Below the pieces are notes generated by a model, which was given only the letters and a program-made list of their open reading frames with translations, was not told where the DNA came from and searched no databases. This document shows, in pieces, positions 1-64,000 of a DNA stretch of 64,000 nt. Position 1 is the first letter of the stretch. Every line of letters starts with the position of its first letter. The stretch covers positions 1 to 64,000 of the forward strand of contig JALEGB010000012.1 in the NCBI GenBank assembly GCA_022760355.1, read 5' to 3'. This DNA comes from Neomegalonema sp. GTDB taxonomy: Bacteria > Pseudomonadota > Alphaproteobacteria > Rhodobacterales > Rhodobacteraceae. Position numbers and translations under genes: made by a program.

Positions 1-93
1 GTCTTGACCGGGCAATCAGCCCGCTCCGCGCCCGGTGCGCAGCCGAGAACGGGCTAGGAAGCGCTGACGACGCCTGCTGAAGGGGTTTCGACC

Positions 94-2160
94 CTAGTCG
101 CCCCACAGCTCGCGACGGCGGCGGCGGCGTTCGCGGATTCTCTCCCGCACTGGTTCGCGTCGGGTATAGGTTGGGCGAACGGGCTGCGCATTCGAGCGGG
201 TGCGGCGCACGCGGCGACGCGGCGTCGCTCTTGAGCGTGAAACGGGCTCGGCGCTTGTGCCGACATAGGCGTAAGAGCTTGGAATCGTGCTTTCGGCCAG
301 CGCAGCGATCGGCATGCCTTCGTGAATAGGCTCCATGATCGACTGCCAGATCATCGCTGGAATGCTGCCGCCGGTGACGCGATGAAGCGTCTTTTCTTGG
401 ATATCGTTGCCCATCCAGACCACGCCGATAAAGTCGCCAGTGAAGCCTGCGAACCAAGCATCGCTATAGTTCTGCGTGGTTCCGGTTTTGCCTGCTGCGG
501 GACGTTCGCCCAAGCGCGCGCGGCGTCCGGTGCCCCCGTCGACGACGGAGCGCAGCAGCGACACCATCCATTCTGCGTGTTTCTTAGGCATAACGCGCTC
601 AGTCGTGTTGGCCTTGTGGCGCCAAAGCACATTTCCGCGGCGATCCGTGATCTCAACAATTCCGTAGCCCGGCGTGGACAGCCCGCCGCGGTTGAAGGAG
701 GCGTAGGCCCCCGCGACTTCAAGCGGGTTGGTTTCGATCACGCCAAGCGCCAGAGACGGAAAAGGAGGGATATGGTCTTTGAAGCCGGCTCGGCGCGCCA
801 GCGCGATGACGCGCTTCATACTGGCGGCTTGAAACAGGCGGACGGCCGCCACGTTGCTTGATCGGGCCAGGGCGACCGACAGCGGGATCCAGCCGAGATA
901 TCGGCGCGAATAGTTGCGAGGCGACCAGGCGCCGGAGGCGGTTCGGATTGTGACCGGACCATCCAGCACCTTTGATCCAGGCGAGACTCCAGCCTCAAAT
1001 GCTGCGGCGAAAACGAAAGGCTTAAAGGCTGAGCCGAGCTGTCGGCGCGCTTTTGCGGCGCGGTTGAATTCGGAGCGCGCATAGTCGCGCCCGCCAACCA
1101 TCGCCCGCACCGCGCCGTCTTTGCTTAAGATAACAAGCGCCGCTTGGGCGGCCTTGTCCCGCTTCGCATGCTCGGCGAAAATCTTCTCGACAGATTCTTC
1201 CGAGACTTTCTGCGCGCGCGGATCCAGGGTGGTGCGGACGATAACGTCGTCCGCTTTTTTCCAAACTTCCGCCGGAATTTCATCCAGCGCCCAGTCGACG
1301 AAGTAGGAGGACCGCTCGGTAATGACTGGGGGTTTCATCTGATCAATTTCGACACGAGCGGTCAGATATTGATCATAGTCCAGCTTGCCGGAGCGAAACA
1401 TCGCGCCCAGAATGACCCGCGCGCGCCCTTGCGCTTTGGTAAAGTCATTGGTCGGCGACCACTTCGATGGCGCGCGCAGGAGGCCGGCAAGCAAGGCGGC
1501 TTGCGCGGGCGAAATCTTCTCGACATCAACCTTGAAGTAAGTCTTGGCGGCGGCTCTAAACCCATAAGCTCCGGCGCCCAAATACACGCGGTTCATATAT
1601 ATTTCTAGAATTTCTGGCTTCGTATACTTGTATTCCAAGGCAAAAGCGAAAGCGAGTTCTCGTAATTTCCGCCCGAGCGCCCGCTCCGAGCCGACAAAGG
1701 ATTTCGCCACCTGCTGCGTCAATGAACTCCCGCCCTGGGCCGTGCGGCCGGCGCGCCAGTTTACCCAAAGCGCCCGCGCGATGCCAAGCGGGTCCACACC
1801 GGTGTGCCAGAAGAACCGGAGATCCTCCGTCGCGAGGATCGCGTCGATCACCACCGGGCTGACCTTAGAGTAGGAGGCGCGCTCATGCTTTTGTCCGCGG
1901 ATGCCGAGGAAGCTGCCGTCGAGCGCATAGAAAGAGGCGGACCCTTTCTCGCGCGCGTCAAGCAATTCGCGATAGTCGCCCGGCAGATCGAGTGAGCGCT
2001 GCCATGTTGCGATGCCAATGACCGCGCCGACGCTTAATCCAAGTGCAAAGAGACCGATCACTATCGATCGCACCAACCGCCAGCCGAGCCACAGCCCGCG
2101 GTAAATATTCATGGTGAAGGCGACAGCGACGCGATGGCCCCCGGTTGAAATTCTGCTCAT
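94..2160 (-). CDS. Penicillin-binding protein 1A family (transglycosylase/transpeptidase)
   Basis: Glycosyltransferase motifs (EDLRFFWHTGVD, GGSSLTQQVAK) and transpeptidase motifs (SNVAAVR, GKTGTTQNYSDAWFAGFT); Arg-rich C-terminal tail. Confidence 0.93.
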   Translation of the reverse strand: MSRISTGGHRVAVAFTMNIYRGLWLGWRLVRSIVIGLFALGLSVGAVIGIATWQRSLDLPGDYRELLDAREKGSASFYALDGSFLGIRGQKHERASYSKVSPVVIDAILATEDLRFFWHTGVDPLGIARALWVNWRAGRTAQGGSSLTQQVAKSFVGSERALGRKLRELAFAFALEYKYTKPEILEIYMNRVYLGAGAYGFRAAAKTYFKVDVEKISPAQAALLAGLLRAPSKWSPTNDFTKAQGRARVILGAMFRSGKLDYDQYLTARVEIDQMKPPVITERSSYFVDWALDEIPAEVWKKADDVIVRTTLDPRAQKVSEESVEKIFAEHAKRDKAAQAALVILSKDGAVRAMVGGRDYARSEFNRAAKARRQLGSAFKPFVFAAAFEAGVSPGSKVLDGPVTIRTASGAWSPRNYSRRYLGWIPLSVALARSSNVAAVRLFQAASMKRVIALARRAGFKDHIPPFPSLALGVIETNPLEVAGAYASFNRGGLSTPGYGIVEITDRRGNVLWRHKANTTERVMPKKHAEWMVSLLRSVVDGGTGRRARLGERPAAGKTGTTQNYSDAWFAGFTGDFIGVVWMGNDIQEKTLHRVTGGSIPAMIWQSIMEPIHEGMPIAALAESTIPSSYAYVGTSAEPVSRSRATPRRRVRRTRSNAQPVRPTYTRREPVRERIRERRRRRRELWGD

Positions 2161-2478
2161 GCGTCAGTCTCCTCCGTACCGCCGCGATCCTTCACCCACG
2201 CGCGGCGGTTGCTCCCCCAGCCGGAGCGGGAGTGCGAGTTGTCTCATAATGGCGAGCGCGATCGTCTATGCGCGCTGACCAGCTCTCTCGCAAGCATTGG
2301 GCCGGCTTACCCGTTTCCCCCAACTTACCAGCATATTTTTTACCACAAGAGAGTGGTCAAACGATGACGATTGCGGCGCCAAAAAAATTAGCTGAAACTT
2401 AATCCCTGATTAATAAAACGGCGCCCCTTCGTTTGCCCCCCGACCCTCTCCGCGCGTAAAGTTGATGAAAATCAATAG

Positions 2479-2931
<453 letters not shown>

Positions 2932-2986
2932 GCGAGTCTACGGTTCAAAAATTCCACCACTGCAAAGTACTTAAGGGGGTAGTTCT

Positions 2987-4375
2987 ATGAGCACACGCTC
3001 TTGGATTGCAATCGCCGCAGGTTCCGCGGCGATCATGGTTCCGGCGCTCGGCTTGGCTCAGGAAGCCACAGAGCCGGCCGCTGCAGCTGCAAAGATCGCT
3101 ACGAGTGTAAAAACCAGCGACAGCGCCGGCAACTTTGCCGACGCGCCATACATCTTGAACACCCTGCTGTTCCTGATCGGCGGTTTCTTGGTCATGTGGA
3201 TGGCTGCTGGCTTCGCAATGCTTGAAGCCGGCTTGGTTCGTTCAAAAAATGTGGCCATGCAGTGTGTGAAAAACGTGCTGCTGTTCTCGATCGCAGCAAT
3301 CATGTTTTACGTGATTGGCTACAACATCATGTATCCGGGCGACGCATGGACGGTTCCGGACGTGATTGGCAGCCTTGCGCCATTCTACGAGACCGAGCCT
3401 GTCGGCCTTAAGGACGTCAAAGAGACCGGCACCTATTCGGTCGCTTCGGACTTCTTCTTCCAGCTGATGTTCTGCGCGACCACCGCGTCGATCGTCTCCG
3501 GCACCTTGGCTGAGCGCGTCAAGCTGTGGCCTTTCCTGATCTTCGTTGTTGTTCTCACCGGCTTCATCTACCCAATCGAAGCTTCGTGGGAGTGGGGCGC
3601 AGGCTGGCTCGACGATATGGGCTTCTCGGATTTCGCAGGTTCGACCCTGGTTCACGCCGCTGGCGGCTGGGCCGCCCTGGCTGGCGCGCTGCTGCTCGGC
3701 TCGCGGATCGGCAAATACAAAGGTGGCAAAACCAACCCGATGCCGGGTTCGTCGCTGCCTCTGGCCACCCTCGGCACGTTTATCCTGTGGCTGGGTTGGT
3801 TCGGCTTTAACGGCGGTTCGCAGCTCGCAATGGGCACGATCGGCGATGTTGCTGACGTCAGCCGCATCTTCGTCAACACCAACACTGCAGCAGCTGCTGG
3901 CGCGATCGTTGCGGCGGTTCTGACCCAGATCCTGTACGGCAAAGTCGACTTGACCATGATCCTCAACGGCGCGCTGGCTGGTCTGGTGTCGATCACCGCC
4001 GAGCCGCTGGCTCCGTCGGTCATGTTGTCGATCTTCATCGGCGCCATCGGCGGCGTGATCGTTGTCTTCACCGTTCCGCTGCTGGACAGCCTGCGGATTG
4101 ACGACGTTGTCGGCGCGATCCCGGTCCACCTGTTTGCTGGCATCTGGGGCACCCTGATCGTTCCGCTGTCGAACAGCGATGCGAGCTACGTGACCCAGGC
4201 TATCGGCACCTTCGCTATCGGCGCCTTCGTCTTCGTCACCAGCTTCATCGTCTGGGCGATCCTGAAGTTCACCATCGGCATTCGCGCTTCGGAAGAAGAC
4301 GAAATGGGCGGCATGGACGCGGCGGAAGTCGGCATGGAAGCCTATCCGGAATTCGGCAAACAGTCGCTCACGTAA
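2987..4375 (+). CDS. amtB: Ammonium transporter with cleavable signal peptide
   Basis: 462 aa Amt family; FAMLEAGLVRSKN, DFAGSTLVHAAGGWAALAGA, multiple TM segments. Confidence 0.95.
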   Translation: MSTRSWIAIAAGSAAIMVPALGLAQEATEPAAAAAKIATSVKTSDSAGNFADAPYILNTLLFLIGGFLVMWMAAGFAMLEAGLVRSKNVAMQCVKNVLLFSIAAIMFYVIGYNIMYPGDAWTVPDVIGSLAPFYETEPVGLKDVKETGTYSVASDFFFQLMFCATTASIVSGTLAERVKLWPFLIFVVVLTGFIYPIEASWEWGAGWLDDMGFSDFAGSTLVHAAGGWAALAGALLLGSRIGKYKGGKTNPMPGSSLPLATLGTFILWLGWFGFNGGSQLAMGTIGDVADVSRIFVNTNTAAAAGAIVAAVLTQILYGKVDLTMILNGALAGLVSITAEPLAPSVMLSIFIGAIGGVIVVFTVPLLDSLRIDDVVGAIPVHLFAGIWGTLIVPLSNSDASYVTQAIGTFAIGAFVFVTSFIVWAILKFTIGIRASEEDEMGGMDAAEVGMEAYPEFGKQSLT

Positions 4376-4472
4376 CCCTTTCGCATTCCGCGTGAGTTAC
4401 TGAGGCGCCTTTGGTCGGGCGCCGCGCCGAAGCGCCCCGCCGGTCTCCCCCGGCGGGGCGCACCCAAAAAAC

Positions 4473-4503
4473 AACGCGCTGCAAGCGATTGCGGCGCGTT
4501 TTT
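4473..4503 (+). terminator. Rho-independent terminator downstream of amtB
   Basis: AACGCGCTGCAA-gcga-TTGCGGCGCGTT followed by TTT; a GC-rich perfect hairpin GCGCCCCGCCGG/CCGGCGGGGCGC precedes it at 4432-4461. Confidence 0.75.
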
Positions 4504-4577
4504 CTGTTTCCTCGCTGCTCCGACTCGCAGAGCGGGGGCCCGACATGGGCGCGCGCGACTATTGGGCTGGAACTGAT

Positions 4578-4654
4578 TGGTCGGAGTAGCAAGATTCGAA
4601 CTTGCGGCCCCTGCCTCCCGAAGACAGTGCTCTACCAGGCTGAGCTATACTCCG
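4578..4654 (-). tRNA. tRNA-Pro (CGG)
   Basis: Reverse complement CGGAGTATAGCTCAGCCTGGTAGAGCACTGTCTTCGGGAGGCAGGGGCCGCAAGTTCGAATCTTGCTACTCCGACCA; cloverleaf, anticodon loop TTCGGGA, encoded CCA. Confidence 0.93.
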
Positions 4655-4764
4655 TTTCGATCTGGCTGATTACGGATTTCGCTCAAGCGCCGCAAGGGGG
4701 AGTTTTTGCCGATAAGGATCTTGCAACCGGGCGCAAGCGATATTAATAACCCGGTTCCGCATGT

Positions 4765-4839
4765 TGGGGCGTAGCCAAGTGGTAAGGCAGCGGTTTTTGG
4801 TACCGCCATGCGCTGGTTCGAATCCAGCCGCCCCAGCCA
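4765..4839 (+). tRNA. tRNA-Gln (TTG)
   Basis: TGGGGCGTAGCCAAGTGGTAAGGCAGCGGTTTTTGGTACCGCCATGCGCTGGTTCGAATCCAGCCGCCCCAGCCA; near-canonical tRNA-Gln with CCA. Confidence 0.95.
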
Positions 4840-5042
4840 ATATCTTTTCCTGAGATCACAGTCGTTTCACGCCGCCAGCTTTTCTATGCTGCGAGGCGCG
4901 TTTCGCTTTGTCACGGCAGTGTCGGATGGCATAAGCCCGACCCAACAGGATTGTGTCGGCGTCGAGTGCGTCGGCTGCGCCACTGCTGGAGGGCCGGCCG
5001 CGCGCTGGCGATCGCAGAAGCTGTCGAAGGATCTGAAGCGGA

Positions 5043-7262
5043 ATGCGCCGAAGCGAAATCATCGGACTGCTCAGCTTTGCGATCATCGGGATCGCCGCCC
5101 TTGGTCTTGGCCGCTATGTCGCCGGCACAATCGAGAACAAGTCGATTGAAGCAGCCCGGCTGAAGCTGGACGAAATCGGTTTTCCGGAAATTGGCGTGGC
5201 GGCCGACGGCGCTGTGCTCGCGCTGTCCGGCCGAGTCCAATCTGCGCGCGACCACCGCGTGATCTTGCGGAGCTTTGAGGAGCTGAAAGCCAAGCCGGCG
5301 GTGGTGGACAACATCGTCGTCGTCGCGCCGCTGGTCGATTTGCAGCCGGCGATCCTGCATATTCATAAGGACACGCGAACCCTGACGCTTTCGGGCGACG
5401 CGCCAAATTCCGAAGCGCGGGACCTGCTGGGCGCGCGGGCCGAATTTGGCGCCGGCGCTCTGGCGTTTCTGAATGTGATGGATACGCAGCAGCGTCGCGC
5501 CGAAGACCAATGGATGCGGGCGGCTGAGGCGGCGATTGACGCTGTCGGGAAATTGCGCACGGCGCGGGCGACGGTTGAGCCTGGGCTGGTGCGGTTGGCC
5601 GGCGCCGCGATTGACGCCGATCGGAAGGCGGAGGTTGAGAAGGCGCTGAAAGCCGCGATCGATCCAGCCTTCAAGCTAAAGCTCGATATCGCGTCGCCGC
5701 CGCCTTTGTTGGCGCCCTATGTATTTGCTGCGCGCAAAAGCGAACAAGGATTTGAGATTTCGACCTGCGCCGCGCCGGATGCGGCGCAACGCTCGGTTAT
5801 CCTTGGCGCGCTGCGCGCGCGGGACCTTCTGTCCGAGCGTCGCCGCGCCGAAGCCTGCATCATTGCCAACGGCGCGCCGAACGGCGATTGGGCGCAAGCG
5901 GTTGAGCGCGCGATTGATGTGCTGGGACCGCTGGTCGAAGGCGAGGTGCGCATTGTTGACGATGCGATTGAGCTGTTTGGCTATGTCTCGCGCGAGTCGG
6001 AGATTGAGCGGGCGAAGAAAGCCTCCTCGGAGCGGTGGCCGGCGGCGTACAGCGTGCGGGTGGATATTCGCAAGGTGCTGCCGGTGGTGCGGCCCTTTAC
6101 TCTGACGGCGGTTAAAACGCCGGGCGTTGTGCGCCTAAGCGGCCATGCGCCGAGCCGTGACCGATCAGAAGCGTGGGCGACGAAGCTGGATGCGACGAAC
6201 ACGCTGGCGCTGGCGCGCGGCGCGCCGGCGGAGTGGGCGCAGGCCGCGACCGTGATGATCGATGCGCTTGCTGAACTGAAAGTGGGGGCGGTTACGTTGG
6301 CGGACCGCAGCTTCCGCCTTGCGGCGCCGGGGGACGCTTCGGAACGCGCGAAGCTTGAGGTTCGCCTCAAAAAAGCTCTGCCGAAAAGCTATCGTCTCAC
6401 GGTCGTGGAAGCGAAAGCGCCGAGCGATCGAGCCGAGACCGCGGCGGATAAGGTGCTGCGGGACACAGGACCCGTTGACAATAGCAGCTATTTCTTCGTC
6501 GCGCAGAGGCTGCCAAATGGCGATGTTACGGTGCGCGGCGTGGCGCCGGACAAAACCTCTGAAACAGTGATCGCGGTGTATGCGCGGGCGAAAGTGAAGT
6601 CGCTCTCCTTCAAGGCGACGCTGGTTGCGGGACGCGGCGCTGCGCCGGAATCCTGGCAGCTGGCGATTTTCGCCGGCCTGGAGGCGCTGGGCCAGCTTGA
6701 TTCAGGCTCTCTTCGCGTTGAGCCAGGCGCAATTATTTTGCGCGGCAAGACCCAGGGCGCGATCGACGCCCGCCGAGCTGGCGCCGCTCTTGCAGAAAAG
6801 GCGCCTAAGAGCTTCGCTCGCTTCTCTCGGGTTGAAATCGTCGAGACGCGGCCGAAAAAAGATGGTGAGAAGGGCCCTGATCTTGCGTCTAAGCCCTGCG
6901 TTGACGCGCTGAACAAAGATGTCAAGAAGAACCCGGTGCGCTTTGATAGCGGCAGCACCGCGATTTCTTCAGATAGCGAAGCGGTGCTTGACGTATTGGC
7001 GGCGATTATCCGGCGCTGTCCAGCTGCGCGCATTGAAGTGGGCGGACATACGGACTCGCTGGGATCGGCGGAAGGAAACGCGGCGCTCAGCCGCGATCGA
7101 GCCGAGGCGGTTCGCCGCGCGTTGATTGCGCGTCGGGCGCCTCGGGCGCAACTAACGGCGAAAGGGTACGGACCATCCGAACCCGTCGCGTCGAACGATA
7201 CAGAAGAAGGCCGAGAGAAGAATCGGCGGATTGAATTTAAGCTGCTTGGAAGCGCGGACTAA
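5043..7262 (+). CDS. OmpA-family protein with N-terminal BON-like repeats
   Basis: N-terminal TM; repeated W..A....I.AL..L blocks; C-terminal OmpA domain (VGGHTDSLGSAEGNAALSRDRAEAVRRAL...GREKNRRIEFKLL). Confidence 0.88.
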   Translation: MRRSEIIGLLSFAIIGIAALGLGRYVAGTIENKSIEAARLKLDEIGFPEIGVAADGAVLALSGRVQSARDHRVILRSFEELKAKPAVVDNIVVVAPLVDLQPAILHIHKDTRTLTLSGDAPNSEARDLLGARAEFGAGALAFLNVMDTQQRRAEDQWMRAAEAAIDAVGKLRTARATVEPGLVRLAGAAIDADRKAEVEKALKAAIDPAFKLKLDIASPPPLLAPYVFAARKSEQGFEISTCAAPDAAQRSVILGALRARDLLSERRRAEACIIANGAPNGDWAQAVERAIDVLGPLVEGEVRIVDDAIELFGYVSRESEIERAKKASSERWPAAYSVRVDIRKVLPVVRPFTLTAVKTPGVVRLSGHAPSRDRSEAWATKLDATNTLALARGAPAEWAQAATVMIDALAELKVGAVTLADRSFRLAAPGDASERAKLEVRLKKALPKSYRLTVVEAKAPSDRAETAADKVLRDTGPVDNSSYFFVAQRLPNGDVTVRGVAPDKTSETVIAVYARAKVKSLSFKATLVAGRGAAPESWQLAIFAGLEALGQLDSGSLRVEPGAIILRGKTQGAIDARRAGAALAEKAPKSFARFSRVEIVETRPKKDGEKGPDLASKPCVDALNKDVKKNPVRFDSGSTAISSDSEAVLDVLAAIIRRCPAARIEVGGHTDSLGSAEGNAALSRDRAEAVRRALIARRAPRAQLTAKGYGPSEPVASNDTEEGREKNRRIEFKLLGSAD

Positions 7263-7354
7263 CCGCCGCGCCGCGCCGCGCGATCGCCAGAACGGGCCAA
7301 ACGGCCGAGGCGAGGGCGGACGGCGCCCTCCGGCAGACGTTTGGGAGCCGTACC

Positions 7355-10300
7355 GTGGATCAGCTGTTCCAAAATACGCCGATTTGGCTTTGGCTTGTTC
7401 TTGCCGCCGTGCTGGGCGCAGCGGCGATGTGGGCGTATTGGCGCTGCCTCGTGCAGGAGAATCAGGCTCTGGCCGAGGCGGCTCTGGCCGATCGCGACGC
7501 GCAGCTGCAAAGCATCCAGGAGCATTATGACGAGCATCCGCTCGGCGTTGGGCCGGCGGAGCCTGCAGCGGCGGCGCTGCCCATCGCCGCGTTGGCCGCG
7601 GAGACTGGGCCGAAAGCGGATGGCGATGAGGCGGCGAAGTTGCGCTATCGCGTCTGGGCGCTGGAAACGCGGCTGCGCCGGGTCCAGGATGGGGTGCGCG
7701 CCGGCGAAGCCTTGGACGCTTCGATGGTCGGCGAAGGGCTGGATGAGGTCGACGGCGACGGCCCGCCGCCGCGGGAGGTCGCTGAACTGAAATTCGCAGC
7801 CTGGCGCGCGGCCCAGGCGAAGGAGGCGCCCAAGACGGCGCTCGCGCCGTTGGCCGAGGCGAGTTTGCCCCCCAAAGGCGCGCCGGCGGAGCCTGGCGCG
7901 GCGGCTGCGTTGGCGGCGCGCGCGGATCGGCTTGAAGCCCGGTTGGCGCGCACGTTGGCGGCGGCGAAGGGAGGTCGGCTGTCGGAGCTGCAGGCGATTG
8001 AAGATGAGCTCGCAGCCGACAAGGCGAGCCAGTCAAAGCGCTTTGGATCTGCTTTCGAGCCGGTCGGTTCGGGGGATCCCAGCAGCTTGCGTTTCCGCAA
8101 CTGGCTGTTGAGCGCGACCCTTACGCGGGTGCTTGAGCAAGCGCGCGCGGGATGGCCGATCGATCCAACTGCAGTATCGGAAGAGCTGGAGGCGGCGGCG
8201 CGCGGCGCTGCGAAGGTTGAATTGCCGGCGGACGCGCCAGCGGAGGAGCCGCGCGCGGAGGCTGCTCCTGCGGATAAAACAGCGTCAGAATTGAAAGCCC
8301 TGTCCGATGAGCGCGACGCGTTGGCGGATGAAAGCAGCGGCCTGCGCTATCGCGTTTGGATGTTGGGGCGCGGGTTGGACCCTGACACGGGCGCTGAGCG
8401 TTTCAAGACGACGGCCGAGCCCGATGGGGCGGCGATTGAAAAGCTGACGCTTGAGCTGACGGAAGCGAAATCCGAGGCTGACGCGGCGACCGGGTTGGCT
8501 GAAGAGGCGCAGGAGACGATCGACGCCATTCGCGCCGAGCTTGAAGAAGCGAAGGCTGAGGCGGCGACCGCGGCCGTCGCGGTTGAGCTCGGACGCAAAG
8601 CGGAAGAGCAGTCAGACGCCCTCCGTGCGCGGATTGAGCGGTTGGAGCCGGAAGTTGAACGGCTGACCGAGGCGCGGCGGCAGGCGGTCGAGGAGCTTGC
8701 TCTGGTCAAAAAACGTGTGGGCGCGGACGCGGATGCGGCGCGGCAATTGCGCAGCCGCGCGAGTCTGGCGGAGGCGGGTCTTCGCGCTGTGCGGGCGGAG
8801 CTGGCGGACGCGTCGCAATTTGCGCCGGCTCGCGACGCGGCTCAGGCCGAACTCGCAACGGTGCGCGGAGGGTTGGAGCGCGCGACCGCGGAGAATGCTC
8901 GGCTGCACAGCGCCGCCGCCGCGACCGAGGCGCGACTTTGGTCGGCCGAATGGCGCCTGGCGAATGCGCGCACCCACTTGGCGGCGACCGTCGCCAGCGC
9001 TGAGCAGATCGCGCAGGAAAAGGCGCGCCTGGTGGAGCGCGAGGGCGATGTTCGGCGTTTGCGCTCTGACACCGCGGTCTTACGTTCCCGTTTGTGGTCG
9101 AGCGAATGGCGCTTGAAGCACGCAGCCGCGTCAGTTCAGGAAACCCAGCGGCTCAAATCCGCACTGGCGGCGGCGGATAATCGGCCGCCGGTCACGGTCG
9201 AGGATCCGAAGCTGCGGGCTGAGCGCGATCGGTTGACGACGCGCGTGCGTGAGCTGGAGGTCGCGCTGGCCCAGCGTGGCGACGCCGACGAGGCCGAGCT
9301 GCGGCGGCGGGAGGCGGAAACACTGCGCGCTCGCTTGGCGCTGGCTGAGGCTGAGGCGACGCGGATGCGCGCCGCTCTGGTCGAAAGCGCCGCCGAACGC
9401 GCGGTAAAATCGGAGCGGATCAGCAAGAGCGAGCGGTCCGGCGCACCGGTCAGCCGCAGCGCCGGCGCGGCTCTGGCGGCGGCGCGCGAGGCGGCGAAGC
9501 CTGATCCGTTCGCGGCGCGCATGCGCGCGCCGAGCTCGACGCCCGAAGAGGACACGGCGCGGGCAAAACTGCGCCGGGAACTAGAGCCGGTCCGCGGCGC
9601 TCCGCTATGGGGCGTTGAGACAGCGGCGCTGGAGCTGATTGACAGCAGATCCATATCTGCGATCACCAGCCCGCGGCCGACATGTTTACTGGATCGTCCA
9701 AGCGTGGGCGAGCCGGATGATCTGACCCTGATTGCGGAAGTGACGCCCAAAATGGCGGATGCGATGCGTCGGATTGGATTGTTCTATTTCCATCAGTTCG
9801 AAGAATGCGCTCCGCGCGATTTGGCTTGGATTGACGACAGGCTGTCCCTGCGCGGCGCAGTTGTGCGGGAACGGTGGACGCCGCAAGCGCGTCAGCTGGC
9901 CGAGTGGAAACGCGCGAAGCGCCTGAAGCTCAATATGCGGGGCTATTGGACGGTGGATTGGAGCGCTGACGAAGCTCCCGCCATCACGGCGTTGGCGCCG
10001 CCCGCCCCGGAACCAGCTTCTGTCGCAACCGTTCGGCATGTGGTGAATGTCGATCGACCAATGTCGGGCGCCGAATATGCGATGCTTGATCTGATTGCGG
10101 ATCCGAAATTCGATGAGAGCGACGCCGGCATGCCGGCGGAACTGCGGGTGGCTGAGGGGCGATTGGCGGACGATCTGACGCGAATCAGCGGCGTTGACAC
10201 AACGCTGGCGACGGCGTTGGCCCGCTACAATGTCACGACCTATCGCCGGATCGCTGAGATGACGCCGCAGGCTGGGGCGTGGCTCGATCGCCGGCTCGGG

Positions 10301-11299
10301 TTGGGGGGCCGTATTCCACGCGAACGTTGGCAGCCGCAAGCGCGCGCGCTGGAAGAAATTCGCGCCAATGGCGGCTTTGAGGCGCCTTTGACCCCGCCAG
10401 CTCCGAAGGTGGAGCCGCGCCGGCTGATTTCGGCCGAGGTTGGTCCGGAGAGTTCGACGAAAGCCGCTCCAACGCCGCCGGCGCCGATCCCAGCGCCTGC
10501 GCCCATACCGACGCCGCATGCCGCGGCAACTGCGGTTGTGGTGGAGCCGAAGCCCGAGGATATCGTGGTCGCGCCGGGAGATGCGCAGGCGCGTGAGGCC
10601 GAAGCCGGCCGCCTGATCCAGTCGGGCTCAATTTCCGCCTATGATCCTGCGCCGCTGGGGATGCTGGACGGCCCTCCCGCCGGCGGTCCAGACGACCTTA
10701 AGCTGATTGAGACCATCGGTCCGAAATTGGAGGCGCGTCTCAACGACCTCGGCGTTTGGAGTTACGATCAGCTGGCCCGGTTCAGCGCCGCCGACTTGGC
10801 GTGGATTGATATCTCGCTGGGGTTGGGCGGGCGTATCATGCGCGAAGGGTGGGCGCGGCAGGCCGTTGAAATGTCTAAGCGCAAGGCCGCGGGCGACATG
10901 TCGATTGGCGGCGAGGGCGCCTGGACGCTGCAAACCCGTGTCGGCGCGCTGGACGAGGCGCTCCACGCCGCGCGCAGCTCGCCTTATACGGCGGTTGAGG
11001 CTGAGGCGATGCGGTTGATCTCGGGCGGCGATCCGGAGGCGGCGCCGCGCCCGTCGGGATTGCTGGACGGGCCGAGCGGCGCATCGCCGGATGATCTGAA
11101 GCAGATCAACGGCGTCGGGCCGAATCTTGAGCGGCTGCTCAATGATTTGGGCGTGTATTACTTCAGCCAGATCGCGGAATTCTCCGCCAGCGATCTGGCG
11201 TGGATCGATACTCGACTGAAATTCAAAGGCCGCATCGTTCGAGACCGCTGGGCGCCGCAGGCGGTCGCGCTGCAGACCTGGCGTCAACGACGCGGGTGA
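7355..11299 (+). CDS. Large membrane-anchored coiled-coil protein with four C-terminal helix-hairpin-helix modules
   Basis: 1314 aa; N-terminal TM (IWLWLVLAAVLGAAAMWAYW), long Ala/Glu/Arg coiled coil, four repeats like DDLKQINGVGPNLERLLNDLGVYYFSQIAEFSASDLAWIDTRLKFKGRIVRDRWAPQA. Confidence 0.85.
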   Translation: MDQLFQNTPIWLWLVLAAVLGAAAMWAYWRCLVQENQALAEAALADRDAQLQSIQEHYDEHPLGVGPAEPAAAALPIAALAAETGPKADGDEAAKLRYRVWALETRLRRVQDGVRAGEALDASMVGEGLDEVDGDGPPPREVAELKFAAWRAAQAKEAPKTALAPLAEASLPPKGAPAEPGAAAALAARADRLEARLARTLAAAKGGRLSELQAIEDELAADKASQSKRFGSAFEPVGSGDPSSLRFRNWLLSATLTRVLEQARAGWPIDPTAVSEELEAAARGAAKVELPADAPAEEPRAEAAPADKTASELKALSDERDALADESSGLRYRVWMLGRGLDPDTGAERFKTTAEPDGAAIEKLTLELTEAKSEADAATGLAEEAQETIDAIRAELEEAKAEAATAAVAVELGRKAEEQSDALRARIERLEPEVERLTEARRQAVEELALVKKRVGADADAARQLRSRASLAEAGLRAVRAELADASQFAPARDAAQAELATVRGGLERATAENARLHSAAAATEARLWSAEWRLANARTHLAATVASAEQIAQEKARLVEREGDVRRLRSDTAVLRSRLWSSEWRLKHAAASVQETQRLKSALAAADNRPPVTVEDPKLRAERDRLTTRVRELEVALAQRGDADEAELRRREAETLRARLALAEAEATRMRAALVESAAERAVKSERISKSERSGAPVSRSAGAALAAAREAAKPDPFAARMRAPSSTPEEDTARAKLRRELEPVRGAPLWGVETAALELIDSRSISAITSPRPTCLLDRPSVGEPDDLTLIAEVTPKMADAMRRIGLFYFHQFEECAPRDLAWIDDRLSLRGAVVRERWTPQARQLAEWKRAKRLKLNMRGYWTVDWSADEAPAITALAPPAPEPASVATVRHVVNVDRPMSGAEYAMLDLIADPKFDESDAGMPAELRVAEGRLADDLTRISGVDTTLATALARYNVTTYRRIAEMTPQAGAWLDRRLGLGGRIPRERWQPQARALEEIRANGGFEAPLTPPAPKVEPRRLISAEVGPESSTKAAPTPPAPIPAPAPIPTPHAAATAVVVEPKPEDIVVAPGDAQAREAEAGRLIQSGSISAYDPAPLGMLDGPPAGGPDDLKLIETIGPKLEARLNDLGVWSYDQLARFSAADLAWIDISLGLGGRIMREGWARQAVEMSKRKAAGDMSIGGEGAWTLQTRVGALDEALHAARSSPYTAVEAEAMRLISGGDPEAAPRPSGLLDGPSGASPDDLKQINGVGPNLERLLNDLGVYYFSQIAEFSASDLAWIDTRLKFKGRIVRDRWAPQAVALQTWRQRRG

Positions 11300-11314
11300 A
11301 CTGATGTTCAATCA

Positions 11315-11350
11315 ATGGCGGCGCAGGCGTTTCTTCGTCCGCGCCGCCAT
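11315..11350 (+). terminator. Perfect 10-bp inverted repeat downstream of the HhH protein gene
   Basis: ATGGCGGCGC...GCGCCGCCAT, followed by CCTGATCTTTTA. Confidence 0.5.
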
Positions 11351-11396
11351 CCTGATCTTTTATCATGAAAGTTTTTCCGCCTCTCGGCTCACGCCG

Positions 11397-11471
11397 GTTC
11401 GCACCCTAGAGCTTGTTTGGTCGCGATTTGCGAGCCGTTAGATGGGTCCATCTAACTTCAAATCGCTCTAG
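11397..11471. repeat. Dispersed repeat: TAGGGTGCGAAC element plus 66-bp CTAG-bounded palindromic element (copy A)
   Basis: GTTCGCACCCTAG, then CTAG...GCGATTTG-N7-TTAGATGG-gt-CCATCTAA-ctt-CAAATCGC...CTAG; near-identical inverted copy at 24460-24527. Confidence 0.85.
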
Positions 11472-12175
11472 GCGTTGAGCTGATCTGCTAAATCATCGAA
11501 ATCTCGAGCATTAATCGTCCATGCGCCGGTTGGGGCCAAATCCTTGCTTTGCCCTGGCCCATGTTCCGTCGCGCGCAGCACAAACGCCGTCTGCAATCCC
11601 GCCGCCGCGGCGGCCTCTAAATCCTCATTATGCGCCGCAACCATCATGCAGGCCTCCGGCGGCGCGTCCGCCATCGTTGCGGAGCGCAGATAGGCTTCGG
11701 GTTGAGGTTTGTAAGCCCGAGCAGGCTCCGCCCCCAATATCGCGTCCCATGGCAGCGCCGCTCGCCGCGCCATCCGGGCGATCAGCGCGATGTTTCCGTT
11801 CGAACAGGGCGCGATAAAATAGCGTTGCTTCAGCCGCGACAGCGCCGGCCCAACCTCCGGCCATGGGTCCAACCGACGCCACGCCTTATTCAGATCGCGC
11901 CGCGCCGGCTCATCAAACAATTCGGCGACGCCGAACTGCGCCAGCAGCTTGTCCAAGCTTTCACGATGCAAATCATCGAGGATCGTCCATCCCCGTCGAC
12001 CGCTGCGCACTTCCTCCATCGACGGCTGATAGAGGCTCCGCCACGCATCCGCGAACGCAAATGGGTCCAGCGCCGCGCCCCGCGTCTCGGCGGCCTGCTT
12101 GACTTCGCGGGCGACAGAGCCGCGCCAATCAACCACGGTTCCAAAGACATCGAATAACAGCACTTCCGGCAGCAT
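11468..12175 (-). CDS. Haloacid dehalogenase type II / HAD hydrolase
   Basis: MLPEVLLFDVFGTVVDWRGS... with HAD motif I DVFGTVVD and LGAEPARAYKPQPEAYL; start moved from ORF-track 12229 to an internal ATG. Confidence 0.88.
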   Translation of the reverse strand: MLPEVLLFDVFGTVVDWRGSVAREVKQAAETRGAALDPFAFADAWRSLYQPSMEEVRSGRRGWTILDDLHRESLDKLLAQFGVAELFDEPARRDLNKAWRRLDPWPEVGPALSRLKQRYFIAPCSNGNIALIARMARRAALPWDAILGAEPARAYKPQPEAYLRSATMADAPPEACMMVAAHNEDLEAAAAAGLQTAFVLRATEHGPGQSKDLAPTGAWTINARDFDDLADQLNA

Positions 12176-12189
12176 CACCGCCCTCCCGC

Positions 12190-12927
12190 CTATTTGGCGC
12201 GCTCCGCTTCCGCGTACAGCTCCGCCCATCTCGCCTCGATCACACGCGCATATCGGATCGGAGGCAAGCCATATGCGCCGCTGGAATACCCGTCATTCAC
12301 CTCGACGATCAGGGTGCGCCCGTCGCGCACGACTCCGAAATCGAGCGCATAGGCCGCCGGTCCGTCCGCGTAAGCCGCAATTGCTTGGCGCACCGTTTCG
12401 GCGCGCGGAAAAAGCAGCGGATCTCCCTTGTAGTGCCGCAGCCCGACAAGGTCGCCATGCGTGACGAACGCCCGATATTCGCTGAGAAAATCAATTGGCT
12501 CCGCGCAATCCACCGGCTCATCATCGGCAATATGAGCCGTCGGGATCAGGTCGCTAAATCGCCGCCATAGCTGGCCCCCAAACAGCTTATGACGATGAGG
12601 CGCCGGCTTCACAAACAGAGCGTCCCCTTTTTCCACCCGGGCCCGCGCCTCCCCCATGACGCTGCGCCAAAGCCGCCGACCGGCAAAGGGCGCGAGCGTT
12701 CCTGGCACAGGATCAAGCGCCGGGATCTTAAGCCCAAGCCGTGTGAAGGCGCGATGGGCCAAGTGGATGCCGCCGATGACGATATCGCCGCGGACCAACG
12801 AAATGGCGTCAAACTCATCGAGCGAAAAATGTCGGATCTCAGCGCCGAGTTGCTCGAAGCCAATCTCAGCGGTCAACCGATTGACGCTGAACGCGCCCCG
12901 ATCCAACTCAAGAATATGAACAGCCAT
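12190..12927 (-). CDS. ATP-grasp domain protein
   Basis: 245 aa; DALFVKPAPHRHKLFGG, FLSEYRAFV, YALDFGVVRDGRTLIVEVNDGYSSGAYGL. Confidence 0.7.
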   Translation of the reverse strand: MAVHILELDRGAFSVNRLTAEIGFEQLGAEIRHFSLDEFDAISLVRGDIVIGGIHLAHRAFTRLGLKIPALDPVPGTLAPFAGRRLWRSVMGEARARVEKGDALFVKPAPHRHKLFGGQLWRRFSDLIPTAHIADDEPVDCAEPIDFLSEYRAFVTHGDLVGLRHYKGDPLLFPRAETVRQAIAAYADGPAAYALDFGVVRDGRTLIVEVNDGYSSGAYGLPPIRYARVIEARWAELYAEAERAK

Positions 12928-13008
12928 CTCGCGCGCCAGGTTTGTTTCCAGAAGCGCGGCGTATAGTCAGATTTTGGGGCGAGCGCATGTCCTGGACGCG
13001 TTCCCAGC

Positions 13009-14223
13009 CTAATGGACGGACAGGATCAGATTTCGCACCACCGGATAGATCTCATGTTCCCAACGCTTACCGTTGAAGACGCCATAATGGCCAACATTCG
13101 CCTGGAGATGATGGCGCTTCAGATGGGGGCGGAGCGCGCCGCAAAGCTCATGCGCTTTCGATGTCTGCCCCATGCCGCAAATATCATCGCGCCCGCCCTC
13201 CACCGTCAGCAGGGCGGTTTTACGAATGGCGTTCGGGTTTACGAGGCGGCCGCGGTAGGTGAATTCGCCCTTCGCGAGCTGCCGCTGCTGAAAGATCCGC
13301 TCCACAGTGCCCAGATAGAAGGATTCAGTCAGGTCCAGCACTGCGAAATACTCATCGTAAAAGCGCTTGATCTTGTCCGCCTTCTCAGTTTCGCCAGCCG
13401 CTAAATGTCCGTAGAGCTTTCGATGCGCCTCATTGTGCCGTTCCATGTTCATCGCCATGAATGAGCTCAGCTGCACAAAACCAGGATACACTTTGCGGCC
13501 CGCCCCGGCGTATCGGCTCGGCACTTGCGCGATCAGATTGCTTTTGAACCATGAGATCGGCTTCTGGGTCGCCAGATCATTCACTTCCGTCGGCGACTCC
13601 TTCACGTCGATCGGACCGGCCATTAGCGTCATCGAGCGTGGTTGCGCCGGGTGATCGTCCTCGGCCATGACCGCCGCCGCGACCAATGCTTGCACGCAAG
13701 GTTGGCAGACCGCGACAATATGCGCGCCAGGCCCGATTTCTTCTAAAAAGCGAATAATATAGGCGACATAATCGTCCACATCGAAATCACCATCCGCCAG
13801 CGGAACGTCGCGCGCGTTCTTCCAGTCGGTGATATAGACTGCGTGATCTTGCAAAAGCGTCTTGACGGTGCCGCGCAGCAAGGTCGCAAAGTGACCCGAG
13901 AGCGGAGCGATCACCAACACTTTGGGCTGCGCCTCGTCCCCTTCTTTGGCGAATTTCAGCAAATCGCCGAAGGGCATCGAGAGCGCGACCTCCTCAGTCA
14001 CAGCGCGCTGCTCTCCAGTTCTGCCTGCGCTTTCAATGCTGTAGTTGGGGCGCGCGTGCGTGAAGGTGAAACGCGAGATCATCTCCAGGCTCGCATCCAC
14101 CCAACGGCTCACGGGCTCCGCCTTTTGCCACGCCGGGTGAGCGTTAAATATTCGCCCGGCGTCAGCCAATGCGCGCAGCGGCCCGATTACGCCATTTTGG
14201 AATTCGTACGTCTGATACAACAT
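13009..14223 (-). CDS. Intracellular polyhydroxyalkanoate depolymerase
   Basis: MLYQTYEFQNGVIGPLRALADAG..., VLVIAPLSGHFATLLRGTVKTLL, HLQANVGHYGVFNGKRWEHEIYPVVRNLI. Confidence 0.93.
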   Translation of the reverse strand: MLYQTYEFQNGVIGPLRALADAGRIFNAHPAWQKAEPVSRWVDASLEMISRFTFTHARPNYSIESAGRTGEQRAVTEEVALSMPFGDLLKFAKEGDEAQPKVLVIAPLSGHFATLLRGTVKTLLQDHAVYITDWKNARDVPLADGDFDVDDYVAYIIRFLEEIGPGAHIVAVCQPCVQALVAAAVMAEDDHPAQPRSMTLMAGPIDVKESPTEVNDLATQKPISWFKSNLIAQVPSRYAGAGRKVYPGFVQLSSFMAMNMERHNEAHRKLYGHLAAGETEKADKIKRFYDEYFAVLDLTESFYLGTVERIFQQRQLAKGEFTYRGRLVNPNAIRKTALLTVEGGRDDICGMGQTSKAHELCGALRPHLKRHHLQANVGHYGVFNGKRWEHEIYPVVRNLILSVH

Positions 14224-14353
14224 CGCCCGCCACTGCCCCATATTGCTTTGACGCCGCAACAGCAAACGCCGCGCCGCTTCGCAAAAATTAAGTGCATTAG
14301 CTTCTATCCTGCGAAAAGATTGTTCAAGATCAAGTTAGTCGGCTGGGGACACC

Positions 14354-15010
14354 ATGGGAAATGCAACACTTACCATCTCGTCGAAAAACTACTCCTCCTG
14401 GTCGCTGCGCGGTTGGCTGCTCTGCAAAATGGCTGGGCTGGATTTCGCCGAGACCCAGATCGACCTGGACGACCCGGAGGCGCGGCAGGAGCTGCTGCTG
14501 CTGTCCCCGTCAGTGCGAGTCCCTCGACTGACGCATAAGAAGGTGACGGTGTGGGACACGTTGGCGATCGCCGCTTATCTGGATGAAGTGGCGCCCAAGG
14601 CGGGCCTGCTGCCTGAGGATGTTGCTGCGCGCGCCCATTGCCGGGCGGTGTCGGGCGAGATGCATTCGGGGTTCTATAACCTACGCTCAGCGCTGCCGAT
14701 GAACATCAAGGCGCGGCATGAGCGTTTCACGATCTTCTCCGGCGCTCGGCCGGATGTTGAGCGGGTTCAGGAAATTTGGCGTGAATGTCTCGCGCAATAT
14801 GGCGGACCGTATCTGTTCGGCGACCATCCCAACCTGGCGGACGCCATGTACGCGCCCGTCTGCACCCGCTTTCGCACCTACGCCGTTGAGCTGCCGGAGG
14901 AGCTGCAGCGCTATTGCAAAACAATCTTCGACTGGCCGTTGATGCAAGAGTGGGAAGCGCAGGCTGTCGCGGAGCCCGATGAGATCATAGAGCTCGAAGT
15001 CGAGTTCTAG
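14354..15010 (+). CDS. Glutathione S-transferase family protein
   Basis: LTISSKNYSSWSLRGWLLCKMAGLDF..., GST N- and C-domain pattern. Confidence 0.88.
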   Translation: MGNATLTISSKNYSSWSLRGWLLCKMAGLDFAETQIDLDDPEARQELLLLSPSVRVPRLTHKKVTVWDTLAIAAYLDEVAPKAGLLPEDVAARAHCRAVSGEMHSGFYNLRSALPMNIKARHERFTIFSGARPDVERVQEIWRECLAQYGGPYLFGDHPNLADAMYAPVCTRFRTYAVELPEELQRYCKTIFDWPLMQEWEAQAVAEPDEIIELEVEF

Positions 15011-15061
15011 CTTCGCGGCTCATTCGGCGCGATGAGATGATGATCGTGTCGAGCGCAATTG

Positions 15062-15094
15062 CGGCATCCTGTCTTGAGAACATACAGGATGCCG
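15062..15094. terminator. Hairpin between convergent GST and Lys-rich protein genes
   Basis: Perfect 11-bp inverted repeat CGGCATCCTGT / ACAGGATGCCG, 11-nt loop; no U-tract. Confidence 0.5.
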
Positions 15095-15140
15095 GAGCTC
15101 ATGGGCCAATCGTCGCCCCGCGGCCAATCTGATTGACGGT

Positions 15141-15989
15141 TTAGTGGCGGGTCACGAACGCATTGCCGCACGCATGCAGCTTACGCGCTTCTTCTTGCGC
15201 CTTGGCCGGGTCTACGGTTTTCACCGTCTTATTGCGCGCTCTAGGCGCCTGAACCGGCGCGTTCGGCGAACCCCACACGCCCAGCCCGCTCCAGCTCGTC
15301 GGAGCGCTCCGCATCATTGGCGCTGCGAAGGAGGCGTAGGCCGCAAAAGGAGCGAACGGGTTCATAAGCAGCAAGCTCTTGCGTGGATCGCAGCTGCTTT
15401 GGAACAGGTTTGCCGCGTTTTGGCACATCTCCAGCCATATTGAGATCGGATCAAGCGCGGCGACGGCGGGGCCAAAAGGCGCTGATTTCGCAGCGGCGTC
15501 GGCCTCGGACTTCGGCGCCTGTTCGGTTTTTGCGGCGGATTTCTCTTCGGCCGCCTTCCCGTTCAGCTTCGCGGAAGCCTTCTTAGTGGCGTCGAGGGTT
15601 TGGGTTGCTGCGGCCGCCGTTTCGACGGGCTTTGGCGCATCCGCTTTAACCGATTTGGCCTTCTTCGCCTTGGGCGCCTTTGCTTCCGCGGCGCTCATGT
15701 CGCGGTCGCTTTTTTTCTTCGCCGCTTTTGAGGTTTTCGAGACCTTGGCGCTCTTTACGGTCTTCACCGCTGTCGTCGCTGCGTTGGCCGTGCGGACTTT
15801 TCGACCGCTGGCGCCGATGGCTTGCCATTTCAGCGTCGCTTCGATCGCGTCGCGGCTCCAATATACGCGTCGGCCGCGTTTGACGCCCGGGCCGAGCGGG
15901 CAGCTCGGATTGCCCGCACGTTCCCGCAGGCCCGCCAAGGATACGCCGAGCGCTTCCGCGGCTTCATGCCGATCGAGTTCAGCGGTCAT
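15141..15989 (-). CDS. Hypothetical: N-terminal HTH-like domain, Lys/Ala-rich middle, hydrophobic C-terminal region
   Basis: MTAELDRHEAAEALGVSLAGLRERAGNPSCPLGPGVKRGRRVYWSRDAIEATLKW then Lys/Ala low-complexity; SD GGAGAGATT upstream; start moved from 16112. Confidence 0.75.
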   Translation of the reverse strand: MTAELDRHEAAEALGVSLAGLRERAGNPSCPLGPGVKRGRRVYWSRDAIEATLKWQAIGASGRKVRTANAATTAVKTVKSAKVSKTSKAAKKKSDRDMSAAEAKAPKAKKAKSVKADAPKPVETAAAATQTLDATKKASAKLNGKAAEEKSAAKTEQAPKSEADAAAKSAPFGPAVAALDPISIWLEMCQNAANLFQSSCDPRKSLLLMNPFAPFAAYASFAAPMMRSAPTSWSGLGVWGSPNAPVQAPRARNKTVKTVDPAKAQEEARKLHACGNAFVTRH

Positions 15990-16178
15990 TTCCAATCTCT
16001 CCTTCCGCCCGCATTGCGGATGCCTCTGCGCGCCGTCGCGCGCGAATCTATAAATTGCCGGGAGGGGGAGCGCCTGATCGCGATTTCGCCCTCTTTCGGC
16101 CGCGATTCGCATGTTTGGCGAAAGTTGTTAACGGCGAGCTAATGGGCGGATGTAGGCGCCGCCCGCCGCTAAATATGT

Positions 16179-17705
16179 CTATTGCAACAAGGTGTTATAG
16201 CGCTCGCGCAACAGTTGTTTCTGCACTTTTCCCATCGTGTTTCTTGGCAGGGCGTTAACGAACAGAACCCGTTTGGGCTGTTTGAATTTCGCAAGCCGCT
16301 CCGCGAGCGCGGCGATAATGGATTTTTCATCCTGATCGCCGTCTTTCTCCGCCACCACGATGGCGACAACGCCTTCGCCGAAATCCGGGTGCGGCGCGCC
16401 GATGACTGCCGATTCGGCCACCCCTGGCAGCTCGTCGATGGCCGACTCGATTTCCTTCGGGTAGACGTTCAACCCGCCCGTGATGATCAAATCCTTCGCG
16501 CGGCCGACGATCGTCACATAGCCGTCCGGCTCGCGGTAACCGAGATCGCCGGTGATAAAGAAGCCGTCTGAGCGCATCTCCTCAGCGGTTTTCTCAGGGT
16601 TGCGCCAGTAGCCCTTGCACACATTCGGGCCGCGCACCTCGATCACCCCGGTTTCGCCGTCCACGAGCTCCGCGCCGGTTTCGGGATTGACGACCCGCAG
16701 CTCCACCCCCGGCAAAGCGAGGCCGACCGTGCCGGCGCGCCGCTCCCCGTCATAGGGGTTGGAGGTGTTCATATTCGTCTCTGTCATCCCATAGCGCTCA
16801 AGAATACGATGCCCGGTGCGCGCTTCGAACTGCCGATGCGTCTCGGCCAGCAGCGGCGCGCTGCCGGACACGAACAGGCGCATGTTTTTCGTGAGCGCGC
16901 GATCAAACCGGGGATCGGCCAGCAAGCGCGTGTAGAAGGTGGGTACGCCCATCATCGCAGTAGCGTTGGGCAGCGCTGCAATCGCTTTGTCGACGTCAAA
17001 TTTCGGCATGAAGATCATCGAACCGCCGGCCAGCAGCGAGACATTGGTGGCGACGAACAGCCCATGCGTATGAAATATGGGCAGAGCATGCAGCAATATG
17101 TCCGCTTCGGAAAAGCGCCAGGCGGCGGCCAGAGTTTCAGAGTTTGAGATGAGATTGGCGCAGGACAGCATAGCGCCTTTGGAGCGGCCGGTGGTGCCGG
17201 AGGTATAGAGAATCGCAGCCAGATCCTCGGGGTCTCTTGGGGTCGGGGCCGGGGTTGGGGCGATATTTGCGTCGGCCAGCGCGCGCAGCAGCGCGCCTTC
17301 GCCGTTGGCGCCGAGTGTGAGCAGGCGCGCGCCGGCCTTGTGCGCGATCGGGGCGAGGGCTTCCTCGGCGGCGGGATCGCAAATAATCAGCTTGGGCGCG
17401 GCGTCATCGACGAAATATTCCACCTCCGCCGCGGTATAGGCGGTGTTCAGCGGGACATAGACTGCGCCTGCGGTCGCGGCTGCGGCGTATAGGCTGAGGC
17501 ACTCGACCGACTTCGCCGCCTGAACCACGATCCGCTCGCCCGGCTCAAGCCCGAGGGCGCGAAGGCCGCCCGCCCAGCGTTGCGCCCGATCCGCCATGTC
17601 GCCAAAGCTGACCTGCTCGCCATTGTCTGTCCGAAGAAACGGGCGATTGTCCGTCATCCGTGGCGCGAGAAGCTTGTCAAAAAGTGCGTTGCCGGTCGTC
17701 CTCAT
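16179..17705 (-). CDS. Malonyl-CoA synthetase-like acyl-CoA ligase (ANL superfamily)
   Basis: ILYTSGTTGRSKGAMLS, LERYGMTETNMNTSNPYDGERRAGTVG, GKVQKQLLRERY; MatB-like sequence. Confidence 0.88.
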   Translation of the reverse strand: MRTTGNALFDKLLAPRMTDNRPFLRTDNGEQVSFGDMADRAQRWAGGLRALGLEPGERIVVQAAKSVECLSLYAAAATAGAVYVPLNTAYTAAEVEYFVDDAAPKLIICDPAAEEALAPIAHKAGARLLTLGANGEGALLRALADANIAPTPAPTPRDPEDLAAILYTSGTTGRSKGAMLSCANLISNSETLAAAWRFSEADILLHALPIFHTHGLFVATNVSLLAGGSMIFMPKFDVDKAIAALPNATAMMGVPTFYTRLLADPRFDRALTKNMRLFVSGSAPLLAETHRQFEARTGHRILERYGMTETNMNTSNPYDGERRAGTVGLALPGVELRVVNPETGAELVDGETGVIEVRGPNVCKGYWRNPEKTAEEMRSDGFFITGDLGYREPDGYVTIVGRAKDLIITGGLNVYPKEIESAIDELPGVAESAVIGAPHPDFGEGVVAIVVAEKDGDQDEKSIIAALAERLAKFKQPKRVLFVNALPRNTMGKVQKQLLRERYNTLLQ

Positions 17706-17982
17706 ATCGCTGTCCTCTCCCGCAGATGCGCTGTTGTCGGTCTGTTCGGCGGCAATCTTCCCACGCCCCGTGACGGCCTTTTTTGTCCTGCAAAGGGGGG
17801 GTGCGCAAAGGGAATGCGCGATCGGCGACGAAGGGGAGCCGACCTGTTTGGTGTTTTCCGGAAGATTGTCGGCGCGCCTGAGGGAGGCGCCGCGAAGGCG
17901 GAACATAACGGGCCGGGCAGGTCCCGACATGATGCAGGACAATATCGAGGAGGCTGAGGAGGCGATCGCTAAGCGGGACCGT

Positions 17983-19077
17983 TCATAGCCTGATCAGATG
18001 GTTGTCATAGGCGATCGGCATGCTGCTGAGGGGGGTGAGCCTGGCGTTCGCGCCGATGGCGAAGACGCGGCCCTCGCCGGAGGTGGCTCTAAACCCATCC
18101 GCGGCCGCCGCGACGCCGCAAATGTCGATCGCTTCGGCGGCCCCGGCAAAGGCGCCAGCGTCGTCGAAGATCATGCACAAGCCGCCGCGCGGCGCGGTGT
18201 AGGCGACATGCGCGCCGTCGCCGCTAAAGGCGACGCTGCCGGCATAGTTCCGCGTTCGCCGTTGCAGATCGGTTGGGGCGGCCGCGAACCGAAGCGCCGC
18301 CTCGCCGGGGACGTGCAGCGCCAGGAGGGGCGGGTTTTGCAGCGGCGCGCCCTGCCATTGCATCGCGGCGGCGACCAACCCGTCAGCGCGCAGCGCAAGA
18401 TGTCGGATAGAATGCATCCGCAGCTTTTCGGGCGGCGCCAGTGTTTGCAACAATTTGCCAGATCTAGCGCTTAGATAGGCGAGGTTTGGCCGCATCGTCG
18501 GCAGGTTAAGCTTGGCGCGGCCCGAGTCCGGATGGGTTTGAATGCCGCCATTCGCCACGACCAGGCGCGCGCCGTCCGCCGCCAGCGCAACGTCATGCGG
18601 CCCAACTCCGCCGGAGGAAAACTCTCCGATTCGCCGATAGTCGGCGCGCGCATCCCACACGCCAATGCGTCCTTCGCCCTCTTCAAACGCGTTTTCACTG
18701 GTATAGAGCAGACCGCCATCGGCTGAGAACGCGCCATGACCATAGAACCGCCGACCTTTCGGGGCGCTGAGCCGCGCGCTCTCTCGGCCCTTGGCGCAAT
18801 CGATGACCAGCGCAAAATCGCCGGGGCGGCGGGCGAAGGCGACGGCTTCGGGATGGTGCGGATGTGCGGCGGCCGCGTGGCCTCGCCCGGGCGCGGACAA
18901 GCGAAACGTTTCGGCGCCGTCGAGCCCGAGTCCAACCAAGCTGAAGCGGTCGGCCCCGTCCTTACACGCCGCCAGATAAGCGGGGGAGCCGGCGGCGGCC
19001 CAGGTAACCGTCGGCGCCAAAAGCGACGCGGCCGCGCCTTTCAACAGCATGCGCCGTCCGAGATGGGGGGGCATCAT
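17983..19077 (-). CDS. DUF1513 family protein
   Basis: 364 aa; Tat-like start MLLKGAAASLLAPTVTWAAA; beta-propeller-like repeats; in imelysin cluster. Confidence 0.8.
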   Translation of the reverse strand: MMPPHLGRRMLLKGAAASLLAPTVTWAAAGSPAYLAACKDGADRFSLVGLGLDGAETFRLSAPGRGHAAAAHPHHPEAVAFARRPGDFALVIDCAKGRESARLSAPKGRRFYGHGAFSADGGLLYTSENAFEEGEGRIGVWDARADYRRIGEFSSGGVGPHDVALAADGARLVVANGGIQTHPDSGRAKLNLPTMRPNLAYLSARSGKLLQTLAPPEKLRMHSIRHLALRADGLVAAAMQWQGAPLQNPPLLALHVPGEAALRFAAAPTDLQRRTRNYAGSVAFSGDGAHVAYTAPRGGLCMIFDDAGAFAGAAEAIDICGVAAAADGFRATSGEGRVFAIGANARLTPLSSMPIAYDNHLIRL

Positions 19078-20123
19078 CAGTCTCCGTCGAGGGAGTTGAA
19101 GGTGACGCCGGCGCCGATCGCTTCGCCAATCGCGCCGGTTTCTTCACGCAGCCGCGCGATCCGCGTCTGTATGGCCTCGATTTGCAGCCTTGCGCCGGGT
19201 TGGGAGACTGCTTCATGCAAGGGGCTCGGCGCGTCAGCCGCCTCCTTCGCCGCGCTGCGGAAGGCGGCGTCAATACGCGCTTGTTGTTCCAGGCTCAGGA
19301 TAGGCGCGAAGACAGCCCTATAGAACTCATGCAGCGCGGTGATCGAAAGCGAGATGTTCCGCAGAGACCGGTTTGAGCGCCACGCCTCCGCGCGTTTGGG
19401 GCGTGGACGATCATAGCCGCCCAGCGGACGGCCCAGCCGCATGTCCTTAAGATATTCAACGCCGCCCATCAGCGCTTTGAACAGCTCCAAGGTCGATTCT
19501 TGGGGCTTGAAATAGAGCGGGTTCTTGGGGGCCCCCGCTGTGATCAGCAGCGGCCCGTACGGATCCCGCCATCGTGCGGCGAGCGTCTTGGCCGTCAGCG
19601 CCATATCTCCCGCGATCGCAACGGCCAATTGGCGCCGGTATCCGCTCAGCGGCTGGGCGTCCGCACCATAGAGCAGGTGCTCCATCGCCATCAGGCCGCG
19701 CGCCGCAATCGATTGGCGCGCAAACGCCGCCGGATCCGTGATCACTGGATCTTCCGCCGCGATGAGGCGGGACAGGAGCCTCGGCGTGCGGCCTTTTTTG
19801 TCAGGCCAAAACAGCAGCGCAAAATTTCTGTTTGCTTCCTCCGTCGCGCCAAACCGGAGGAAGTCCATCGCGACCCAAGCGTCAAAGGCGGCGTTGAATG
19901 CGGGCTTCGGGTCATTCCCGGCGGCGATCTCAGTATGGAGGCGCGTCGTCGCGGCGGCCATCAGCGCGCTCTTCGGATAGATTTGCCCGTCGACTGCGCG
20001 GCGGGCGAGCGCTTTGTGATCAATGTCGGCCGACGCGCGCACTTCCTGAGCGGACGCGACGGGCGGCGCAAGCGGAAGGGCTGCTGCGGTCGCAAGAAGG
20101 CGGCGGCGGCTGATAAGCATCAA
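19077..20123 (-). CDS. Imelysin family protein (second copy)
   Basis: 348 aa; RGLMAMEHLLYG resembles the GxHxxE-type imelysin region; GGVEYLKDMRLGRPLGG. Confidence 0.82.
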   Translation of the reverse strand: MMLISRRRLLATAAALPLAPPVASAQEVRASADIDHKALARRAVDGQIYPKSALMAAATTRLHTEIAAGNDPKPAFNAAFDAWVAMDFLRFGATEEANRNFALLFWPDKKGRTPRLLSRLIAAEDPVITDPAAFARQSIAARGLMAMEHLLYGADAQPLSGYRRQLAVAIAGDMALTAKTLAARWRDPYGPLLITAGAPKNPLYFKPQESTLELFKALMGGVEYLKDMRLGRPLGGYDRPRPKRAEAWRSNRSLRNISLSITALHEFYRAVFAPILSLEQQARIDAAFRSAAKEAADAPSPLHEAVSQPGARLQIEAIQTRIARLREETGAIGEAIGAGVTFNSLDGD

Positions 20124-21712
20124 AGCGACTCCAGAAATTTCAGCAGCGCGTCGCGGTCGGCTTTTGGCATCTTCACCACCGCGTCCCGGGCGCTTTTTGC
20201 TTCACCGCCATGCCAAAGCACGGCCTCCAGCAAGCTGCGCGCGCGACCATCATGCAGGAAGTAGGTATGGCCGCTGACCGTTTTGGTGAGGCCGATGCCC
20301 CAGAGCGGCGGCGTGCGCCATTCCCGCCCCGTCGCCACGCCCTCGGGGAAGCCGTCGGCCAGGCCGTCGCCCATATCGTGGAGCAGCATGTCGGTGTAGG
20401 GCCAGATCAATTGAAAGCTCTGTTCCGGCTGGCCTTTCAGCCGGTGGGTGACGAATTTGGGGCGGTGACAGCTGGCGCATCCAACAGCATGGAAGATCTC
20501 TTTGCCGCGCAGCACCGCAGGGCTTTTCAGGCCCCGCCGGGTCGGGGGCGCCAAGTTGCGGCTATAGAAAACGACGAGCGCGGTCGCTTCCTCTCCCACC
20601 TCAAAGCCGTCATGGGCTTTCGATCCGCCATGCGGGGCGGCGCGGCACCAAGTTTGGGCTTTGGTGCACTCGCCATAACCTGCGGGACGATCGGGGGTCG
20701 AGAGGCCCATATCACCCGCGAATGCGCCCACGGATTGGGCGCGCACTGTGGGCGCGCCCGCTTTGAGGCCAAAACGGCCAAGCATCAGCCGTTTATATTT
20801 TGCGGACCACACGACATTGGGCCGGCCGCTGACGCCGTCCTTATCCGCATCGTCGGGATCGGCGCCGGCCAGGATGTCCGCTGCGGGGATCGCCTCGAGC
20901 AAGCCGAGCCCAATCATTTGCGGCGCGATCCGTGGGGACAGCTTCGCGCCTGGATGCAGCGGGCCATAGCCAAGATCTTTCAGCCTGTAGGTCGGTTTGC
21001 GCAGCGTCGCCGTTTCACCGTCTGACAGCTGTACGGTGTGCTCTTTATAAGTCGCGACGACGCGCGCCTCCGGCTTGCCGCCCGGGATCGCGAAATCCTG
21101 AATCTGGCCGCCATACACAGGATCTGGTCCGTAAGGGAAATAAGGCGTTTTGGGATCGAGATACGCGGTCAGCGACGCTTTCAGCGCCTCGATCTCCGCC
21201 GATTTGGGCGCCGGCGCGGCAACCTTCATAAAGAATGACACGGCGCGCGCGCCCGGCGCTTCGGGCGGATGGCCTCGCCCGTCCTTCAGGTGGCAACGCT
21301 GGCAAGCCCGCGCGTTATAGAGCGGGCCAAGGCCGTCGGAGCCGATCGTCGAGCTTGGCGCGCTGACCCACAGTTTTCGGAAAAAGCCATTGCCGACAAA
21401 GAACTGCAGGCGTCGTTCTGCGCTGATATTCGCCGAAGGATGAGAAAACGCGTTCGCCCCCGGCGTTGCGAAAGACGTCGCGGCGCCGCCAGGGCGCGCT
21501 TCAAAAGGTTCTGGTTTCGAAAAATCTCGGGGTGGAGCAACGACGCGCGCAATTCGCGCCATCTCAGTTTTGGTCCGAGGCGTCAGCTTGAGATGCGGGT
21601 CCTCGGCGATAGGTCCATACCGAGGTGGTACGGTTTGGGCGGCCGCTCCGCCCGTCATCAGGGCGCCGCAAAGCGCCGTCGCCGCTAAAAGGCCGGGGAA
21701 AGCCGGTTTCAT
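20120..21712 (-). CDS. Di-heme oxidoreductase / c-type cytochrome (thiol oxidoreductase-like)
   Basis: Two heme c motifs (CQRCH, CASCH); GLGPLYNARACQRCHLKDGRG; Sec signal peptide. Confidence 0.9.
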   Translation of the reverse strand: MKPAFPGLLAATALCGALMTGGAAAQTVPPRYGPIAEDPHLKLTPRTKTEMARIARVVAPPRDFSKPEPFEARPGGAATSFATPGANAFSHPSANISAERRLQFFVGNGFFRKLWVSAPSSTIGSDGLGPLYNARACQRCHLKDGRGHPPEAPGARAVSFFMKVAAPAPKSAEIEALKASLTAYLDPKTPYFPYGPDPVYGGQIQDFAIPGGKPEARVVATYKEHTVQLSDGETATLRKPTYRLKDLGYGPLHPGAKLSPRIAPQMIGLGLLEAIPAADILAGADPDDADKDGVSGRPNVVWSAKYKRLMLGRFGLKAGAPTVRAQSVGAFAGDMGLSTPDRPAGYGECTKAQTWCRAAPHGGSKAHDGFEVGEEATALVVFYSRNLAPPTRRGLKSPAVLRGKEIFHAVGCASCHRPKFVTHRLKGQPEQSFQLIWPYTDMLLHDMGDGLADGFPEGVATGREWRTPPLWGIGLTKTVSGHTYFLHDGRARSLLEAVLWHGGEAKSARDAVVKMPKADRDALLKFLESL

Positions 21713-21796
21713 CGTCTTAATCCGCTGTTTCGCACACGCAAGAGCCGTTGCTTAACATCGGGGCGGCCGCGCGCCGCCCCGAATATGGTCGCAGTT

Positions 21797-23062
21797 CTAC
21801 TCAAAAACCGCTGACGGATTATCCAGGCTGTCCGAGCCTTCAAACGCGATCTTCTTTAGGCCGATCGCTGCAACGGCGCGTTCGATGATGCGCGTTTGGT
21901 CAACGAGCGCCTTAACCGCCGCATCGATCAGCTTGCCGCCGGCGACGTTCTTTGGATCAAGCATTTGATCGTAGGACATGCCGGCTTCGGCCGTCGCCTT
22001 AATTGCGCCCAGCGCCGCCATGCCGTCGTCGAGGGCTTTGCGCAGCGCCGCGTCGATTTTCGGGTCGGTCGCCGCGACCAGATCGGAGACGGACGGGCCG
22101 GATACGACCGAGCCGTCGATCCGGACATAGCGCCCCAGATAGACATTCCGAACGCCAAGCCCGTCATAGTAGTGGCTGTTATGGGTGTTGTCCGAGAAGC
22201 AGTCATGCTCCTCTTCCGGGTCATTCAGCATCAGGCCAAGCTTCATCCGCTCGCCCGCCTGTTCGCCGTAGGACAGGCTGCCCATCCCGGTAAAGATCGC
22301 GATGACGCCGGCGTTCGGGTCTTTGGTCACGGCTTTGCGCGCCGCGCCGTCCTCGCCCCATTGCGCGACCATCCATTCGAGGTCCGACACAAGCAGGTCC
22401 GTCGCCGCCTTCAGATAAGCCGCGCGACGATCGCAATTGCCGCCGGTGCAGGCTGCGCCCTTCGCGTAGTCCGTGAAGGGACGCGCGCCCGCCCCTGGCC
22501 CGACGCCGTTCAGATCTTGCCCCCAAAGCAGGAACTCGATCGCGTGATATCCGGTCGCGACATTCGCCTCGACTTTGTCAGCCTCATGCAACGTATCGCT
22601 CAGCAACTTCGGTGTGATCTTGGTCGCGTCGATCTCTTTGCCCGAGAGTTTGAATTTCGGATGCGCGATGACATTGAGCGCTGCGTAGGGGTTTTCGTCG
22701 GTCGGGCCGCCGTAGGATTTGGCGACATAGTCGATCAGGCCCTCGTCCAGCGGCCAAGCGTTCACTTTGCCTTCCCAGTCGTCGACAATTGGGTTGCCGA
22801 AGCGGAACACTTCCGTTTGCTGATATGGCACGCGCGCGGCGATCCAGGCGGTTTTTGCGGCGGAGAGGCTGGCGGCGCTCGGTTTTTCGATCAGCGCATC
22901 GACCGCTTTCTGCAATTTTCGGGCGGTGATCAGCGAATCCTCGTAGCCGGCTTTCGCGATATCGGCGTACGTCTTGACGATCGCCGCCTTGTCTTGCGCT
23001 GCGGCTGGCGCGGCGAGCGCAAGCGTCGCCAGGGCCGCAAGCACGCGGGAGAAGGGCTTCAT
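21797..23062 (-). CDS. Imelysin family iron-regulated protein (IrpA-like)
   Basis: VATGYHAIEFLLWGQDLNG (GxHxxE), EEHDCFSDNTHNSHYYDGLGVRNVYLG. Confidence 0.92.
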   Translation of the reverse strand: MKPFSRVLAALATLALAAPAAAQDKAAIVKTYADIAKAGYEDSLITARKLQKAVDALIEKPSAASLSAAKTAWIAARVPYQQTEVFRFGNPIVDDWEGKVNAWPLDEGLIDYVAKSYGGPTDENPYAALNVIAHPKFKLSGKEIDATKITPKLLSDTLHEADKVEANVATGYHAIEFLLWGQDLNGVGPGAGARPFTDYAKGAACTGGNCDRRAAYLKAATDLLVSDLEWMVAQWGEDGAARKAVTKDPNAGVIAIFTGMGSLSYGEQAGERMKLGLMLNDPEEEHDCFSDNTHNSHYYDGLGVRNVYLGRYVRIDGSVVSGPSVSDLVAATDPKIDAALRKALDDGMAALGAIKATAEAGMSYDQMLDPKNVAGGKLIDAAVKALVDQTRIIERAVAAIGLKKIAFEGSDSLDNPSAVFE

Positions 23063-23266
23063 TTCAAATCTCCTTTGGGGGGGCGACGAGCGCGACGTCG
23101 CTGGCTATTTCTGAGTAGTTTGATCGGAAAAAACAATCCTGACTTATTTTGTCAAGTTCTTGGCGCGTATGACGCGAAAAGCGCCCTCTCTCTTGGCTTC
23201 CTTTCGCCGGTCCGATACCGGTTGCCAGCGCCAGAGGTTTGGCGTTCCAGGCATGGAGGATTGAGC

Positions 23267-24463
23267 ATGAGATTTGCCGCAATGTTGGCGGGCGCCGCAG
23301 CGCTGAGCGCTTTTGTCGGCGCCGCAAGCGCCCAGGAGACGCCCAAAAAAGGCGAGCAGGATGGCAAGGCGCTCTCGGTCGCCGAAATTGACCCGGACGA
23401 GCTGAAAGCGGCGGAAATTCGTCTGCGGCAATATTTGCGGGGCGAAGGCTACCGCAAAATCAGCCTGACCGGCGTTGTCGCCGGCTCAGCGCAGATGAAG
23501 GCCTGCAAAGGCGAGACGACCTCGGTTCTGGTCATTGACCGTTTTGGCCGCGTCGTTTCTTCGACGCCGGCGGGCGAATGCCCAAAGCCGGATCTCATGG
23601 ACAGCTTCCTGGCCGCCGTCACCAACGAGGAGCTGACGGATGAGGAAGTGAAAATTGTCGAAGATCAGGTGCTGGCCCAGGGCTATACGCAGGTCACGCT
23701 GCTGGAGCGCAAAGGCAGTGAGATGAAGGCTCGCGCCTGCCGCGGCATCCGTCGCTACGCGCTGGTGGTGAATCCGGACGGCAAAGTTCTTTCTTCAGAG
23801 CGCGATCGCAACTGTAAGGCGCTGAAGCCTGGACCGAAGCGCGAGGAGCTGCTGCGCCGTTCGCTGCAGGCGCGCGGCTATATCGCGATTAAGTTCGTTG
23901 ACGCTGGCGGCCGCGCGCGCCGCGCCCTCGCTTGCAATGGCGTGCGCTATTTCGACATGACCTTTACCGCCGACGCGGCCATCCTGCAGCGCGGCGTTTT
24001 GGGGTTCTGCCCGTCGAAACTGAACTTTGCGGCGCTGCCGCCACGTCCAGTCGGCAAGGATGAAATTCCGGCGGCTGGCATTATTGAACCGCAGCTCTGC
24101 CAGGACATTCTCGCGCAGATGATCTATCGCCGTCCGATCAACTTCGAGTTCGGCAAAGCGGATCTGACCCCGGACAGCGTGGCGTTTCTCGGCGAGGTTG
24201 CGGCGGTGTTGGCGCGGTGTACTGGCGCCCGTCTGCTGATCGAGGGCCATACGGACAATGTCGGCTCGGACGCGGCGAACGCGAAGCTGAGCCTTGATCG
24301 GGCCAAGTCGGTCGCAAAGGTCCTGAAAGGCTACAAACTCGGCGCGCGCGCCTTTGCGCCGGCCGGATTTGGCGAGCGGTTCCCGATCGCCAGCAACGAC
24401 ACCGACGAAGGCCGGGCGAAGAACCGCCGCATTGAGCTGACGTTGCAGTGGGGCGGCGACTAG
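23267..24463 (+). CDS. OmpA-family protein with three N-terminal Cys-pair repeats
   Basis: Signal peptide MRFAAMLAGAAALSAFVGAASAQ; OmpA domain INFEFGKADLTPDSVAFLGEVAAVLARCTGARLLIEGHTDNVGS...; ATG at 23267. Confidence 0.88.
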   Translation: MRFAAMLAGAAALSAFVGAASAQETPKKGEQDGKALSVAEIDPDELKAAEIRLRQYLRGEGYRKISLTGVVAGSAQMKACKGETTSVLVIDRFGRVVSSTPAGECPKPDLMDSFLAAVTNEELTDEEVKIVEDQVLAQGYTQVTLLERKGSEMKARACRGIRRYALVVNPDGKVLSSERDRNCKALKPGPKREELLRRSLQARGYIAIKFVDAGGRARRALACNGVRYFDMTFTADAAILQRGVLGFCPSKLNFAALPPRPVGKDEIPAAGIIEPQLCQDILAQMIYRRPINFEFGKADLTPDSVAFLGEVAAVLARCTGARLLIEGHTDNVGSDAANAKLSLDRAKSVAKVLKGYKLGARAFAPAGFGERFPIASNDTDEGRAKNRRIELTLQWGGD

Positions 24464-24527
24464 GGCGATTTGAAGTTGGATGGACCCATCTAACGGCTCG
24501 CAAATCGCGACCAAACAGAGGCTTAGA
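24460..24527. repeat. Dispersed palindromic repeat (copy B, inverted relative to copy A)
   Basis: CTAGGGCGATTTGAAGTTGGATGGACCCATCTAACGGCTCGCAAATCGCGACCAAACAGAGGCTTAGAG; starts at the TAG stop of the OmpA-like gene. Confidence 0.85.
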
Positions 24528-24560
24528 GCTTGTTGATGGTTCCGAGAAGCATCAACAAGC
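24528..24560. terminator. Strong hairpin abutting repeat copy B
   Basis: GCTTGTTGATG-gttccgagaag-CATCAACAAGC, perfect 11-bp stem. Confidence 0.55.
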
Positions 24561-24612
24561 TTAACCATTGAAAACCGCCGGCCGTCTTTGCGGCGGCCCG
24601 CATCTTGCTACA

Positions 24613-24645
24613 GGCGAACCCGGAAGGTTCCGGGTCGCCTCTTTT
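24613..24645 (+). terminator. Rho-independent terminator
   Basis: GGCGAACCCGGAA-gg-TTCCGGGTCGCC followed by TCTTTT. Confidence 0.75.
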
Positions 24646-24727
24646 CAGAAAGCCGGCGGCGGGAACGGGGCGAGCGACGCTCAGGCCGCGCGGGGGCGCG
24701 TCCTGGAACCGCAGTGGGAAGGACGCT

Positions 24728-25084
24728 ATGGCTGGCGAAGTGATTAAAATGAAAGCGCAGATCGTTGGTTCGGATGAACGCGCGCTCGATCCTCAAAATC
24801 ATGACAGCGAAATGGCGCGCGAGATCGCCAAAGAGCTGTGCGATGCGATGACCAAGAGCTACGGCGAGCGCGACGACGTGCGGCCGGAGACGCTGGCGAT
24901 CGCCGCGCAAACCGTTATCGAGACTCTGATGTCCGGCATTGAACGCGAGGGCGTCAACTGCGCCAGCATGCGCGTCGCGCTGGCCAACAGCCTGCTGGTG
25001 AATGGCGACGCGAAGGTTGAGATCGAGGTCGATGGCGAGTCGATGCCGAGCTCGTTCGGCGATGGCGGCGCAACGTTCCATTAG
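24728..25084 (+). CDS. Conserved-looking hypothetical protein (118 aa)
   Basis: MAGEVIKMKAQIVGSDERALDPQNHDSEMAREIAKELCDAMTKSY...; SD-like GGAAGGA upstream. Confidence 0.7.
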   Translation: MAGEVIKMKAQIVGSDERALDPQNHDSEMAREIAKELCDAMTKSYGERDDVRPETLAIAAQTVIETLMSGIEREGVNCASMRVALANSLLVNGDAKVEIEVDGESMPSSFGDGGATFH

Positions 25085-25106
25085 GGTCAGAACTCATAAA
25101 TCTGGC
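25082..25106 (+). repeat. Short dispersed repeat at TAG stop (TAGGGTCAGAACTCATAAATCTGGC)
   Basis: Matches inverted copies at 53077-53099 and 54322-54346. Confidence 0.8.
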
Positions 25107-25220
25107 TGCTGTCAGCCCCGTTAGGGACCTGGAGAAGTTCGGGAGCTGGAGAAGCCAGAAGGGGCGCGCCGCGCGTATTGGGGCTGCCGGGATCGGTTCG
25201 GCCAGGGCGGCGAAGCGCGG

Positions 25221-26351
25221 CTAATAGAGGACCGTCTCACCCTGCTCCTTTTTCAGCCGCAACCGACAGGCGCCATGCTCGACATCGAGGCGGTCGGCTA
25301 AGCTCTGCGAGTGGGTAACCACCAATATCTGCGCGCGCTCCGCCGCCGCTGCGATCATGTCGGCGAGCGGCGGAATCATGCTTTCATGCAGGCTTGCTTC
25401 CGGTTCATTGAGCGCGAGGAAACTTGGCGGCTGCAACGCGCTGAGCGCCGCAACCAAAATCAGGAACCGTAAGGTGCCGTCCGATAGCTCGGGCGCGGCG
25501 AAGGCGCGCTGAAAGGCGGGCATACGCAGCCCAACCGAGATTGCCCCAGCGTCAGCGGCGACTTCAAGGGCGCCGCCATCGAAAGCGTCGGCCACGGCTC
25601 TAGCCGCAGGGCTTTGCGCAAATCCATCCTGCTCAATGCGCATGGTGGATGCGATTGCGGTGGCCCAATCCACGCCGGCGGAGTCGACGCTGGTGGTCAT
25701 GATCGCGGGCTGTGGGCGGCGCGCCGGCGCCTCCGGATCACATCGAAGCTGATGGTAAAAGCGCGTCGCGGCGAGGCGTCGGCGCAGAAATTCCAGCTCT
25801 GGCAAGCCTGACAGCTCTGAAACTGACGAAAGCGCGGTTTCGAACAGCCACAGATCCTTCATTGTCGGCGTCAGACGGCCAGCGTCGTTCCGCGTCGAAA
25901 GGAGAGGGCCCTTGCGTTGCGCCAAAATGGTCCAGCGCTTTCCATTCCGGGCGCGAACAAGCTCCTCTTTTACAACCGGATCAAGGCCGAGCGCGGCGTC
26001 CGTCGGGCGCGGCAGGCCGATCTGCAGCGTGTAGTCGAGATGGTCAATTTCCGCTGAGAGGCGTATTTGCGCCGGCCCCTTGCCCCGGTCGCGCGCGCCT
26101 GCCGTGCGCTCTTCCTCAGTGCGCCAAGGCGCCCCCGCCCACAGCGCCGAGGCCATACCGCCCTCGCGGGCCAGACGAAAGGACAGGTCGCCCGTCGCCG
26201 CGGCCTGTAGCAGTTCGAGGCTACGATAGAGGTTGCTTTTGCCAACCCCGTTGGCGCCGGTCACAACGGTTAACTGCGCCAGCTCGACATCGAGCTGGCG
26301 GATGGATCGATAGTTTTCGATCTTGAGCCGCGAGATGTTTGGCTGCGTCAT
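25221..26351 (-). CDS. AAA family ATPase (RecF/SMC-like, predicted ATPase)
   Basis: P-loop GANGVGKSNLYRSLELL; SDGTLRFLILVAAL; FLALNEPEASLHESMIP; ILVVTHSQSLAD. Confidence 0.88.
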   Translation of the reverse strand: MTQPNISRLKIENYRSIRQLDVELAQLTVVTGANGVGKSNLYRSLELLQAAATGDLSFRLAREGGMASALWAGAPWRTEEERTAGARDRGKGPAQIRLSAEIDHLDYTLQIGLPRPTDAALGLDPVVKEELVRARNGKRWTILAQRKGPLLSTRNDAGRLTPTMKDLWLFETALSSVSELSGLPELEFLRRRLAATRFYHQLRCDPEAPARRPQPAIMTTSVDSAGVDWATAIASTMRIEQDGFAQSPAARAVADAFDGGALEVAADAGAISVGLRMPAFQRAFAAPELSDGTLRFLILVAALSALQPPSFLALNEPEASLHESMIPPLADMIAAAAERAQILVVTHSQSLADRLDVEHGACRLRLKKEQGETVLY

Positions 26352-26374
26352 GCCTCGGCTTTCGACGGCCCCAG

Positions 26375-27085
26375 CTACGCGGACTCTTCGGTTGCGTCGC
26401 TGTCTCCAGCCGCAGCAGGCGCCGGCATTGGCTTCGCGTTCGCCGAAGCGACGCCAACCTTGGCGGGCCGCAACAGCCGGTCGGCAATCATGAAGCCGAT
26501 TTGGACGACTTCAATCACGGTGCCCGGATCGCCAAAAGGCGCTTCAAACATGGCTTCATGCTCGTTCGGGTCAAACTTTTCGCCTTTTTCAGGCTCAACC
26601 GGTTTGATGCCGTGTTTTGAAAATGCTTTCAGCAGTTCGCGTTGGGTCAGCTCCAAGCCCTCGACAAACGCGCCATCGCTGGCGCGCATATCGTCGGTCA
26701 CCAAGCTCAAGGCTTTGGACAGATTGTCATAAACGCCGGTGATGTCCCGCGCCAGCTTGGTGCCGCCGTAGGTTTCCGCTTCGCGCCGATCGCGCTCGAA
26801 CCGCTTACGGCTGTTCTGGGCGTCGGCGACGGCGCGCATCAGCTGATCACGGGCTTGATCAAGTTCGCCTTTCAGCTGCTCAATCTCCGTATCTTTCGGA
26901 TCGAGCGCGTCGGCGTCCAGAACCTCGGTCGGGTCGACCTCGCCGTCGAACGATTCGAGCTGAACAGGCGATTCCGCCTCGCTCTCTGCGGGCTTTTTGT
27001 CTGCTTCTTGCTCCGTCGCTTTCGCAGCGTCGGCCGCTGCTTCTTTATTCTGCTTGAGTTCTGCGTCGGACTTTGCGTCAGACAT
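26375..27085 (-). CDS. grpE: Nucleotide exchange factor GrpE
   Basis: Central coiled coil ...DAQNSRKRFERDRREAETYG; GFMIADRLLRPAKVGVA; adjacent to hrcA. Confidence 0.93.
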   Translation of the reverse strand: MSDAKSDAELKQNKEAAADAAKATEQEADKKPAESEAESPVQLESFDGEVDPTEVLDADALDPKDTEIEQLKGELDQARDQLMRAVADAQNSRKRFERDRREAETYGGTKLARDITGVYDNLSKALSLVTDDMRASDGAFVEGLELTQRELLKAFSKHGIKPVEPEKGEKFDPNEHEAMFEAPFGDPGTVIEVVQIGFMIADRLLRPAKVGVASANAKPMPAPAAAGDSDATEESA

Positions 27086-28189
27086 TCACGCCTCCGGTTG
27101 TCTAGCGGTAGCCAGCATGCGGCCCATCAGTTTCGCCGTATAGTCGACGATAGGGACGATCCGGCCGTAATTCATTCGAGTCGGGCCGATCACGCCAATA
27201 GCGCCCACGACCTGTTGATCGGCGTTCATATATGGAGAGACCACTAACGAGGAACCGGTTAGTGAAAAGAGTTTGTTCTCCGCGCCGATGAAAATGCGCA
27301 CTCCCTCGCCCTGATCCGCGACGTCGAGCAGTTGAGCGATGTCGCGCTTGCGCTCAAGATCGTCGAACAGCTGGCGCATGCGCTCGAGGTCGCCGGCGAG
27401 ATTCGGGTCATCCAGCAGATGGGCGCGGCCGCGAACAATCAGCCGCTCCGGCTCCACGCCCGTGTCGGGATCGCTGCGCCAGGAGGCGACGCCGCTCTCA
27501 ACAAGCCGCTGCGAAATTTCGCCCATCTCTTGGCGCGCTGCGGCGATCTCCTTTTCAATCGCCCCCAGGCTTTCGCCCAGTGTTTTGCCGCGCAGACGGG
27601 CGTTGAGGAAGTTCGCCGCCTCGCTCATCGCTGGCCCGGTCAACCCGGGAGGGGCGACCACGAGGCGGTTTTCGATTTCCCCGTTCTCTTTTACTAAGAC
27701 GGCGAGCGCCTGGTCATCGGACAGGCGCACAAAATCGATATGCTTGATGGCGGCGTCAGATTTTGGCGCGACCACAAGGCTTGCGGCGCCGGCCAAACCG
27801 GACAGCAACGAACCGGCCTGATCCATCAGCCGCTCAAGGCCGACCGTTTCGGCCAGCGCCTCGTCGCTCAGCCCGGCCTTGATCGCCTGCATCTCCTTTT
27901 CAGAAGGGCCGCCGATTTCCAGCATCCCGTCGACGAACAGCCGCAAGCCAAGATGCGTTGGCAGCCGCCCGGCGCTGACATGCGGGCTTGAAAGCAGCCC
28001 GAGATGCTCGAGATCTTGCATCACATTGCGAATCGACGCGGCGGACAAGCGCGAATCAATCGCGCGCGACAAGGTGCGCGATCCAACGGGCTCTCCGGTG
28101 GTCAGATAGGTTTCGACCAGCCGGCGAAAGATTTCTCGGCTCCGCTCATTCATAATCTCGAGCGTCGTTGCGGCGTTTTCATCGCTCAT
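27086..28189 (-). CDS. hrcA: Heat-inducible transcription repressor HrcA
   Basis: RSREIFRRLVETYLTTGEPVGSRTLSR...; GVIGPTRMNYGRIVPIVDYTAKLM. Confidence 0.95.
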   Translation of the reverse strand: MSDENAATTLEIMNERSREIFRRLVETYLTTGEPVGSRTLSRAIDSRLSAASIRNVMQDLEHLGLLSSPHVSAGRLPTHLGLRLFVDGMLEIGGPSEKEMQAIKAGLSDEALAETVGLERLMDQAGSLLSGLAGAASLVVAPKSDAAIKHIDFVRLSDDQALAVLVKENGEIENRLVVAPPGLTGPAMSEAANFLNARLRGKTLGESLGAIEKEIAAARQEMGEISQRLVESGVASWRSDPDTGVEPERLIVRGRAHLLDDPNLAGDLERMRQLFDDLERKRDIAQLLDVADQGEGVRIFIGAENKLFSLTGSSLVVSPYMNADQQVVGAIGVIGPTRMNYGRIVPIVDYTAKLMGRMLATARQPEA

Positions 28190-28336
28190 GGCGCAAGCTT
28201 TTCCAGCGAATGATCAAGCTACTCATTATCTGTTTAACGCCGAGTCCTTCGCAAGTCTCGCGCCCGAAGCTGGACCTGAGGCGCATGCGCCGCTATTGGG
28301 GCGGCCTCAATCTTAAATCACGCCAGGGAGATCTCC

Positions 28337-29056
28337 ATGCGCCCTTCCGGACGCGCCCTCGACGCGCTCCGCGCCGTGTCGCTCGAGCCGGGCTACGCCA
28401 AACACGCCGAAGGCTCTTGCCTTGTGAAATTTGGCGACACCCATGTGCTTTGCACCGCGACAGTTGAGGACAAGCCGCCGCCATTCCTGCGCAACACCGG
28501 GCTGGGCTGGGCGACCGCGGAATATGGCATGCTGCCGCGCGCGACTCACAGCCGGATGCGGCGTGAGGCGAAAAACGGTCAATCCGGGCGGACGCAGGAA
28601 ATCCAGCGCTTGATCGGGCGCTCCTTGCGGATCGTGGTTGACCGGCCGGCGCTGGGCGAGCGTCAGATCGTCGTCGATTGCGATGTTCTGCAGGCCGATG
28701 GCGGCACCCGCACCGCATCGATTACCGGCGGATATGTCGCGCTCTATCAGGCGGCGAAGAGCGTCTTTGACAGCAAAACAGTGTCGCACTTGCCGATTGA
28801 CGGGTCGGTCGCCGCGATTTCGGTCGGCGTCTATAAAGGCAAACCCGTCCTCGATCTGGATTATGACGAGGATAGCGACGCGGAGACCGACGCGAATTTC
28901 GTCATCAAAGGCGACGGTCGTTTGGTCGAGGTCCAGGCGTCAGCTGAGGGCGCCGCTTTTAGCGAAGCGCAATTGCTGGAAATGCTGGCGCTGGCGAAGA
29001 AGGGCTGCGCCGAATTGGCGGAGCTGCAGCAAGCTGCGATCGAGTCGCTGGGATGA
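28337..29056 (+). CDS. rph: Ribonuclease PH
   Basis: [51 protein letters not shown]. Confidence 0.97.
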
Positions 29057-29679
29057 GCCGGCGGCTGAAACGCGGGGACAAAATCGTCGTCGCGACACAC
29101 AATGCAGGCAAGCTGCGCGAGATCCGCGCGCTTGTCGAGCCCTACGGTATCGAGGCCGTCTCCGCCGCTGAGTTCGGGCTGGCTGCGCCAGAGGAAACCG
29201 AGACGACGTTCGAGGGGAATGCGCTGATCAAAGCGCGGGCGGCCGCGCAGCAGGCGAGGCTGCCTGCGCTCGCGGATGATTCGGGTCTTAGCGTCGATGC
29301 GATTGGCGGCGCGCCGGGCGTCTACACCGCGGATTGGGCCGAAACCCCTGCGGGGCGGGACTTTGGGCTCGCCATGCGGCGGCTTCATAGCGAGCTGCAG
29401 GCCGCCGGAGCGGCCGAGCCTTGGGCGGCGCGGTTCAACAGCGCGCTCGCGGTCGCGTGGCCCGACGGCGAGGAAATTGTATTTCTAGGTCAGGTTGAGG
29501 GGCGAATCAGCTGGCCGCCTCGCGGTGATCAGGGCTTTGGGTATGATCCTGTTTTCGTCCGCGCGGGCGAAACAGAAACGTTCGGTGAGATGTCGGCGGA
29601 CCGAAAGCAGGCGGATGATCATCGTTCGGACGCCTTTGCGAAGCTCTCCGCTGCGATTTTGGAGGAGGAGACTGAATGA
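29053..29679 (+). CDS. rdgB: XTP/dITP diphosphatase (RdgB/HAM1)
   Basis: [42 protein letters not shown]. Confidence 0.95.
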
Positions 29680-30071
29680 GTCGTCGATTGATTTCGAGCG
29701 GGTCGCCCTTTGAGGCGCGAATCGGCTATAGCCGCGCTGTGGCGCATGAGACGCCAATGGGCGTCTGGGTGGCTGTGGCGGGCACAACCGGCTACGACTA
29801 CGCAAAAATGGAAATGCCCGAAGACCCCGCCGCACAGGCGCGCAATACGCTCGACACAATTGCAAAGGCTCTGGCGGAGGCGGGTTGCGGCCTCGAGCAT
29901 GTCTATCGCGTGCGCTACTATCTGACTGACAATGCTTACGCCGATCAGATCATTCCTGTGCTCGGCCAAGTGTTTGGGGACATTCGGCCTGCAGCCACCA
30001 TGGTCATCTGCGACTTGACGACGCCAGAAATGAAAATTGAGATCGAAGCTGACGCGTTTAAGCCCGTCTGA
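29676..30071 (+). CDS. RidA family protein
   Basis: SGSPFEARIGYSRAVAHE...; VYRVRYYLTDNAYADQIIPVLGQVFGDIRPAATMVIC. Confidence 0.88.
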   Translation: MSRRLISSGSPFEARIGYSRAVAHETPMGVWVAVAGTTGYDYAKMEMPEDPAAQARNTLDTIAKALAEAGCGLEHVYRVRYYLTDNAYADQIIPVLGQVFGDIRPAATMVICDLTTPEMKIEIEADAFKPV

Positions 30072-30110
30072 TCCGCCTGTGGCGGAAGCGGTCGGCCCCA
30101 GGGAGGTAAG

Positions 30111-30803
30111 ATGCACTTGCGCTACGCGCCCATCATTGCGCTTCTGATCCTGCTCGTCGGGGGGCGGGCGCTGGCTGAAGACAAACCCGCCCCCGGTCCG
30201 GTGGTGAAGGCGCTCAACGCGACCTTGGCGGGGGTCGACTGGTCGCCTTTCCTACCGGCTTGGTTCGCAGATGATACGGCGGCGCCCAGCCTGGGGTTTG
30301 TCGCCCATCGCGCGTCTGTGGAGCTGCAAGGCGATCATCTGGCGGTGACGTTTATCACCAAGCTCGAAAGCTTCCACGGCAAGGCGAAGGTCAATGGCCA
30401 GGATTATTCCTCCGATGATGCGGATGCGCAAAGCTTCGTGCTGAAGGCGCGCTTGCCGCTTGCGGCCATTGGCGCGGTTCGGAAGCCGACGGAGCAAGCT
30501 TTTGTACGGTTGGGCGCGATCGGCGCCTCCGTGGATGCTGTGCGCTCGGCGAAGGCGCCGCTCGAAAGAGTCGGCTTCAAGGCGTTTCAAGTCGTGATCG
30601 AATGCGCTGATGGGGCGGAGTGCGTTCAGGTGTCCGTCAAGGGATCGGTGCTCAAGGGCGGCGTCGCCTCCGACGAGGGAGAGGAGCGCTACGCCACCAA
30701 AACATTGGAGCTGCTGGCGCCCGACGCCGCCACAATTCGGCGGATCCACGCGCTTGCGACGAAGCTGGTCCGGCCGAAGTCGGCGCCAAGCGGGGCTAAG
30801 TAG
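30111..30803 (+). CDS. Hypothetical periplasmic protein
   Basis: Signal peptide MHLRYAPIIALLILLVGGRALAED; clean ORF between ridA and hemW. Confidence 0.75.
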   Translation: MHLRYAPIIALLILLVGGRALAEDKPAPGPVVKALNATLAGVDWSPFLPAWFADDTAAPSLGFVAHRASVELQGDHLAVTFITKLESFHGKAKVNGQDYSSDDADAQSFVLKARLPLAAIGAVRKPTEQAFVRLGAIGASVDAVRSAKAPLERVGFKAFQVVIECADGAECVQVSVKGSVLKGGVASDEGEERYATKTLELLAPDAATIRRIHALATKLVRPKSAPSGAK

Positions 30804-30909
30804 CGTTAGACAAGATGATATCGGTTACGCGCCCGGTCGAGTGAGCCGCCGCGTCTGCAATGGCCCAAGGGCGGCGACGACGCCGGCCGATTGATCAAAC
30901 GGATCGCTT

Positions 30910-32124
30910 ATGCCCGCCCAACAGCTCGGCCCAGAAGCGCAGAACAGCCAGTCGATCGAGCTGGCGCCGGCCGATGATGATTGGCGCGTCGGCGGATTTG
31001 GCGTCTATGTGCATTGGCCGTTCTGCCAGTCCAAATGCCCCTATTGCGATTTCAACAGTCATGTTTGGGCGGAGATTGATCAATCGCGCTGGCGGCGGGC
31101 GTTGATCGCGGAGTTGGGCGCGGCCCATGCCGCGGCGCCGGATCGGGTGGCGGAGACCGTATTCTTTGGCGGGGGCACCCCGTCTTTGATGGCGCCGGAA
31201 ACGGTCGCCGCGGTCATCGAAGAGATTGATCGTTTGTGGGGTTTGGCGCCAGACGCGGAAGTGAGTTTGGAGGCGAACCCGACCAGCATTGAGGCCGGGC
31301 GCTTCGCCGGCTATGCGCAAGCCGGCGTGAACCGCGTGTCGATGGGCGCGCAAGCTCTGAATGACGCCGACTTGAAGGCGCTTGGCCGGTTGCACAGCGT
31401 CGCCGAAGCTCGGGCGGCGTTCGACATTGCGCGCCAGCAGTTCGATCGGGTCAGCTTTGATTTGATCTATGCGCGCGTCGGGCAGGAGCCGACGGCCTGG
31501 CGGCAAGAATTGCGCGAGGCGCTGGGGATGGCGATTGATCATCTCTCACTCTATCAGCTGACGATCGAGGCCGGTACGCGGTTCGGCGATTTGTATGAGC
31601 GCGGCCGGCTGTCGCCGCCGCCCGATCATGCTTCGGCCGAGATGTATGAGATCACGCAGGAGCTGTGCGACGCCGCCGGAATGCCGGCCTACGAAATATC
31701 CAACCATGCCGCGCCGGGGGCGGAGTGCCGGCACAATTTGGTTTACTGGCGCTATGGCGATTATGCGGGCGTCGGGCCGGGCGCGCATGGCCGCCTGACC
31801 CAAGACGCCGGGCGTATGGCCACGGCGACAATTCGCGATCCCGCCGAATGGCTGGCGACGGTAGAGCAAAAGGGCGCTGGGTGGTCGGAGTGGGAACAGC
31901 TGTCTTGCGCTGCGCAAGGGACCGAAATGCTGCTGATGGGGATGCGCTTGCGGGAGGGGGTCGCGGTTGATCGCTACGCGCAGCTGACGGGCGTCCCTCT
32001 CGATCGAGCGGCAGTGGCGCGGTTGCAGACCTCCGGCCTGATCGAAAGTGACGGCGATCGGATGCGCGCGACGGCGCAGGGCCGGATCTTGCTGGATGCG
32101 GTTCTCCGCGAGTTGCTGACGTAA
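30910..32124 (+). CDS. hemW: Radical SAM family heme chaperone HemW
   Basis: FGVYVHWPFCQSKCPYCDFNSH; VFFGGGTPSLM; GAQALNDADLKALGRLH. Confidence 0.95.
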   Translation: MPAQQLGPEAQNSQSIELAPADDDWRVGGFGVYVHWPFCQSKCPYCDFNSHVWAEIDQSRWRRALIAELGAAHAAAPDRVAETVFFGGGTPSLMAPETVAAVIEEIDRLWGLAPDAEVSLEANPTSIEAGRFAGYAQAGVNRVSMGAQALNDADLKALGRLHSVAEARAAFDIARQQFDRVSFDLIYARVGQEPTAWRQELREALGMAIDHLSLYQLTIEAGTRFGDLYERGRLSPPPDHASAEMYEITQELCDAAGMPAYEISNHAAPGAECRHNLVYWRYGDYAGVGPGAHGRLTQDAGRMATATIRDPAEWLATVEQKGAGWSEWEQLSCAAQGTEMLLMGMRLREGVAVDRYAQLTGVPLDRAAVARLQTSGLIESDGDRMRATAQGRILLDAVLRELLT

Positions 32125-32148
32125 CCTCGGCGCGGCTGTCCCCGCCGC

Positions 32149-32940
32149 TTAACCAAGCAGCCCGGAGACGCCGTCCCACAGCATCTTGACGCCAGCCAAT
32201 AGCACGGCGGCGTTCATCAGCGGGTAGAAGATCCGGGCGTGCATGCGCTTGACGATCGCCGCGCCGGCGAAAGTCGAGACCACCGCGACGGGCGATAGGA
32301 TCAGCGCCGATTTGAGCGCATCCAGATCCAACTCGCCCAACGCGATATAGGGCGCGACCTTAATCACATTCACGATGGCGAAAAACATCACCGAAGTGCC
32401 GGTGAACAGCTTCGGGTCAAGCCCGAGCGGCAGGGTGTAGATTTGATAGGGCGGCCCCCCCGCATGCGCGACGAAGCTGGTGAAGCCCGCGACGGAGCCC
32501 CAGCTGGCGGCGGCGAGCGGGCGCTGTCGGCGCGGCGCGGCGGGCTGGCTGCGGATCAGCGACGCGGCGTAGCGCGCGACATACGCCATTGCGACCAGGC
32601 CGACCATCAGCTTCACCGCGGCGTCGGACACATAGGACGCTGTTGCGGCGGCGGCGGCGATGCCGACCAATGCGCCGGGGATCATCGTTCGCAGGATCGA
32701 GCGGTCAAAATAGCGCCGCCAAGCCCAAAGGCCGACGGCGTCCATACTCAGCAAGATCGGCAGCAGCAGCGCTGCGGCCTGCAAGGGCGGCATGACAAAG
32801 GAAAGGGTTGGCACGCCCAGCACTCCGAGCGTGCCGCCCATGCCGCCTTTGCCCAGCCCCACGAGGAAAACGCCCAGCGCAGCCACAATAAAGACCCGCG
32901 CGTCGGCGAGCACGGGCGCATCCGATAAAAGCGATATCAT
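32149..32940 (-). CDS. TauE/SafE family sulfite exporter-like permease
   Basis: GLGKGGMGGTLGVLGVPTLSFVMPP; SFVAHAGGPPYQIYTLP. Confidence 0.9.
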   Translation of the reverse strand: MISLLSDAPVLADARVFIVAALGVFLVGLGKGGMGGTLGVLGVPTLSFVMPPLQAAALLLPILLSMDAVGLWAWRRYFDRSILRTMIPGALVGIAAAAATASYVSDAAVKLMVGLVAMAYVARYAASLIRSQPAAPRRQRPLAAASWGSVAGFTSFVAHAGGPPYQIYTLPLGLDPKLFTGTSVMFFAIVNVIKVAPYIALGELDLDALKSALILSPVAVVSTFAGAAIVKRMHARIFYPLMNAAVLLAGVKMLWDGVSGLLG

Positions 32941-32973
32941 TGAGGCCTCACCGATCTGGCGCGCCTATACCGG

Positions 32974-34167
32974 TCAAAGCCCGACCTTTTCCCGCCGTCC
33001 GCGTTCTGTTGCGCTTTTCAGCTGGCCGCAGGCGGCGAAGATGTCGCGCCCGCGCGGCGTGCGAACGGGGCTCGCATAGCCGGCGCGGTTGACGATTTCC
33101 GCAAAGGCTTCGATCCGCGCCCAGTCTGAGCATTCATAAGGCGCGCCGGGCCAAGGGTTGAACGGGATCAAATTGATCTTCGCCGGAATGCCGGAAATCA
33201 GTTTCACCAGCGCACGCGCGTCGGCGTCGCTGTCATTCACCCCTTTGAGCATCACATATTCAAAGGTGATCCGCTCAGCATTCGAAAGCCGCGGATAGTC
33301 TCGGCAGGCCTGCATCAGATCCTTCAGCGGCCATTTGCGGTTGATCGGCACCAGCACGTCGCGCAGCTCGTCATTCACAGCGTGGAGCGATATCGCCAGC
33401 AAGCAGCCGATCTCCTCGCCCGCGCGCTGCATGGCGGGAACCACACCGCTGGTCGAAAGGGTGATTCGCCGCCGCGACAGGCTAAGGCCCTCATGGTCCA
33501 TGATAATCTTCAGCCCATCGCGAACGCCGTCAAAATTATACAGCGGCTCGCCCATGCCCATCATCACGATGTTGGACAGCAGCCGCTTCTCCTGCGCCGG
33601 TCCGGCCTTTGCGCCCGCGTCGGGCCATTCGCCCAGATCGTCCCGACAGACGAGCACCTGGCCGACGATCTCCGCCGCCGAAAGATTGCGTACGAGTTTC
33701 TGTGTCCCGGTGTGGCAGAACGGGCAGGTCAGCGTGCAGCCAACCTGGCTTGAAACGCAAAGCGTGCCGCGGTCTTCCTCCGGAATATAAACCGCTTCAA
33801 CCTCATGCCCGCCATCAATGCGCAACAGATACTTTCGGGTCCCGTCATTCGAAATCTGTCGCGAGCTGATTTCCGGTCGGCGGATGTCAAACAACGCGGC
33901 GAGATCGGCTCGGAAGCCTTTGGCGAGATCTGTCATCTCCTCAAAGCCGCGCGCGCCGCGGCCATAGAGCCAGCGCCACATCTGATCTGCGCGCATCTTC
34001 GCCTGACGTTCCGCCGCGCCGGCCGAGACGGCGGCGGCGCCGAGTTCGGCACGGTTCATGCCGATAATGTTCGGCCGAAGGCCCTCTGCGTCCGCCGCCT
34101 TACGAGGTATCGGCGCAACTTCGGGCGTGATTGGCGGCGTTGGCTGAGGGCTGGGCGCTTCGTTCAT
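32974..34167 (-). CDS. rlmN: Dual-specificity rRNA/tRNA methyltransferase RlmN
   Basis: [52 protein letters not shown]. Confidence 0.96.
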
Positions 34168-34700
34168 TTGCAGGCCGCCGCGACTGCCGTGATCGACGCG
34201 GAAAAGCCGATCAGCGAGTATTCGTCCACAACCTTGGTGCCGCGCTTGGACGTCGCCGTCACGATCGCCTTGGAGCCTTTCTTCATTGCGGCGATTACAT
34301 CTTTGTCTTTCTCAGGCGTCGCAAGCCACGCGACTTCGCCCGAAGTGAAAAGCTCAAAGTTCTGCTGGCCAACGCTGAGCGTAATGGCTTGGCCGGCGTC
34401 GGCTGGGAAGCCCAGGCGGATGCTGACTTCATTTTTCACTTTGTCGCCCGGGTAGGTCGCTATCAGCAGAAACGTGTCGCCGCGTGTAATCTTGTCCACC
34501 GGTTTGCCGGAGCGAAACGCGTCCGTCTGGCGTGGCGGCGTCGCGGCGTAGCAATATTTGCCGGAGCCTTTGCCATCGACAAAGACAGACCAGTCACGGT
34601 GCGACTCTTGGGCGGGCAGTTGGTCCTGCCCATATGCGGCGGGGGCGAACGCGGCGATAGCGGCGCAGAAGGCGGCGACTTGATAAGCTTGTTTGATCAT
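34164..34700 (-). CDS. Invasion-associated locus B family protein
   Basis: [23 protein letters not shown]...; signal peptide; 178 aa. Confidence 0.75.
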
Positions 34701-34916
34701 ATCGTCTTCGTTCGGTTGGCGACGAGTTGACGCCGCTCGGATGAAACCTTTGCGAACCTTGCTGGTTCGACGTTAAATGCGCGCTGACGGCGACAACTTG
34801 CAGCGAGCGCCTCCACATAAGGAGGTTCGGCGCTGGGCCGTCTGTGACGTCAACGCGCCTGCTGCGCGCAACACAGTACGCGCTTTGAGGCGCTTACATA
34901 GCATTCCGGAGCCGCT

Positions 34917-35534
34917 TTGACAGCAGGGTCTCGCATAACCGACAGCAGCGCGGAAGCGCCGCCTTGCGCGGGGCCTTCTGATGAGGAGCTGTTGGCGCGG
35001 ATCGGGGCGCAGCGTGATCGCGAAGCGTTCCGAATGTTCTATGAACGCTATGCGCAGAAGTTGCGCGCGTTCATGATTCGAGCCGAAGTGAACGTTGGCG
35101 AGGCTGAGGAGGCCGCGCAGGAAGCGTTGATTGCGGTTTGGCGGCGCGCCGAGACATTCGATCCGACCCGTGCGTCGGCTGCGGCGTGGCTTTATACGAT
35201 TGCGCGCAACCGCCGGATTGATTTGGCGCGTCGTTGGGCGCGGCCGCAGCCGGATCCGGACGATCCGACATACCGACCGGATCCGCCAAAAACTGCGGAA
35301 GCGTCGGTCGGAGAGGCTCGGCGCGACGTTGCGGTTCGCGCGGCGATTCTAAAGCTGAGCGATGAGCAGCAGGCCGTCGTACGCTTGTCATTCTTTGACG
35401 GCCTGTCGCATCTGGAGATTGCGCAGGAGCTTGGTCTGCCGCTTGGGACCGTCAAATCGAGGCTTCGTTTAGCTTTCCAGCGGTTACGGACGGAGCTTGG
35501 ATTAAGCTTTCAGAGTGAAATTGACGGCGATTAG
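34917..35534 (+). CDS. ECF-type RNA polymerase sigma factor
   Basis: FRMFYERYAQKLRAFM (region 2); RLAFQRLRTELG and HLEIAQELGLPLGTVKSRLR (region 4); TTG start in track. Confidence 0.92.
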   Translation: MTAGSRITDSSAEAPPCAGPSDEELLARIGAQRDREAFRMFYERYAQKLRAFMIRAEVNVGEAEEAAQEALIAVWRRAETFDPTRASAAAWLYTIARNRRIDLARRWARPQPDPDDPTYRPDPPKTAEASVGEARRDVAVRAAILKLSDEQQAVVRLSFFDGLSHLEIAQELGLPLGTVKSRLRLAFQRLRTELGLSFQSEIDGD

Positions 35535-35712
35535 ATCGCTGACGCGAGAAGCCTCAACCATGTATTAAGTGATATGTTGATCAGCGTTAGATAAGATTAA
35601 TAATTCGCTGATGGTGTTTTCTAATTTTGCTGGTTGTTAGCTGTGATCACCAATTATCAATTTGTTTTCCGTAGCGTGTACGCATCGTTTAACGCTTTGG
35701 GCGGAGTAAACC

Positions 35713-36819
35713 GTGCGCGTTGTCAAATTTCTGATCCTCGGGGCGGCTGTGGCGGCTGGCGTGGGCGCGATTGCGCTGGTCCAGGGCGAGATTAAGCGCG
35801 CCCGTATGGCGGCGCCCGCGCCGGAGGCGACGCCGGCTGCGCCAAAAATCGAAAAAACTCAAGTTCTTGTAGCTGCAAAGCTGCTAAAGCGCGGTCACAT
35901 TCTACGCGATGACGACCTCGAATGGCGCGATTGGCCGAAGGAGATGGTCGCCGAGACCTTCATCACCCGGCGGGCCGGCGCCGAGGGAGGATTCGTCGGC
36001 GCTGTGGTCAAGACCAGCCTGGCGAAGGGTGAGCCAGTTCTGCCGACAAAGATCGTTAAGCTCAATCATCCCGGCGCGTTGGCGGCAATGCTGCGACCCG
36101 GGTTGCGCGGCTATTCGATCAAGATGCAGCAGGAAACCGGGGTTGGCGGTTTTATCGCGCCGGGCAACTACGTCGATATCATCTTGACGCGCAAGCACGA
36201 TCTGGATGTCCGGCAGGCGGATGGAAGCAAGTCCGTCAAGTCGATTATCTTGACCGATACGCTGCTGCGCACCGTGCGCGTTCTGGCGGTTGACGATCAG
36301 TTGGATGATGAGGGCGACGCGCATTTTGACATGAAGCGGACGGTGACGCTGGAGGTGACGCCTGTTCAGGCGGAACTGCTGGCGCTGGCGGAGCGCGCTG
36401 GTCGGGTCAGTCTGGCGCTGCGCAGCATCGCTGAGCTGGTCGACGAAAATGGCAAAGCGAAAGTGGATCCGATGCCGGTGCTGGCGGTGGATCTCGCAAC
36501 CTTCACCGGCGCCGCATTGGGGGGGATTACGACCTCCGATCGCGGCGCGCCCAAGCCCACCGTCTCTGAGGCTCGCCGTCCTGCGCCGCCGCCCGCGCCG
36601 ATCATCAAAGTTGCGCCGACCCCCGCGCCGGCGCCGCCGCGCGCGCCGTCCGCCGTCACCATTCTGCGCTATACGACGCTGAGTGAGACGAAAGTTGACG
36701 CGCCAGCCGATCCGGCGGCGGACAATCGGTCAGTCGGACCGTCCGTCAAGCGCGGCCCAAGAGATCCCCAAGCCAGAAGGCGCGCTGGCGAAGCGCCAGC
36801 GCCAGCCCCGTCCCATTAA
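35713..36819 (+). CDS. cpaB: Flp pilus assembly protein CpaB
   Basis: N-terminal TM; VLVAAKLLKRGHILRDDDLEWRDWP (SAF); GYSIKMQQETGVGGFIAPGNYVDIILTR; GTG start. Confidence 0.93.
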   Translation: MRVVKFLILGAAVAAGVGAIALVQGEIKRARMAAPAPEATPAAPKIEKTQVLVAAKLLKRGHILRDDDLEWRDWPKEMVAETFITRRAGAEGGFVGAVVKTSLAKGEPVLPTKIVKLNHPGALAAMLRPGLRGYSIKMQQETGVGGFIAPGNYVDIILTRKHDLDVRQADGSKSVKSIILTDTLLRTVRVLAVDDQLDDEGDAHFDMKRTVTLEVTPVQAELLALAERAGRVSLALRSIAELVDENGKAKVDPMPVLAVDLATFTGAALGGITTSDRGAPKPTVSEARRPAPPPAPIIKVAPTPAPAPPRAPSAVTILRYTTLSETKVDAPADPAADNRSVGPSVKRGPRDPQARRRAGEAPAPAPSH

Positions 36820-36836
36820 TCAGCGGAGCTGAGATC

Positions 36837-38309
36837 ATGAATGATGTTCGATCGAACGCGACAGTGGCCGCGCCGCGAAAAGGCGGGGTTGGGTTGGCCC
36901 TAATCGGGCTGTTGCTGTGTTTATGGGCGCCCCTGGCGTTGGCGAAGAGCTGGAAGGAAGTCTCCGGCGCTTGCTGCCGGGACGCGCAACGAATCACGAT
37001 CTACCTCGGTAAGGCCACGACCGCGCCGCTGCCAAAGGCGGCGGCCGACGTCGTTGTTTCAAACCCAAAGATTGTGGAGGTTGTTCTGCGGACCGCCACG
37101 CAGCCGGTGCTGTTCGGCATGCGGCTTGGTCAGGCGAACATTCTGTTTTTCGACGAAAAAAGTAAGCAGATCCGGGCGCTGGACGTGCGGGTGGAATATG
37201 ATGTCACGCTGCTGAACCAGACCATCCGTTCACAGTTTCCAGGCTCGCGCGTTGTGGCGAAATCGGTGCTGGGGGAGATTATTCTGGAGGGGGTTGTTCA
37301 AAACTCCCACGCGGCGAAAGGCATTGTGGATCTGGCGCAGCGCTTTGTCGCCGCCGCGCGGGCTTCGCGCAGCGCGGACGGCGCGGCGAAGGCCGTCGAC
37401 AAAGCCGCCACTGGCGTCGTCAGCCGGATCGCCGTGGCGAATGAAGAGCAGGTGCATCTGCGCGTCCGCGTTGCGGAGGTGAACCGCACGGTGCTGAAGC
37501 GCCTTGGGGTTGATTGGAATGCGGGACTGCAAAGCGCAACCCTATCCAGCACGCTGGTTTTGCGCGATGCGGCGCTTTCCGGCTTTCTCGCCGCGAAAGG
37601 GACCCAAATCGCGCTGGGCCCGGAGGTTCTGAGCAGCTTCTTAAAAGCGCTTGAGCAGCATTCGTTGGTCGCCACCCTTGCGGAGCCGAGCCTTACCGCC
37701 GTCTCCGGCGAAACCGCCAGTTTCCTGGCTGGCGGCGAATATCCGGTTCCGATCTCGGGGACCGACGGCACGGTCACGATTGAGTATAAAAAGTTCGGCG
37801 TCGGCCTGGATTTCACACCCGTGCTTTTGGATGACGGCCGCATCAGCCTCAAGGTGAAAACCGAGGTTTCCGACCTCACGACCAACGGCGCGATAACTGT
37901 CGGTACGGTCCAGGTTCAGGCGCTGACAGTGCGCCGGGCCGAAAGCACCGTTGAGCTTCCCTCCGGCGGCACGATTATGATCGCAGGGCTGATCAAGCAA
38001 AGCACCCGGCGGCTATCAGCCGGCCTGCCCGGGCTGCGCAGTCTGCCTGTCATCGGTCAGTTCTTTCGCAATGAAGAGGGCACGATCGACGAGACCGAGC
38101 TTGTGGTTCTCGTCACGCCCTATGTCGTTCGGCCAAGCGCGCCAAAACGCTTCGCGGCGCCGACCGACGGCTTCAAGCCCGCCAGCGATGTCGACATGTA
38201 CCTCTTCGGACGGCTGCACGCCGTGTATGGCGCTGGCCCGGAAGATGCGGCCCGCGTTCGGGCGCAAACCAAAAAAATGCCGACGCCGCTTGGCTTTATC
38301 ATGGAGTAG
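36837..38309 (+). CDS. cpaC: Type II/III secretin family protein CpaC/RcpA
   Basis: BON-like N-terminus; VQNSHAAKGIVDLAQRF; secretin domain ...GGTIMIAGLIKQSTRRLSAGLPGLRSLPVIGQFFR. Confidence 0.94.
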   Translation: MNDVRSNATVAAPRKGGVGLALIGLLLCLWAPLALAKSWKEVSGACCRDAQRITIYLGKATTAPLPKAAADVVVSNPKIVEVVLRTATQPVLFGMRLGQANILFFDEKSKQIRALDVRVEYDVTLLNQTIRSQFPGSRVVAKSVLGEIILEGVVQNSHAAKGIVDLAQRFVAAARASRSADGAAKAVDKAATGVVSRIAVANEEQVHLRVRVAEVNRTVLKRLGVDWNAGLQSATLSSTLVLRDAALSGFLAAKGTQIALGPEVLSSFLKALEQHSLVATLAEPSLTAVSGETASFLAGGEYPVPISGTDGTVTIEYKKFGVGLDFTPVLLDDGRISLKVKTEVSDLTTNGAITVGTVQVQALTVRRAESTVELPSGGTIMIAGLIKQSTRRLSAGLPGLRSLPVIGQFFRNEEGTIDETELVVLVTPYVVRPSAPKRFAAPTDGFKPASDVDMYLFGRLHAVYGAGPEDAARVRAQTKKMPTPLGFIME

Positions 38310-38339
38310 CCGGTGCGACCCTGGCGAGTGGAGAGCAGA

Positions 38340-39026
38340 ATGGCAGATGTGAGAACCGCGTCGTCTAACGTTCGGCCGCAGCGTTCGTTGGCGCGCCCCG
38401 CCCTTCTGGGCGCTGCGCTGCTTGCAGCGTGCGGGCTTGGAGGATGCGCTCAATTTGAAGGGGGCGGCCGCTATGATGCGGTCTACCCGATCAAGATCGA
38501 GGCGCAGCCCACAATTCTCAGGACGCCGAACGTTGCGCGACTGTCGGTGCGGGACGCGCGACGGATCGATGCGCTCGGGCGTGACTATCTTCGCCTCGGC
38601 AAGGGGCCAATCTCCATTGGCTGGCCAAAGGGCGCGAATGCGAGCGCCGCTGTCGGAAAAATTGCGAAGCGGCTTCATCGCGTCGGCGTTCCGCTCAGAT
38701 CTATCCGCCGCGGCGCCTATGATCCGGCGGAATATAAAAGCGCGGACATTTTGGTGTTCTTCACGCGGCCGACAGCAGTTGCGCAGCCCTGTCCACGCCT
38801 ATGGGGCGAGACGATTATGACGCCGCGCAACAGCGGTTCGGGACGGTTTGGCTGCTTCTATCAGCGCAATCTGGCCGCAATGGTGGCGGATCCGCGGGAT
38901 CTGGAGGCGCCGGCGCCGATGACGCTAGCGCCGGCTGGTCCGCGGCTGCGCGTTCATGCGGCGCACGAGATGGGGAAGATCACCAGCTCCGAAGAAAGCG
39001 CCAAATCCCTTGCCACAACAAAATAA
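38340..39026 (+). CDS. cpaD: Pilus assembly lipoprotein CpaD
   Basis: Lipobox LLAACGLGGC; position between cpaC and cpaE; RPTAVAQPCPRLWG. Confidence 0.85.
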   Translation: MADVRTASSNVRPQRSLARPALLGAALLAACGLGGCAQFEGGGRYDAVYPIKIEAQPTILRTPNVARLSVRDARRIDALGRDYLRLGKGPISIGWPKGANASAAVGKIAKRLHRVGVPLRSIRRGAYDPAEYKSADILVFFTRPTAVAQPCPRLWGETIMTPRNSGSGRFGCFYQRNLAAMVADPRDLEAPAPMTLAPAGPRLRVHAAHEMGKITSSEESAKSLATTK

Positions 39027-39050
39027 ACGCAGCGCTGCGGCGTTGTAGGA

Positions 39051-40334
39051 ATGAGTTCGGAGAAACCGGCGATGGCGAACGCGTATGAACATCAGATCGA
39101 GCCCGAGGCCCCGGGCGAGCCGGAGCTCATTGCGCCAAGGATCACGATCGAAGCCTTCTGCATGACCGAGGGCTTTGCGACCGCGCTGCAGGACGCGATG
39201 CAGGATCGGCGCATGGCGAAGGCGACGTCCGCCGTCGGCATGGGCGGTATTGACGCCGCGGTCCGGCGCTATCGCGATATCGATGCGCCGAATCTGATCA
39301 TTGTCGAAAGCGTTGAGACGGGGTTTGAGCTGTTTGGCGAGCTGGCCAAGCTGGCCGAGGTGGTGGATGAGCGGACCCATGTCGTTGTCGCGGGGCCCTC
39401 GAACGACATCGCGCTGTATCGCGAACTGATGCGCAATGGCGTCAGCGACTATTTGGTGACCCCTTGCGCGCCAATTCAGGCAATCGAGTCGGTCGTGGGG
39501 ATGTTCAACGAGCCTGGCGCATCGCCAGCGGCGACGAGCTTCGCCGTGTATGGCGTTCGCGGCGGGGTGGGCGCGAGCGTATTCACCCATAACTTCGCCG
39601 CCGAGCTCGCCATGCGGGGCGGCAAAGACGCGCTGTTAATTGATCTTGATATTGAGTTTGGCACTGTCGGGCTGAATTTTAACGTTGAACCGAAGAACAC
39701 GATCGCCGACGCCTACCGCGATATTGATAATCTGGATGATGTGAAGCTCGCGCGGCTGTTGCACGCCCAACAGGATAAGCTGAAGCTTCTGGCTGCGCCG
39801 AGTGAGGTGAGCAGTGATCAGCCTCCGACGGAGGCGCAGGCCCTAAGCCTGATCGATATCGCCCGAACCGCCTGCGATCTGCTGGTGTTGGACACGCCGT
39901 CCAGCTGGCGCGCGTCGAGCCGCGTTGCGCTACGCCAAGCCTCGAAGGTCATCCTCGTCGCCACTCCCGATCTTGTCAGCCTGCGCAATCTGCGCAGCTT
40001 GCTCGATTGGCTGCAATCGGCGCGCCCGAACGACCGCGCGCCGACGTTGGTGCTCACCCAGATTGGTCAGCCCAAGCGGCCGGAAATTTCCGAAGCTGAG
40101 TTCGTGGATTTGGCGGGTGCGCCGCCGGCTCTGTCGCTGCCGTGGGATGCGGCGACCTATGGCGCAGCGCTCAATAGCGGCAAGCTGCTGCGGGATACCC
40201 AAGGCGGACGCGGCCACGCCGATCTGATCGGAGGTTTTGCGGATGTGATGGCCGGTCGCGAAAAGCGAGCGGCAGGCGGCGGCGCGGGGGTCGCCCGGTT
40301 GCTGGGCGCCTTCGGTTTTGGACGGCGTGCGTAG
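39051..40334 (+). CDS. cpaE: Pilus assembly ATPase CpaE (ParA/MinD-like)
   Basis: Receiver-like N-terminus; FAVYGVRGGVGASVFTHNFAAELAMRGGKDALLIDLDIEFGTVGL. Confidence 0.93.
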   Translation: MSSEKPAMANAYEHQIEPEAPGEPELIAPRITIEAFCMTEGFATALQDAMQDRRMAKATSAVGMGGIDAAVRRYRDIDAPNLIIVESVETGFELFGELAKLAEVVDERTHVVVAGPSNDIALYRELMRNGVSDYLVTPCAPIQAIESVVGMFNEPGASPAATSFAVYGVRGGVGASVFTHNFAAELAMRGGKDALLIDLDIEFGTVGLNFNVEPKNTIADAYRDIDNLDDVKLARLLHAQQDKLKLLAAPSEVSSDQPPTEAQALSLIDIARTACDLLVLDTPSSWRASSRVALRQASKVILVATPDLVSLRNLRSLLDWLQSARPNDRAPTLVLTQIGQPKRPEISEAEFVDLAGAPPALSLPWDAATYGAALNSGKLLRDTQGGRGHADLIGGFADVMAGREKRAAGGGAGVARLLGAFGFGRRA

Positions 40335-40377
40335 GGCTTGAGCGGCAGGGATTGAGGGGAGCCAGGAGGCGAAAGCG

Positions 40378-41844
40378 ATGTTCGGTAAAAAAAGTGGATC
40401 TGGGCGCGCGTCCTCATTTCGGCGCGAAGCGCCGCCTGTTGTGAGCGCATCTTCGACGGATGCGCAATCCGCCACCGACATGTCGTCGCGGCCATCAGAA
40501 GCGCCGGGCGAGCAGATGATTGCGCTGTCCAAGCCAGAGGCCACGCAGCCGACGGAGGAGCAGCGTCGCGGCTACTATGCGCAGAAAAACGAAATCACGG
40601 CGGCGCTGATGGGGGTTGTGGACCTGCCGCAACTGGCCAGCATGCCGCGTGATGAAGCAGAGCTCGAACTGAAGTCGGTGATCAACGATATCGTTGCGAG
40701 CCGCCAGTATGTAATGTCGACCAGCGAGCAGGAACGGCTGAGCCGCACCATCTGCGATGATGTGCTTGGTTACGGTCCGTTGGAGCCGCTGCTTGCGCGA
40801 GACGATATTGCCGACATCATGGTGAACGGCGCTGGGCAGGTGTTTATCGAAACCGATGGCCGCATCCAGCTGACCAAAATCCGGTTCCGAGATAATCAGC
40901 AGCTGTTGGAAATTTGCCAGCGCATGGTTTCGCAAGTTGGCCGCCGCGTGGACGAGGCCAGCCCGATTTGCGACGCGCGTCTGCTGGATGGCAGCCGCGT
41001 CAACGTGATCGCGCCGCCGCTGTCTATCGACGGGCCGTCACTGACGATTCGAAAATTCCGCAAAGAAAAGCTGCGGATGGCGGATCTTGTTCGGTTTCAA
41101 TCGATCTCGTCGGCTGGCGCAAAGCTGCTTGAAATTGCGGGCGCATGCCGAACCAATATCTTGATTTCGGGCGGCACGGGTTCGGGTAAAACGACGTTGC
41201 TGAACTGCTTGTCCGGCTTCGCCGCGGACGATGAGCGGATTGTGACCTGCGAGGACAGCGCCGAGCTGCAATTGCAGCAGCCGCATGTTGTTCGGTTGGA
41301 GACCCGCCCGCCGAATATCGAGGGCCAGGGCGAGATCACGATGCGATCGTTGGTGAAAAACTGCCTCCGGATGCGCCCGGAGCGGATCATCGTCGGCGAG
41401 GTGCGGGGACCCGAAGCCTTCGACCTTTTGCAAGCGATGAATACGGGCCATGACGGTTCGATGGGCACGCTTCACGCCAACTCCCCGCGGGAGGCGTTGA
41501 GCAGGGTCGAGTCAATGATCACAATGGGCGGCTACGCGCTGCCGTCCAAGACAATCCGCGAGATGATCGCATCGGCGGTGAACGTCATCGTTCAGGCGCA
41601 GCGGCTGCGCGACGGATCACGCCGGATCACCCACATGACTGAGATTGTCGGGATGGAGGGCGACACGATCGTAACCCAGGACTTGTTGCGGTTTGAGGTC
41701 ACGGGCGAGGGGCCAGACGGCAAGCTCATCGGTCGGCATGTCGGCGGAGGTGTTGGCCAGCCGCAATTTTACGAAAGAGCGCGCGCTTATGGCAAGGCGG
41801 AGCAGCTGAACGCTGTTCTCGCTGAGCTCGATTCCGGCGGGTGA
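40378..41844 (+). CDS. cpaF: CpaF/TadA secretion ATPase
   Basis: [65 protein letters not shown]. Confidence 0.97.
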
Positions 41845-41845
41845 T

Positions 41846-42829
41846 ATGACTGAACAAACGCTGCTTCTTACGATTCTTCTTGTGATCATTTCGATCGGGG
41901 CGCTCGCCTATGTTCTGTTCTCAACCGAAGAGAACCGCGCGCGCGACATCGCGAAGCGCGGCGGTCGCGGGCAGCTAGGAAGCGGCGCGGAGAACTCGTC
42001 CTTTCTCGATGGGTTGTTCGGGCGTGAGCCGAAGACGGCGGTCGATCGGTTGCGCAGGTTGACCGAGGAGCAAAAACATGGGCGTCAGGCCAACCTGCGC
42101 GCACGCATGATGCAAGCCGGCCTTGAGATGCAGCCGATGCAGTTTCTAATGGTTTTCCATACTGTCGGCACCGGCGTTGGCGCAGGCGTCTATTTCGCGA
42201 GCGGTCAGTTACTTTTCGCCGCGGCGGCGGCGATTATCGTCGGGTTCTGGGGACCGCGCACGTTTTTGGCGCGTCGCATCTCCAGCCGCATTCGCCGCTT
42301 CAATGAGCATTTTCCGGGGGCGCTGGACATCATCGTGCGCGGCGTGCGGAGCGGTATGCCGGTAAGTGAGAGCCTCAAGCTTGTGTCGACCGAAGCGCCG
42401 GCTCCGGTCGGGCCGGAATTTGAGCGGATTGTGACCAGTATTACTTTGGGCGTGACCTTTGAGGACGCGCTGAAGCAGCTCGCCATGCGTGTTCCGAGCA
42501 CGGAGGTGCAGTTTTTCCGCACGGTGCTGTCGATCCAGCAAAAAAGCGGCGGCAACTTAGCCGAGACTCTCTCAAACTTAAGCCTCGTATTGAGAGAGCG
42601 GAAGAAAATGAAAAAGAAAGTGTATGCCCTGTCATCTGAAGCTCGGATGTCGGCGATTATCATCGGATCCTTGCCATTTATCGTTGGAATATTGGTCTAC
42701 CTTCTGCGACCGGACTACATCATGATACTATTCAACAACCCAACCGGGCTTTGGTTGCTTGGCGGCGGCATGGTTTGGATGTGTTGCGGTATTTTGATGA
42801 TGAGATCTATGGTTCGGTTCGAGGTATAG
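41846..42829 (+). CDS. tadB: Type II secretion system F family protein TadB
   Basis: FPGALDIIVRGVRSGMPVSESLKLV; follows cpaF. Confidence 0.93.
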   Translation: MTEQTLLLTILLVIISIGALAYVLFSTEENRARDIAKRGGRGQLGSGAENSSFLDGLFGREPKTAVDRLRRLTEEQKHGRQANLRARMMQAGLEMQPMQFLMVFHTVGTGVGAGVYFASGQLLFAAAAAIIVGFWGPRTFLARRISSRIRRFNEHFPGALDIIVRGVRSGMPVSESLKLVSTEAPAPVGPEFERIVTSITLGVTFEDALKQLAMRVPSTEVQFFRTVLSIQQKSGGNLAETLSNLSLVLRERKKMKKKVYALSSEARMSAIIIGSLPFIVGILVYLLRPDYIMILFNNPTGLWLLGGGMVWMCCGILMMRSMVRFEV

Positions 42830-42838
42830 GAGGCGTCG

Positions 42839-43849
42839 ATGTCGGGATATGATTGGGTGCATGCGCTGATATCTGACATCAGCCCGCCGACCTTCGTCGC
42901 GGGAATGCTGGCCGCTCTCAGTATTTTTGCATTCTATTCTTTTATATATGGCGAGAAAAGCCGGAAGCACTTCAAGCGTCGTATGGCGGATGTTAAGGAG
43001 AACCGCGCTCAATTGCGAGCGTCGCTGACCTCGCGGAGCGACAAGGGCGAACAACCCTCGAAGATCAACAGCTCCAATATCCGCGCAATGCGGGAAAAGG
43101 GGCTGATGGACCGCGCTGTTGAGAAGCTGAACCTAGCGGAAAAGGCGAATGACTCGGATCTGAAGTTGCGTCTCGCGCGAGCCGGCCTGCGCCGCGACTC
43201 CGATGTGGTCCGCTTTGTATTTCTTCGTATCGCCTTGCCGCTTCTATTCGCGCTTGCCGCCGCCGGGCTCTACGCGTTGCTCTTAGCCAAGTCCGGTGGG
43301 TTCAAGCCCGTGCTTGCCGTGTGTTTCGGGCTTGTTGGCGGCATTTTTGGCTTTCTCCAGCCGTCAATGCGCATTGATGGGATCGCGGCGAAGCGGAAGA
43401 AAGAGATTATCCAGCATTGGCCAGATGCGCTGGATCTTCTGACCATCTGTGTTGAGAGCGGAATGTCGATCGAGCAGGCCTTCAACAAAGTCGCCGAAGA
43501 GATGGAGGATGGGGCCGTGACTTTGGCTGAAGAGCTGAAATTCACCACGGCGGAGCTGTCTTATCTCGGCGATCGTCGGCGGGCGTTGGAGAATTTGGCG
43601 TTGCGGACAGATGCGCCCGCGGTGAAAGCGGTGGTGTCGGCGTTGGTGCAGGCGGACAAATATGGCACGCCCGTGGCCTCGGCGCTGCGTGTGATCAGCG
43701 CCGAAGGTCGTTTTGATCGTTTGGCGGCTGCTGAGGCGAAGGCGGCGGCGCTGCCGGCGAAGCTGACGGTGCCGATGATGGTCTTCTTCCTGCCGGTTCT
43801 CTTTATCGTAATCCTGGGCCCATCGATCCTGCAGGTGATGGACCTTTAG
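42839..43849 (+). CDS. tadC: Type II secretion system F family protein TadC
   Basis: HWPDALDLLTICVESGMSIEQAFNKVAEEM; follows tadB. Confidence 0.93.
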   Translation: MSGYDWVHALISDISPPTFVAGMLAALSIFAFYSFIYGEKSRKHFKRRMADVKENRAQLRASLTSRSDKGEQPSKINSSNIRAMREKGLMDRAVEKLNLAEKANDSDLKLRLARAGLRRDSDVVRFVFLRIALPLLFALAAAGLYALLLAKSGGFKPVLAVCFGLVGGIFGFLQPSMRIDGIAAKRKKEIIQHWPDALDLLTICVESGMSIEQAFNKVAEEMEDGAVTLAEELKFTTAELSYLGDRRRALENLALRTDAPAVKAVVSALVQADKYGTPVASALRVISAEGRFDRLAAAEAKAAALPAKLTVPMMVFFLPVLFIVILGPSILQVMDL

Positions 43850-43885
43850 GAGTTCGCACCCTAGGTCGCGCCTCATAAATCCAGG
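43850..43885. repeat. Short dispersed repeat, head-to-head partial copies
   Basis: GAGTTCGCACCCTAG then CTCATAAATCCAGG in opposite orientation; immediately 3' of the tadC TAG stop. Confidence 0.75.
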
Positions 43886-43933
43886 GGCCTCGGGCGGCCT
43901 CATTTTAGACCGGACGCGCCACTATAGTTTGGC

Positions 43934-44053
43934 ATGGCCAGCCGCGCCATCCTGCGCAGGTTTGAAAAGTCGAATAAACTCAACCGACTTTCCAAAGCTT
44001 ATACATTACCCGAGATCGAACACATTTTGGCCAAGGTTGAAAACGTTAAGTGA
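43934..44053 (+). CDS. Candidate small protein (39 aa), unsupported by homology
   Basis: MASRAILRRFEKSNKLNRLSKAYTLPEIEHILAKVENVK; below the ORF-track length cutoff; between tadC and the repeat protein. Confidence 0.3.
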   Translation: MASRAILRRFEKSNKLNRLSKAYTLPEIEHILAKVENVK

Positions 44054-44080
44054 CAGGGCGTTTTTGCAATGGAGGGTTGG

Positions 44081-45055
44081 ATGCTATCCACTTTTAGAAC
44101 TCTCTGCGCAGCGCTGTTGATCGCATTCGGCGTCGCAGTCACTGCGCAGACCACTGCTTCGGCTCAGGGCCACCCGCCCGGCAGCTTCATCATCCGTTCG
44201 GCGCAAAAGGCGCTCGATGGTGATCCTCGCGGCGTATGGGAATTCGTTCGCTGGCGCGAAACGCCGCAAGGTCACGCGTACTGGCTGCGCCAAGCGCGCG
44301 CCATGGAGAGTGGCGGCGTTATGGAGTCGCGCGCTCGCCGCATCCTGCGTGGCTGGATCCGCCGTGCGCGCGCTGGTGAGCGCAGCGCTGTTCCGCCAAC
44401 CTTCGTACTGTCCGCGGCTCGTCGCGCAGCGCGGAGCGACCCAAGCGGCGTCATCAGCTTCGTAACCTGGGCGCGGACCCCGCAGGGCCATAAGTATTGG
44501 TCGGCTCAGCATCGCTATGCGACAAATGGCGAGCGCATCTATCCGCTGGCGCGCCGCACGATCCTGAACTGGATCCGTAAAGCCGAGCGCGGCTTCACCC
44601 CGCCGCCTCCACCTCCGCCGCGCCCAGTTGCTGGCGGTCACCCGCCTTGCAGCTTCAAGCTGAACGCAGCGCAGCGCGCACTGGATGGCGATCCACGTGG
44701 CGTTTGGGACTTCGTATTGTGGCGTGAAACCCCACAAGGCCATGCTTACTGGCAGCGTCAAGCTCGCGCCATGGAAGCTGGCGGCGTTATGTCTCCCCGC
44801 GCACGCCGCATCCTGCGCCGTTGGGTCCGTGTTGCTCGCCGTGGCGCACGCAGCCCGGTTCCACCGACCTTCGTTCTGCACGAAGCGCGTCGCGCGCTGC
44901 GCAGCAACCCATCGGGCCTGATCCGCTTCGTTACCTGGGCGCGCACCCCACAAGGCCACGCTTACTGGTCGTGCCTGCACCGCAAGGCGAAAAGCGGCAC
45001 CCGGATTACGCCGCTGGCGCGTCGGATCCTGCGGAACTGGATCAGCAAATACTAA
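44081..45055 (+). CDS. Secreted basic tandem-repeat protein of unknown function
   Basis: Signal peptide MLSTFRTLCAALLIAFGVAVTAQTTASAQ; SD GGAGGGT before ATG 44081; four repeats with FVxWxxTPQGHxYW and ARRxLxxWI. Confidence 0.85.
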   Translation: MLSTFRTLCAALLIAFGVAVTAQTTASAQGHPPGSFIIRSAQKALDGDPRGVWEFVRWRETPQGHAYWLRQARAMESGGVMESRARRILRGWIRRARAGERSAVPPTFVLSAARRAARSDPSGVISFVTWARTPQGHKYWSAQHRYATNGERIYPLARRTILNWIRKAERGFTPPPPPPPRPVAGGHPPCSFKLNAAQRALDGDPRGVWDFVLWRETPQGHAYWQRQARAMEAGGVMSPRARRILRRWVRVARRGARSPVPPTFVLHEARRALRSNPSGLIRFVTWARTPQGHAYWSCLHRKAKSGTRITPLARRILRNWISKY

Positions 45056-45144
45056 GTCGGCGTTAATTCGCTGACGAGGGCAAGCGGCCGATCCCATACG
45101 ACCGCTTGCCGATCAGGTCGCGAAGACCCTAACGAGAGGCCGCT

Positions 45145-46962
45145 TTATGCGGCCTCTTTTGCTTTGCGCTTACGCTCATGCGGATCGAGATACCGCTTGC
45201 GCAGCCGAATGTGGTTTGGGGTCACTTCGACAAGCTCGTCATCGTCGATATAGGCGATCGCCTCCTCGAGACTGAACTTCACCGGCGTCGTCAACACCAC
45301 CGCGTCATCCTTGCCGGAGGCGCGCACGTTGGTCAGTTTCTTACCCTTCAGCGGGTTCACCTCGAGATCGTTGTCCCGGCTGTGTTCGCCGATGATCATG
45401 CCCTCATAGACGGTCTCGCCTGAGGTGATGAACAGCTTCCCACGCTCTTCGAGGTTCCACAGCGCGTAAGGCGCGGCGTCGCCATTTTCCATGGAAATCA
45501 GAACCCCGCGGCGTCGACCCGGGATCGAGCCTTTGTGCGGCGCCCAGCTGTGGAACACGCGGTTCAGCACGCCGGTGCCGCGCGTATCCGTAAGGAATTC
45601 TCCGTGATAGCCGATCAACCCGCGGGACGGCGCATGAGCGACGATGCGCGTTTTGCCGCCGCCGCTTGAGCGCATCTCAACCAGCTCGCCTTTGCGAATG
45701 GCGAGCTTTTCCACCACGGCGCCGGAGAACTCCTCATCCACGTCGATGGTGCATTCCTCAATCGGCTCCATCCGCTGACCGTCCTCCTGACGGAAAACAA
45801 CGCGCGGGCGCGAGATCGAGAGCTCAAAGCCTTCTCGGCGCATGGTTTCGATCAGAACGCCCATCTGAAGCTCGCCGCGGCCGGAAACTTCAAACGCCTC
45901 GCCGCCCGGCGTATCGGCGATCGAAATGGCGACATCGCCCTCGGCCTGACGCATCAGGCGCTCCCGAATAACGCGGCTCTGCACCTTGTCGCCATCGCGG
46001 CCCGCCAGCGGGCTGTCATTGATGCCGAAGGTGACGGTAATCGTCGGCGGATCGATCGGTTGGGCGGGCAGCGGCGCTTCGATCGAGGGATCGAGCAGCG
46101 AGTCAGCGACCGTCGCCTTCGTCATGCCGGCGAGAGCCACAATATCGCCCGCGACGGCCTCCTCAATTGGTTGCTGGCCAAGCCCGCGGAACGCCAGCAC
46201 CTTGGAGACGCGGAAGCGCTCGATCTCCTCCCCTCCACGGGTCAGGGCCTTCAGTGTTTTGCCTGCGGTCAGCGTGCCGCTCTCGACCCGGCCTGTCAGC
46301 ATGCGGCCAAGGAAGTTGTCGGCCTGCAGCGTCGTCGCCAGCATTTTGAACGGCTCGTCCTTATGCTCCATCTGCTTCGGCGGCGCGACATGGCGAACGA
46401 TCAGATCAAAAAGTGGCTTGAGCGAATCGCGCGGGCCTTCCAGCGTTTCGTCCGCCCATCCCGAGCGGCCGGACGCGTAGAGCGTCGGGAAATCGAGCTG
46501 CTCCTCATTTGCGTCCAGGCCGGCGAACAGATCAAACACCTCATCCAGGGCCCGATCCGGCTCAGCCTCCGGCTTATCGACTTTGTTGAGGACGACGATC
46601 GGCCGAAGCCCAAGCGCCAGCGCTTTCGAGGTGACGAATTTCGTCTGCGGCATCGGCCCTTCGGCGGCGTCGACCAGCAGCACAACGCCGTCGACCATGC
46701 TTAGAATCCGCTCAACCTCGCCGCCGAAATCGGCGTGGCCCGGCGTATCGACGATATTGAGCCGCACATCGCCCCATTCGACGCTGGTGCATTTGGCGAA
46801 AATCGTGATGCCGCGCTCTTGCTCAAGAGCGTTGGAGTCCATCGCGCGCTCGGCGACGGCTTGATTCTCCCGGAACGCGCCGGACTGTTTTAGGAGTTCG
46901 TCGACGAGGGTCGTTTTGCCATGGTCGACGTGCGCGATGATCGCGACGTTGCGCAACTGCAT
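45145..46962 (-). CDS. typA: Translational GTPase TypA/BipA
   Basis: [64 protein letters not shown]; start moved from 47190. Confidence 0.97.
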
Positions 46963-47280
46963 TTGTGGATCTAACCTCACACTGCGCCAGCGTCGCCGCC
47001 GCGCTGATACTGCTCCGCTCTGGGCGGGAAACCGACTGTGTCGCGGGTAAAAGCGCCTGATCACCAGACGCCTGCGCCCTGCAGGGGGCTTATGCGGCGC
47101 CGCGAAAAAGAGAGCAATGCAATCCTCTAGGTCTAAGATTCGTCGCTTTCGCGCCATGGTTGTTGTGAATGAAATTGTCTCCGCACCCAAAGGTGGTGGA
47201 TTTTTGTTAACACAACCGTTATTGGATTTACTTACACGGGCGGAAGGAGAACGAGGCGAGCAGCTAGAGGAGAGCAGAGA

Positions 47281-47685
47281 GTGGCACAGACCTATACGCC
47301 TTTTGGCAAAGCTCTGAAGACTTTGCAGATTGATTACGGCTTCCGAACCGCAGATGTGGCGAACGCATGGGGCGCATCAACTTCTTTCGTCTATGCGGTG
47401 ATGTCGGGCCGTAAACCAGCCCCACCCCAGTTTATTGAGACGATTTCGGAAGAGCTCGGCATCACAGAAGATGATCGCGAGTATCTTAAGATTGCGCTCG
47501 ATCAGACCCCCGGCGCGGTCAACATTGTCACGAAGAGCCCGCTGCAAGCCGAAGTTGCAAATGCGTTCGCTCGACAGATTAACGGTCTGCCGGACGAAGA
47601 GCTTCAGCGTCTGCGCACATTGCTCGGGCGGCCCGCCGCAAGCGAATCGGCGCCGCGCGCCCGCCGGAGCATCTCTGCGGCGTAA
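47281..47685 (+). CDS. Helix-turn-helix (XRE-like) regulator
   Basis: FRTADVANAWGASTSFVYAVMSGRKPAPPQFIETISEELGI; GTG start. Confidence 0.75.
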   Translation: MAQTYTPFGKALKTLQIDYGFRTADVANAWGASTSFVYAVMSGRKPAPPQFIETISEELGITEDDREYLKIALDQTPGAVNIVTKSPLQAEVANAFARQINGLPDEELQRLRTLLGRPAASESAPRARRSISAA

Positions 47686-47757
47686 AGACGCAGATGTGCA
47701 ACATCACAGTGCGGTCCGCTGAGGCGGCGGAGCGGGCCCGCTGAATGAACTCCCAAG

Positions 47758-47783
47758 AAAAGCGGCGTTAACGCCGCTTTTTT
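47758..47783 (+). terminator. Rho-independent terminator
   Basis: AAAAGCGGCGTTAACGCCGCTTTTTT. Confidence 0.85.
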
Positions 47784-47890
47784 CATGCCCGCCGCGCCGA
47801 CCGTTCAACAAAGCGCGGCTTTGACTGTGCGCTATGCGCGTCCGTCGGTATGGTCTAGATCCGGAAAATCGACCTCGGACGGATGGATCA

Positions 47891-49084
47891 ATGGCTGCGC
47901 ATACTCCCCAACCCGCTCAAATCGATCGCCGCAGTTGGCTGCGAGGCGCGCTCAGCGTGGGAGCGCTCGGCGCCCCGGCGCTGCTGGTCGGCTGCAAATC
48001 GACGACCGACACGTCAGCGCCAAAGCCGACGCCAAAGCCCGCGCCAGAGCCGGCGCCCGCTCCCAAACAGCCAGCGCTGCGCAAAACCGGCGCGGTGTTC
48101 CCGCGAATTGCGGACGCTGTGACGCAACTGAACCCGCGTACGGCGGCGCAACTGCGCGCGCTGGGGGTTGAAACGATTTTCCGTTATTATTCCTACGTGC
48201 CGTCGAACATCGCCGGCAAAGATCTCACCCCGTCGGAGCGGGACGCAATCTTTGGCGCCGGCCTTTCGATCGGCGTCGTGTTTCAGCACTACAATAACTG
48301 CTTTGACACATTTGCGAATGATTGGGGAAAGCGCGACGCGGAACAAGCGCTGAAGCTCGCCGAGAAAAACGCCCAGCCCAAGGGCAGCGCCATCTACTTT
48401 GGCGTCGACGGCGACTTCCCATTCGCGTCGATGATCGCCGATCAGATCCGGTATATGCGCGCGGTCGCAGCCGCCTTCGCCGGGTCAGGCTTTAAGGTCG
48501 GCGTCTATGGCGGCGGCTGTACGCTGGATCGGGTCCGGCGAGAGGGGTTGGCGGAGATGTTCTGGCTCTCCGGCTCCACCGGCTTCACGGGCACTAAGGC
48601 GTTCTACAATCAGGGCGACTGGACGCTGTATCAGAACGCCTACGACTTCCGTCTCGACGGGTCGGTGGGGATGGACACCAACTGGGCCAACCCGAAAACG
48701 GGCGGCGCCGTCGGTCAATGGAACGCCAGCGGCGTGGTTGCCGGCGACGCGGCGAAGGCGCGCAAAGTCCTGGCCGATCGCCGTTTTGCACGGCGACGCG
48801 TCGACATCCGCTCCGCGCCGCGCACGGACGCAGCCGGATTGGGCGAGCTTCTGCCCGACCGCAATGCGCGCGCCATCGCAGAAGGCGACGGCTGGACCGA
48901 AATCGTCACGCGTGAAGGCGGCGACGGGGTGTCGCTCCGCGGTTTTGTGGAAACGGGCGCGCTCTCAAGCGTTGAGCGTTTCACCAGCTCCGCCGCCTAT
49001 GGGCTATGCGGTGTGGATCGGACGGCGCCAGCGGCGATTCGGGACCAGAACTGCTCAGCCGCAGCCCGGGCTTTCCGAAAATAA
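47891..49084 (+). CDS. DUF1906 (glycoside hydrolase-like) lipoprotein with C-terminal SH3-like region
   Basis: Tat/lipobox DRRSWLRGALSVGALGAPALLVGC; TIFRYYSYVPSNIAGKDLTPSERDAIFGAGLSIGVVFQHYNN; C-terminal RRVDIRSAPRTDAAGLGELLPDRNARAIAEGDGWTEI. Confidence 0.78.
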   Translation: MAAHTPQPAQIDRRSWLRGALSVGALGAPALLVGCKSTTDTSAPKPTPKPAPEPAPAPKQPALRKTGAVFPRIADAVTQLNPRTAAQLRALGVETIFRYYSYVPSNIAGKDLTPSERDAIFGAGLSIGVVFQHYNNCFDTFANDWGKRDAEQALKLAEKNAQPKGSAIYFGVDGDFPFASMIADQIRYMRAVAAAFAGSGFKVGVYGGGCTLDRVRREGLAEMFWLSGSTGFTGTKAFYNQGDWTLYQNAYDFRLDGSVGMDTNWANPKTGGAVGQWNASGVVAGDAAKARKVLADRRFARRRVDIRSAPRTDAAGLGELLPDRNARAIAEGDGWTEIVTREGGDGVSLRGFVETGALSSVERFTSSAAYGLCGVDRTAPAAIRDQNCSAAARAFRK

Positions 49085-49184
49085 TGTGGACGCGGCGCTC
49101 CGATAGATCCTCGCGCAGGTGTGGAGAGCCGCGTCCTTTTGCGCCGGCGCACATGGCGCCGGGCGCGGTGGGTGAGCGGGGGCC

Positions 49185-49919
49185 TTATACGAACAGGCTG
49201 ATAAGACCCGCGCCAATCATGATTGCCGAACTTAGGCTGGCGATCTTCATCCCGTAGTCCAGCGCCTCGGTCCGCATCCGGCGACCATCCCGCACGATCG
49301 GACGCGCGAAGCGCAGCCATGCGACCCGGGCATGATCCGCCCAGCTTGGTTCGCCTTCCAGGCTCGTCACCTCCGCGTAGGCGCGAAACGCCCGCCAGTG
49401 GTTCTCGAGCACGCCGCGCCCGGTGAGCAATTCAATGTCGGCGTAGCGGGCGAGGATAATGGCGTCCTCTTCCGGCTTCATATTTTCGATTCGCGCCGGA
49501 TACAGAAAGGCGGTCACCGCTCCATCGACGCCTTGGGCGTATAGCAGCGCCGCGCCGGTTTCTTGAGCGCCAACCCAGTCGCCGCGCAGGCGCGCGTTGG
49601 TCAGGCCCGCCATATGGCGGATTTCGGACGCGCCGTAAGCGACTTCGACGACTCGCGCCTCATTGCCGCCAGCGCCGCCAAGCACCGGATCATCGCCGGA
49701 CACCGAAACACTGTAGCCAGCGCGCGCCTCCATACGGCGGTGGCCTGCGTCAAAATGGGGCTGATCAAAAAACGCGGCTGCGTTTTTCCGAAACAGCGAA
49801 AAATCATACTCCCGGCGACGTCGAGAAAGGGCCGCGCCCATTTTCTTCGCGCGGCTCAGTTCGGTTTTGCGTAAGGCGCGGGTTTCGCCCTTCTGCGTTG
49901 CTTCAGTCATATCGAGCAT
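49185..49919 (-). CDS. Hypothetical protein with C-terminal TM segment
   Basis: MLDMTEATQKGETRALRKTELSRAKKMG...; IASLSSAIMIGAGLISLFV; start moved from 50090. Confidence 0.65.
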   Translation of the reverse strand: MLDMTEATQKGETRALRKTELSRAKKMGAALSRRRREYDFSLFRKNAAAFFDQPHFDAGHRRMEARAGYSVSVSGDDPVLGGAGGNEARVVEVAYGASEIRHMAGLTNARLRGDWVGAQETGAALLYAQGVDGAVTAFLYPARIENMKPEEDAIILARYADIELLTGRGVLENHWRAFRAYAEVTSLEGEPSWADHARVAWLRFARPIVRDGRRMRTEALDYGMKIASLSSAIMIGAGLISLFV

Positions 49920-50041
49920 TCTCGGCTCCTGAACAGCGGCCGCAGCCGCTGAATTCGCGCGGCGATGGATCGGCTCTGAGTTATGTGCGAGCAAGAGTTC
50001 GCAAACGAGTGTTAATGCCGACTTAACTAGCGGGCGACCTG

Positions 50042-51049
50042 ATGACGAATGAAGACGAAACGCAACCTGTTGCAAACAAAGCAATAACAACGATGTCCGC
50101 CCCAGCTTTCAACGCCCCCCTGGCGGCCTCCGAGGTCCAGCTGCGCGCGCCAAGCGCTGGCGAGATTCGCGTAAAGGTGGCTGGTTGCGGCGTAAATTTC
50201 GCCGATACGCTACTTGTCGCCGGCAAATACCAGGAGCGGCTGGAGCCCCCCATCACGCCAGGCCTAGAGATCTCCGGCGTGATCGAGGCTGTCGGAGACG
50301 GCGCGATGATCGATGGGCGTCCAGCCTCTCCCGGCATGCGTGTGGCCGCGATGTGCCAACGTGGGATGGCGGAATATGCGATTGCCGATTCGCGCGCCGC
50401 CGCGCCGGCGCCGGAGGCGCTCGATTTGATCGATGCGGCGGCGGCGCCCGTCGCCTATGGCACCGGGCTGGTCGCGTTGCGTGATCGAGCGCGGCTTGCG
50501 CCCGGAGAGCGGCTTCTTGTGACTGGTGCGGCGGGCGGTGTCGGGTTGACCGCTGTGGAGCTGGGCAAGTTGCTGGGCGCCGAAGTGATCGCCGCAGCGC
50601 GGGGCGCCGAAAAATGCGCAATTGCGGCGGCGAAAGGCGCGGACCATGTGATCGATACTGACAAAGATGATCTCCGGACAGTCTTGAAGGGGCTCGGAGG
50701 CATTGACGTCGCTTATGAGACGGTCGGCGGCGATGTGTGGGACGCAACATTTCGCGCCGCACGCCCTGGCGCGCGATTGCTGCCGATCGGCTTCGCCGGC
50801 GGCGGCGTGCCGCAAATTCCGGCGAATGTGCTGTTGGTGAAAAATATTACCATCATCGGATTTTACTGGGGCGGATGGATGGCCTTGGATCCGTCCGTGT
50901 TCGGAGACGCGCTGAAGCAGATCTTCGCTTGGATCGTGGATGGTCGGCTGAAGCCGGAAGTGACGCGGATGCCGCTTGCTCAGGCCGAACAGGCCCTGAA
51001 CGCTGTGCGCGAACGCCGTGCGGTCGGCAAGCTGGTTCTGACGCCATAG
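50042..51049 (+). CDS. Quinone oxidoreductase family (MDR superfamily)
   Basis: GCGVNFADTLLVAGKYQ; LLVTGAAGGVGLTAVELGKLLGAEVIAAARG. Confidence 0.9.
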   Translation: MTNEDETQPVANKAITTMSAPAFNAPLAASEVQLRAPSAGEIRVKVAGCGVNFADTLLVAGKYQERLEPPITPGLEISGVIEAVGDGAMIDGRPASPGMRVAAMCQRGMAEYAIADSRAAAPAPEALDLIDAAAAPVAYGTGLVALRDRARLAPGERLLVTGAAGGVGLTAVELGKLLGAEVIAAARGAEKCAIAAAKGADHVIDTDKDDLRTVLKGLGGIDVAYETVGGDVWDATFRAARPGARLLPIGFAGGGVPQIPANVLLVKNITIIGFYWGGWMALDPSVFGDALKQIFAWIVDGRLKPEVTRMPLAQAEQALNAVRERRAVGKLVLTP

Positions 51050-51245
51050 TTGTTGGAGGCTTGCCGATGTAACTATGGGTAGAGCGTCGGAGATTTCTTC
51101 CGGCGCGGCGTCGGAAATAAGAGCAGATTTTACAACGGCCTAGATCGGGCAATCTCAACTGGCGCCAGTTATCGGCGCCGGTCAACCTCGACTTAAACCC
51201 TTTGCCGCAAGATGAGCGCTGATTTCAACTATATTGGGCGGCGTT

Positions 51246-53069
51246 ATGAGCATTCGCGCGCATCTACTGCACCTCGCGGCAACCGGCGTAGCCCTTATTT
51301 CGGTATTGTTTTTTGGGGCTGATTGGATGATCGGCGGACTGACCGCCGCCTTTCTCGTCATCATCTACGTCGATCGGCTATTGACCACGGCGCCTTCTGT
51401 GGAGACGCCAATCACCCCCCAAGACGCGACGGCTGAGAACATACAAGCGGCAATCATTGCTGCAGAGCCGCCAGAAGCGGGGCCAGATTACGGCCCTGCG
51501 CTGCAGGAGCTGGCGATGAAGCTGGCGCGCGGCGACATGACGGCGCGCTTGGCGGCGCCCGATCCGGCCGATACGCGCGCGGCCAAAAGCCTGAACGATG
51601 CTTTGCAGACCATAAACACCGCCGTTGATGAAGCGTTGGCGCTCGCCGATGTGGCGTCTGGCGGGGACCTTACTGCGCGGGCGAACGGCCGGTATCATGG
51701 ACATGCGGATGCGTTGACGGCGGCTCTAAACGGGCTTCTCGGCGGGTTGAGCGAGCTGGCGGGAGCGTTACAGACTGCGGTCGAGCAAACGGAGTCCCGG
51801 AGCAGTCGGATGGCGCAGGTGGCGGCGGACCTGACCAGTCGCAGCCGCAATCAGCTTACCGCGTTTGAAACGGTGCAGGCCGAGTTCAAAGACATCTGCT
51901 CAGGCCTGGATAAGGTGAATTCGGGCGCCGAAACCAGCCGCGCAGCAATTGAAACGACGGTAGTCGCCGCGGAGGCGGGCCGGGAGCGGATCTCTGAGGC
52001 GGTAACCGCCATTTCACGCGTCGCCAGCAGCTCAAAGGAAATCGGCGATGTTGTCGAGCTGATCGCCAGCATTTCGCAACAGTCTCAACTGCTTTCGGTA
52101 AATGCATCCGTTGAAGCCGCGCGCGCCGGTGAAGCTGGACTTGGGTTCGGTATTGTCGCAAGCGAAATGGGATCGCTTGCCGCGCGCACGAATGACGCGG
52201 CGAAGAAGATTGATAACATCGCAAAAGGCGCTGCGCGCGATGTCGCCGAAGGCGCGAAGCTTGTGTCGTCGGCGGTCGAAGCGATCGACCGCATTGAAAC
52301 CGGCGCCGCCAGCGCCGCCTCGGCGAGCGCAAACATTCTGACGGCGACAGCGGAAGAAACGGACCGGCTGGGGCGCTGTCAGGACACCATCGCCGGCAAA
52401 CAGCGCGATGTCGCCGCGAACCTGGAGCTGGCGGAGACGGCCCGGCTGCTTGCTGACGAATTGGCGAACAACGCCGAAGCGCTGCACAACCTTTCCAGCC
52501 GATTCATCCTTGACGATCCAAAGATGACGGACGCCGTGAAGCGTTGTGCAGATCAAGCGTCGCAGGCGCTGGAAGCGGCGGTCGATCGCGGCGAGATCTC
52601 GATGGAGGATCTGTTTTCCCACGAGTACCAGCGGATTAAGGGGTCAAACCCCGCACAATATCTGACCCCCTATGTTCCAATTACTGATCGCTATGTGTCG
52701 CCGATCATTGAGACCGTTTTTGACCTCGGGCCGGGAATTGCGTTTGGCGCTGTGATGAATGACGACGGTTTCTTGCCGACCCACAGTCAGAAATTCTCCA
52801 AACCTCAGGGCGGCGACCCTGTCTGGAACACGTCGAACTGTCGCAACCGCCGATTCTTTAACGATCGCGTCGGCCTTGCGTGCGGACAAAGCCGTGGCGG
52901 TCACTTGCTGCAGGTCTATCGACGCGATATGGGCGGCGGCGTTTACGTGACGATGAAAGACATCAGCGCGCCGATTACTGTAAAAGGCAAGCACTGGGGC
53001 GGCTTTCGCATCGGATATCGTACGGTGCAAGAGGACGCGGCTCCGGCGCAGGCCCGAAAAGTCAGCTGA
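51246..53069 (+). CDS. Methyl-accepting chemotaxis protein with C-terminal sensor-like region
   Basis: N-terminal TM pair; MCP core SSKEIGDVVELIASISQQSQLLSVNASVEAARAGEAGLGFGIVASEMGSLAARTNDAAKKI; C-terminal NTSNCRNRRFFNDRVGLACGQ...GGVYVTMKDISAPITVKGKHWGGFRIGYR. Confidence 0.92.
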   Translation: MSIRAHLLHLAATGVALISVLFFGADWMIGGLTAAFLVIIYVDRLLTTAPSVETPITPQDATAENIQAAIIAAEPPEAGPDYGPALQELAMKLARGDMTARLAAPDPADTRAAKSLNDALQTINTAVDEALALADVASGGDLTARANGRYHGHADALTAALNGLLGGLSELAGALQTAVEQTESRSSRMAQVAADLTSRSRNQLTAFETVQAEFKDICSGLDKVNSGAETSRAAIETTVVAAEAGRERISEAVTAISRVASSSKEIGDVVELIASISQQSQLLSVNASVEAARAGEAGLGFGIVASEMGSLAARTNDAAKKIDNIAKGAARDVAEGAKLVSSAVEAIDRIETGAASAASASANILTATAEETDRLGRCQDTIAGKQRDVAANLELAETARLLADELANNAEALHNLSSRFILDDPKMTDAVKRCADQASQALEAAVDRGEISMEDLFSHEYQRIKGSNPAQYLTPYVPITDRYVSPIIETVFDLGPGIAFGAVMNDDGFLPTHSQKFSKPQGGDPVWNTSNCRNRRFFNDRVGLACGQSRGGHLLQVYRRDMGGGVYVTMKDISAPITVKGKHWGGFRIGYRTVQEDAAPAQARKVS

Positions 53070-53076
53070 CGCCGGC

Positions 53077-53099
53077 ATATTTATGAGTTCGCACCCTAG
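53077..53099. repeat. Short dispersed repeat at TAG stop of minus-strand gene
   Basis: ATATTTATGAGTTCGCACCCTAG; 21-bp exact match to 54326-54346. Confidence 0.85.
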
Positions 53100-54106
53100 G
53101 TGAGCGAGGCGACTGTGAGCACAATTTTGCCGATATGGGCTGAGCTTTCCATACGGCGGTGAGCTTCCGCCGCGTCCTCAAGATCAAACAAGCGGTCCAT
53201 CACCGGCGCGATCCGGCCATCCTCGAGCGCAGGCCACACTTTTTCTTCAAGCGCTTGGGCGATGGCGGCTTTAGCCTCATTTGAGCGTGGGCGTAGCGTT
53301 GAGCCGCTCCAGCTGATGCGCTTGACCATGGCGGGCGCGAAATTGACCTCTGCTTTCGGACCGTTGAGGAACGCGATGTTTACGATCCGCCCATCCTCAG
53401 CAGCGCATTTGAAGTTGCGCGGAATGTAGTCGCCGCCGACCATATCAAGGATCACATCGACGCCTCGACCGGCGGTCTTTTCCTTGATGATCTCAGCGAA
53501 ATCATGCTCGCGGTAATTGATCGCCAGATCGGCGCCGAGTCGTTCGCAGGCGGCGCATTTCTCAGCGGAGCCAGCGGTCGTAAACACCCGCGCGCCCATT
53601 AATCTCGCCAGTTGGATCGCTGTTGTGCCGATGCCGCTGGAGCCGCCATGCACCAGCAGCGTTTCACCTTCAGCCAAACCGGCGCGATCGAAAACGTTGC
53701 TCCAGACCGTGAAGAAAGTTTCGGGTACGGCCGCGGCTTGCTCGAAACTGAGCGGCGCGGGGATTGGCAGCGCATGAGATGCGGGGACGACAACATACTC
53801 CGCATAGCCGCCGCCGGGCGTCAACGCGCAGACGGCGTCTCCCAACGTCCAGCGCTCAACGCCGGCGCCGAGGTCCACGACTTCGCCGGCAACTTCCAGT
53901 CCCGGCAGGTCGGATGCGTCCTTGGGGGGCGGGTATGCGCCTGCGCGTTGCAGGGCGTCTGGGCGGTTTACGCCAGCGGCCCGAACCTTGATCAGAATTT
54001 CGCCGTGGCCGGGGAAAGGCGTGGCGCGTGTGGCGAGTCTGAGTTTCTCCGGGCCGCCCGGCTCGGAAATTTCTACGCAGCGCATTAGACTCGCTAAATC
54101 AGACAT
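53096..54106 (-). CDS. NAD(P)H-quinone oxidoreductase, zinc-binding dehydrogenase family
   Basis: MRCVEISEPGGPEKLRL; LLVHGGSSGIGTTAIQLARLMGARVFTTAGS. Confidence 0.93.
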   Translation of the reverse strand: MSDLASLMRCVEISEPGGPEKLRLATRATPFPGHGEILIKVRAAGVNRPDALQRAGAYPPPKDASDLPGLEVAGEVVDLGAGVERWTLGDAVCALTPGGGYAEYVVVPASHALPIPAPLSFEQAAAVPETFFTVWSNVFDRAGLAEGETLLVHGGSSGIGTTAIQLARLMGARVFTTAGSAEKCAACERLGADLAINYREHDFAEIIKEKTAGRGVDVILDMVGGDYIPRNFKCAAEDGRIVNIAFLNGPKAEVNFAPAMVKRISWSGSTLRPRSNEAKAAIAQALEEKVWPALEDGRIAPVMDRLFDLEDAAEAHRRMESSAHIGKIVLTVASLT

Positions 54107-54321
54107 CCGCCTCTCCCGCCAAGCATGCGCGCCAACATTAAGGCGCGTCAACGGACGATTGTTAGCGGAAGAGTTGGCGCGCGGCTATCATGGAGACGCC
54201 GCGCGACGGGCCGATCATCGACGCACGGCTTCCCCCGGCTGGCCATGTGGAAGGCAGGGTTCGATCACCGCCCAAGCCTCGTCCGAAAGCCAGAGAAGCC
54301 GCCTGCCGAACGCTGGCTCGG

Positions 54322-54346
54322 CCAGATTTATGAGTTCGCACCCTAG
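54322..54346. repeat. Short dispersed repeat at TAG stop of apt
   Basis: CCAGATTTATGAGTTCGCACCCTAG. Confidence 0.85.
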
Positions 54347-54912
54347 TGACCTTCATACGCGATAAGCGACGACACAGGCACGCCCGCCTCCGCGATGCGG
54401 TCAGCGCCGCCCAATTCCGGTAGATCAATCACCGCGCCAAACGCCGCCGGTTCCGCGTCAAGCCGCCGGATAAGATCGATGGTTGCCAGCGCGGTGCCTC
54501 CTGTCGCGATCAGATCGTCAACGATCCCGACCCGCGTATTTGGGGGAATGGCGTCGACATGCATCTCCAACGTCGCTGATCCATATTCCAGCTGGTAGTC
54601 AGCGCTGATCGTCCGCCAGGGAAGCTTACCTTTCTTACGCACGGGCGCGAAACCAAGACCAAGTTCGCGCGCAATTGCGCCGCCCAGAATGAAGCCGCGG
54701 GCTTCAACCCCCGCCACCATCTGCACCGCCTGCGTTCGGAACGTCTCCGCTAGCCGGGCGCAGGCGACATCGAACGCTTCCACATGACTAAACAGCGGCG
54801 TGACGTCACGGAAGATAATGCCCGGCTCCGGAAAGTCTGGAATCGCTCGAACATGCTCCTTGAGGTCAACTTCGGCTGCGGATGCGCCGCTGCGCAGATC
54901 TTCTGACGCCAT
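54343..54912 (-). CDS. apt: Adenine phosphoribosyltransferase
   Basis: IPDFPEPGIIFRDVTPLF; VGIVDDLIATGGTALATIDLI. Confidence 0.96.
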   Translation of the reverse strand: MASEDLRSGASAAEVDLKEHVRAIPDFPEPGIIFRDVTPLFSHVEAFDVACARLAETFRTQAVQMVAGVEARGFILGGAIARELGLGFAPVRKKGKLPWRTISADYQLEYGSATLEMHVDAIPPNTRVGIVDDLIATGGTALATIDLIRRLDAEPAAFGAVIDLPELGGADRIAEAGVPVSSLIAYEGH

Positions 54913-54941
54913 TCTCGGCCTTTCCTTCTAAATTACGTCGC

Positions 54942-55844
54942 CTAGCGCGACAAAACCCGGCCCGCAACTGCGTCTAGTTTCGCCACAACCGCCGGATCAC
55001 GCGCCTCGGGCGCGGTTATGATCGCATATTCAAGCGCACGGTCGCAGCCATGGGGGCATGGGGTGCGTTCAGCGCCAAGTAATTCGGGCAGCTTGGCCAC
55101 GGACGCGCGCGCCGCTTCGGCGTTGCCGTTCATTACTTTGATGATGGTCGTGATATCGACTTCGCCGTGATCCTCGTGCCAGCTGTCATAATCGGTGACC
55201 ATTGCGATGCTGGCGTAACAAAGCTCAGCTTCACGCGCGAGTTTGGCCTCGGGCATGTTGGTCATCCCGATAACATCGCAGCCCCAATTCTCGCGATACA
55301 GCTTGCTCTCGGCGAGAGTGGAAAACTGGGGCCCCTCCATCGCCAAATAGCAGCCGCCGCCATGCACCTTGACGCCGCTGGTCTCAGCCGCTTGCGCAGC
55401 GACGCCGCTCAATCGGGCGCAGGTCGGATAAGCCATCGAGACGTGCGCGACCAGCCCTTCGCCAAAAAAGCTCTTTTCCCGCGCAACCGTACGGTCAATG
55501 AACTGTTCGACAATCACAAAATCGCCCGGCGCCATCTCTTCGCGAAACGAGCCGCAAGCGGAGAATGAGAACAGATCCGTCACGCCGACACGTTTAAGCA
55601 CATCGATATTTGCTCGATAATTGATCGTGCTCGGGCTGTGGCGATGTCCGCGGCCATGGCGCGGCAAAAACGCCATGGGAACGCCGCTGAGTTCGCCCAC
55701 GAGCACGTCATCAGACGGCGCGCCCCAAGGACTTTCGACTTTTCGCCATTGTGCGTTTTCCAGCCCCTCAATGTTGTACAGGCCGCTACCGCCCACAACG
55801 CCAATCATCCGCTGTTCTGCGCTCACCGCGCTCCTCCCATACAA
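54942..55844 (-). CDS. mtnP: S-methyl-5'-thioadenosine phosphorylase
   Basis: MIGVVGGSGLYNIEGLEN; FLPRHGRGHRHSPSTINYRANI; GMTNMPEAKLAREAELCYA. Confidence 0.95.
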   Translation of the reverse strand: MYGRSAVSAEQRMIGVVGGSGLYNIEGLENAQWRKVESPWGAPSDDVLVGELSGVPMAFLPRHGRGHRHSPSTINYRANIDVLKRVGVTDLFSFSACGSFREEMAPGDFVIVEQFIDRTVAREKSFFGEGLVAHVSMAYPTCARLSGVAAQAAETSGVKVHGGGCYLAMEGPQFSTLAESKLYRENWGCDVIGMTNMPEAKLAREAELCYASIAMVTDYDSWHEDHGEVDITTIIKVMNGNAEAARASVAKLPELLGAERTPCPHGCDRALEYAIITAPEARDPAVVAKLDAVAGRVLSR

Positions 55845-55901
55845 ATCGCGGCCGTTAACCTTTTATGAGCCGCGTTAACCTGAATTCCGAACAAAACTTT
55901 A

Positions 55902-56492
55902 ATGAGCCTCAAACACATAATCGCAAAAGTAACGTTTGGGGACCTCTCGATGATAGAAGCGACAAATGCGATCGCGCCGATTGCTCCGGCGCTGAACAAA
56001 GTGGGGCAGCCGAGCTCCATCGATCCAACACATGGCTTGGGGCTGAGCACGGACCAACGGCCCGCCCCCTCCGTACCCGTTGTTGCGGGCGCTTCGCCGC
56101 CTGCCGCCGGCCAGATCGCTCGGGCGATTGCTGAAATCCAAGAATCGCAACGCGCCAACAAAGAATCGATGTTGCGCGCTATGGCCGACGACGCGCTGAC
56201 CAAGAGCAAAGAGGGCGATGGCGCAAAGATTCTTAAGCAATCGCAAGCCGGGCCAACCGAAATGGCCCGGGGCGAAGGGGTAGAGGGAGAAACAAGCCGC
56301 GCCAAGGAGCGAGAAGCCGCGGAAGATCGGGCGTTTGCGATCGGCGACAGATTCTCCAAACGAGGGGAACAGCTCAGCGAAGAACAAGCGGCTTTCGAGG
56401 CGCAGATGCGGGCGAGCGAGGGCTATGATCAGGCGATGCAGGCCCAGCAGCGCCAAGAAGAGAAATACGCCGCGTCACGGATATTCCTCTGA
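55902..56492 (+). CDS. Hypothetical protein (start may be 55950)
   Basis: Ala/Glu/Gln-rich, MIEATNAIAPIAPALNKVG...EEKYAASRIFL; no recognised domain. Confidence 0.6.
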   Translation: MSLKHIIAKVTFGDLSMIEATNAIAPIAPALNKVGQPSSIDPTHGLGLSTDQRPAPSVPVVAGASPPAAGQIARAIAEIQESQRANKESMLRAMADDALTKSKEGDGAKILKQSQAGPTEMARGEGVEGETSRAKEREAAEDRAFAIGDRFSKRGEQLSEEQAAFEAQMRASEGYDQAMQAQQRQEEKYAASRIFL

Positions 56493-56545
56493 GCCATACA
56501 GCTGTTCAGTTTTCGATCGGCGCCGCCAAGCGGAGCCGCCGACCA

Positions 56546-57214
56546 TCACCGCGAGTGGGGGTTCTTCCGCAAATAGACGTATAATGCGCCGCCGCCGCCA
56601 TGGCTGATATGCGCCGGGTAGACGCCTGTCACAAATGTGCTTAGCGGCGGTTCCGACAGCCACAGCGGCGTTTGCGATTTTAGTATTCCGGACCCCGGCT
56701 CCGGCTCACGCCATTGGCCTGGCTCTGGTTCACGCGACCGGCCGCCTTTGCCCGTGATAACCAACACGCAGCGCGACCCAGCCGCGAACTGGCTTTGAAC
56801 AAAAGCTGAGAGCGTTCGATGCGCACGCGCCATCGTCATTCCATGCAGATCGAGCCGCGCGTCTGGCGCGATCTTGCCTCGGCGCAGACGCTGTGCGGTT
56901 CGGCGATCCAGGCCGGGCGTCGACTGGCTCAAGGGTTGGACAGCTTCGCGGCGAGGCGGGACAACGGTCGGCGGCCGCGGCGCGCCCTCCAGCCGAACAC
57001 TCCGGGGCGGCGCAGGCGTCGGCCGCGCATCTGCGGCAGGCAGGGTATTTGAACTGCGCGGCTTTTCATCAGGTCCGGGCGACGAATAATCGGAGGACGC
57101 CCGTTTTTTAAATGGGGTGACGGAGCCAACAACCCGCCGCCAGAGCGCGAGATCCTCATCGCTGATCGGCTTGCCGCCGCGCGTCGTTTTTCCGGATCCT
57201 CCGCCTTTGGTCAC
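56546..57214 (-). CDS. Smr/MutS2-type domain protein
   Basis: ARLDLHGMTMARAHRTLSAFVQSQFAAGSRCVLVITGKGGRS (LDLHG and TGKG motifs). Confidence 0.93.
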   Translation of the reverse strand: MTKGGGSGKTTRGGKPISDEDLALWRRVVGSVTPFKKRASSDYSSPGPDEKPRSSNTLPAADARPTPAPPRSVRLEGAPRPPTVVPPRREAVQPLSQSTPGLDRRTAQRLRRGKIAPDARLDLHGMTMARAHRTLSAFVQSQFAAGSRCVLVITGKGGRSREPEPGQWREPEPGSGILKSQTPLWLSEPPLSTFVTGVYPAHISHGGGGALYVYLRKNPHSR

Positions 57215-58464
57215 GATTTAGATCGGCCGATCAGCCGCTTAACCGTCGCTTTCGGCAGAAAGATCGTCAGCGACCCGCGGTGCTTCATTCGACCCGCCAA
57301 TGCGCCAGCCCTATCGCCGGTTCCCCAGAACAGATCCGCGCGCTGAGCGCCCTTAATCGCGCTGCCCGTATCCTGGGCGATCACCAGCCGGCGAATCGGG
57401 CCGGTGGGGCTGTTGTCCGCCATCAGCCAAACCGGCGCGCCAAGCGTGTTGTAGCGCCGATCAATCGCGATGCTGCGACCATCGCTCAATTGCACGCCCA
57501 GCGCGCCCAGCGGGCCGCTGTCAGACCTCAGCCCGGTAACTTCCCGAAAGAAGATAAAGCTCTTGTTGGTGGCGAGCAGATCCAGGCCCTTTGCTGGATT
57601 GGCGCGGACGTAATCCTGAATGACCTTGGCGGATGCGCGGCCGCGAGTCGTGAGGCCCCGCCGAATCATCTCTCGACCGACCGACTTATAGGGGTAGCCG
57701 TTCTTGGCCGAAAAGGCGACGCGCGTCGTGCTGCCATCGGGGAACCGCAATCGTCCAGATCCCTGAACATGCAGGAAGAAATTATCTACGGCATCATCCA
57801 GATAGGCGATCTCAAGCTTTCGGCCGCGCAAGCCGCCGCGATAGATCTGGCCACGGGTGAGATAAGGTCTGATCTGGCCCGCCTTCACCATCCCATAGAC
57901 GCCGCCTTTGCTGACCAGCTCCGGCGGGCGCGCATAGAGCGCATGCACATAGGCGCCGCTAGACCGCCGGCTCGCACGAAGCTCAGGTTCAAAATAAGAT
58001 GTCACCAATGCGCGCTTGCTCGGCTTCAGGCGCACAGGCTGGAAAGCCTGCTCAAAGAAGGCCTTAGCGGCGCGCGGATCGACGCTTTGCGCCGCCAGAC
58101 AGACCGGCCGCCAATCCTCGATTTCTGTTCCCAACCCGCCGAGCACTTTCGCCGATCGCAGCTTGAGAATCTTCGCGCAAGACACTTTGAAAGCGCGAAG
58201 CCCCGCAGCGTGATCATCCGCCGCCCAACCTGGCAGCGCATCAAAGCTGGCGATTTTAACCCGCACATTGCGATCGGGCTCGACGTAAACCCGACCGGCG
58301 GTAAGGCCATAATCGCGCTCAATCAGCGACGCATCGCCGATCGCGGCGGAAATTTCGCCTCTGAGCAGATCCGCATCAGCGGTTTCGATGTCGCTTTTCG
58401 TGGTGCAGCCAATCAAAAAGGCCGTCGCCGCGCAGGCCAAAGAAAGTCGCCGATACGTTCGCAT
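57211..58464 (-). CDS. mltA: Murein transglycosylase A (MltA)
   Basis: LVTSYFEPELRASR; YLDDAVDNFFLHVQGSGRLRFPDG; VIAQDTGSAIKGAQRADLFWGTGDRAGALAGRMKHRG. Confidence 0.95.
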   Translation of the reverse strand: MRTYRRLSLACAATAFLIGCTTKSDIETADADLLRGEISAAIGDASLIERDYGLTAGRVYVEPDRNVRVKIASFDALPGWAADDHAAGLRAFKVSCAKILKLRSAKVLGGLGTEIEDWRPVCLAAQSVDPRAAKAFFEQAFQPVRLKPSKRALVTSYFEPELRASRRSSGAYVHALYARPPELVSKGGVYGMVKAGQIRPYLTRGQIYRGGLRGRKLEIAYLDDAVDNFFLHVQGSGRLRFPDGSTTRVAFSAKNGYPYKSVGREMIRRGLTTRGRASAKVIQDYVRANPAKGLDLLATNKSFIFFREVTGLRSDSGPLGALGVQLSDGRSIAIDRRYNTLGAPVWLMADNSPTGPIRRLVIAQDTGSAIKGAQRADLFWGTGDRAGALAGRMKHRGSLTIFLPKATVKRLIGRSKS

Positions 58465-58465
58465 G

Positions 58466-59164
58466 TCACTCGCCCGTTGCTGTCAATGTCCAGTTCGGGT
58501 CAGGGTTGCCGAGCATCCGCGAATAGGTCCAAACGTCGCCAATTCGACGTACGGCGTTCTCGTCGCCTTCGACGATCTCGCCACTGGAATTCCGCGTCGC
58601 CGAAATCACGTCCGCTGCATAACGTACGGAGATTTCCGCAACCCCTGTCGCGTCATCCACCGTCGCCTCAATCAGCTCTGCGCTTTCGAGACCTACAAAC
58701 TTCATCTCGACACTCAACCCACTGCTCTTTCTTTGCGCTATGGCGTCTGAAAAAGCGGTGAACACGTCGGGCGCCAGGAAAGGTTTTAGTGTCTCTGTAT
58801 CCCCAGCTTCGAAAGCAGTTAGCAACATTTCGTAAGCGCCGCGGGCTCCGGTCATGAATTCCGTAACGCTGAACGACGAATCTCGCCGCTTGATCACCAT
58901 CAGAGCATTCGCCAGCGGCGAACCCTCCTCCGCAACCGCGAGCACTTCCGCATCCGGCGCCGGATCATTCGCAGCGCTGCGGCTGCCTGGAAACGGCGTA
59001 ACATTATCATCTGCGGAGGAAGAGGATGCTGGTTCGTTCTGTCGGGTGTATTTGTCGGGATCTTCGAACCCCGTCCGCTCACCAAGCACGTTTCGCAACC
59101 GAAACAGCAAAAATCCAGCCACCGCCGCTAGAATGATCGTAATCAAAAGGTCATTGTCGCTCAT
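58466..59164 (-). CDS. Tim44/TimA domain protein
   Basis: Single N-terminal TM; FLAPDVFTAFSDAIAQRKSSGLSVEMKFVGLESAELIEATVDDATGVAEISVRYAADVI; EDVWTYSR-type ending; context with secB/mltA. Confidence 0.88.
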   Translation of the reverse strand: MSDNDLLITIILAAVAGFLLFRLRNVLGERTGFEDPDKYTRQNEPASSSSADDNVTPFPGSRSAANDPAPDAEVLAVAEEGSPLANALMVIKRRDSSFSVTEFMTGARGAYEMLLTAFEAGDTETLKPFLAPDVFTAFSDAIAQRKSSGLSVEMKFVGLESAELIEATVDDATGVAEISVRYAADVISATRNSSGEIVEGDENAVRRIGDVWTYSRMLGNPDPNWTLTATGE

Positions 59165-59309
59165 GGAAGTCGCGCCGCTCCGTTTCCAGCTGCTCACAGC
59201 TATTTTTGCTCGCGAATTGCGCGCGAGACACTTACCTGGGGTCGATGTATGTAGCCCTAGCGCCCGAGTCTATGACAGTGGCGAGGGTGATTGCGACTTG
59301 GACCAGCTG

Positions 59310-59858
59310 ATGCGACTGTTTTTCGTCCTACTACTCGTTCCCATTGTGGAAATCTCACTGTTCGTCGTGATTGGCGGCCGAATCGGCCTCTGGTGGACGC
59401 TCGCTATTGTTGCGGCGACGGCGTTGATCGGCGCTACTGCGATTCGGGCGCAGGGCCGTCGGGTGCTTCAGCGAATCGGTCAGCTTGAGAGTCTGAATGA
59501 CGCCGGTTCGACAATGATTAACGGCGTGATGATCGCCGTCGCCGGCCTCCTTTTGCTGACCCCTGGCTTCCTGACGGATACTTTCGGACTGCTTTTGCTG
59601 ACGCCATGGGTGCGTTCCGTTCTTGAAGGCGTCATCAAGAAACACGTTATCGTCGTTGCTCAAAACGACATGCGCGCCCGCGCCGGCTTCGCCGCGGAAA
59701 CCGCAGATAGGGAGCCCGAGCCAACGCCGAGCAGCGCGTCGCTGCATTCTGAGACCGATCAACCGGATCGATCGCAAAGCGAGGAAGCCCCGCGCCGACC
59801 AACGGGCCGGCCGGAACGCGATGCGGACGACGCGATCATCATCGATTCAAAAAACTAG
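59310..59858 (+). CDS. fxsA: FxsA family membrane protein
   Basis: MRLFFVLLLVPIVEISLFVVIGGRIGLWWTLAIVAATALIGATAIRAQG; GVMIAVAGLLLLTPGFLTDTFGLLLL. Confidence 0.9.
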   Translation: MRLFFVLLLVPIVEISLFVVIGGRIGLWWTLAIVAATALIGATAIRAQGRRVLQRIGQLESLNDAGSTMINGVMIAVAGLLLLTPGFLTDTFGLLLLTPWVRSVLEGVIKKHVIVVAQNDMRARAGFAAETADREPEPTPSSASLHSETDQPDRSQSEEAPRRPTGRPERDADDAIIIDSKN

Positions 59859-59942
59859 CCTAAACGGCGGCTCGACCCCGCTTGCGGAGTGTTTGCGGGT
59901 CGGTTTTAAGCTCGGCCACCAAGTTCATGGAGATCAACGCCG

Positions 59943-60431
59943 ATGTCGACCGACGAAACCATCGAGACTACGGACACGCCGCAGCTGAAAACGCTGACGC
60001 AATACGCCCGTTCCATTCACTTCACGAATGACGCCGCGACGAACAATACGCCGGTTCGCGGCAACCCGACAATCAACGTGAAGGTCGAGGTCTCAACCCA
60101 AAACGCCCCAGAAGGTCGCCACGTCGTCGCGCTGGAGCTGTCGGTTGAGGCGAACGCTGGCGAGGACGCCGTTTTCACCATTGAGATCGACTATGTTGGC
60201 GTGTTCGAGGTCACTGGCGTGCCGGAAGAGAAGATGCCAGTCGTCCTCCAGGTTGAATGTCCGCGGATGCTGTTCCCGTTCGCGCGCCGCCTTATTGCGG
60301 ATATGAGCCGCGAGGGCGGATTTATGCCGCTGCTGCTGGATCCAATCGATTTCCTCGGACTGTTCATGCAGCAGCGCAAAGCGGCGGACGAGGGCGGCGC
60401 TAAACTGGAAAATGGCGCGGACGTCCACTGA
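59943..60431 (+). CDS. secB: Protein-export chaperone SecB
   Basis: NPTINVKVEVSTQNAPEGRHVVALELSVEA; LQVECPRMLFPFARRLIADMSREGGFMPLLLDPIDF. Confidence 0.97.
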   Translation: MSTDETIETTDTPQLKTLTQYARSIHFTNDAATNNTPVRGNPTINVKVEVSTQNAPEGRHVVALELSVEANAGEDAVFTIEIDYVGVFEVTGVPEEKMPVVLQVECPRMLFPFARRLIADMSREGGFMPLLLDPIDFLGLFMQQRKAADEGGAKLENGADVH

Positions 60432-60544
60432 TCGCCGATTCCTGCGCGGTGATCGAGCGGCGCGCCATTCCAGCTATGCAGGCGCGTCGCCGAACTGCTC
60501 CGGCGGCCAATCTTTTCGTTCGGATCGCAACCCGAGAATCTAGC

Positions 60545-61279
60545 TTACTCGGATTCCCCGCTAGATTTGTCCACCAGGCCCGTTGCGTACCAAGATGCTT
60601 GGTCCCCCAGCGTTGCGACAAACGCCGTGTGCGCCGCTTTCTCGGCCTCTGAGAGCAGGCTTCGCCGTTGGGGTCGGGAACCAGCAGCCGCTCGTGCGCT
60701 CAACTCCGCAGCCGCTCGCGTCTGCTGTGAATTTTGTCCTGCATGGGCGTCAAGGCTCAGCCCCGGCTGACGACCGCCGGTAAGCTCCAAATATACTTCG
60801 GCGAGCAATTCCGCATCGAGCAACGCTCCGTGTTTCTCCCGCGCGGAGTTGTCAATTGCGAAACGCCGGCACAGCGCGTCGAGTGAGTTCTGTGCGCCTG
60901 GATAGCGTTTTCTGGCGATACCGAGCGTATCGACAACGCGCTTCGGATCCAACGGCTTCAAAGACAGTCGGGCGAATTCCGCGTTGATGAACCGAACATC
61001 GAAGGCTGCGTTGTGAATGACGAGCGGATCGTCGCCGATGAAATCAATGAAACTGTCGACGATGGCGCGAAATATCGGTTTGCCGACCAGATCTTCATCT
61101 TTCACGCCGGTAATATCGATCGACCCCTGAGATAGTCGGCGCTGTGGATCAATAAATACGTGATACACTTCGCCGGAGGCGACGCGGTTGATCATTTCGA
61201 CGCAACCGATCTCAAAGATTCGATCGCCATTTTCAGCGTCCAGCCCGGTCGTTTCCGTATCGAGCGCTATCTCACGCAT
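60545..61279 (-). CDS. dnaQ: DNA polymerase III epsilon subunit
   Basis: REIALDTETTGLDAENGDRIFEIGCVE; HNAAFDVRFINAE. Confidence 0.96.
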   Translation of the reverse strand: MREIALDTETTGLDAENGDRIFEIGCVEMINRVASGEVYHVFIDPQRRLSQGSIDITGVKDEDLVGKPIFRAIVDSFIDFIGDDPLVIHNAAFDVRFINAEFARLSLKPLDPKRVVDTLGIARKRYPGAQNSLDALCRRFAIDNSAREKHGALLDAELLAEVYLELTGGRQPGLSLDAHAGQNSQQTRAAAELSARAAAGSRPQRRSLLSEAEKAAHTAFVATLGDQASWYATGLVDKSSGESE

Positions 61280-61294
61280 GGCTTTTCCATATCC

Positions 61295-61909
61295 TCATAC
61301 GCCTTGCAACGGCCGGCCAAAACGGCGCTCCAGATCAGACAGGATTTCGACGACTTGGCGCTTCGCGTCAGCGATGTCGATACTGGTGTCGACGACATAA
61401 TCAGCACGCGCACGCTTTTCGCCATCCGGCATTTGCCGCGACAGTATTTTGTCGAGAGCGACTTCGGTCATGGTTGGTCGCGCCAGAACCCTCTGGCGCT
61501 GAATCTCCGGCGATGTCGAAACGACCACCACCACGTCACATGCGGTCTCCGCTCCCGTCTCGAACAGCAGTGGAATATCAAAGACGACAAACGGTTTTCC
61601 CGCCGCCTGCTGCTGCGCTGCGAATCGTTCGCGATCAGCGGTTACGAGCGGGTGGATGGCGTCTTCGAGTTTCGCCAACAGCGTCGGGTCCGCCAGAACG
61701 GCTGCGCGCAACCTGTCTCGATCGACGGCGCCATCCAACAGCGCATCGGGCGCCAAGGCGCCAATGACCTGCGCTCCTTCGCCGTCTGCACGATAAAGAG
61801 CGGCGACGGCGGCGTCGGCGTCGTGAACCGCTCCCCCCAGATCCTTAAACAACTTTGAAGTTGTCGACTTCCCCATGCCGATCGAGCCGGTCAATCCGAT
61901 CCTTATCAT
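61295..61909 (-). CDS. coaE: Dephospho-CoA kinase
   Basis: MIRIGLTGSIGMGKSTTSKLFKDLG; FDIPLLFETGAETACDVVVVV. Confidence 0.96.
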   Translation of the reverse strand: MIRIGLTGSIGMGKSTTSKLFKDLGGAVHDADAAVAALYRADGEGAQVIGALAPDALLDGAVDRDRLRAAVLADPTLLAKLEDAIHPLVTADRERFAAQQQAAGKPFVVFDIPLLFETGAETACDVVVVVSTSPEIQRQRVLARPTMTEVALDKILSRQMPDGEKRARADYVVDTSIDIADAKRQVVEILSDLERRFGRPLQGV

Positions 61910-61918
61910 GTCGATCGC

Positions 61919-62797
61919 CTATGCCTTTGAGTTACGCGCATTCAGTACCCGAATGACCTCATTGCGCAGCCCTGCATCGACCTGAACTGGACAATCGAAC
62001 CAGGCGTCAAAACAAGGCCGGGCTTGATGCAACAACATGCCTAGACCATCAACCAGCCGCGCCCCGGCGCCTTCTGCATCCTCTAAAAATACCGTTTTTA
62101 GAGGAACATAGATCAGATCAGCGGCAATAACATGTTTATCAAGCTGTGGAAAACGCCAGGGACGCGCGCCTTCGAGCTCGCCATGCATTCCATATGTCGT
62201 CGCATGAACGATCAATGATGCGCCATCGTAGAACCGCTCTGACGCAGGCCATCCTTCAACAACGCGAACCCGCCCGTCGAAAGTCGCCGCAATCGCCTCA
62301 GCTCTCGCCGGCGTTCGGTTCGATATCCGAACTTCCTTGGCGCCGCGCGCAATTAAACCCTCAACAATTGCGCGCGCCGCCCCTCCAGCGCCAATAATAC
62401 AAGCCGTTTGACCCTCAGAGACAAACCCTGTTTCTTCTTGCAGGTTCTCCAAGAATCCATATCCATCAGTACTATCGCCAATAACATCGCCATTACTAAA
62501 AACAACAAGATTAACGGACTGCGCACGGGATGCTGTCTCTGAAACACGCGTACAAAGCTTATATGCCGCCTCCTTTAGAGGAGCTGTAATATTAAATCCG
62601 GAAAATCCGATCTTTGGTGCGATTTCAAACAGATTTTTTAGATCAATATCTTCGACATCCATTGGAATATAGGCGCCGCTAATCCCGTGTTTTCTAAACC
62701 AGTAGTTATGAATAATCGGAGAAAGCGAATGCGCTGTTGGTTTACCTAATACCGCCGCTAAACGATGCGTGGACATCAACTCTTTCCTTTTACGCAA
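61919..62797 (-). CDS. aroE: Shikimate dehydrogenase
   Basis: RLAAVLGKPTAHSLSPIIHNYWFRKHG; FNITAPLKEAAYKL; IIGAGGAARAIVEGLI; DLIYVPLKTVFL. Confidence 0.95.
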   Translation of the reverse strand: MRKRKELMSTHRLAAVLGKPTAHSLSPIIHNYWFRKHGISGAYIPMDVEDIDLKNLFEIAPKIGFSGFNITAPLKEAAYKLCTRVSETASRAQSVNLVVFSNGDVIGDSTDGYGFLENLQEETGFVSEGQTACIIGAGGAARAIVEGLIARGAKEVRISNRTPARAEAIAATFDGRVRVVEGWPASERFYDGASLIVHATTYGMHGELEGARPWRFPQLDKHVIAADLIYVPLKTVFLEDAEGAGARLVDGLGMLLHQARPCFDAWFDCPVQVDAGLRNEVIRVLNARNSKA

Positions 62798-62799
62798 TG

Positions 62800-63495
62800 C
62801 TACCGCGCCAGTGCGCCATGTTCCTGCAAGGCTCCGATCAACGACATCAGAGGCAAGCCGAGCGCTGAAAAATAGTCGCCGTCCAAACGTTCGATCAGCT
62901 GCGCGCCCAGCGCTTCAATCTCATAACAGGCGACGGACGCAAGCACGCCGGGCCCTACCGCCGCTAAATAGGCCCGCAGCGCGCTGTCGGACATGGCGCG
63001 CATCGTTACTGATACGCGGTGCGCATCGCTCCACAGCAATTTTCCCCGGTCAACGAGCACAGTCGCGCCAACTAACGCATGTGTTCGCCCTTGCATACGC
63101 CGCAACCGCTCATACGCCGCCTCTATTGAGGCGGCCTTTTGAAGAACTTCTCCATCCAGAACCAACAACTGATCGCCGCCGATGATCAAACCATCTTCGA
63201 GTGCGCTAACCGTTTGCGCTTTCGCCTGCGCCAGCTCGAGCGCGAGCATGTCTGGCCTGGCGGCGCGCGATGTGGCGATCAACGCGGTTTCATCGAGCCG
63301 AGCGGGACGCGCCGTCACGCGTATGCCCGCATTTTCCAGCAGCCTTCGCCGAATCGCGCTTCCCGAAGCAAGCGTCAACGCCTTGAGCTGAAGCGGAGGG
63401 AACGCATGTTCACCAGTCAAATTCTCGATCTCCCCATTGTGAAAAACCTGTGCAGCCTTTGTGCGCAAGCTCCTGTTTGTCGCCGACCGTTTCAC
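62800..63495 (-). CDS. Maf family nucleotide pyrophosphatase
   Basis: LTLASGSAIRRRLLENAG; GLIIGGDQLLVLDGEVLQK; YEIEALGAQLIERLDGDYFSALGLPL; N-terminal start uncertain. Confidence 0.92.
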   Translation of the reverse strand: MKRSATNRSLRTKAAQVFHNGEIENLTGEHAFPPLQLKALTLASGSAIRRRLLENAGIRVTARPARLDETALIATSRAARPDMLALELAQAKAQTVSALEDGLIIGGDQLLVLDGEVLQKAASIEAAYERLRRMQGRTHALVGATVLVDRGKLLWSDAHRVSVTMRAMSDSALRAYLAAVGPGVLASVACYEIEALGAQLIERLDGDYFSALGLPLMSLIGALQEHGALAR

Positions 63496-63801
63496 GCCAA
63501 CTCTCCACTAAAGGTAGAGTTTGATAGGATCCGTTCTTTGCTGACGGCAAGAAACTCGATTGGGCTGTGCAACTCTTCAAATTGAACGAACCTCAAGCTT
63601 GACGTGGCGCCCTGGGCACAGACTCGCGCCTAGAGATCGCAGCCGGCGCCAGATTTAGAAATTTCTGGAATTTAACGTCGGATATTTGCCTCTGGATAAC
63701 CCCAGTGGATATGTGGAAACGACAGGTTCCGTCGGCCGACCTTTTCTGATTTCCCAGGATTCACAGGCCAACAACCATCCAACCAAAAAAGAATCTCTTA
63801 T
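63496..63801. other. Candidate chromosomal replication origin region (maf-hemE intergenic)
   Basis: Divergent maf/hemE; AT-enriched stretch; near-consensus DnaA boxes TTATCCAGA (rc, 63691-63699) and GTTTCCACA (rc, 63712-63720); hemE flanks Cori in Caulobacter. Confidence 0.5.
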
Positions 63802-64000
63802 ATGATTGATTGTTCGCACACCCCCTTCATGCGCGCTTTGCGTGGTCACGCCGCGCGGCCGAGCCCTGTCTGGATCATGCGTCAAGCTGGGCGCTACCTG
63901 CCAGAGTACCGCGAACTTCGCGCAGAAGCCGGCGACTTCCTTTCGCTGTGTTTCACACCGAAATTCGCCGTGGAGGCGACGCTGCAGCCGATCCGTCGTT
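63802..64000 (+). CDS. hemE: Uroporphyrinogen decarboxylase, N-terminal part (runs off window)
   Basis: Translation [66 protein letters not shown]. Confidence 0.95.

Follow-up and report, generated by a model that had tools for sequence, protein, structure and literature searches.

In the 64,000-nucleotide stretch of Neomegalonema sp. DNA analysed here (the window), copies of a short repeat, hereafter family A, adjoin the ends of several genes. After apt lies a truncated element (54212..54343, minus strand) in which a left terminal inverted repeat (GGGTGCGAACTCATAAATCTGGCCGAGCC...), matching another left end at 50 of 50 positions, is followed by the 5' portion of what is probably an IS5-type transposase gene, now decayed, with no right end. 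The apt stop TAG (54343..54345, minus strand) would be made up of the target TA and the first G of this element. A 19-bp solo remnant of the terminal repeat follows the quinone oxidoreductase (QOR) gene, where it is flanked by two convergent stops (53078..53096, minus strand), and the apt and QOR ends do share the identical 21 bp, CTAGGGTGCGAACTCATAAAT, reported for them earlier. A diverged terminal repeat (25084..25108, plus strand) is found at the TTAG stop of a 118-aa gene (24728-25084), and a 14-bp fragment reading CTAGGGTGCGAACC on the minus strand (11396..11409) adjoins an element of a different family, family C.

The sequences that the first-pass annotation had listed at apt, QOR, the 118-aa gene, tadC, 11397-11409 and the PBP gene were all present, with two amendments to how they are read. 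The two head-to-head copies described after tadC exist, but the second (GTCGCGCCTCATAAATCCAGG; 43863..43885, plus strand), which has its CTAG in common with the first, is strongly diverged, and the tadC stop is a TAG internal to the first remnant (C variant; 43847..43861, minus strand), not the TAG of the junction; its context, TTTAG, is the CTAAA variant read on the opposite strand. The sequence at the PBP stop (74..97, minus strand), taken for a diverged copy, is instead a terminal repeat of a second MITE-like family with the same YTAG flank, family B. The window copies of family A are old, decayed remnants with no evident function. A separate 300-nt direct repeat (44201-44500 versus 44669-44968, 75% identical and 468 nt apart) was also observed 3' of tadC.

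That the repeat is real and dispersed, as first proposed, is borne out at both scales. The 21-mer TAGGGTGCGAACTCATAAATC has four matches with at most 3 mismatches in the window (25082-25102 on the plus strand; 43843-43863, 53078-53098 and 54325-54345 on the minus strand) and none in 100 shuffles. With the same tolerance, the host genome, 3.86 Mb in 143 contigs, holds 164 copies, 75 on the plus and 89 on the minus strand, and the reversed control of the 21-mer has no match. About 100 of the 164 listed copies were fetched and their flanks read on both sides, so that the loci under study were selected for carrying the repeat. Many host contigs (e.g. C27, C28, C30, C47, C50, C66) start or stop no more than about 130 bases from an end of a family A or B element, and these repeats have therefore probably broken the assembly.

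Family A is a group of MITEs, and the short repeat, GGGTGCGAACTCATAAATCTGG, forms their inverted termini. The inner parts of these termini are of two main types, TGGCCGAGCCAGCGTTCGGCAGGCGGC and TGGTCGTCGCCAGCCCGTCAAACGCGC, found at opposite ends of many complete elements, which fall into size classes of about 55, 70, 106, 157-166 and 264-266 bp. When ends were paired over spans of 30-2500 bp, 26 pair rows were obtained, mostly spanning 53-264 bp, a few of which are chance or overlapping pairs. As expected of MITEs, terminal inverted repeats thus stand at both ends, and complete copies are short and non-coding (mostly 55-266 bp), with the exception of one 840-bp copy. This element (locus L064, 454-1293, contig C84) has family A ends and CTAG flanks and carries a 218-aa ORF with a weak similarity to DUF4893, below the cut-off; it is possibly a mobile cassette with a passenger gene. 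Complete copies fold as long hairpins, with z-scores of -7.0 for a 76-nt copy and -9.7 for a 163-nt copy.

Family A inserts at YTAR, mostly CTAG. Over 115 distinct ends, the flank has C or T at position -3 in 112, followed by T (107 ends) and A (109 ends), and the first element base is G in 113. Paired ends read CTA|G...C|TAG in 12 cases, CTA|G...C|TAA in three and TTA|G...C|TAG in one. TA thus stands on both sides in 16 of the 22 pairs, as in a target-site duplication, the remaining pairs differing by apparent mutation. The letters duplicated are most plausibly TA, with the following G as the first base of the element, because the four asymmetric pairs on which this choice turns mismatch under a 4-bp CTAG duplication and all fit TA plus an initial G; a duplication of CTAG is disfavoured by the CTA|G...C|TAA pairs. 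Searches for empty sites inside the host genome returned only boundaries of other repeats, none of them convincing.

These features bear on the proposal that the repeat is a palindrome of REP/RAYT type or some other dispersed repeat unrelated to transposons. Family A is indeed short, dispersed and extragenic, with TAG at one end, yet REP sequences are single palindromes of 20-40 bp with a GTAG or CGTC tag, and the units seen here are longer and have a YTA flank. Complete copies differ between their two inner ends, are bordered by TA and vary in size up to 840 bp, and one copy runs into a probable IS5-type transposase remnant, all of which makes this proposal scarcely credible.

That remnant, in the apt copy, may point to the source of the family. 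Its translation, WLSDEAWAVIEPCLPHGQPGEAVRR, matches PF13340 (IS4/5 transposase N-terminus) with a score of 18.6 bits (E=0.0022), short of the curated cut-off of 34.3 bits, and at the nucleotide level the remnant has 73% identity to an IS5-type copy on contig C122 (locus L091, 1-715). The transposase of this second copy is read in two frames, and its end at CTAG, GGATGGGAACTCAATCAAC, differs from that of family A and is related to it, the end sequence being CTAGGATGGGAACTCA; the copy is a candidate relative of the mobilising IS. Domain searches of the host genome gave one match to PF13340 and two to PF01609, the C122 copy being interrupted where its contig begins and the second copy being partial; neither an intact DDE transposase nor an autonomous element with exact family A ends was found in this genome. 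Since an intact DDE transposase is required of members, the family A repeats are filed as derivatives of IS5/IS427. As the apt-stop copy continues into what looks like the remnant of such a gene, an IS427-like transposase of the IS5 family is the probable agent of mobilisation.

In Paracoccus, the IS427 group of the IS5 family comprises elements of 832-865 bp with mostly 2-bp direct repeats (PMC3281130), and the flanks of family A agree with direct repeats of this length. Further likenesses to members of this group such as ISPaes1, ISPbe2 and ISPze1 (PMC3281130) include a probable IS4/5-type transposase, whose PF13340 N-terminus is recognised in the remnants, the short inverted repeats and the two-frame transposase of the C122 relative. 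In contrast to the IS427 group, family A repeats are mostly non-autonomous, and no intact transposase with their exact ends was found. With bacterial MITEs such as MITEAba12 (PMC6382973) and the Coxiella QMITEs (PMC5896051), they share a short, non-coding and hairpin-forming structure, terminal inverted repeats and a high number of copies.

The genes that carry the window copies were compared with their homologues. The apt homologues of 29 relatives all end at query position 189, the stop codon itself varying among them, and QOR homologues end at positions 347-351 of 351, again with a wide variety of stop codons. Both host genes are of full length relative to these homologues, so truncation by the element was rejected, and each of the two elements inserted where an intact gene ends. 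The tadC gene, whose stop lies within the remnant, contrasts with them; its homologues align to positions 331-336 of 336.

Genes around the fetched copies were called with a home-made hexamer model trained on the fetched DNA, and the 99 ends preceded by TAG were classified. The lock to stop codons that had been claimed holds in part: 38 of these ends lie exactly at an in-frame stop, a share of only 38% genome-wide, and the other 61 are intergenic, with none inside a gene. Unoccupied CTAG sites of the same DNA are intragenic in 83 cases, intergenic in 56 and at stops in 36. Element ends face the 3' rather than the 5' side of genes in a ratio of 80:18, as compared with 77:55 for unoccupied non-genic CTAG (P=1.8e-4), and this holds for non-stop ends alone (42:18 vs a background of 41:55; P=0.001). 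Among 3'-facing sites, however, the share of stops is the same in elements (38 of 80) as in the background (36 of 77; P=1).

This equality weighs against a transposase that would recognise, beyond YTAR, the context of stop codons or of terminating transcription units. Ends do lie at stops about twice as often (38/99) as oriented, unoccupied, non-repeat and non-genic CTAG sites do (18/90; OR 3.1, P=5e-4), but the excess is gone once the comparison is conditioned on the 3'-facing flank, and what remains is accounted for by the loss of 5' insertions. Stop-specific targeting was therefore rejected, and the broader reading is considered very unlikely.

The other half of the initial interpretation, in which the repeat is a 3'-end regulatory module kept after stops as a terminator, mRNA stabiliser or processing site, could draw on the 38 of 99 ends exactly at stops and on the strong hairpins of complete copies. 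It is left unsupported by the 61 ends located away from stops and by a stop share among 3'-facing ends that equals the background; moreover, the window copies are single truncated ends whose folding (z-scores of 0.16, 0.01 and -1.85) is not significantly better than that of shuffles. Such a role is thus highly improbable.

The first-pass annotation was essentially right in its alternative suggestion of a mobile palindromic element targeting CTAG, in view of the paired inverted ends, the YTAR target, the apparent TA duplication and the probable IS5-type transposase remnant. With high confidence, family A consists of MITEs that stem from an IS427-like transposase of the IS5 family, which presumably moved them in trans, and its association with stop codons results from the choice of YTAR as target combined, most likely, with selection, not from a regulator of gene ends. 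The transposase would act at YTAR and duplicate TA. With G as the first base of the element, a YTAA or YTAG stop that receives an insertion would end up as TAG and the full reading frame would be kept, and where one CTAG is common to two convergent stops, both genes would be left with TAG. Elements between two convergent stops were found at three loci (L020, L070 and L071), and the flanks at L071 and L114 imply a former TAA that is now TAG. Since YTAR read in frame is necessarily a stop codon, and since the stop share of 3'-facing ends equals the background, the lock to stops needs only this target and few insertions in genes and 5' flanks. Stop codons often supply such a target and would take an insertion without harm. 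Selection would remove insertions within genes, and those in 5' flanks would be depleted, so that survivors would accumulate in 3' flanks and on stops; selection, rather than an insertion bias toward 3' flanks, is the most likely cause of this scarcity.

In Coxiella, a QMITE2 copy inserted at the 3' terminus of enhC likewise affects where this gene stops (PMC5896051). Unlike the MITEs cited above, family A is a sequence family of its own, the first G of which would rebuild TAG from the target TA, the host protein being neither extended nor cut. The IS481-type ISLxc2/ISLxx4 (PMC2516522) also have a stop codon within the host insertion site, at an NCTAGN target, but there the six-base NCTAGN is listed as the duplicated site and the stop is that of the transposase itself, whereas in family A it is that of the host gene. 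A literature search for stop-codon cases of IS5 with CTAG or YTAR, with partial coverage, found nothing directly comparable. Family A adds to the known MITEs, the stop-preserving junction being its interesting part. It illustrates how an apparent stop-codon signal can arise from a transposon target, when an in-frame YTAR is a stop that the first base of the element restores, and it cautions annotators and users of term-seq against taking such repeats for 3' regulators. The family also offers a clean system in which insertion bias can be tested against selection.

No copy of family A was found in 80 relatives or 384 other genomes of the class, nor in GTDB contigs, viral contigs and plasmids, collections that may omit the host genome and very near ones. 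It is a largely decayed and apparently lineage-restricted MITE family of IS5/IS427 type. Families B and C were likewise absent from all 20 other genomes searched.

Within the host genome, the terminal repeat of family B (GGGTCGAAACCC(C/A)TTCA(T/G)CAG) has 93 copies and family C (AGCGATTTGAAGTTAGATGG...) has 53. In the window, family C forms a 61-nt inverted pair (11410-11474 and 24457-24520, 95% complementary), both members of which are at CTAG stops, and 7 of the 13 YTAG stops called there adjoin a repeat of family A, B or C. At sampled loci, TAG-preceded ends were at stops in 7 of 10 cases for family B and 6 of 8 for one type of family C, in small samples with no background comparison. It is conceivable, though rather doubtful, that a terminal G, the YTAR target and shared convergent stops amount to a selected stop-preserving landing strategy that several families of the host genome use in parallel; if so, mobile DNA could accumulate at gene ends almost free of cost. 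Hybrid elements with one family A end and one family B end were observed at two loci (L060, 6459; L019, 1503). A further unclassified repeat beside CTAG, G(G/A)(T/C)GGGAACAGCACGCGACA, was seen at three positions (L039, 2920; L044, 232; L082, 973), two of which are at stops.
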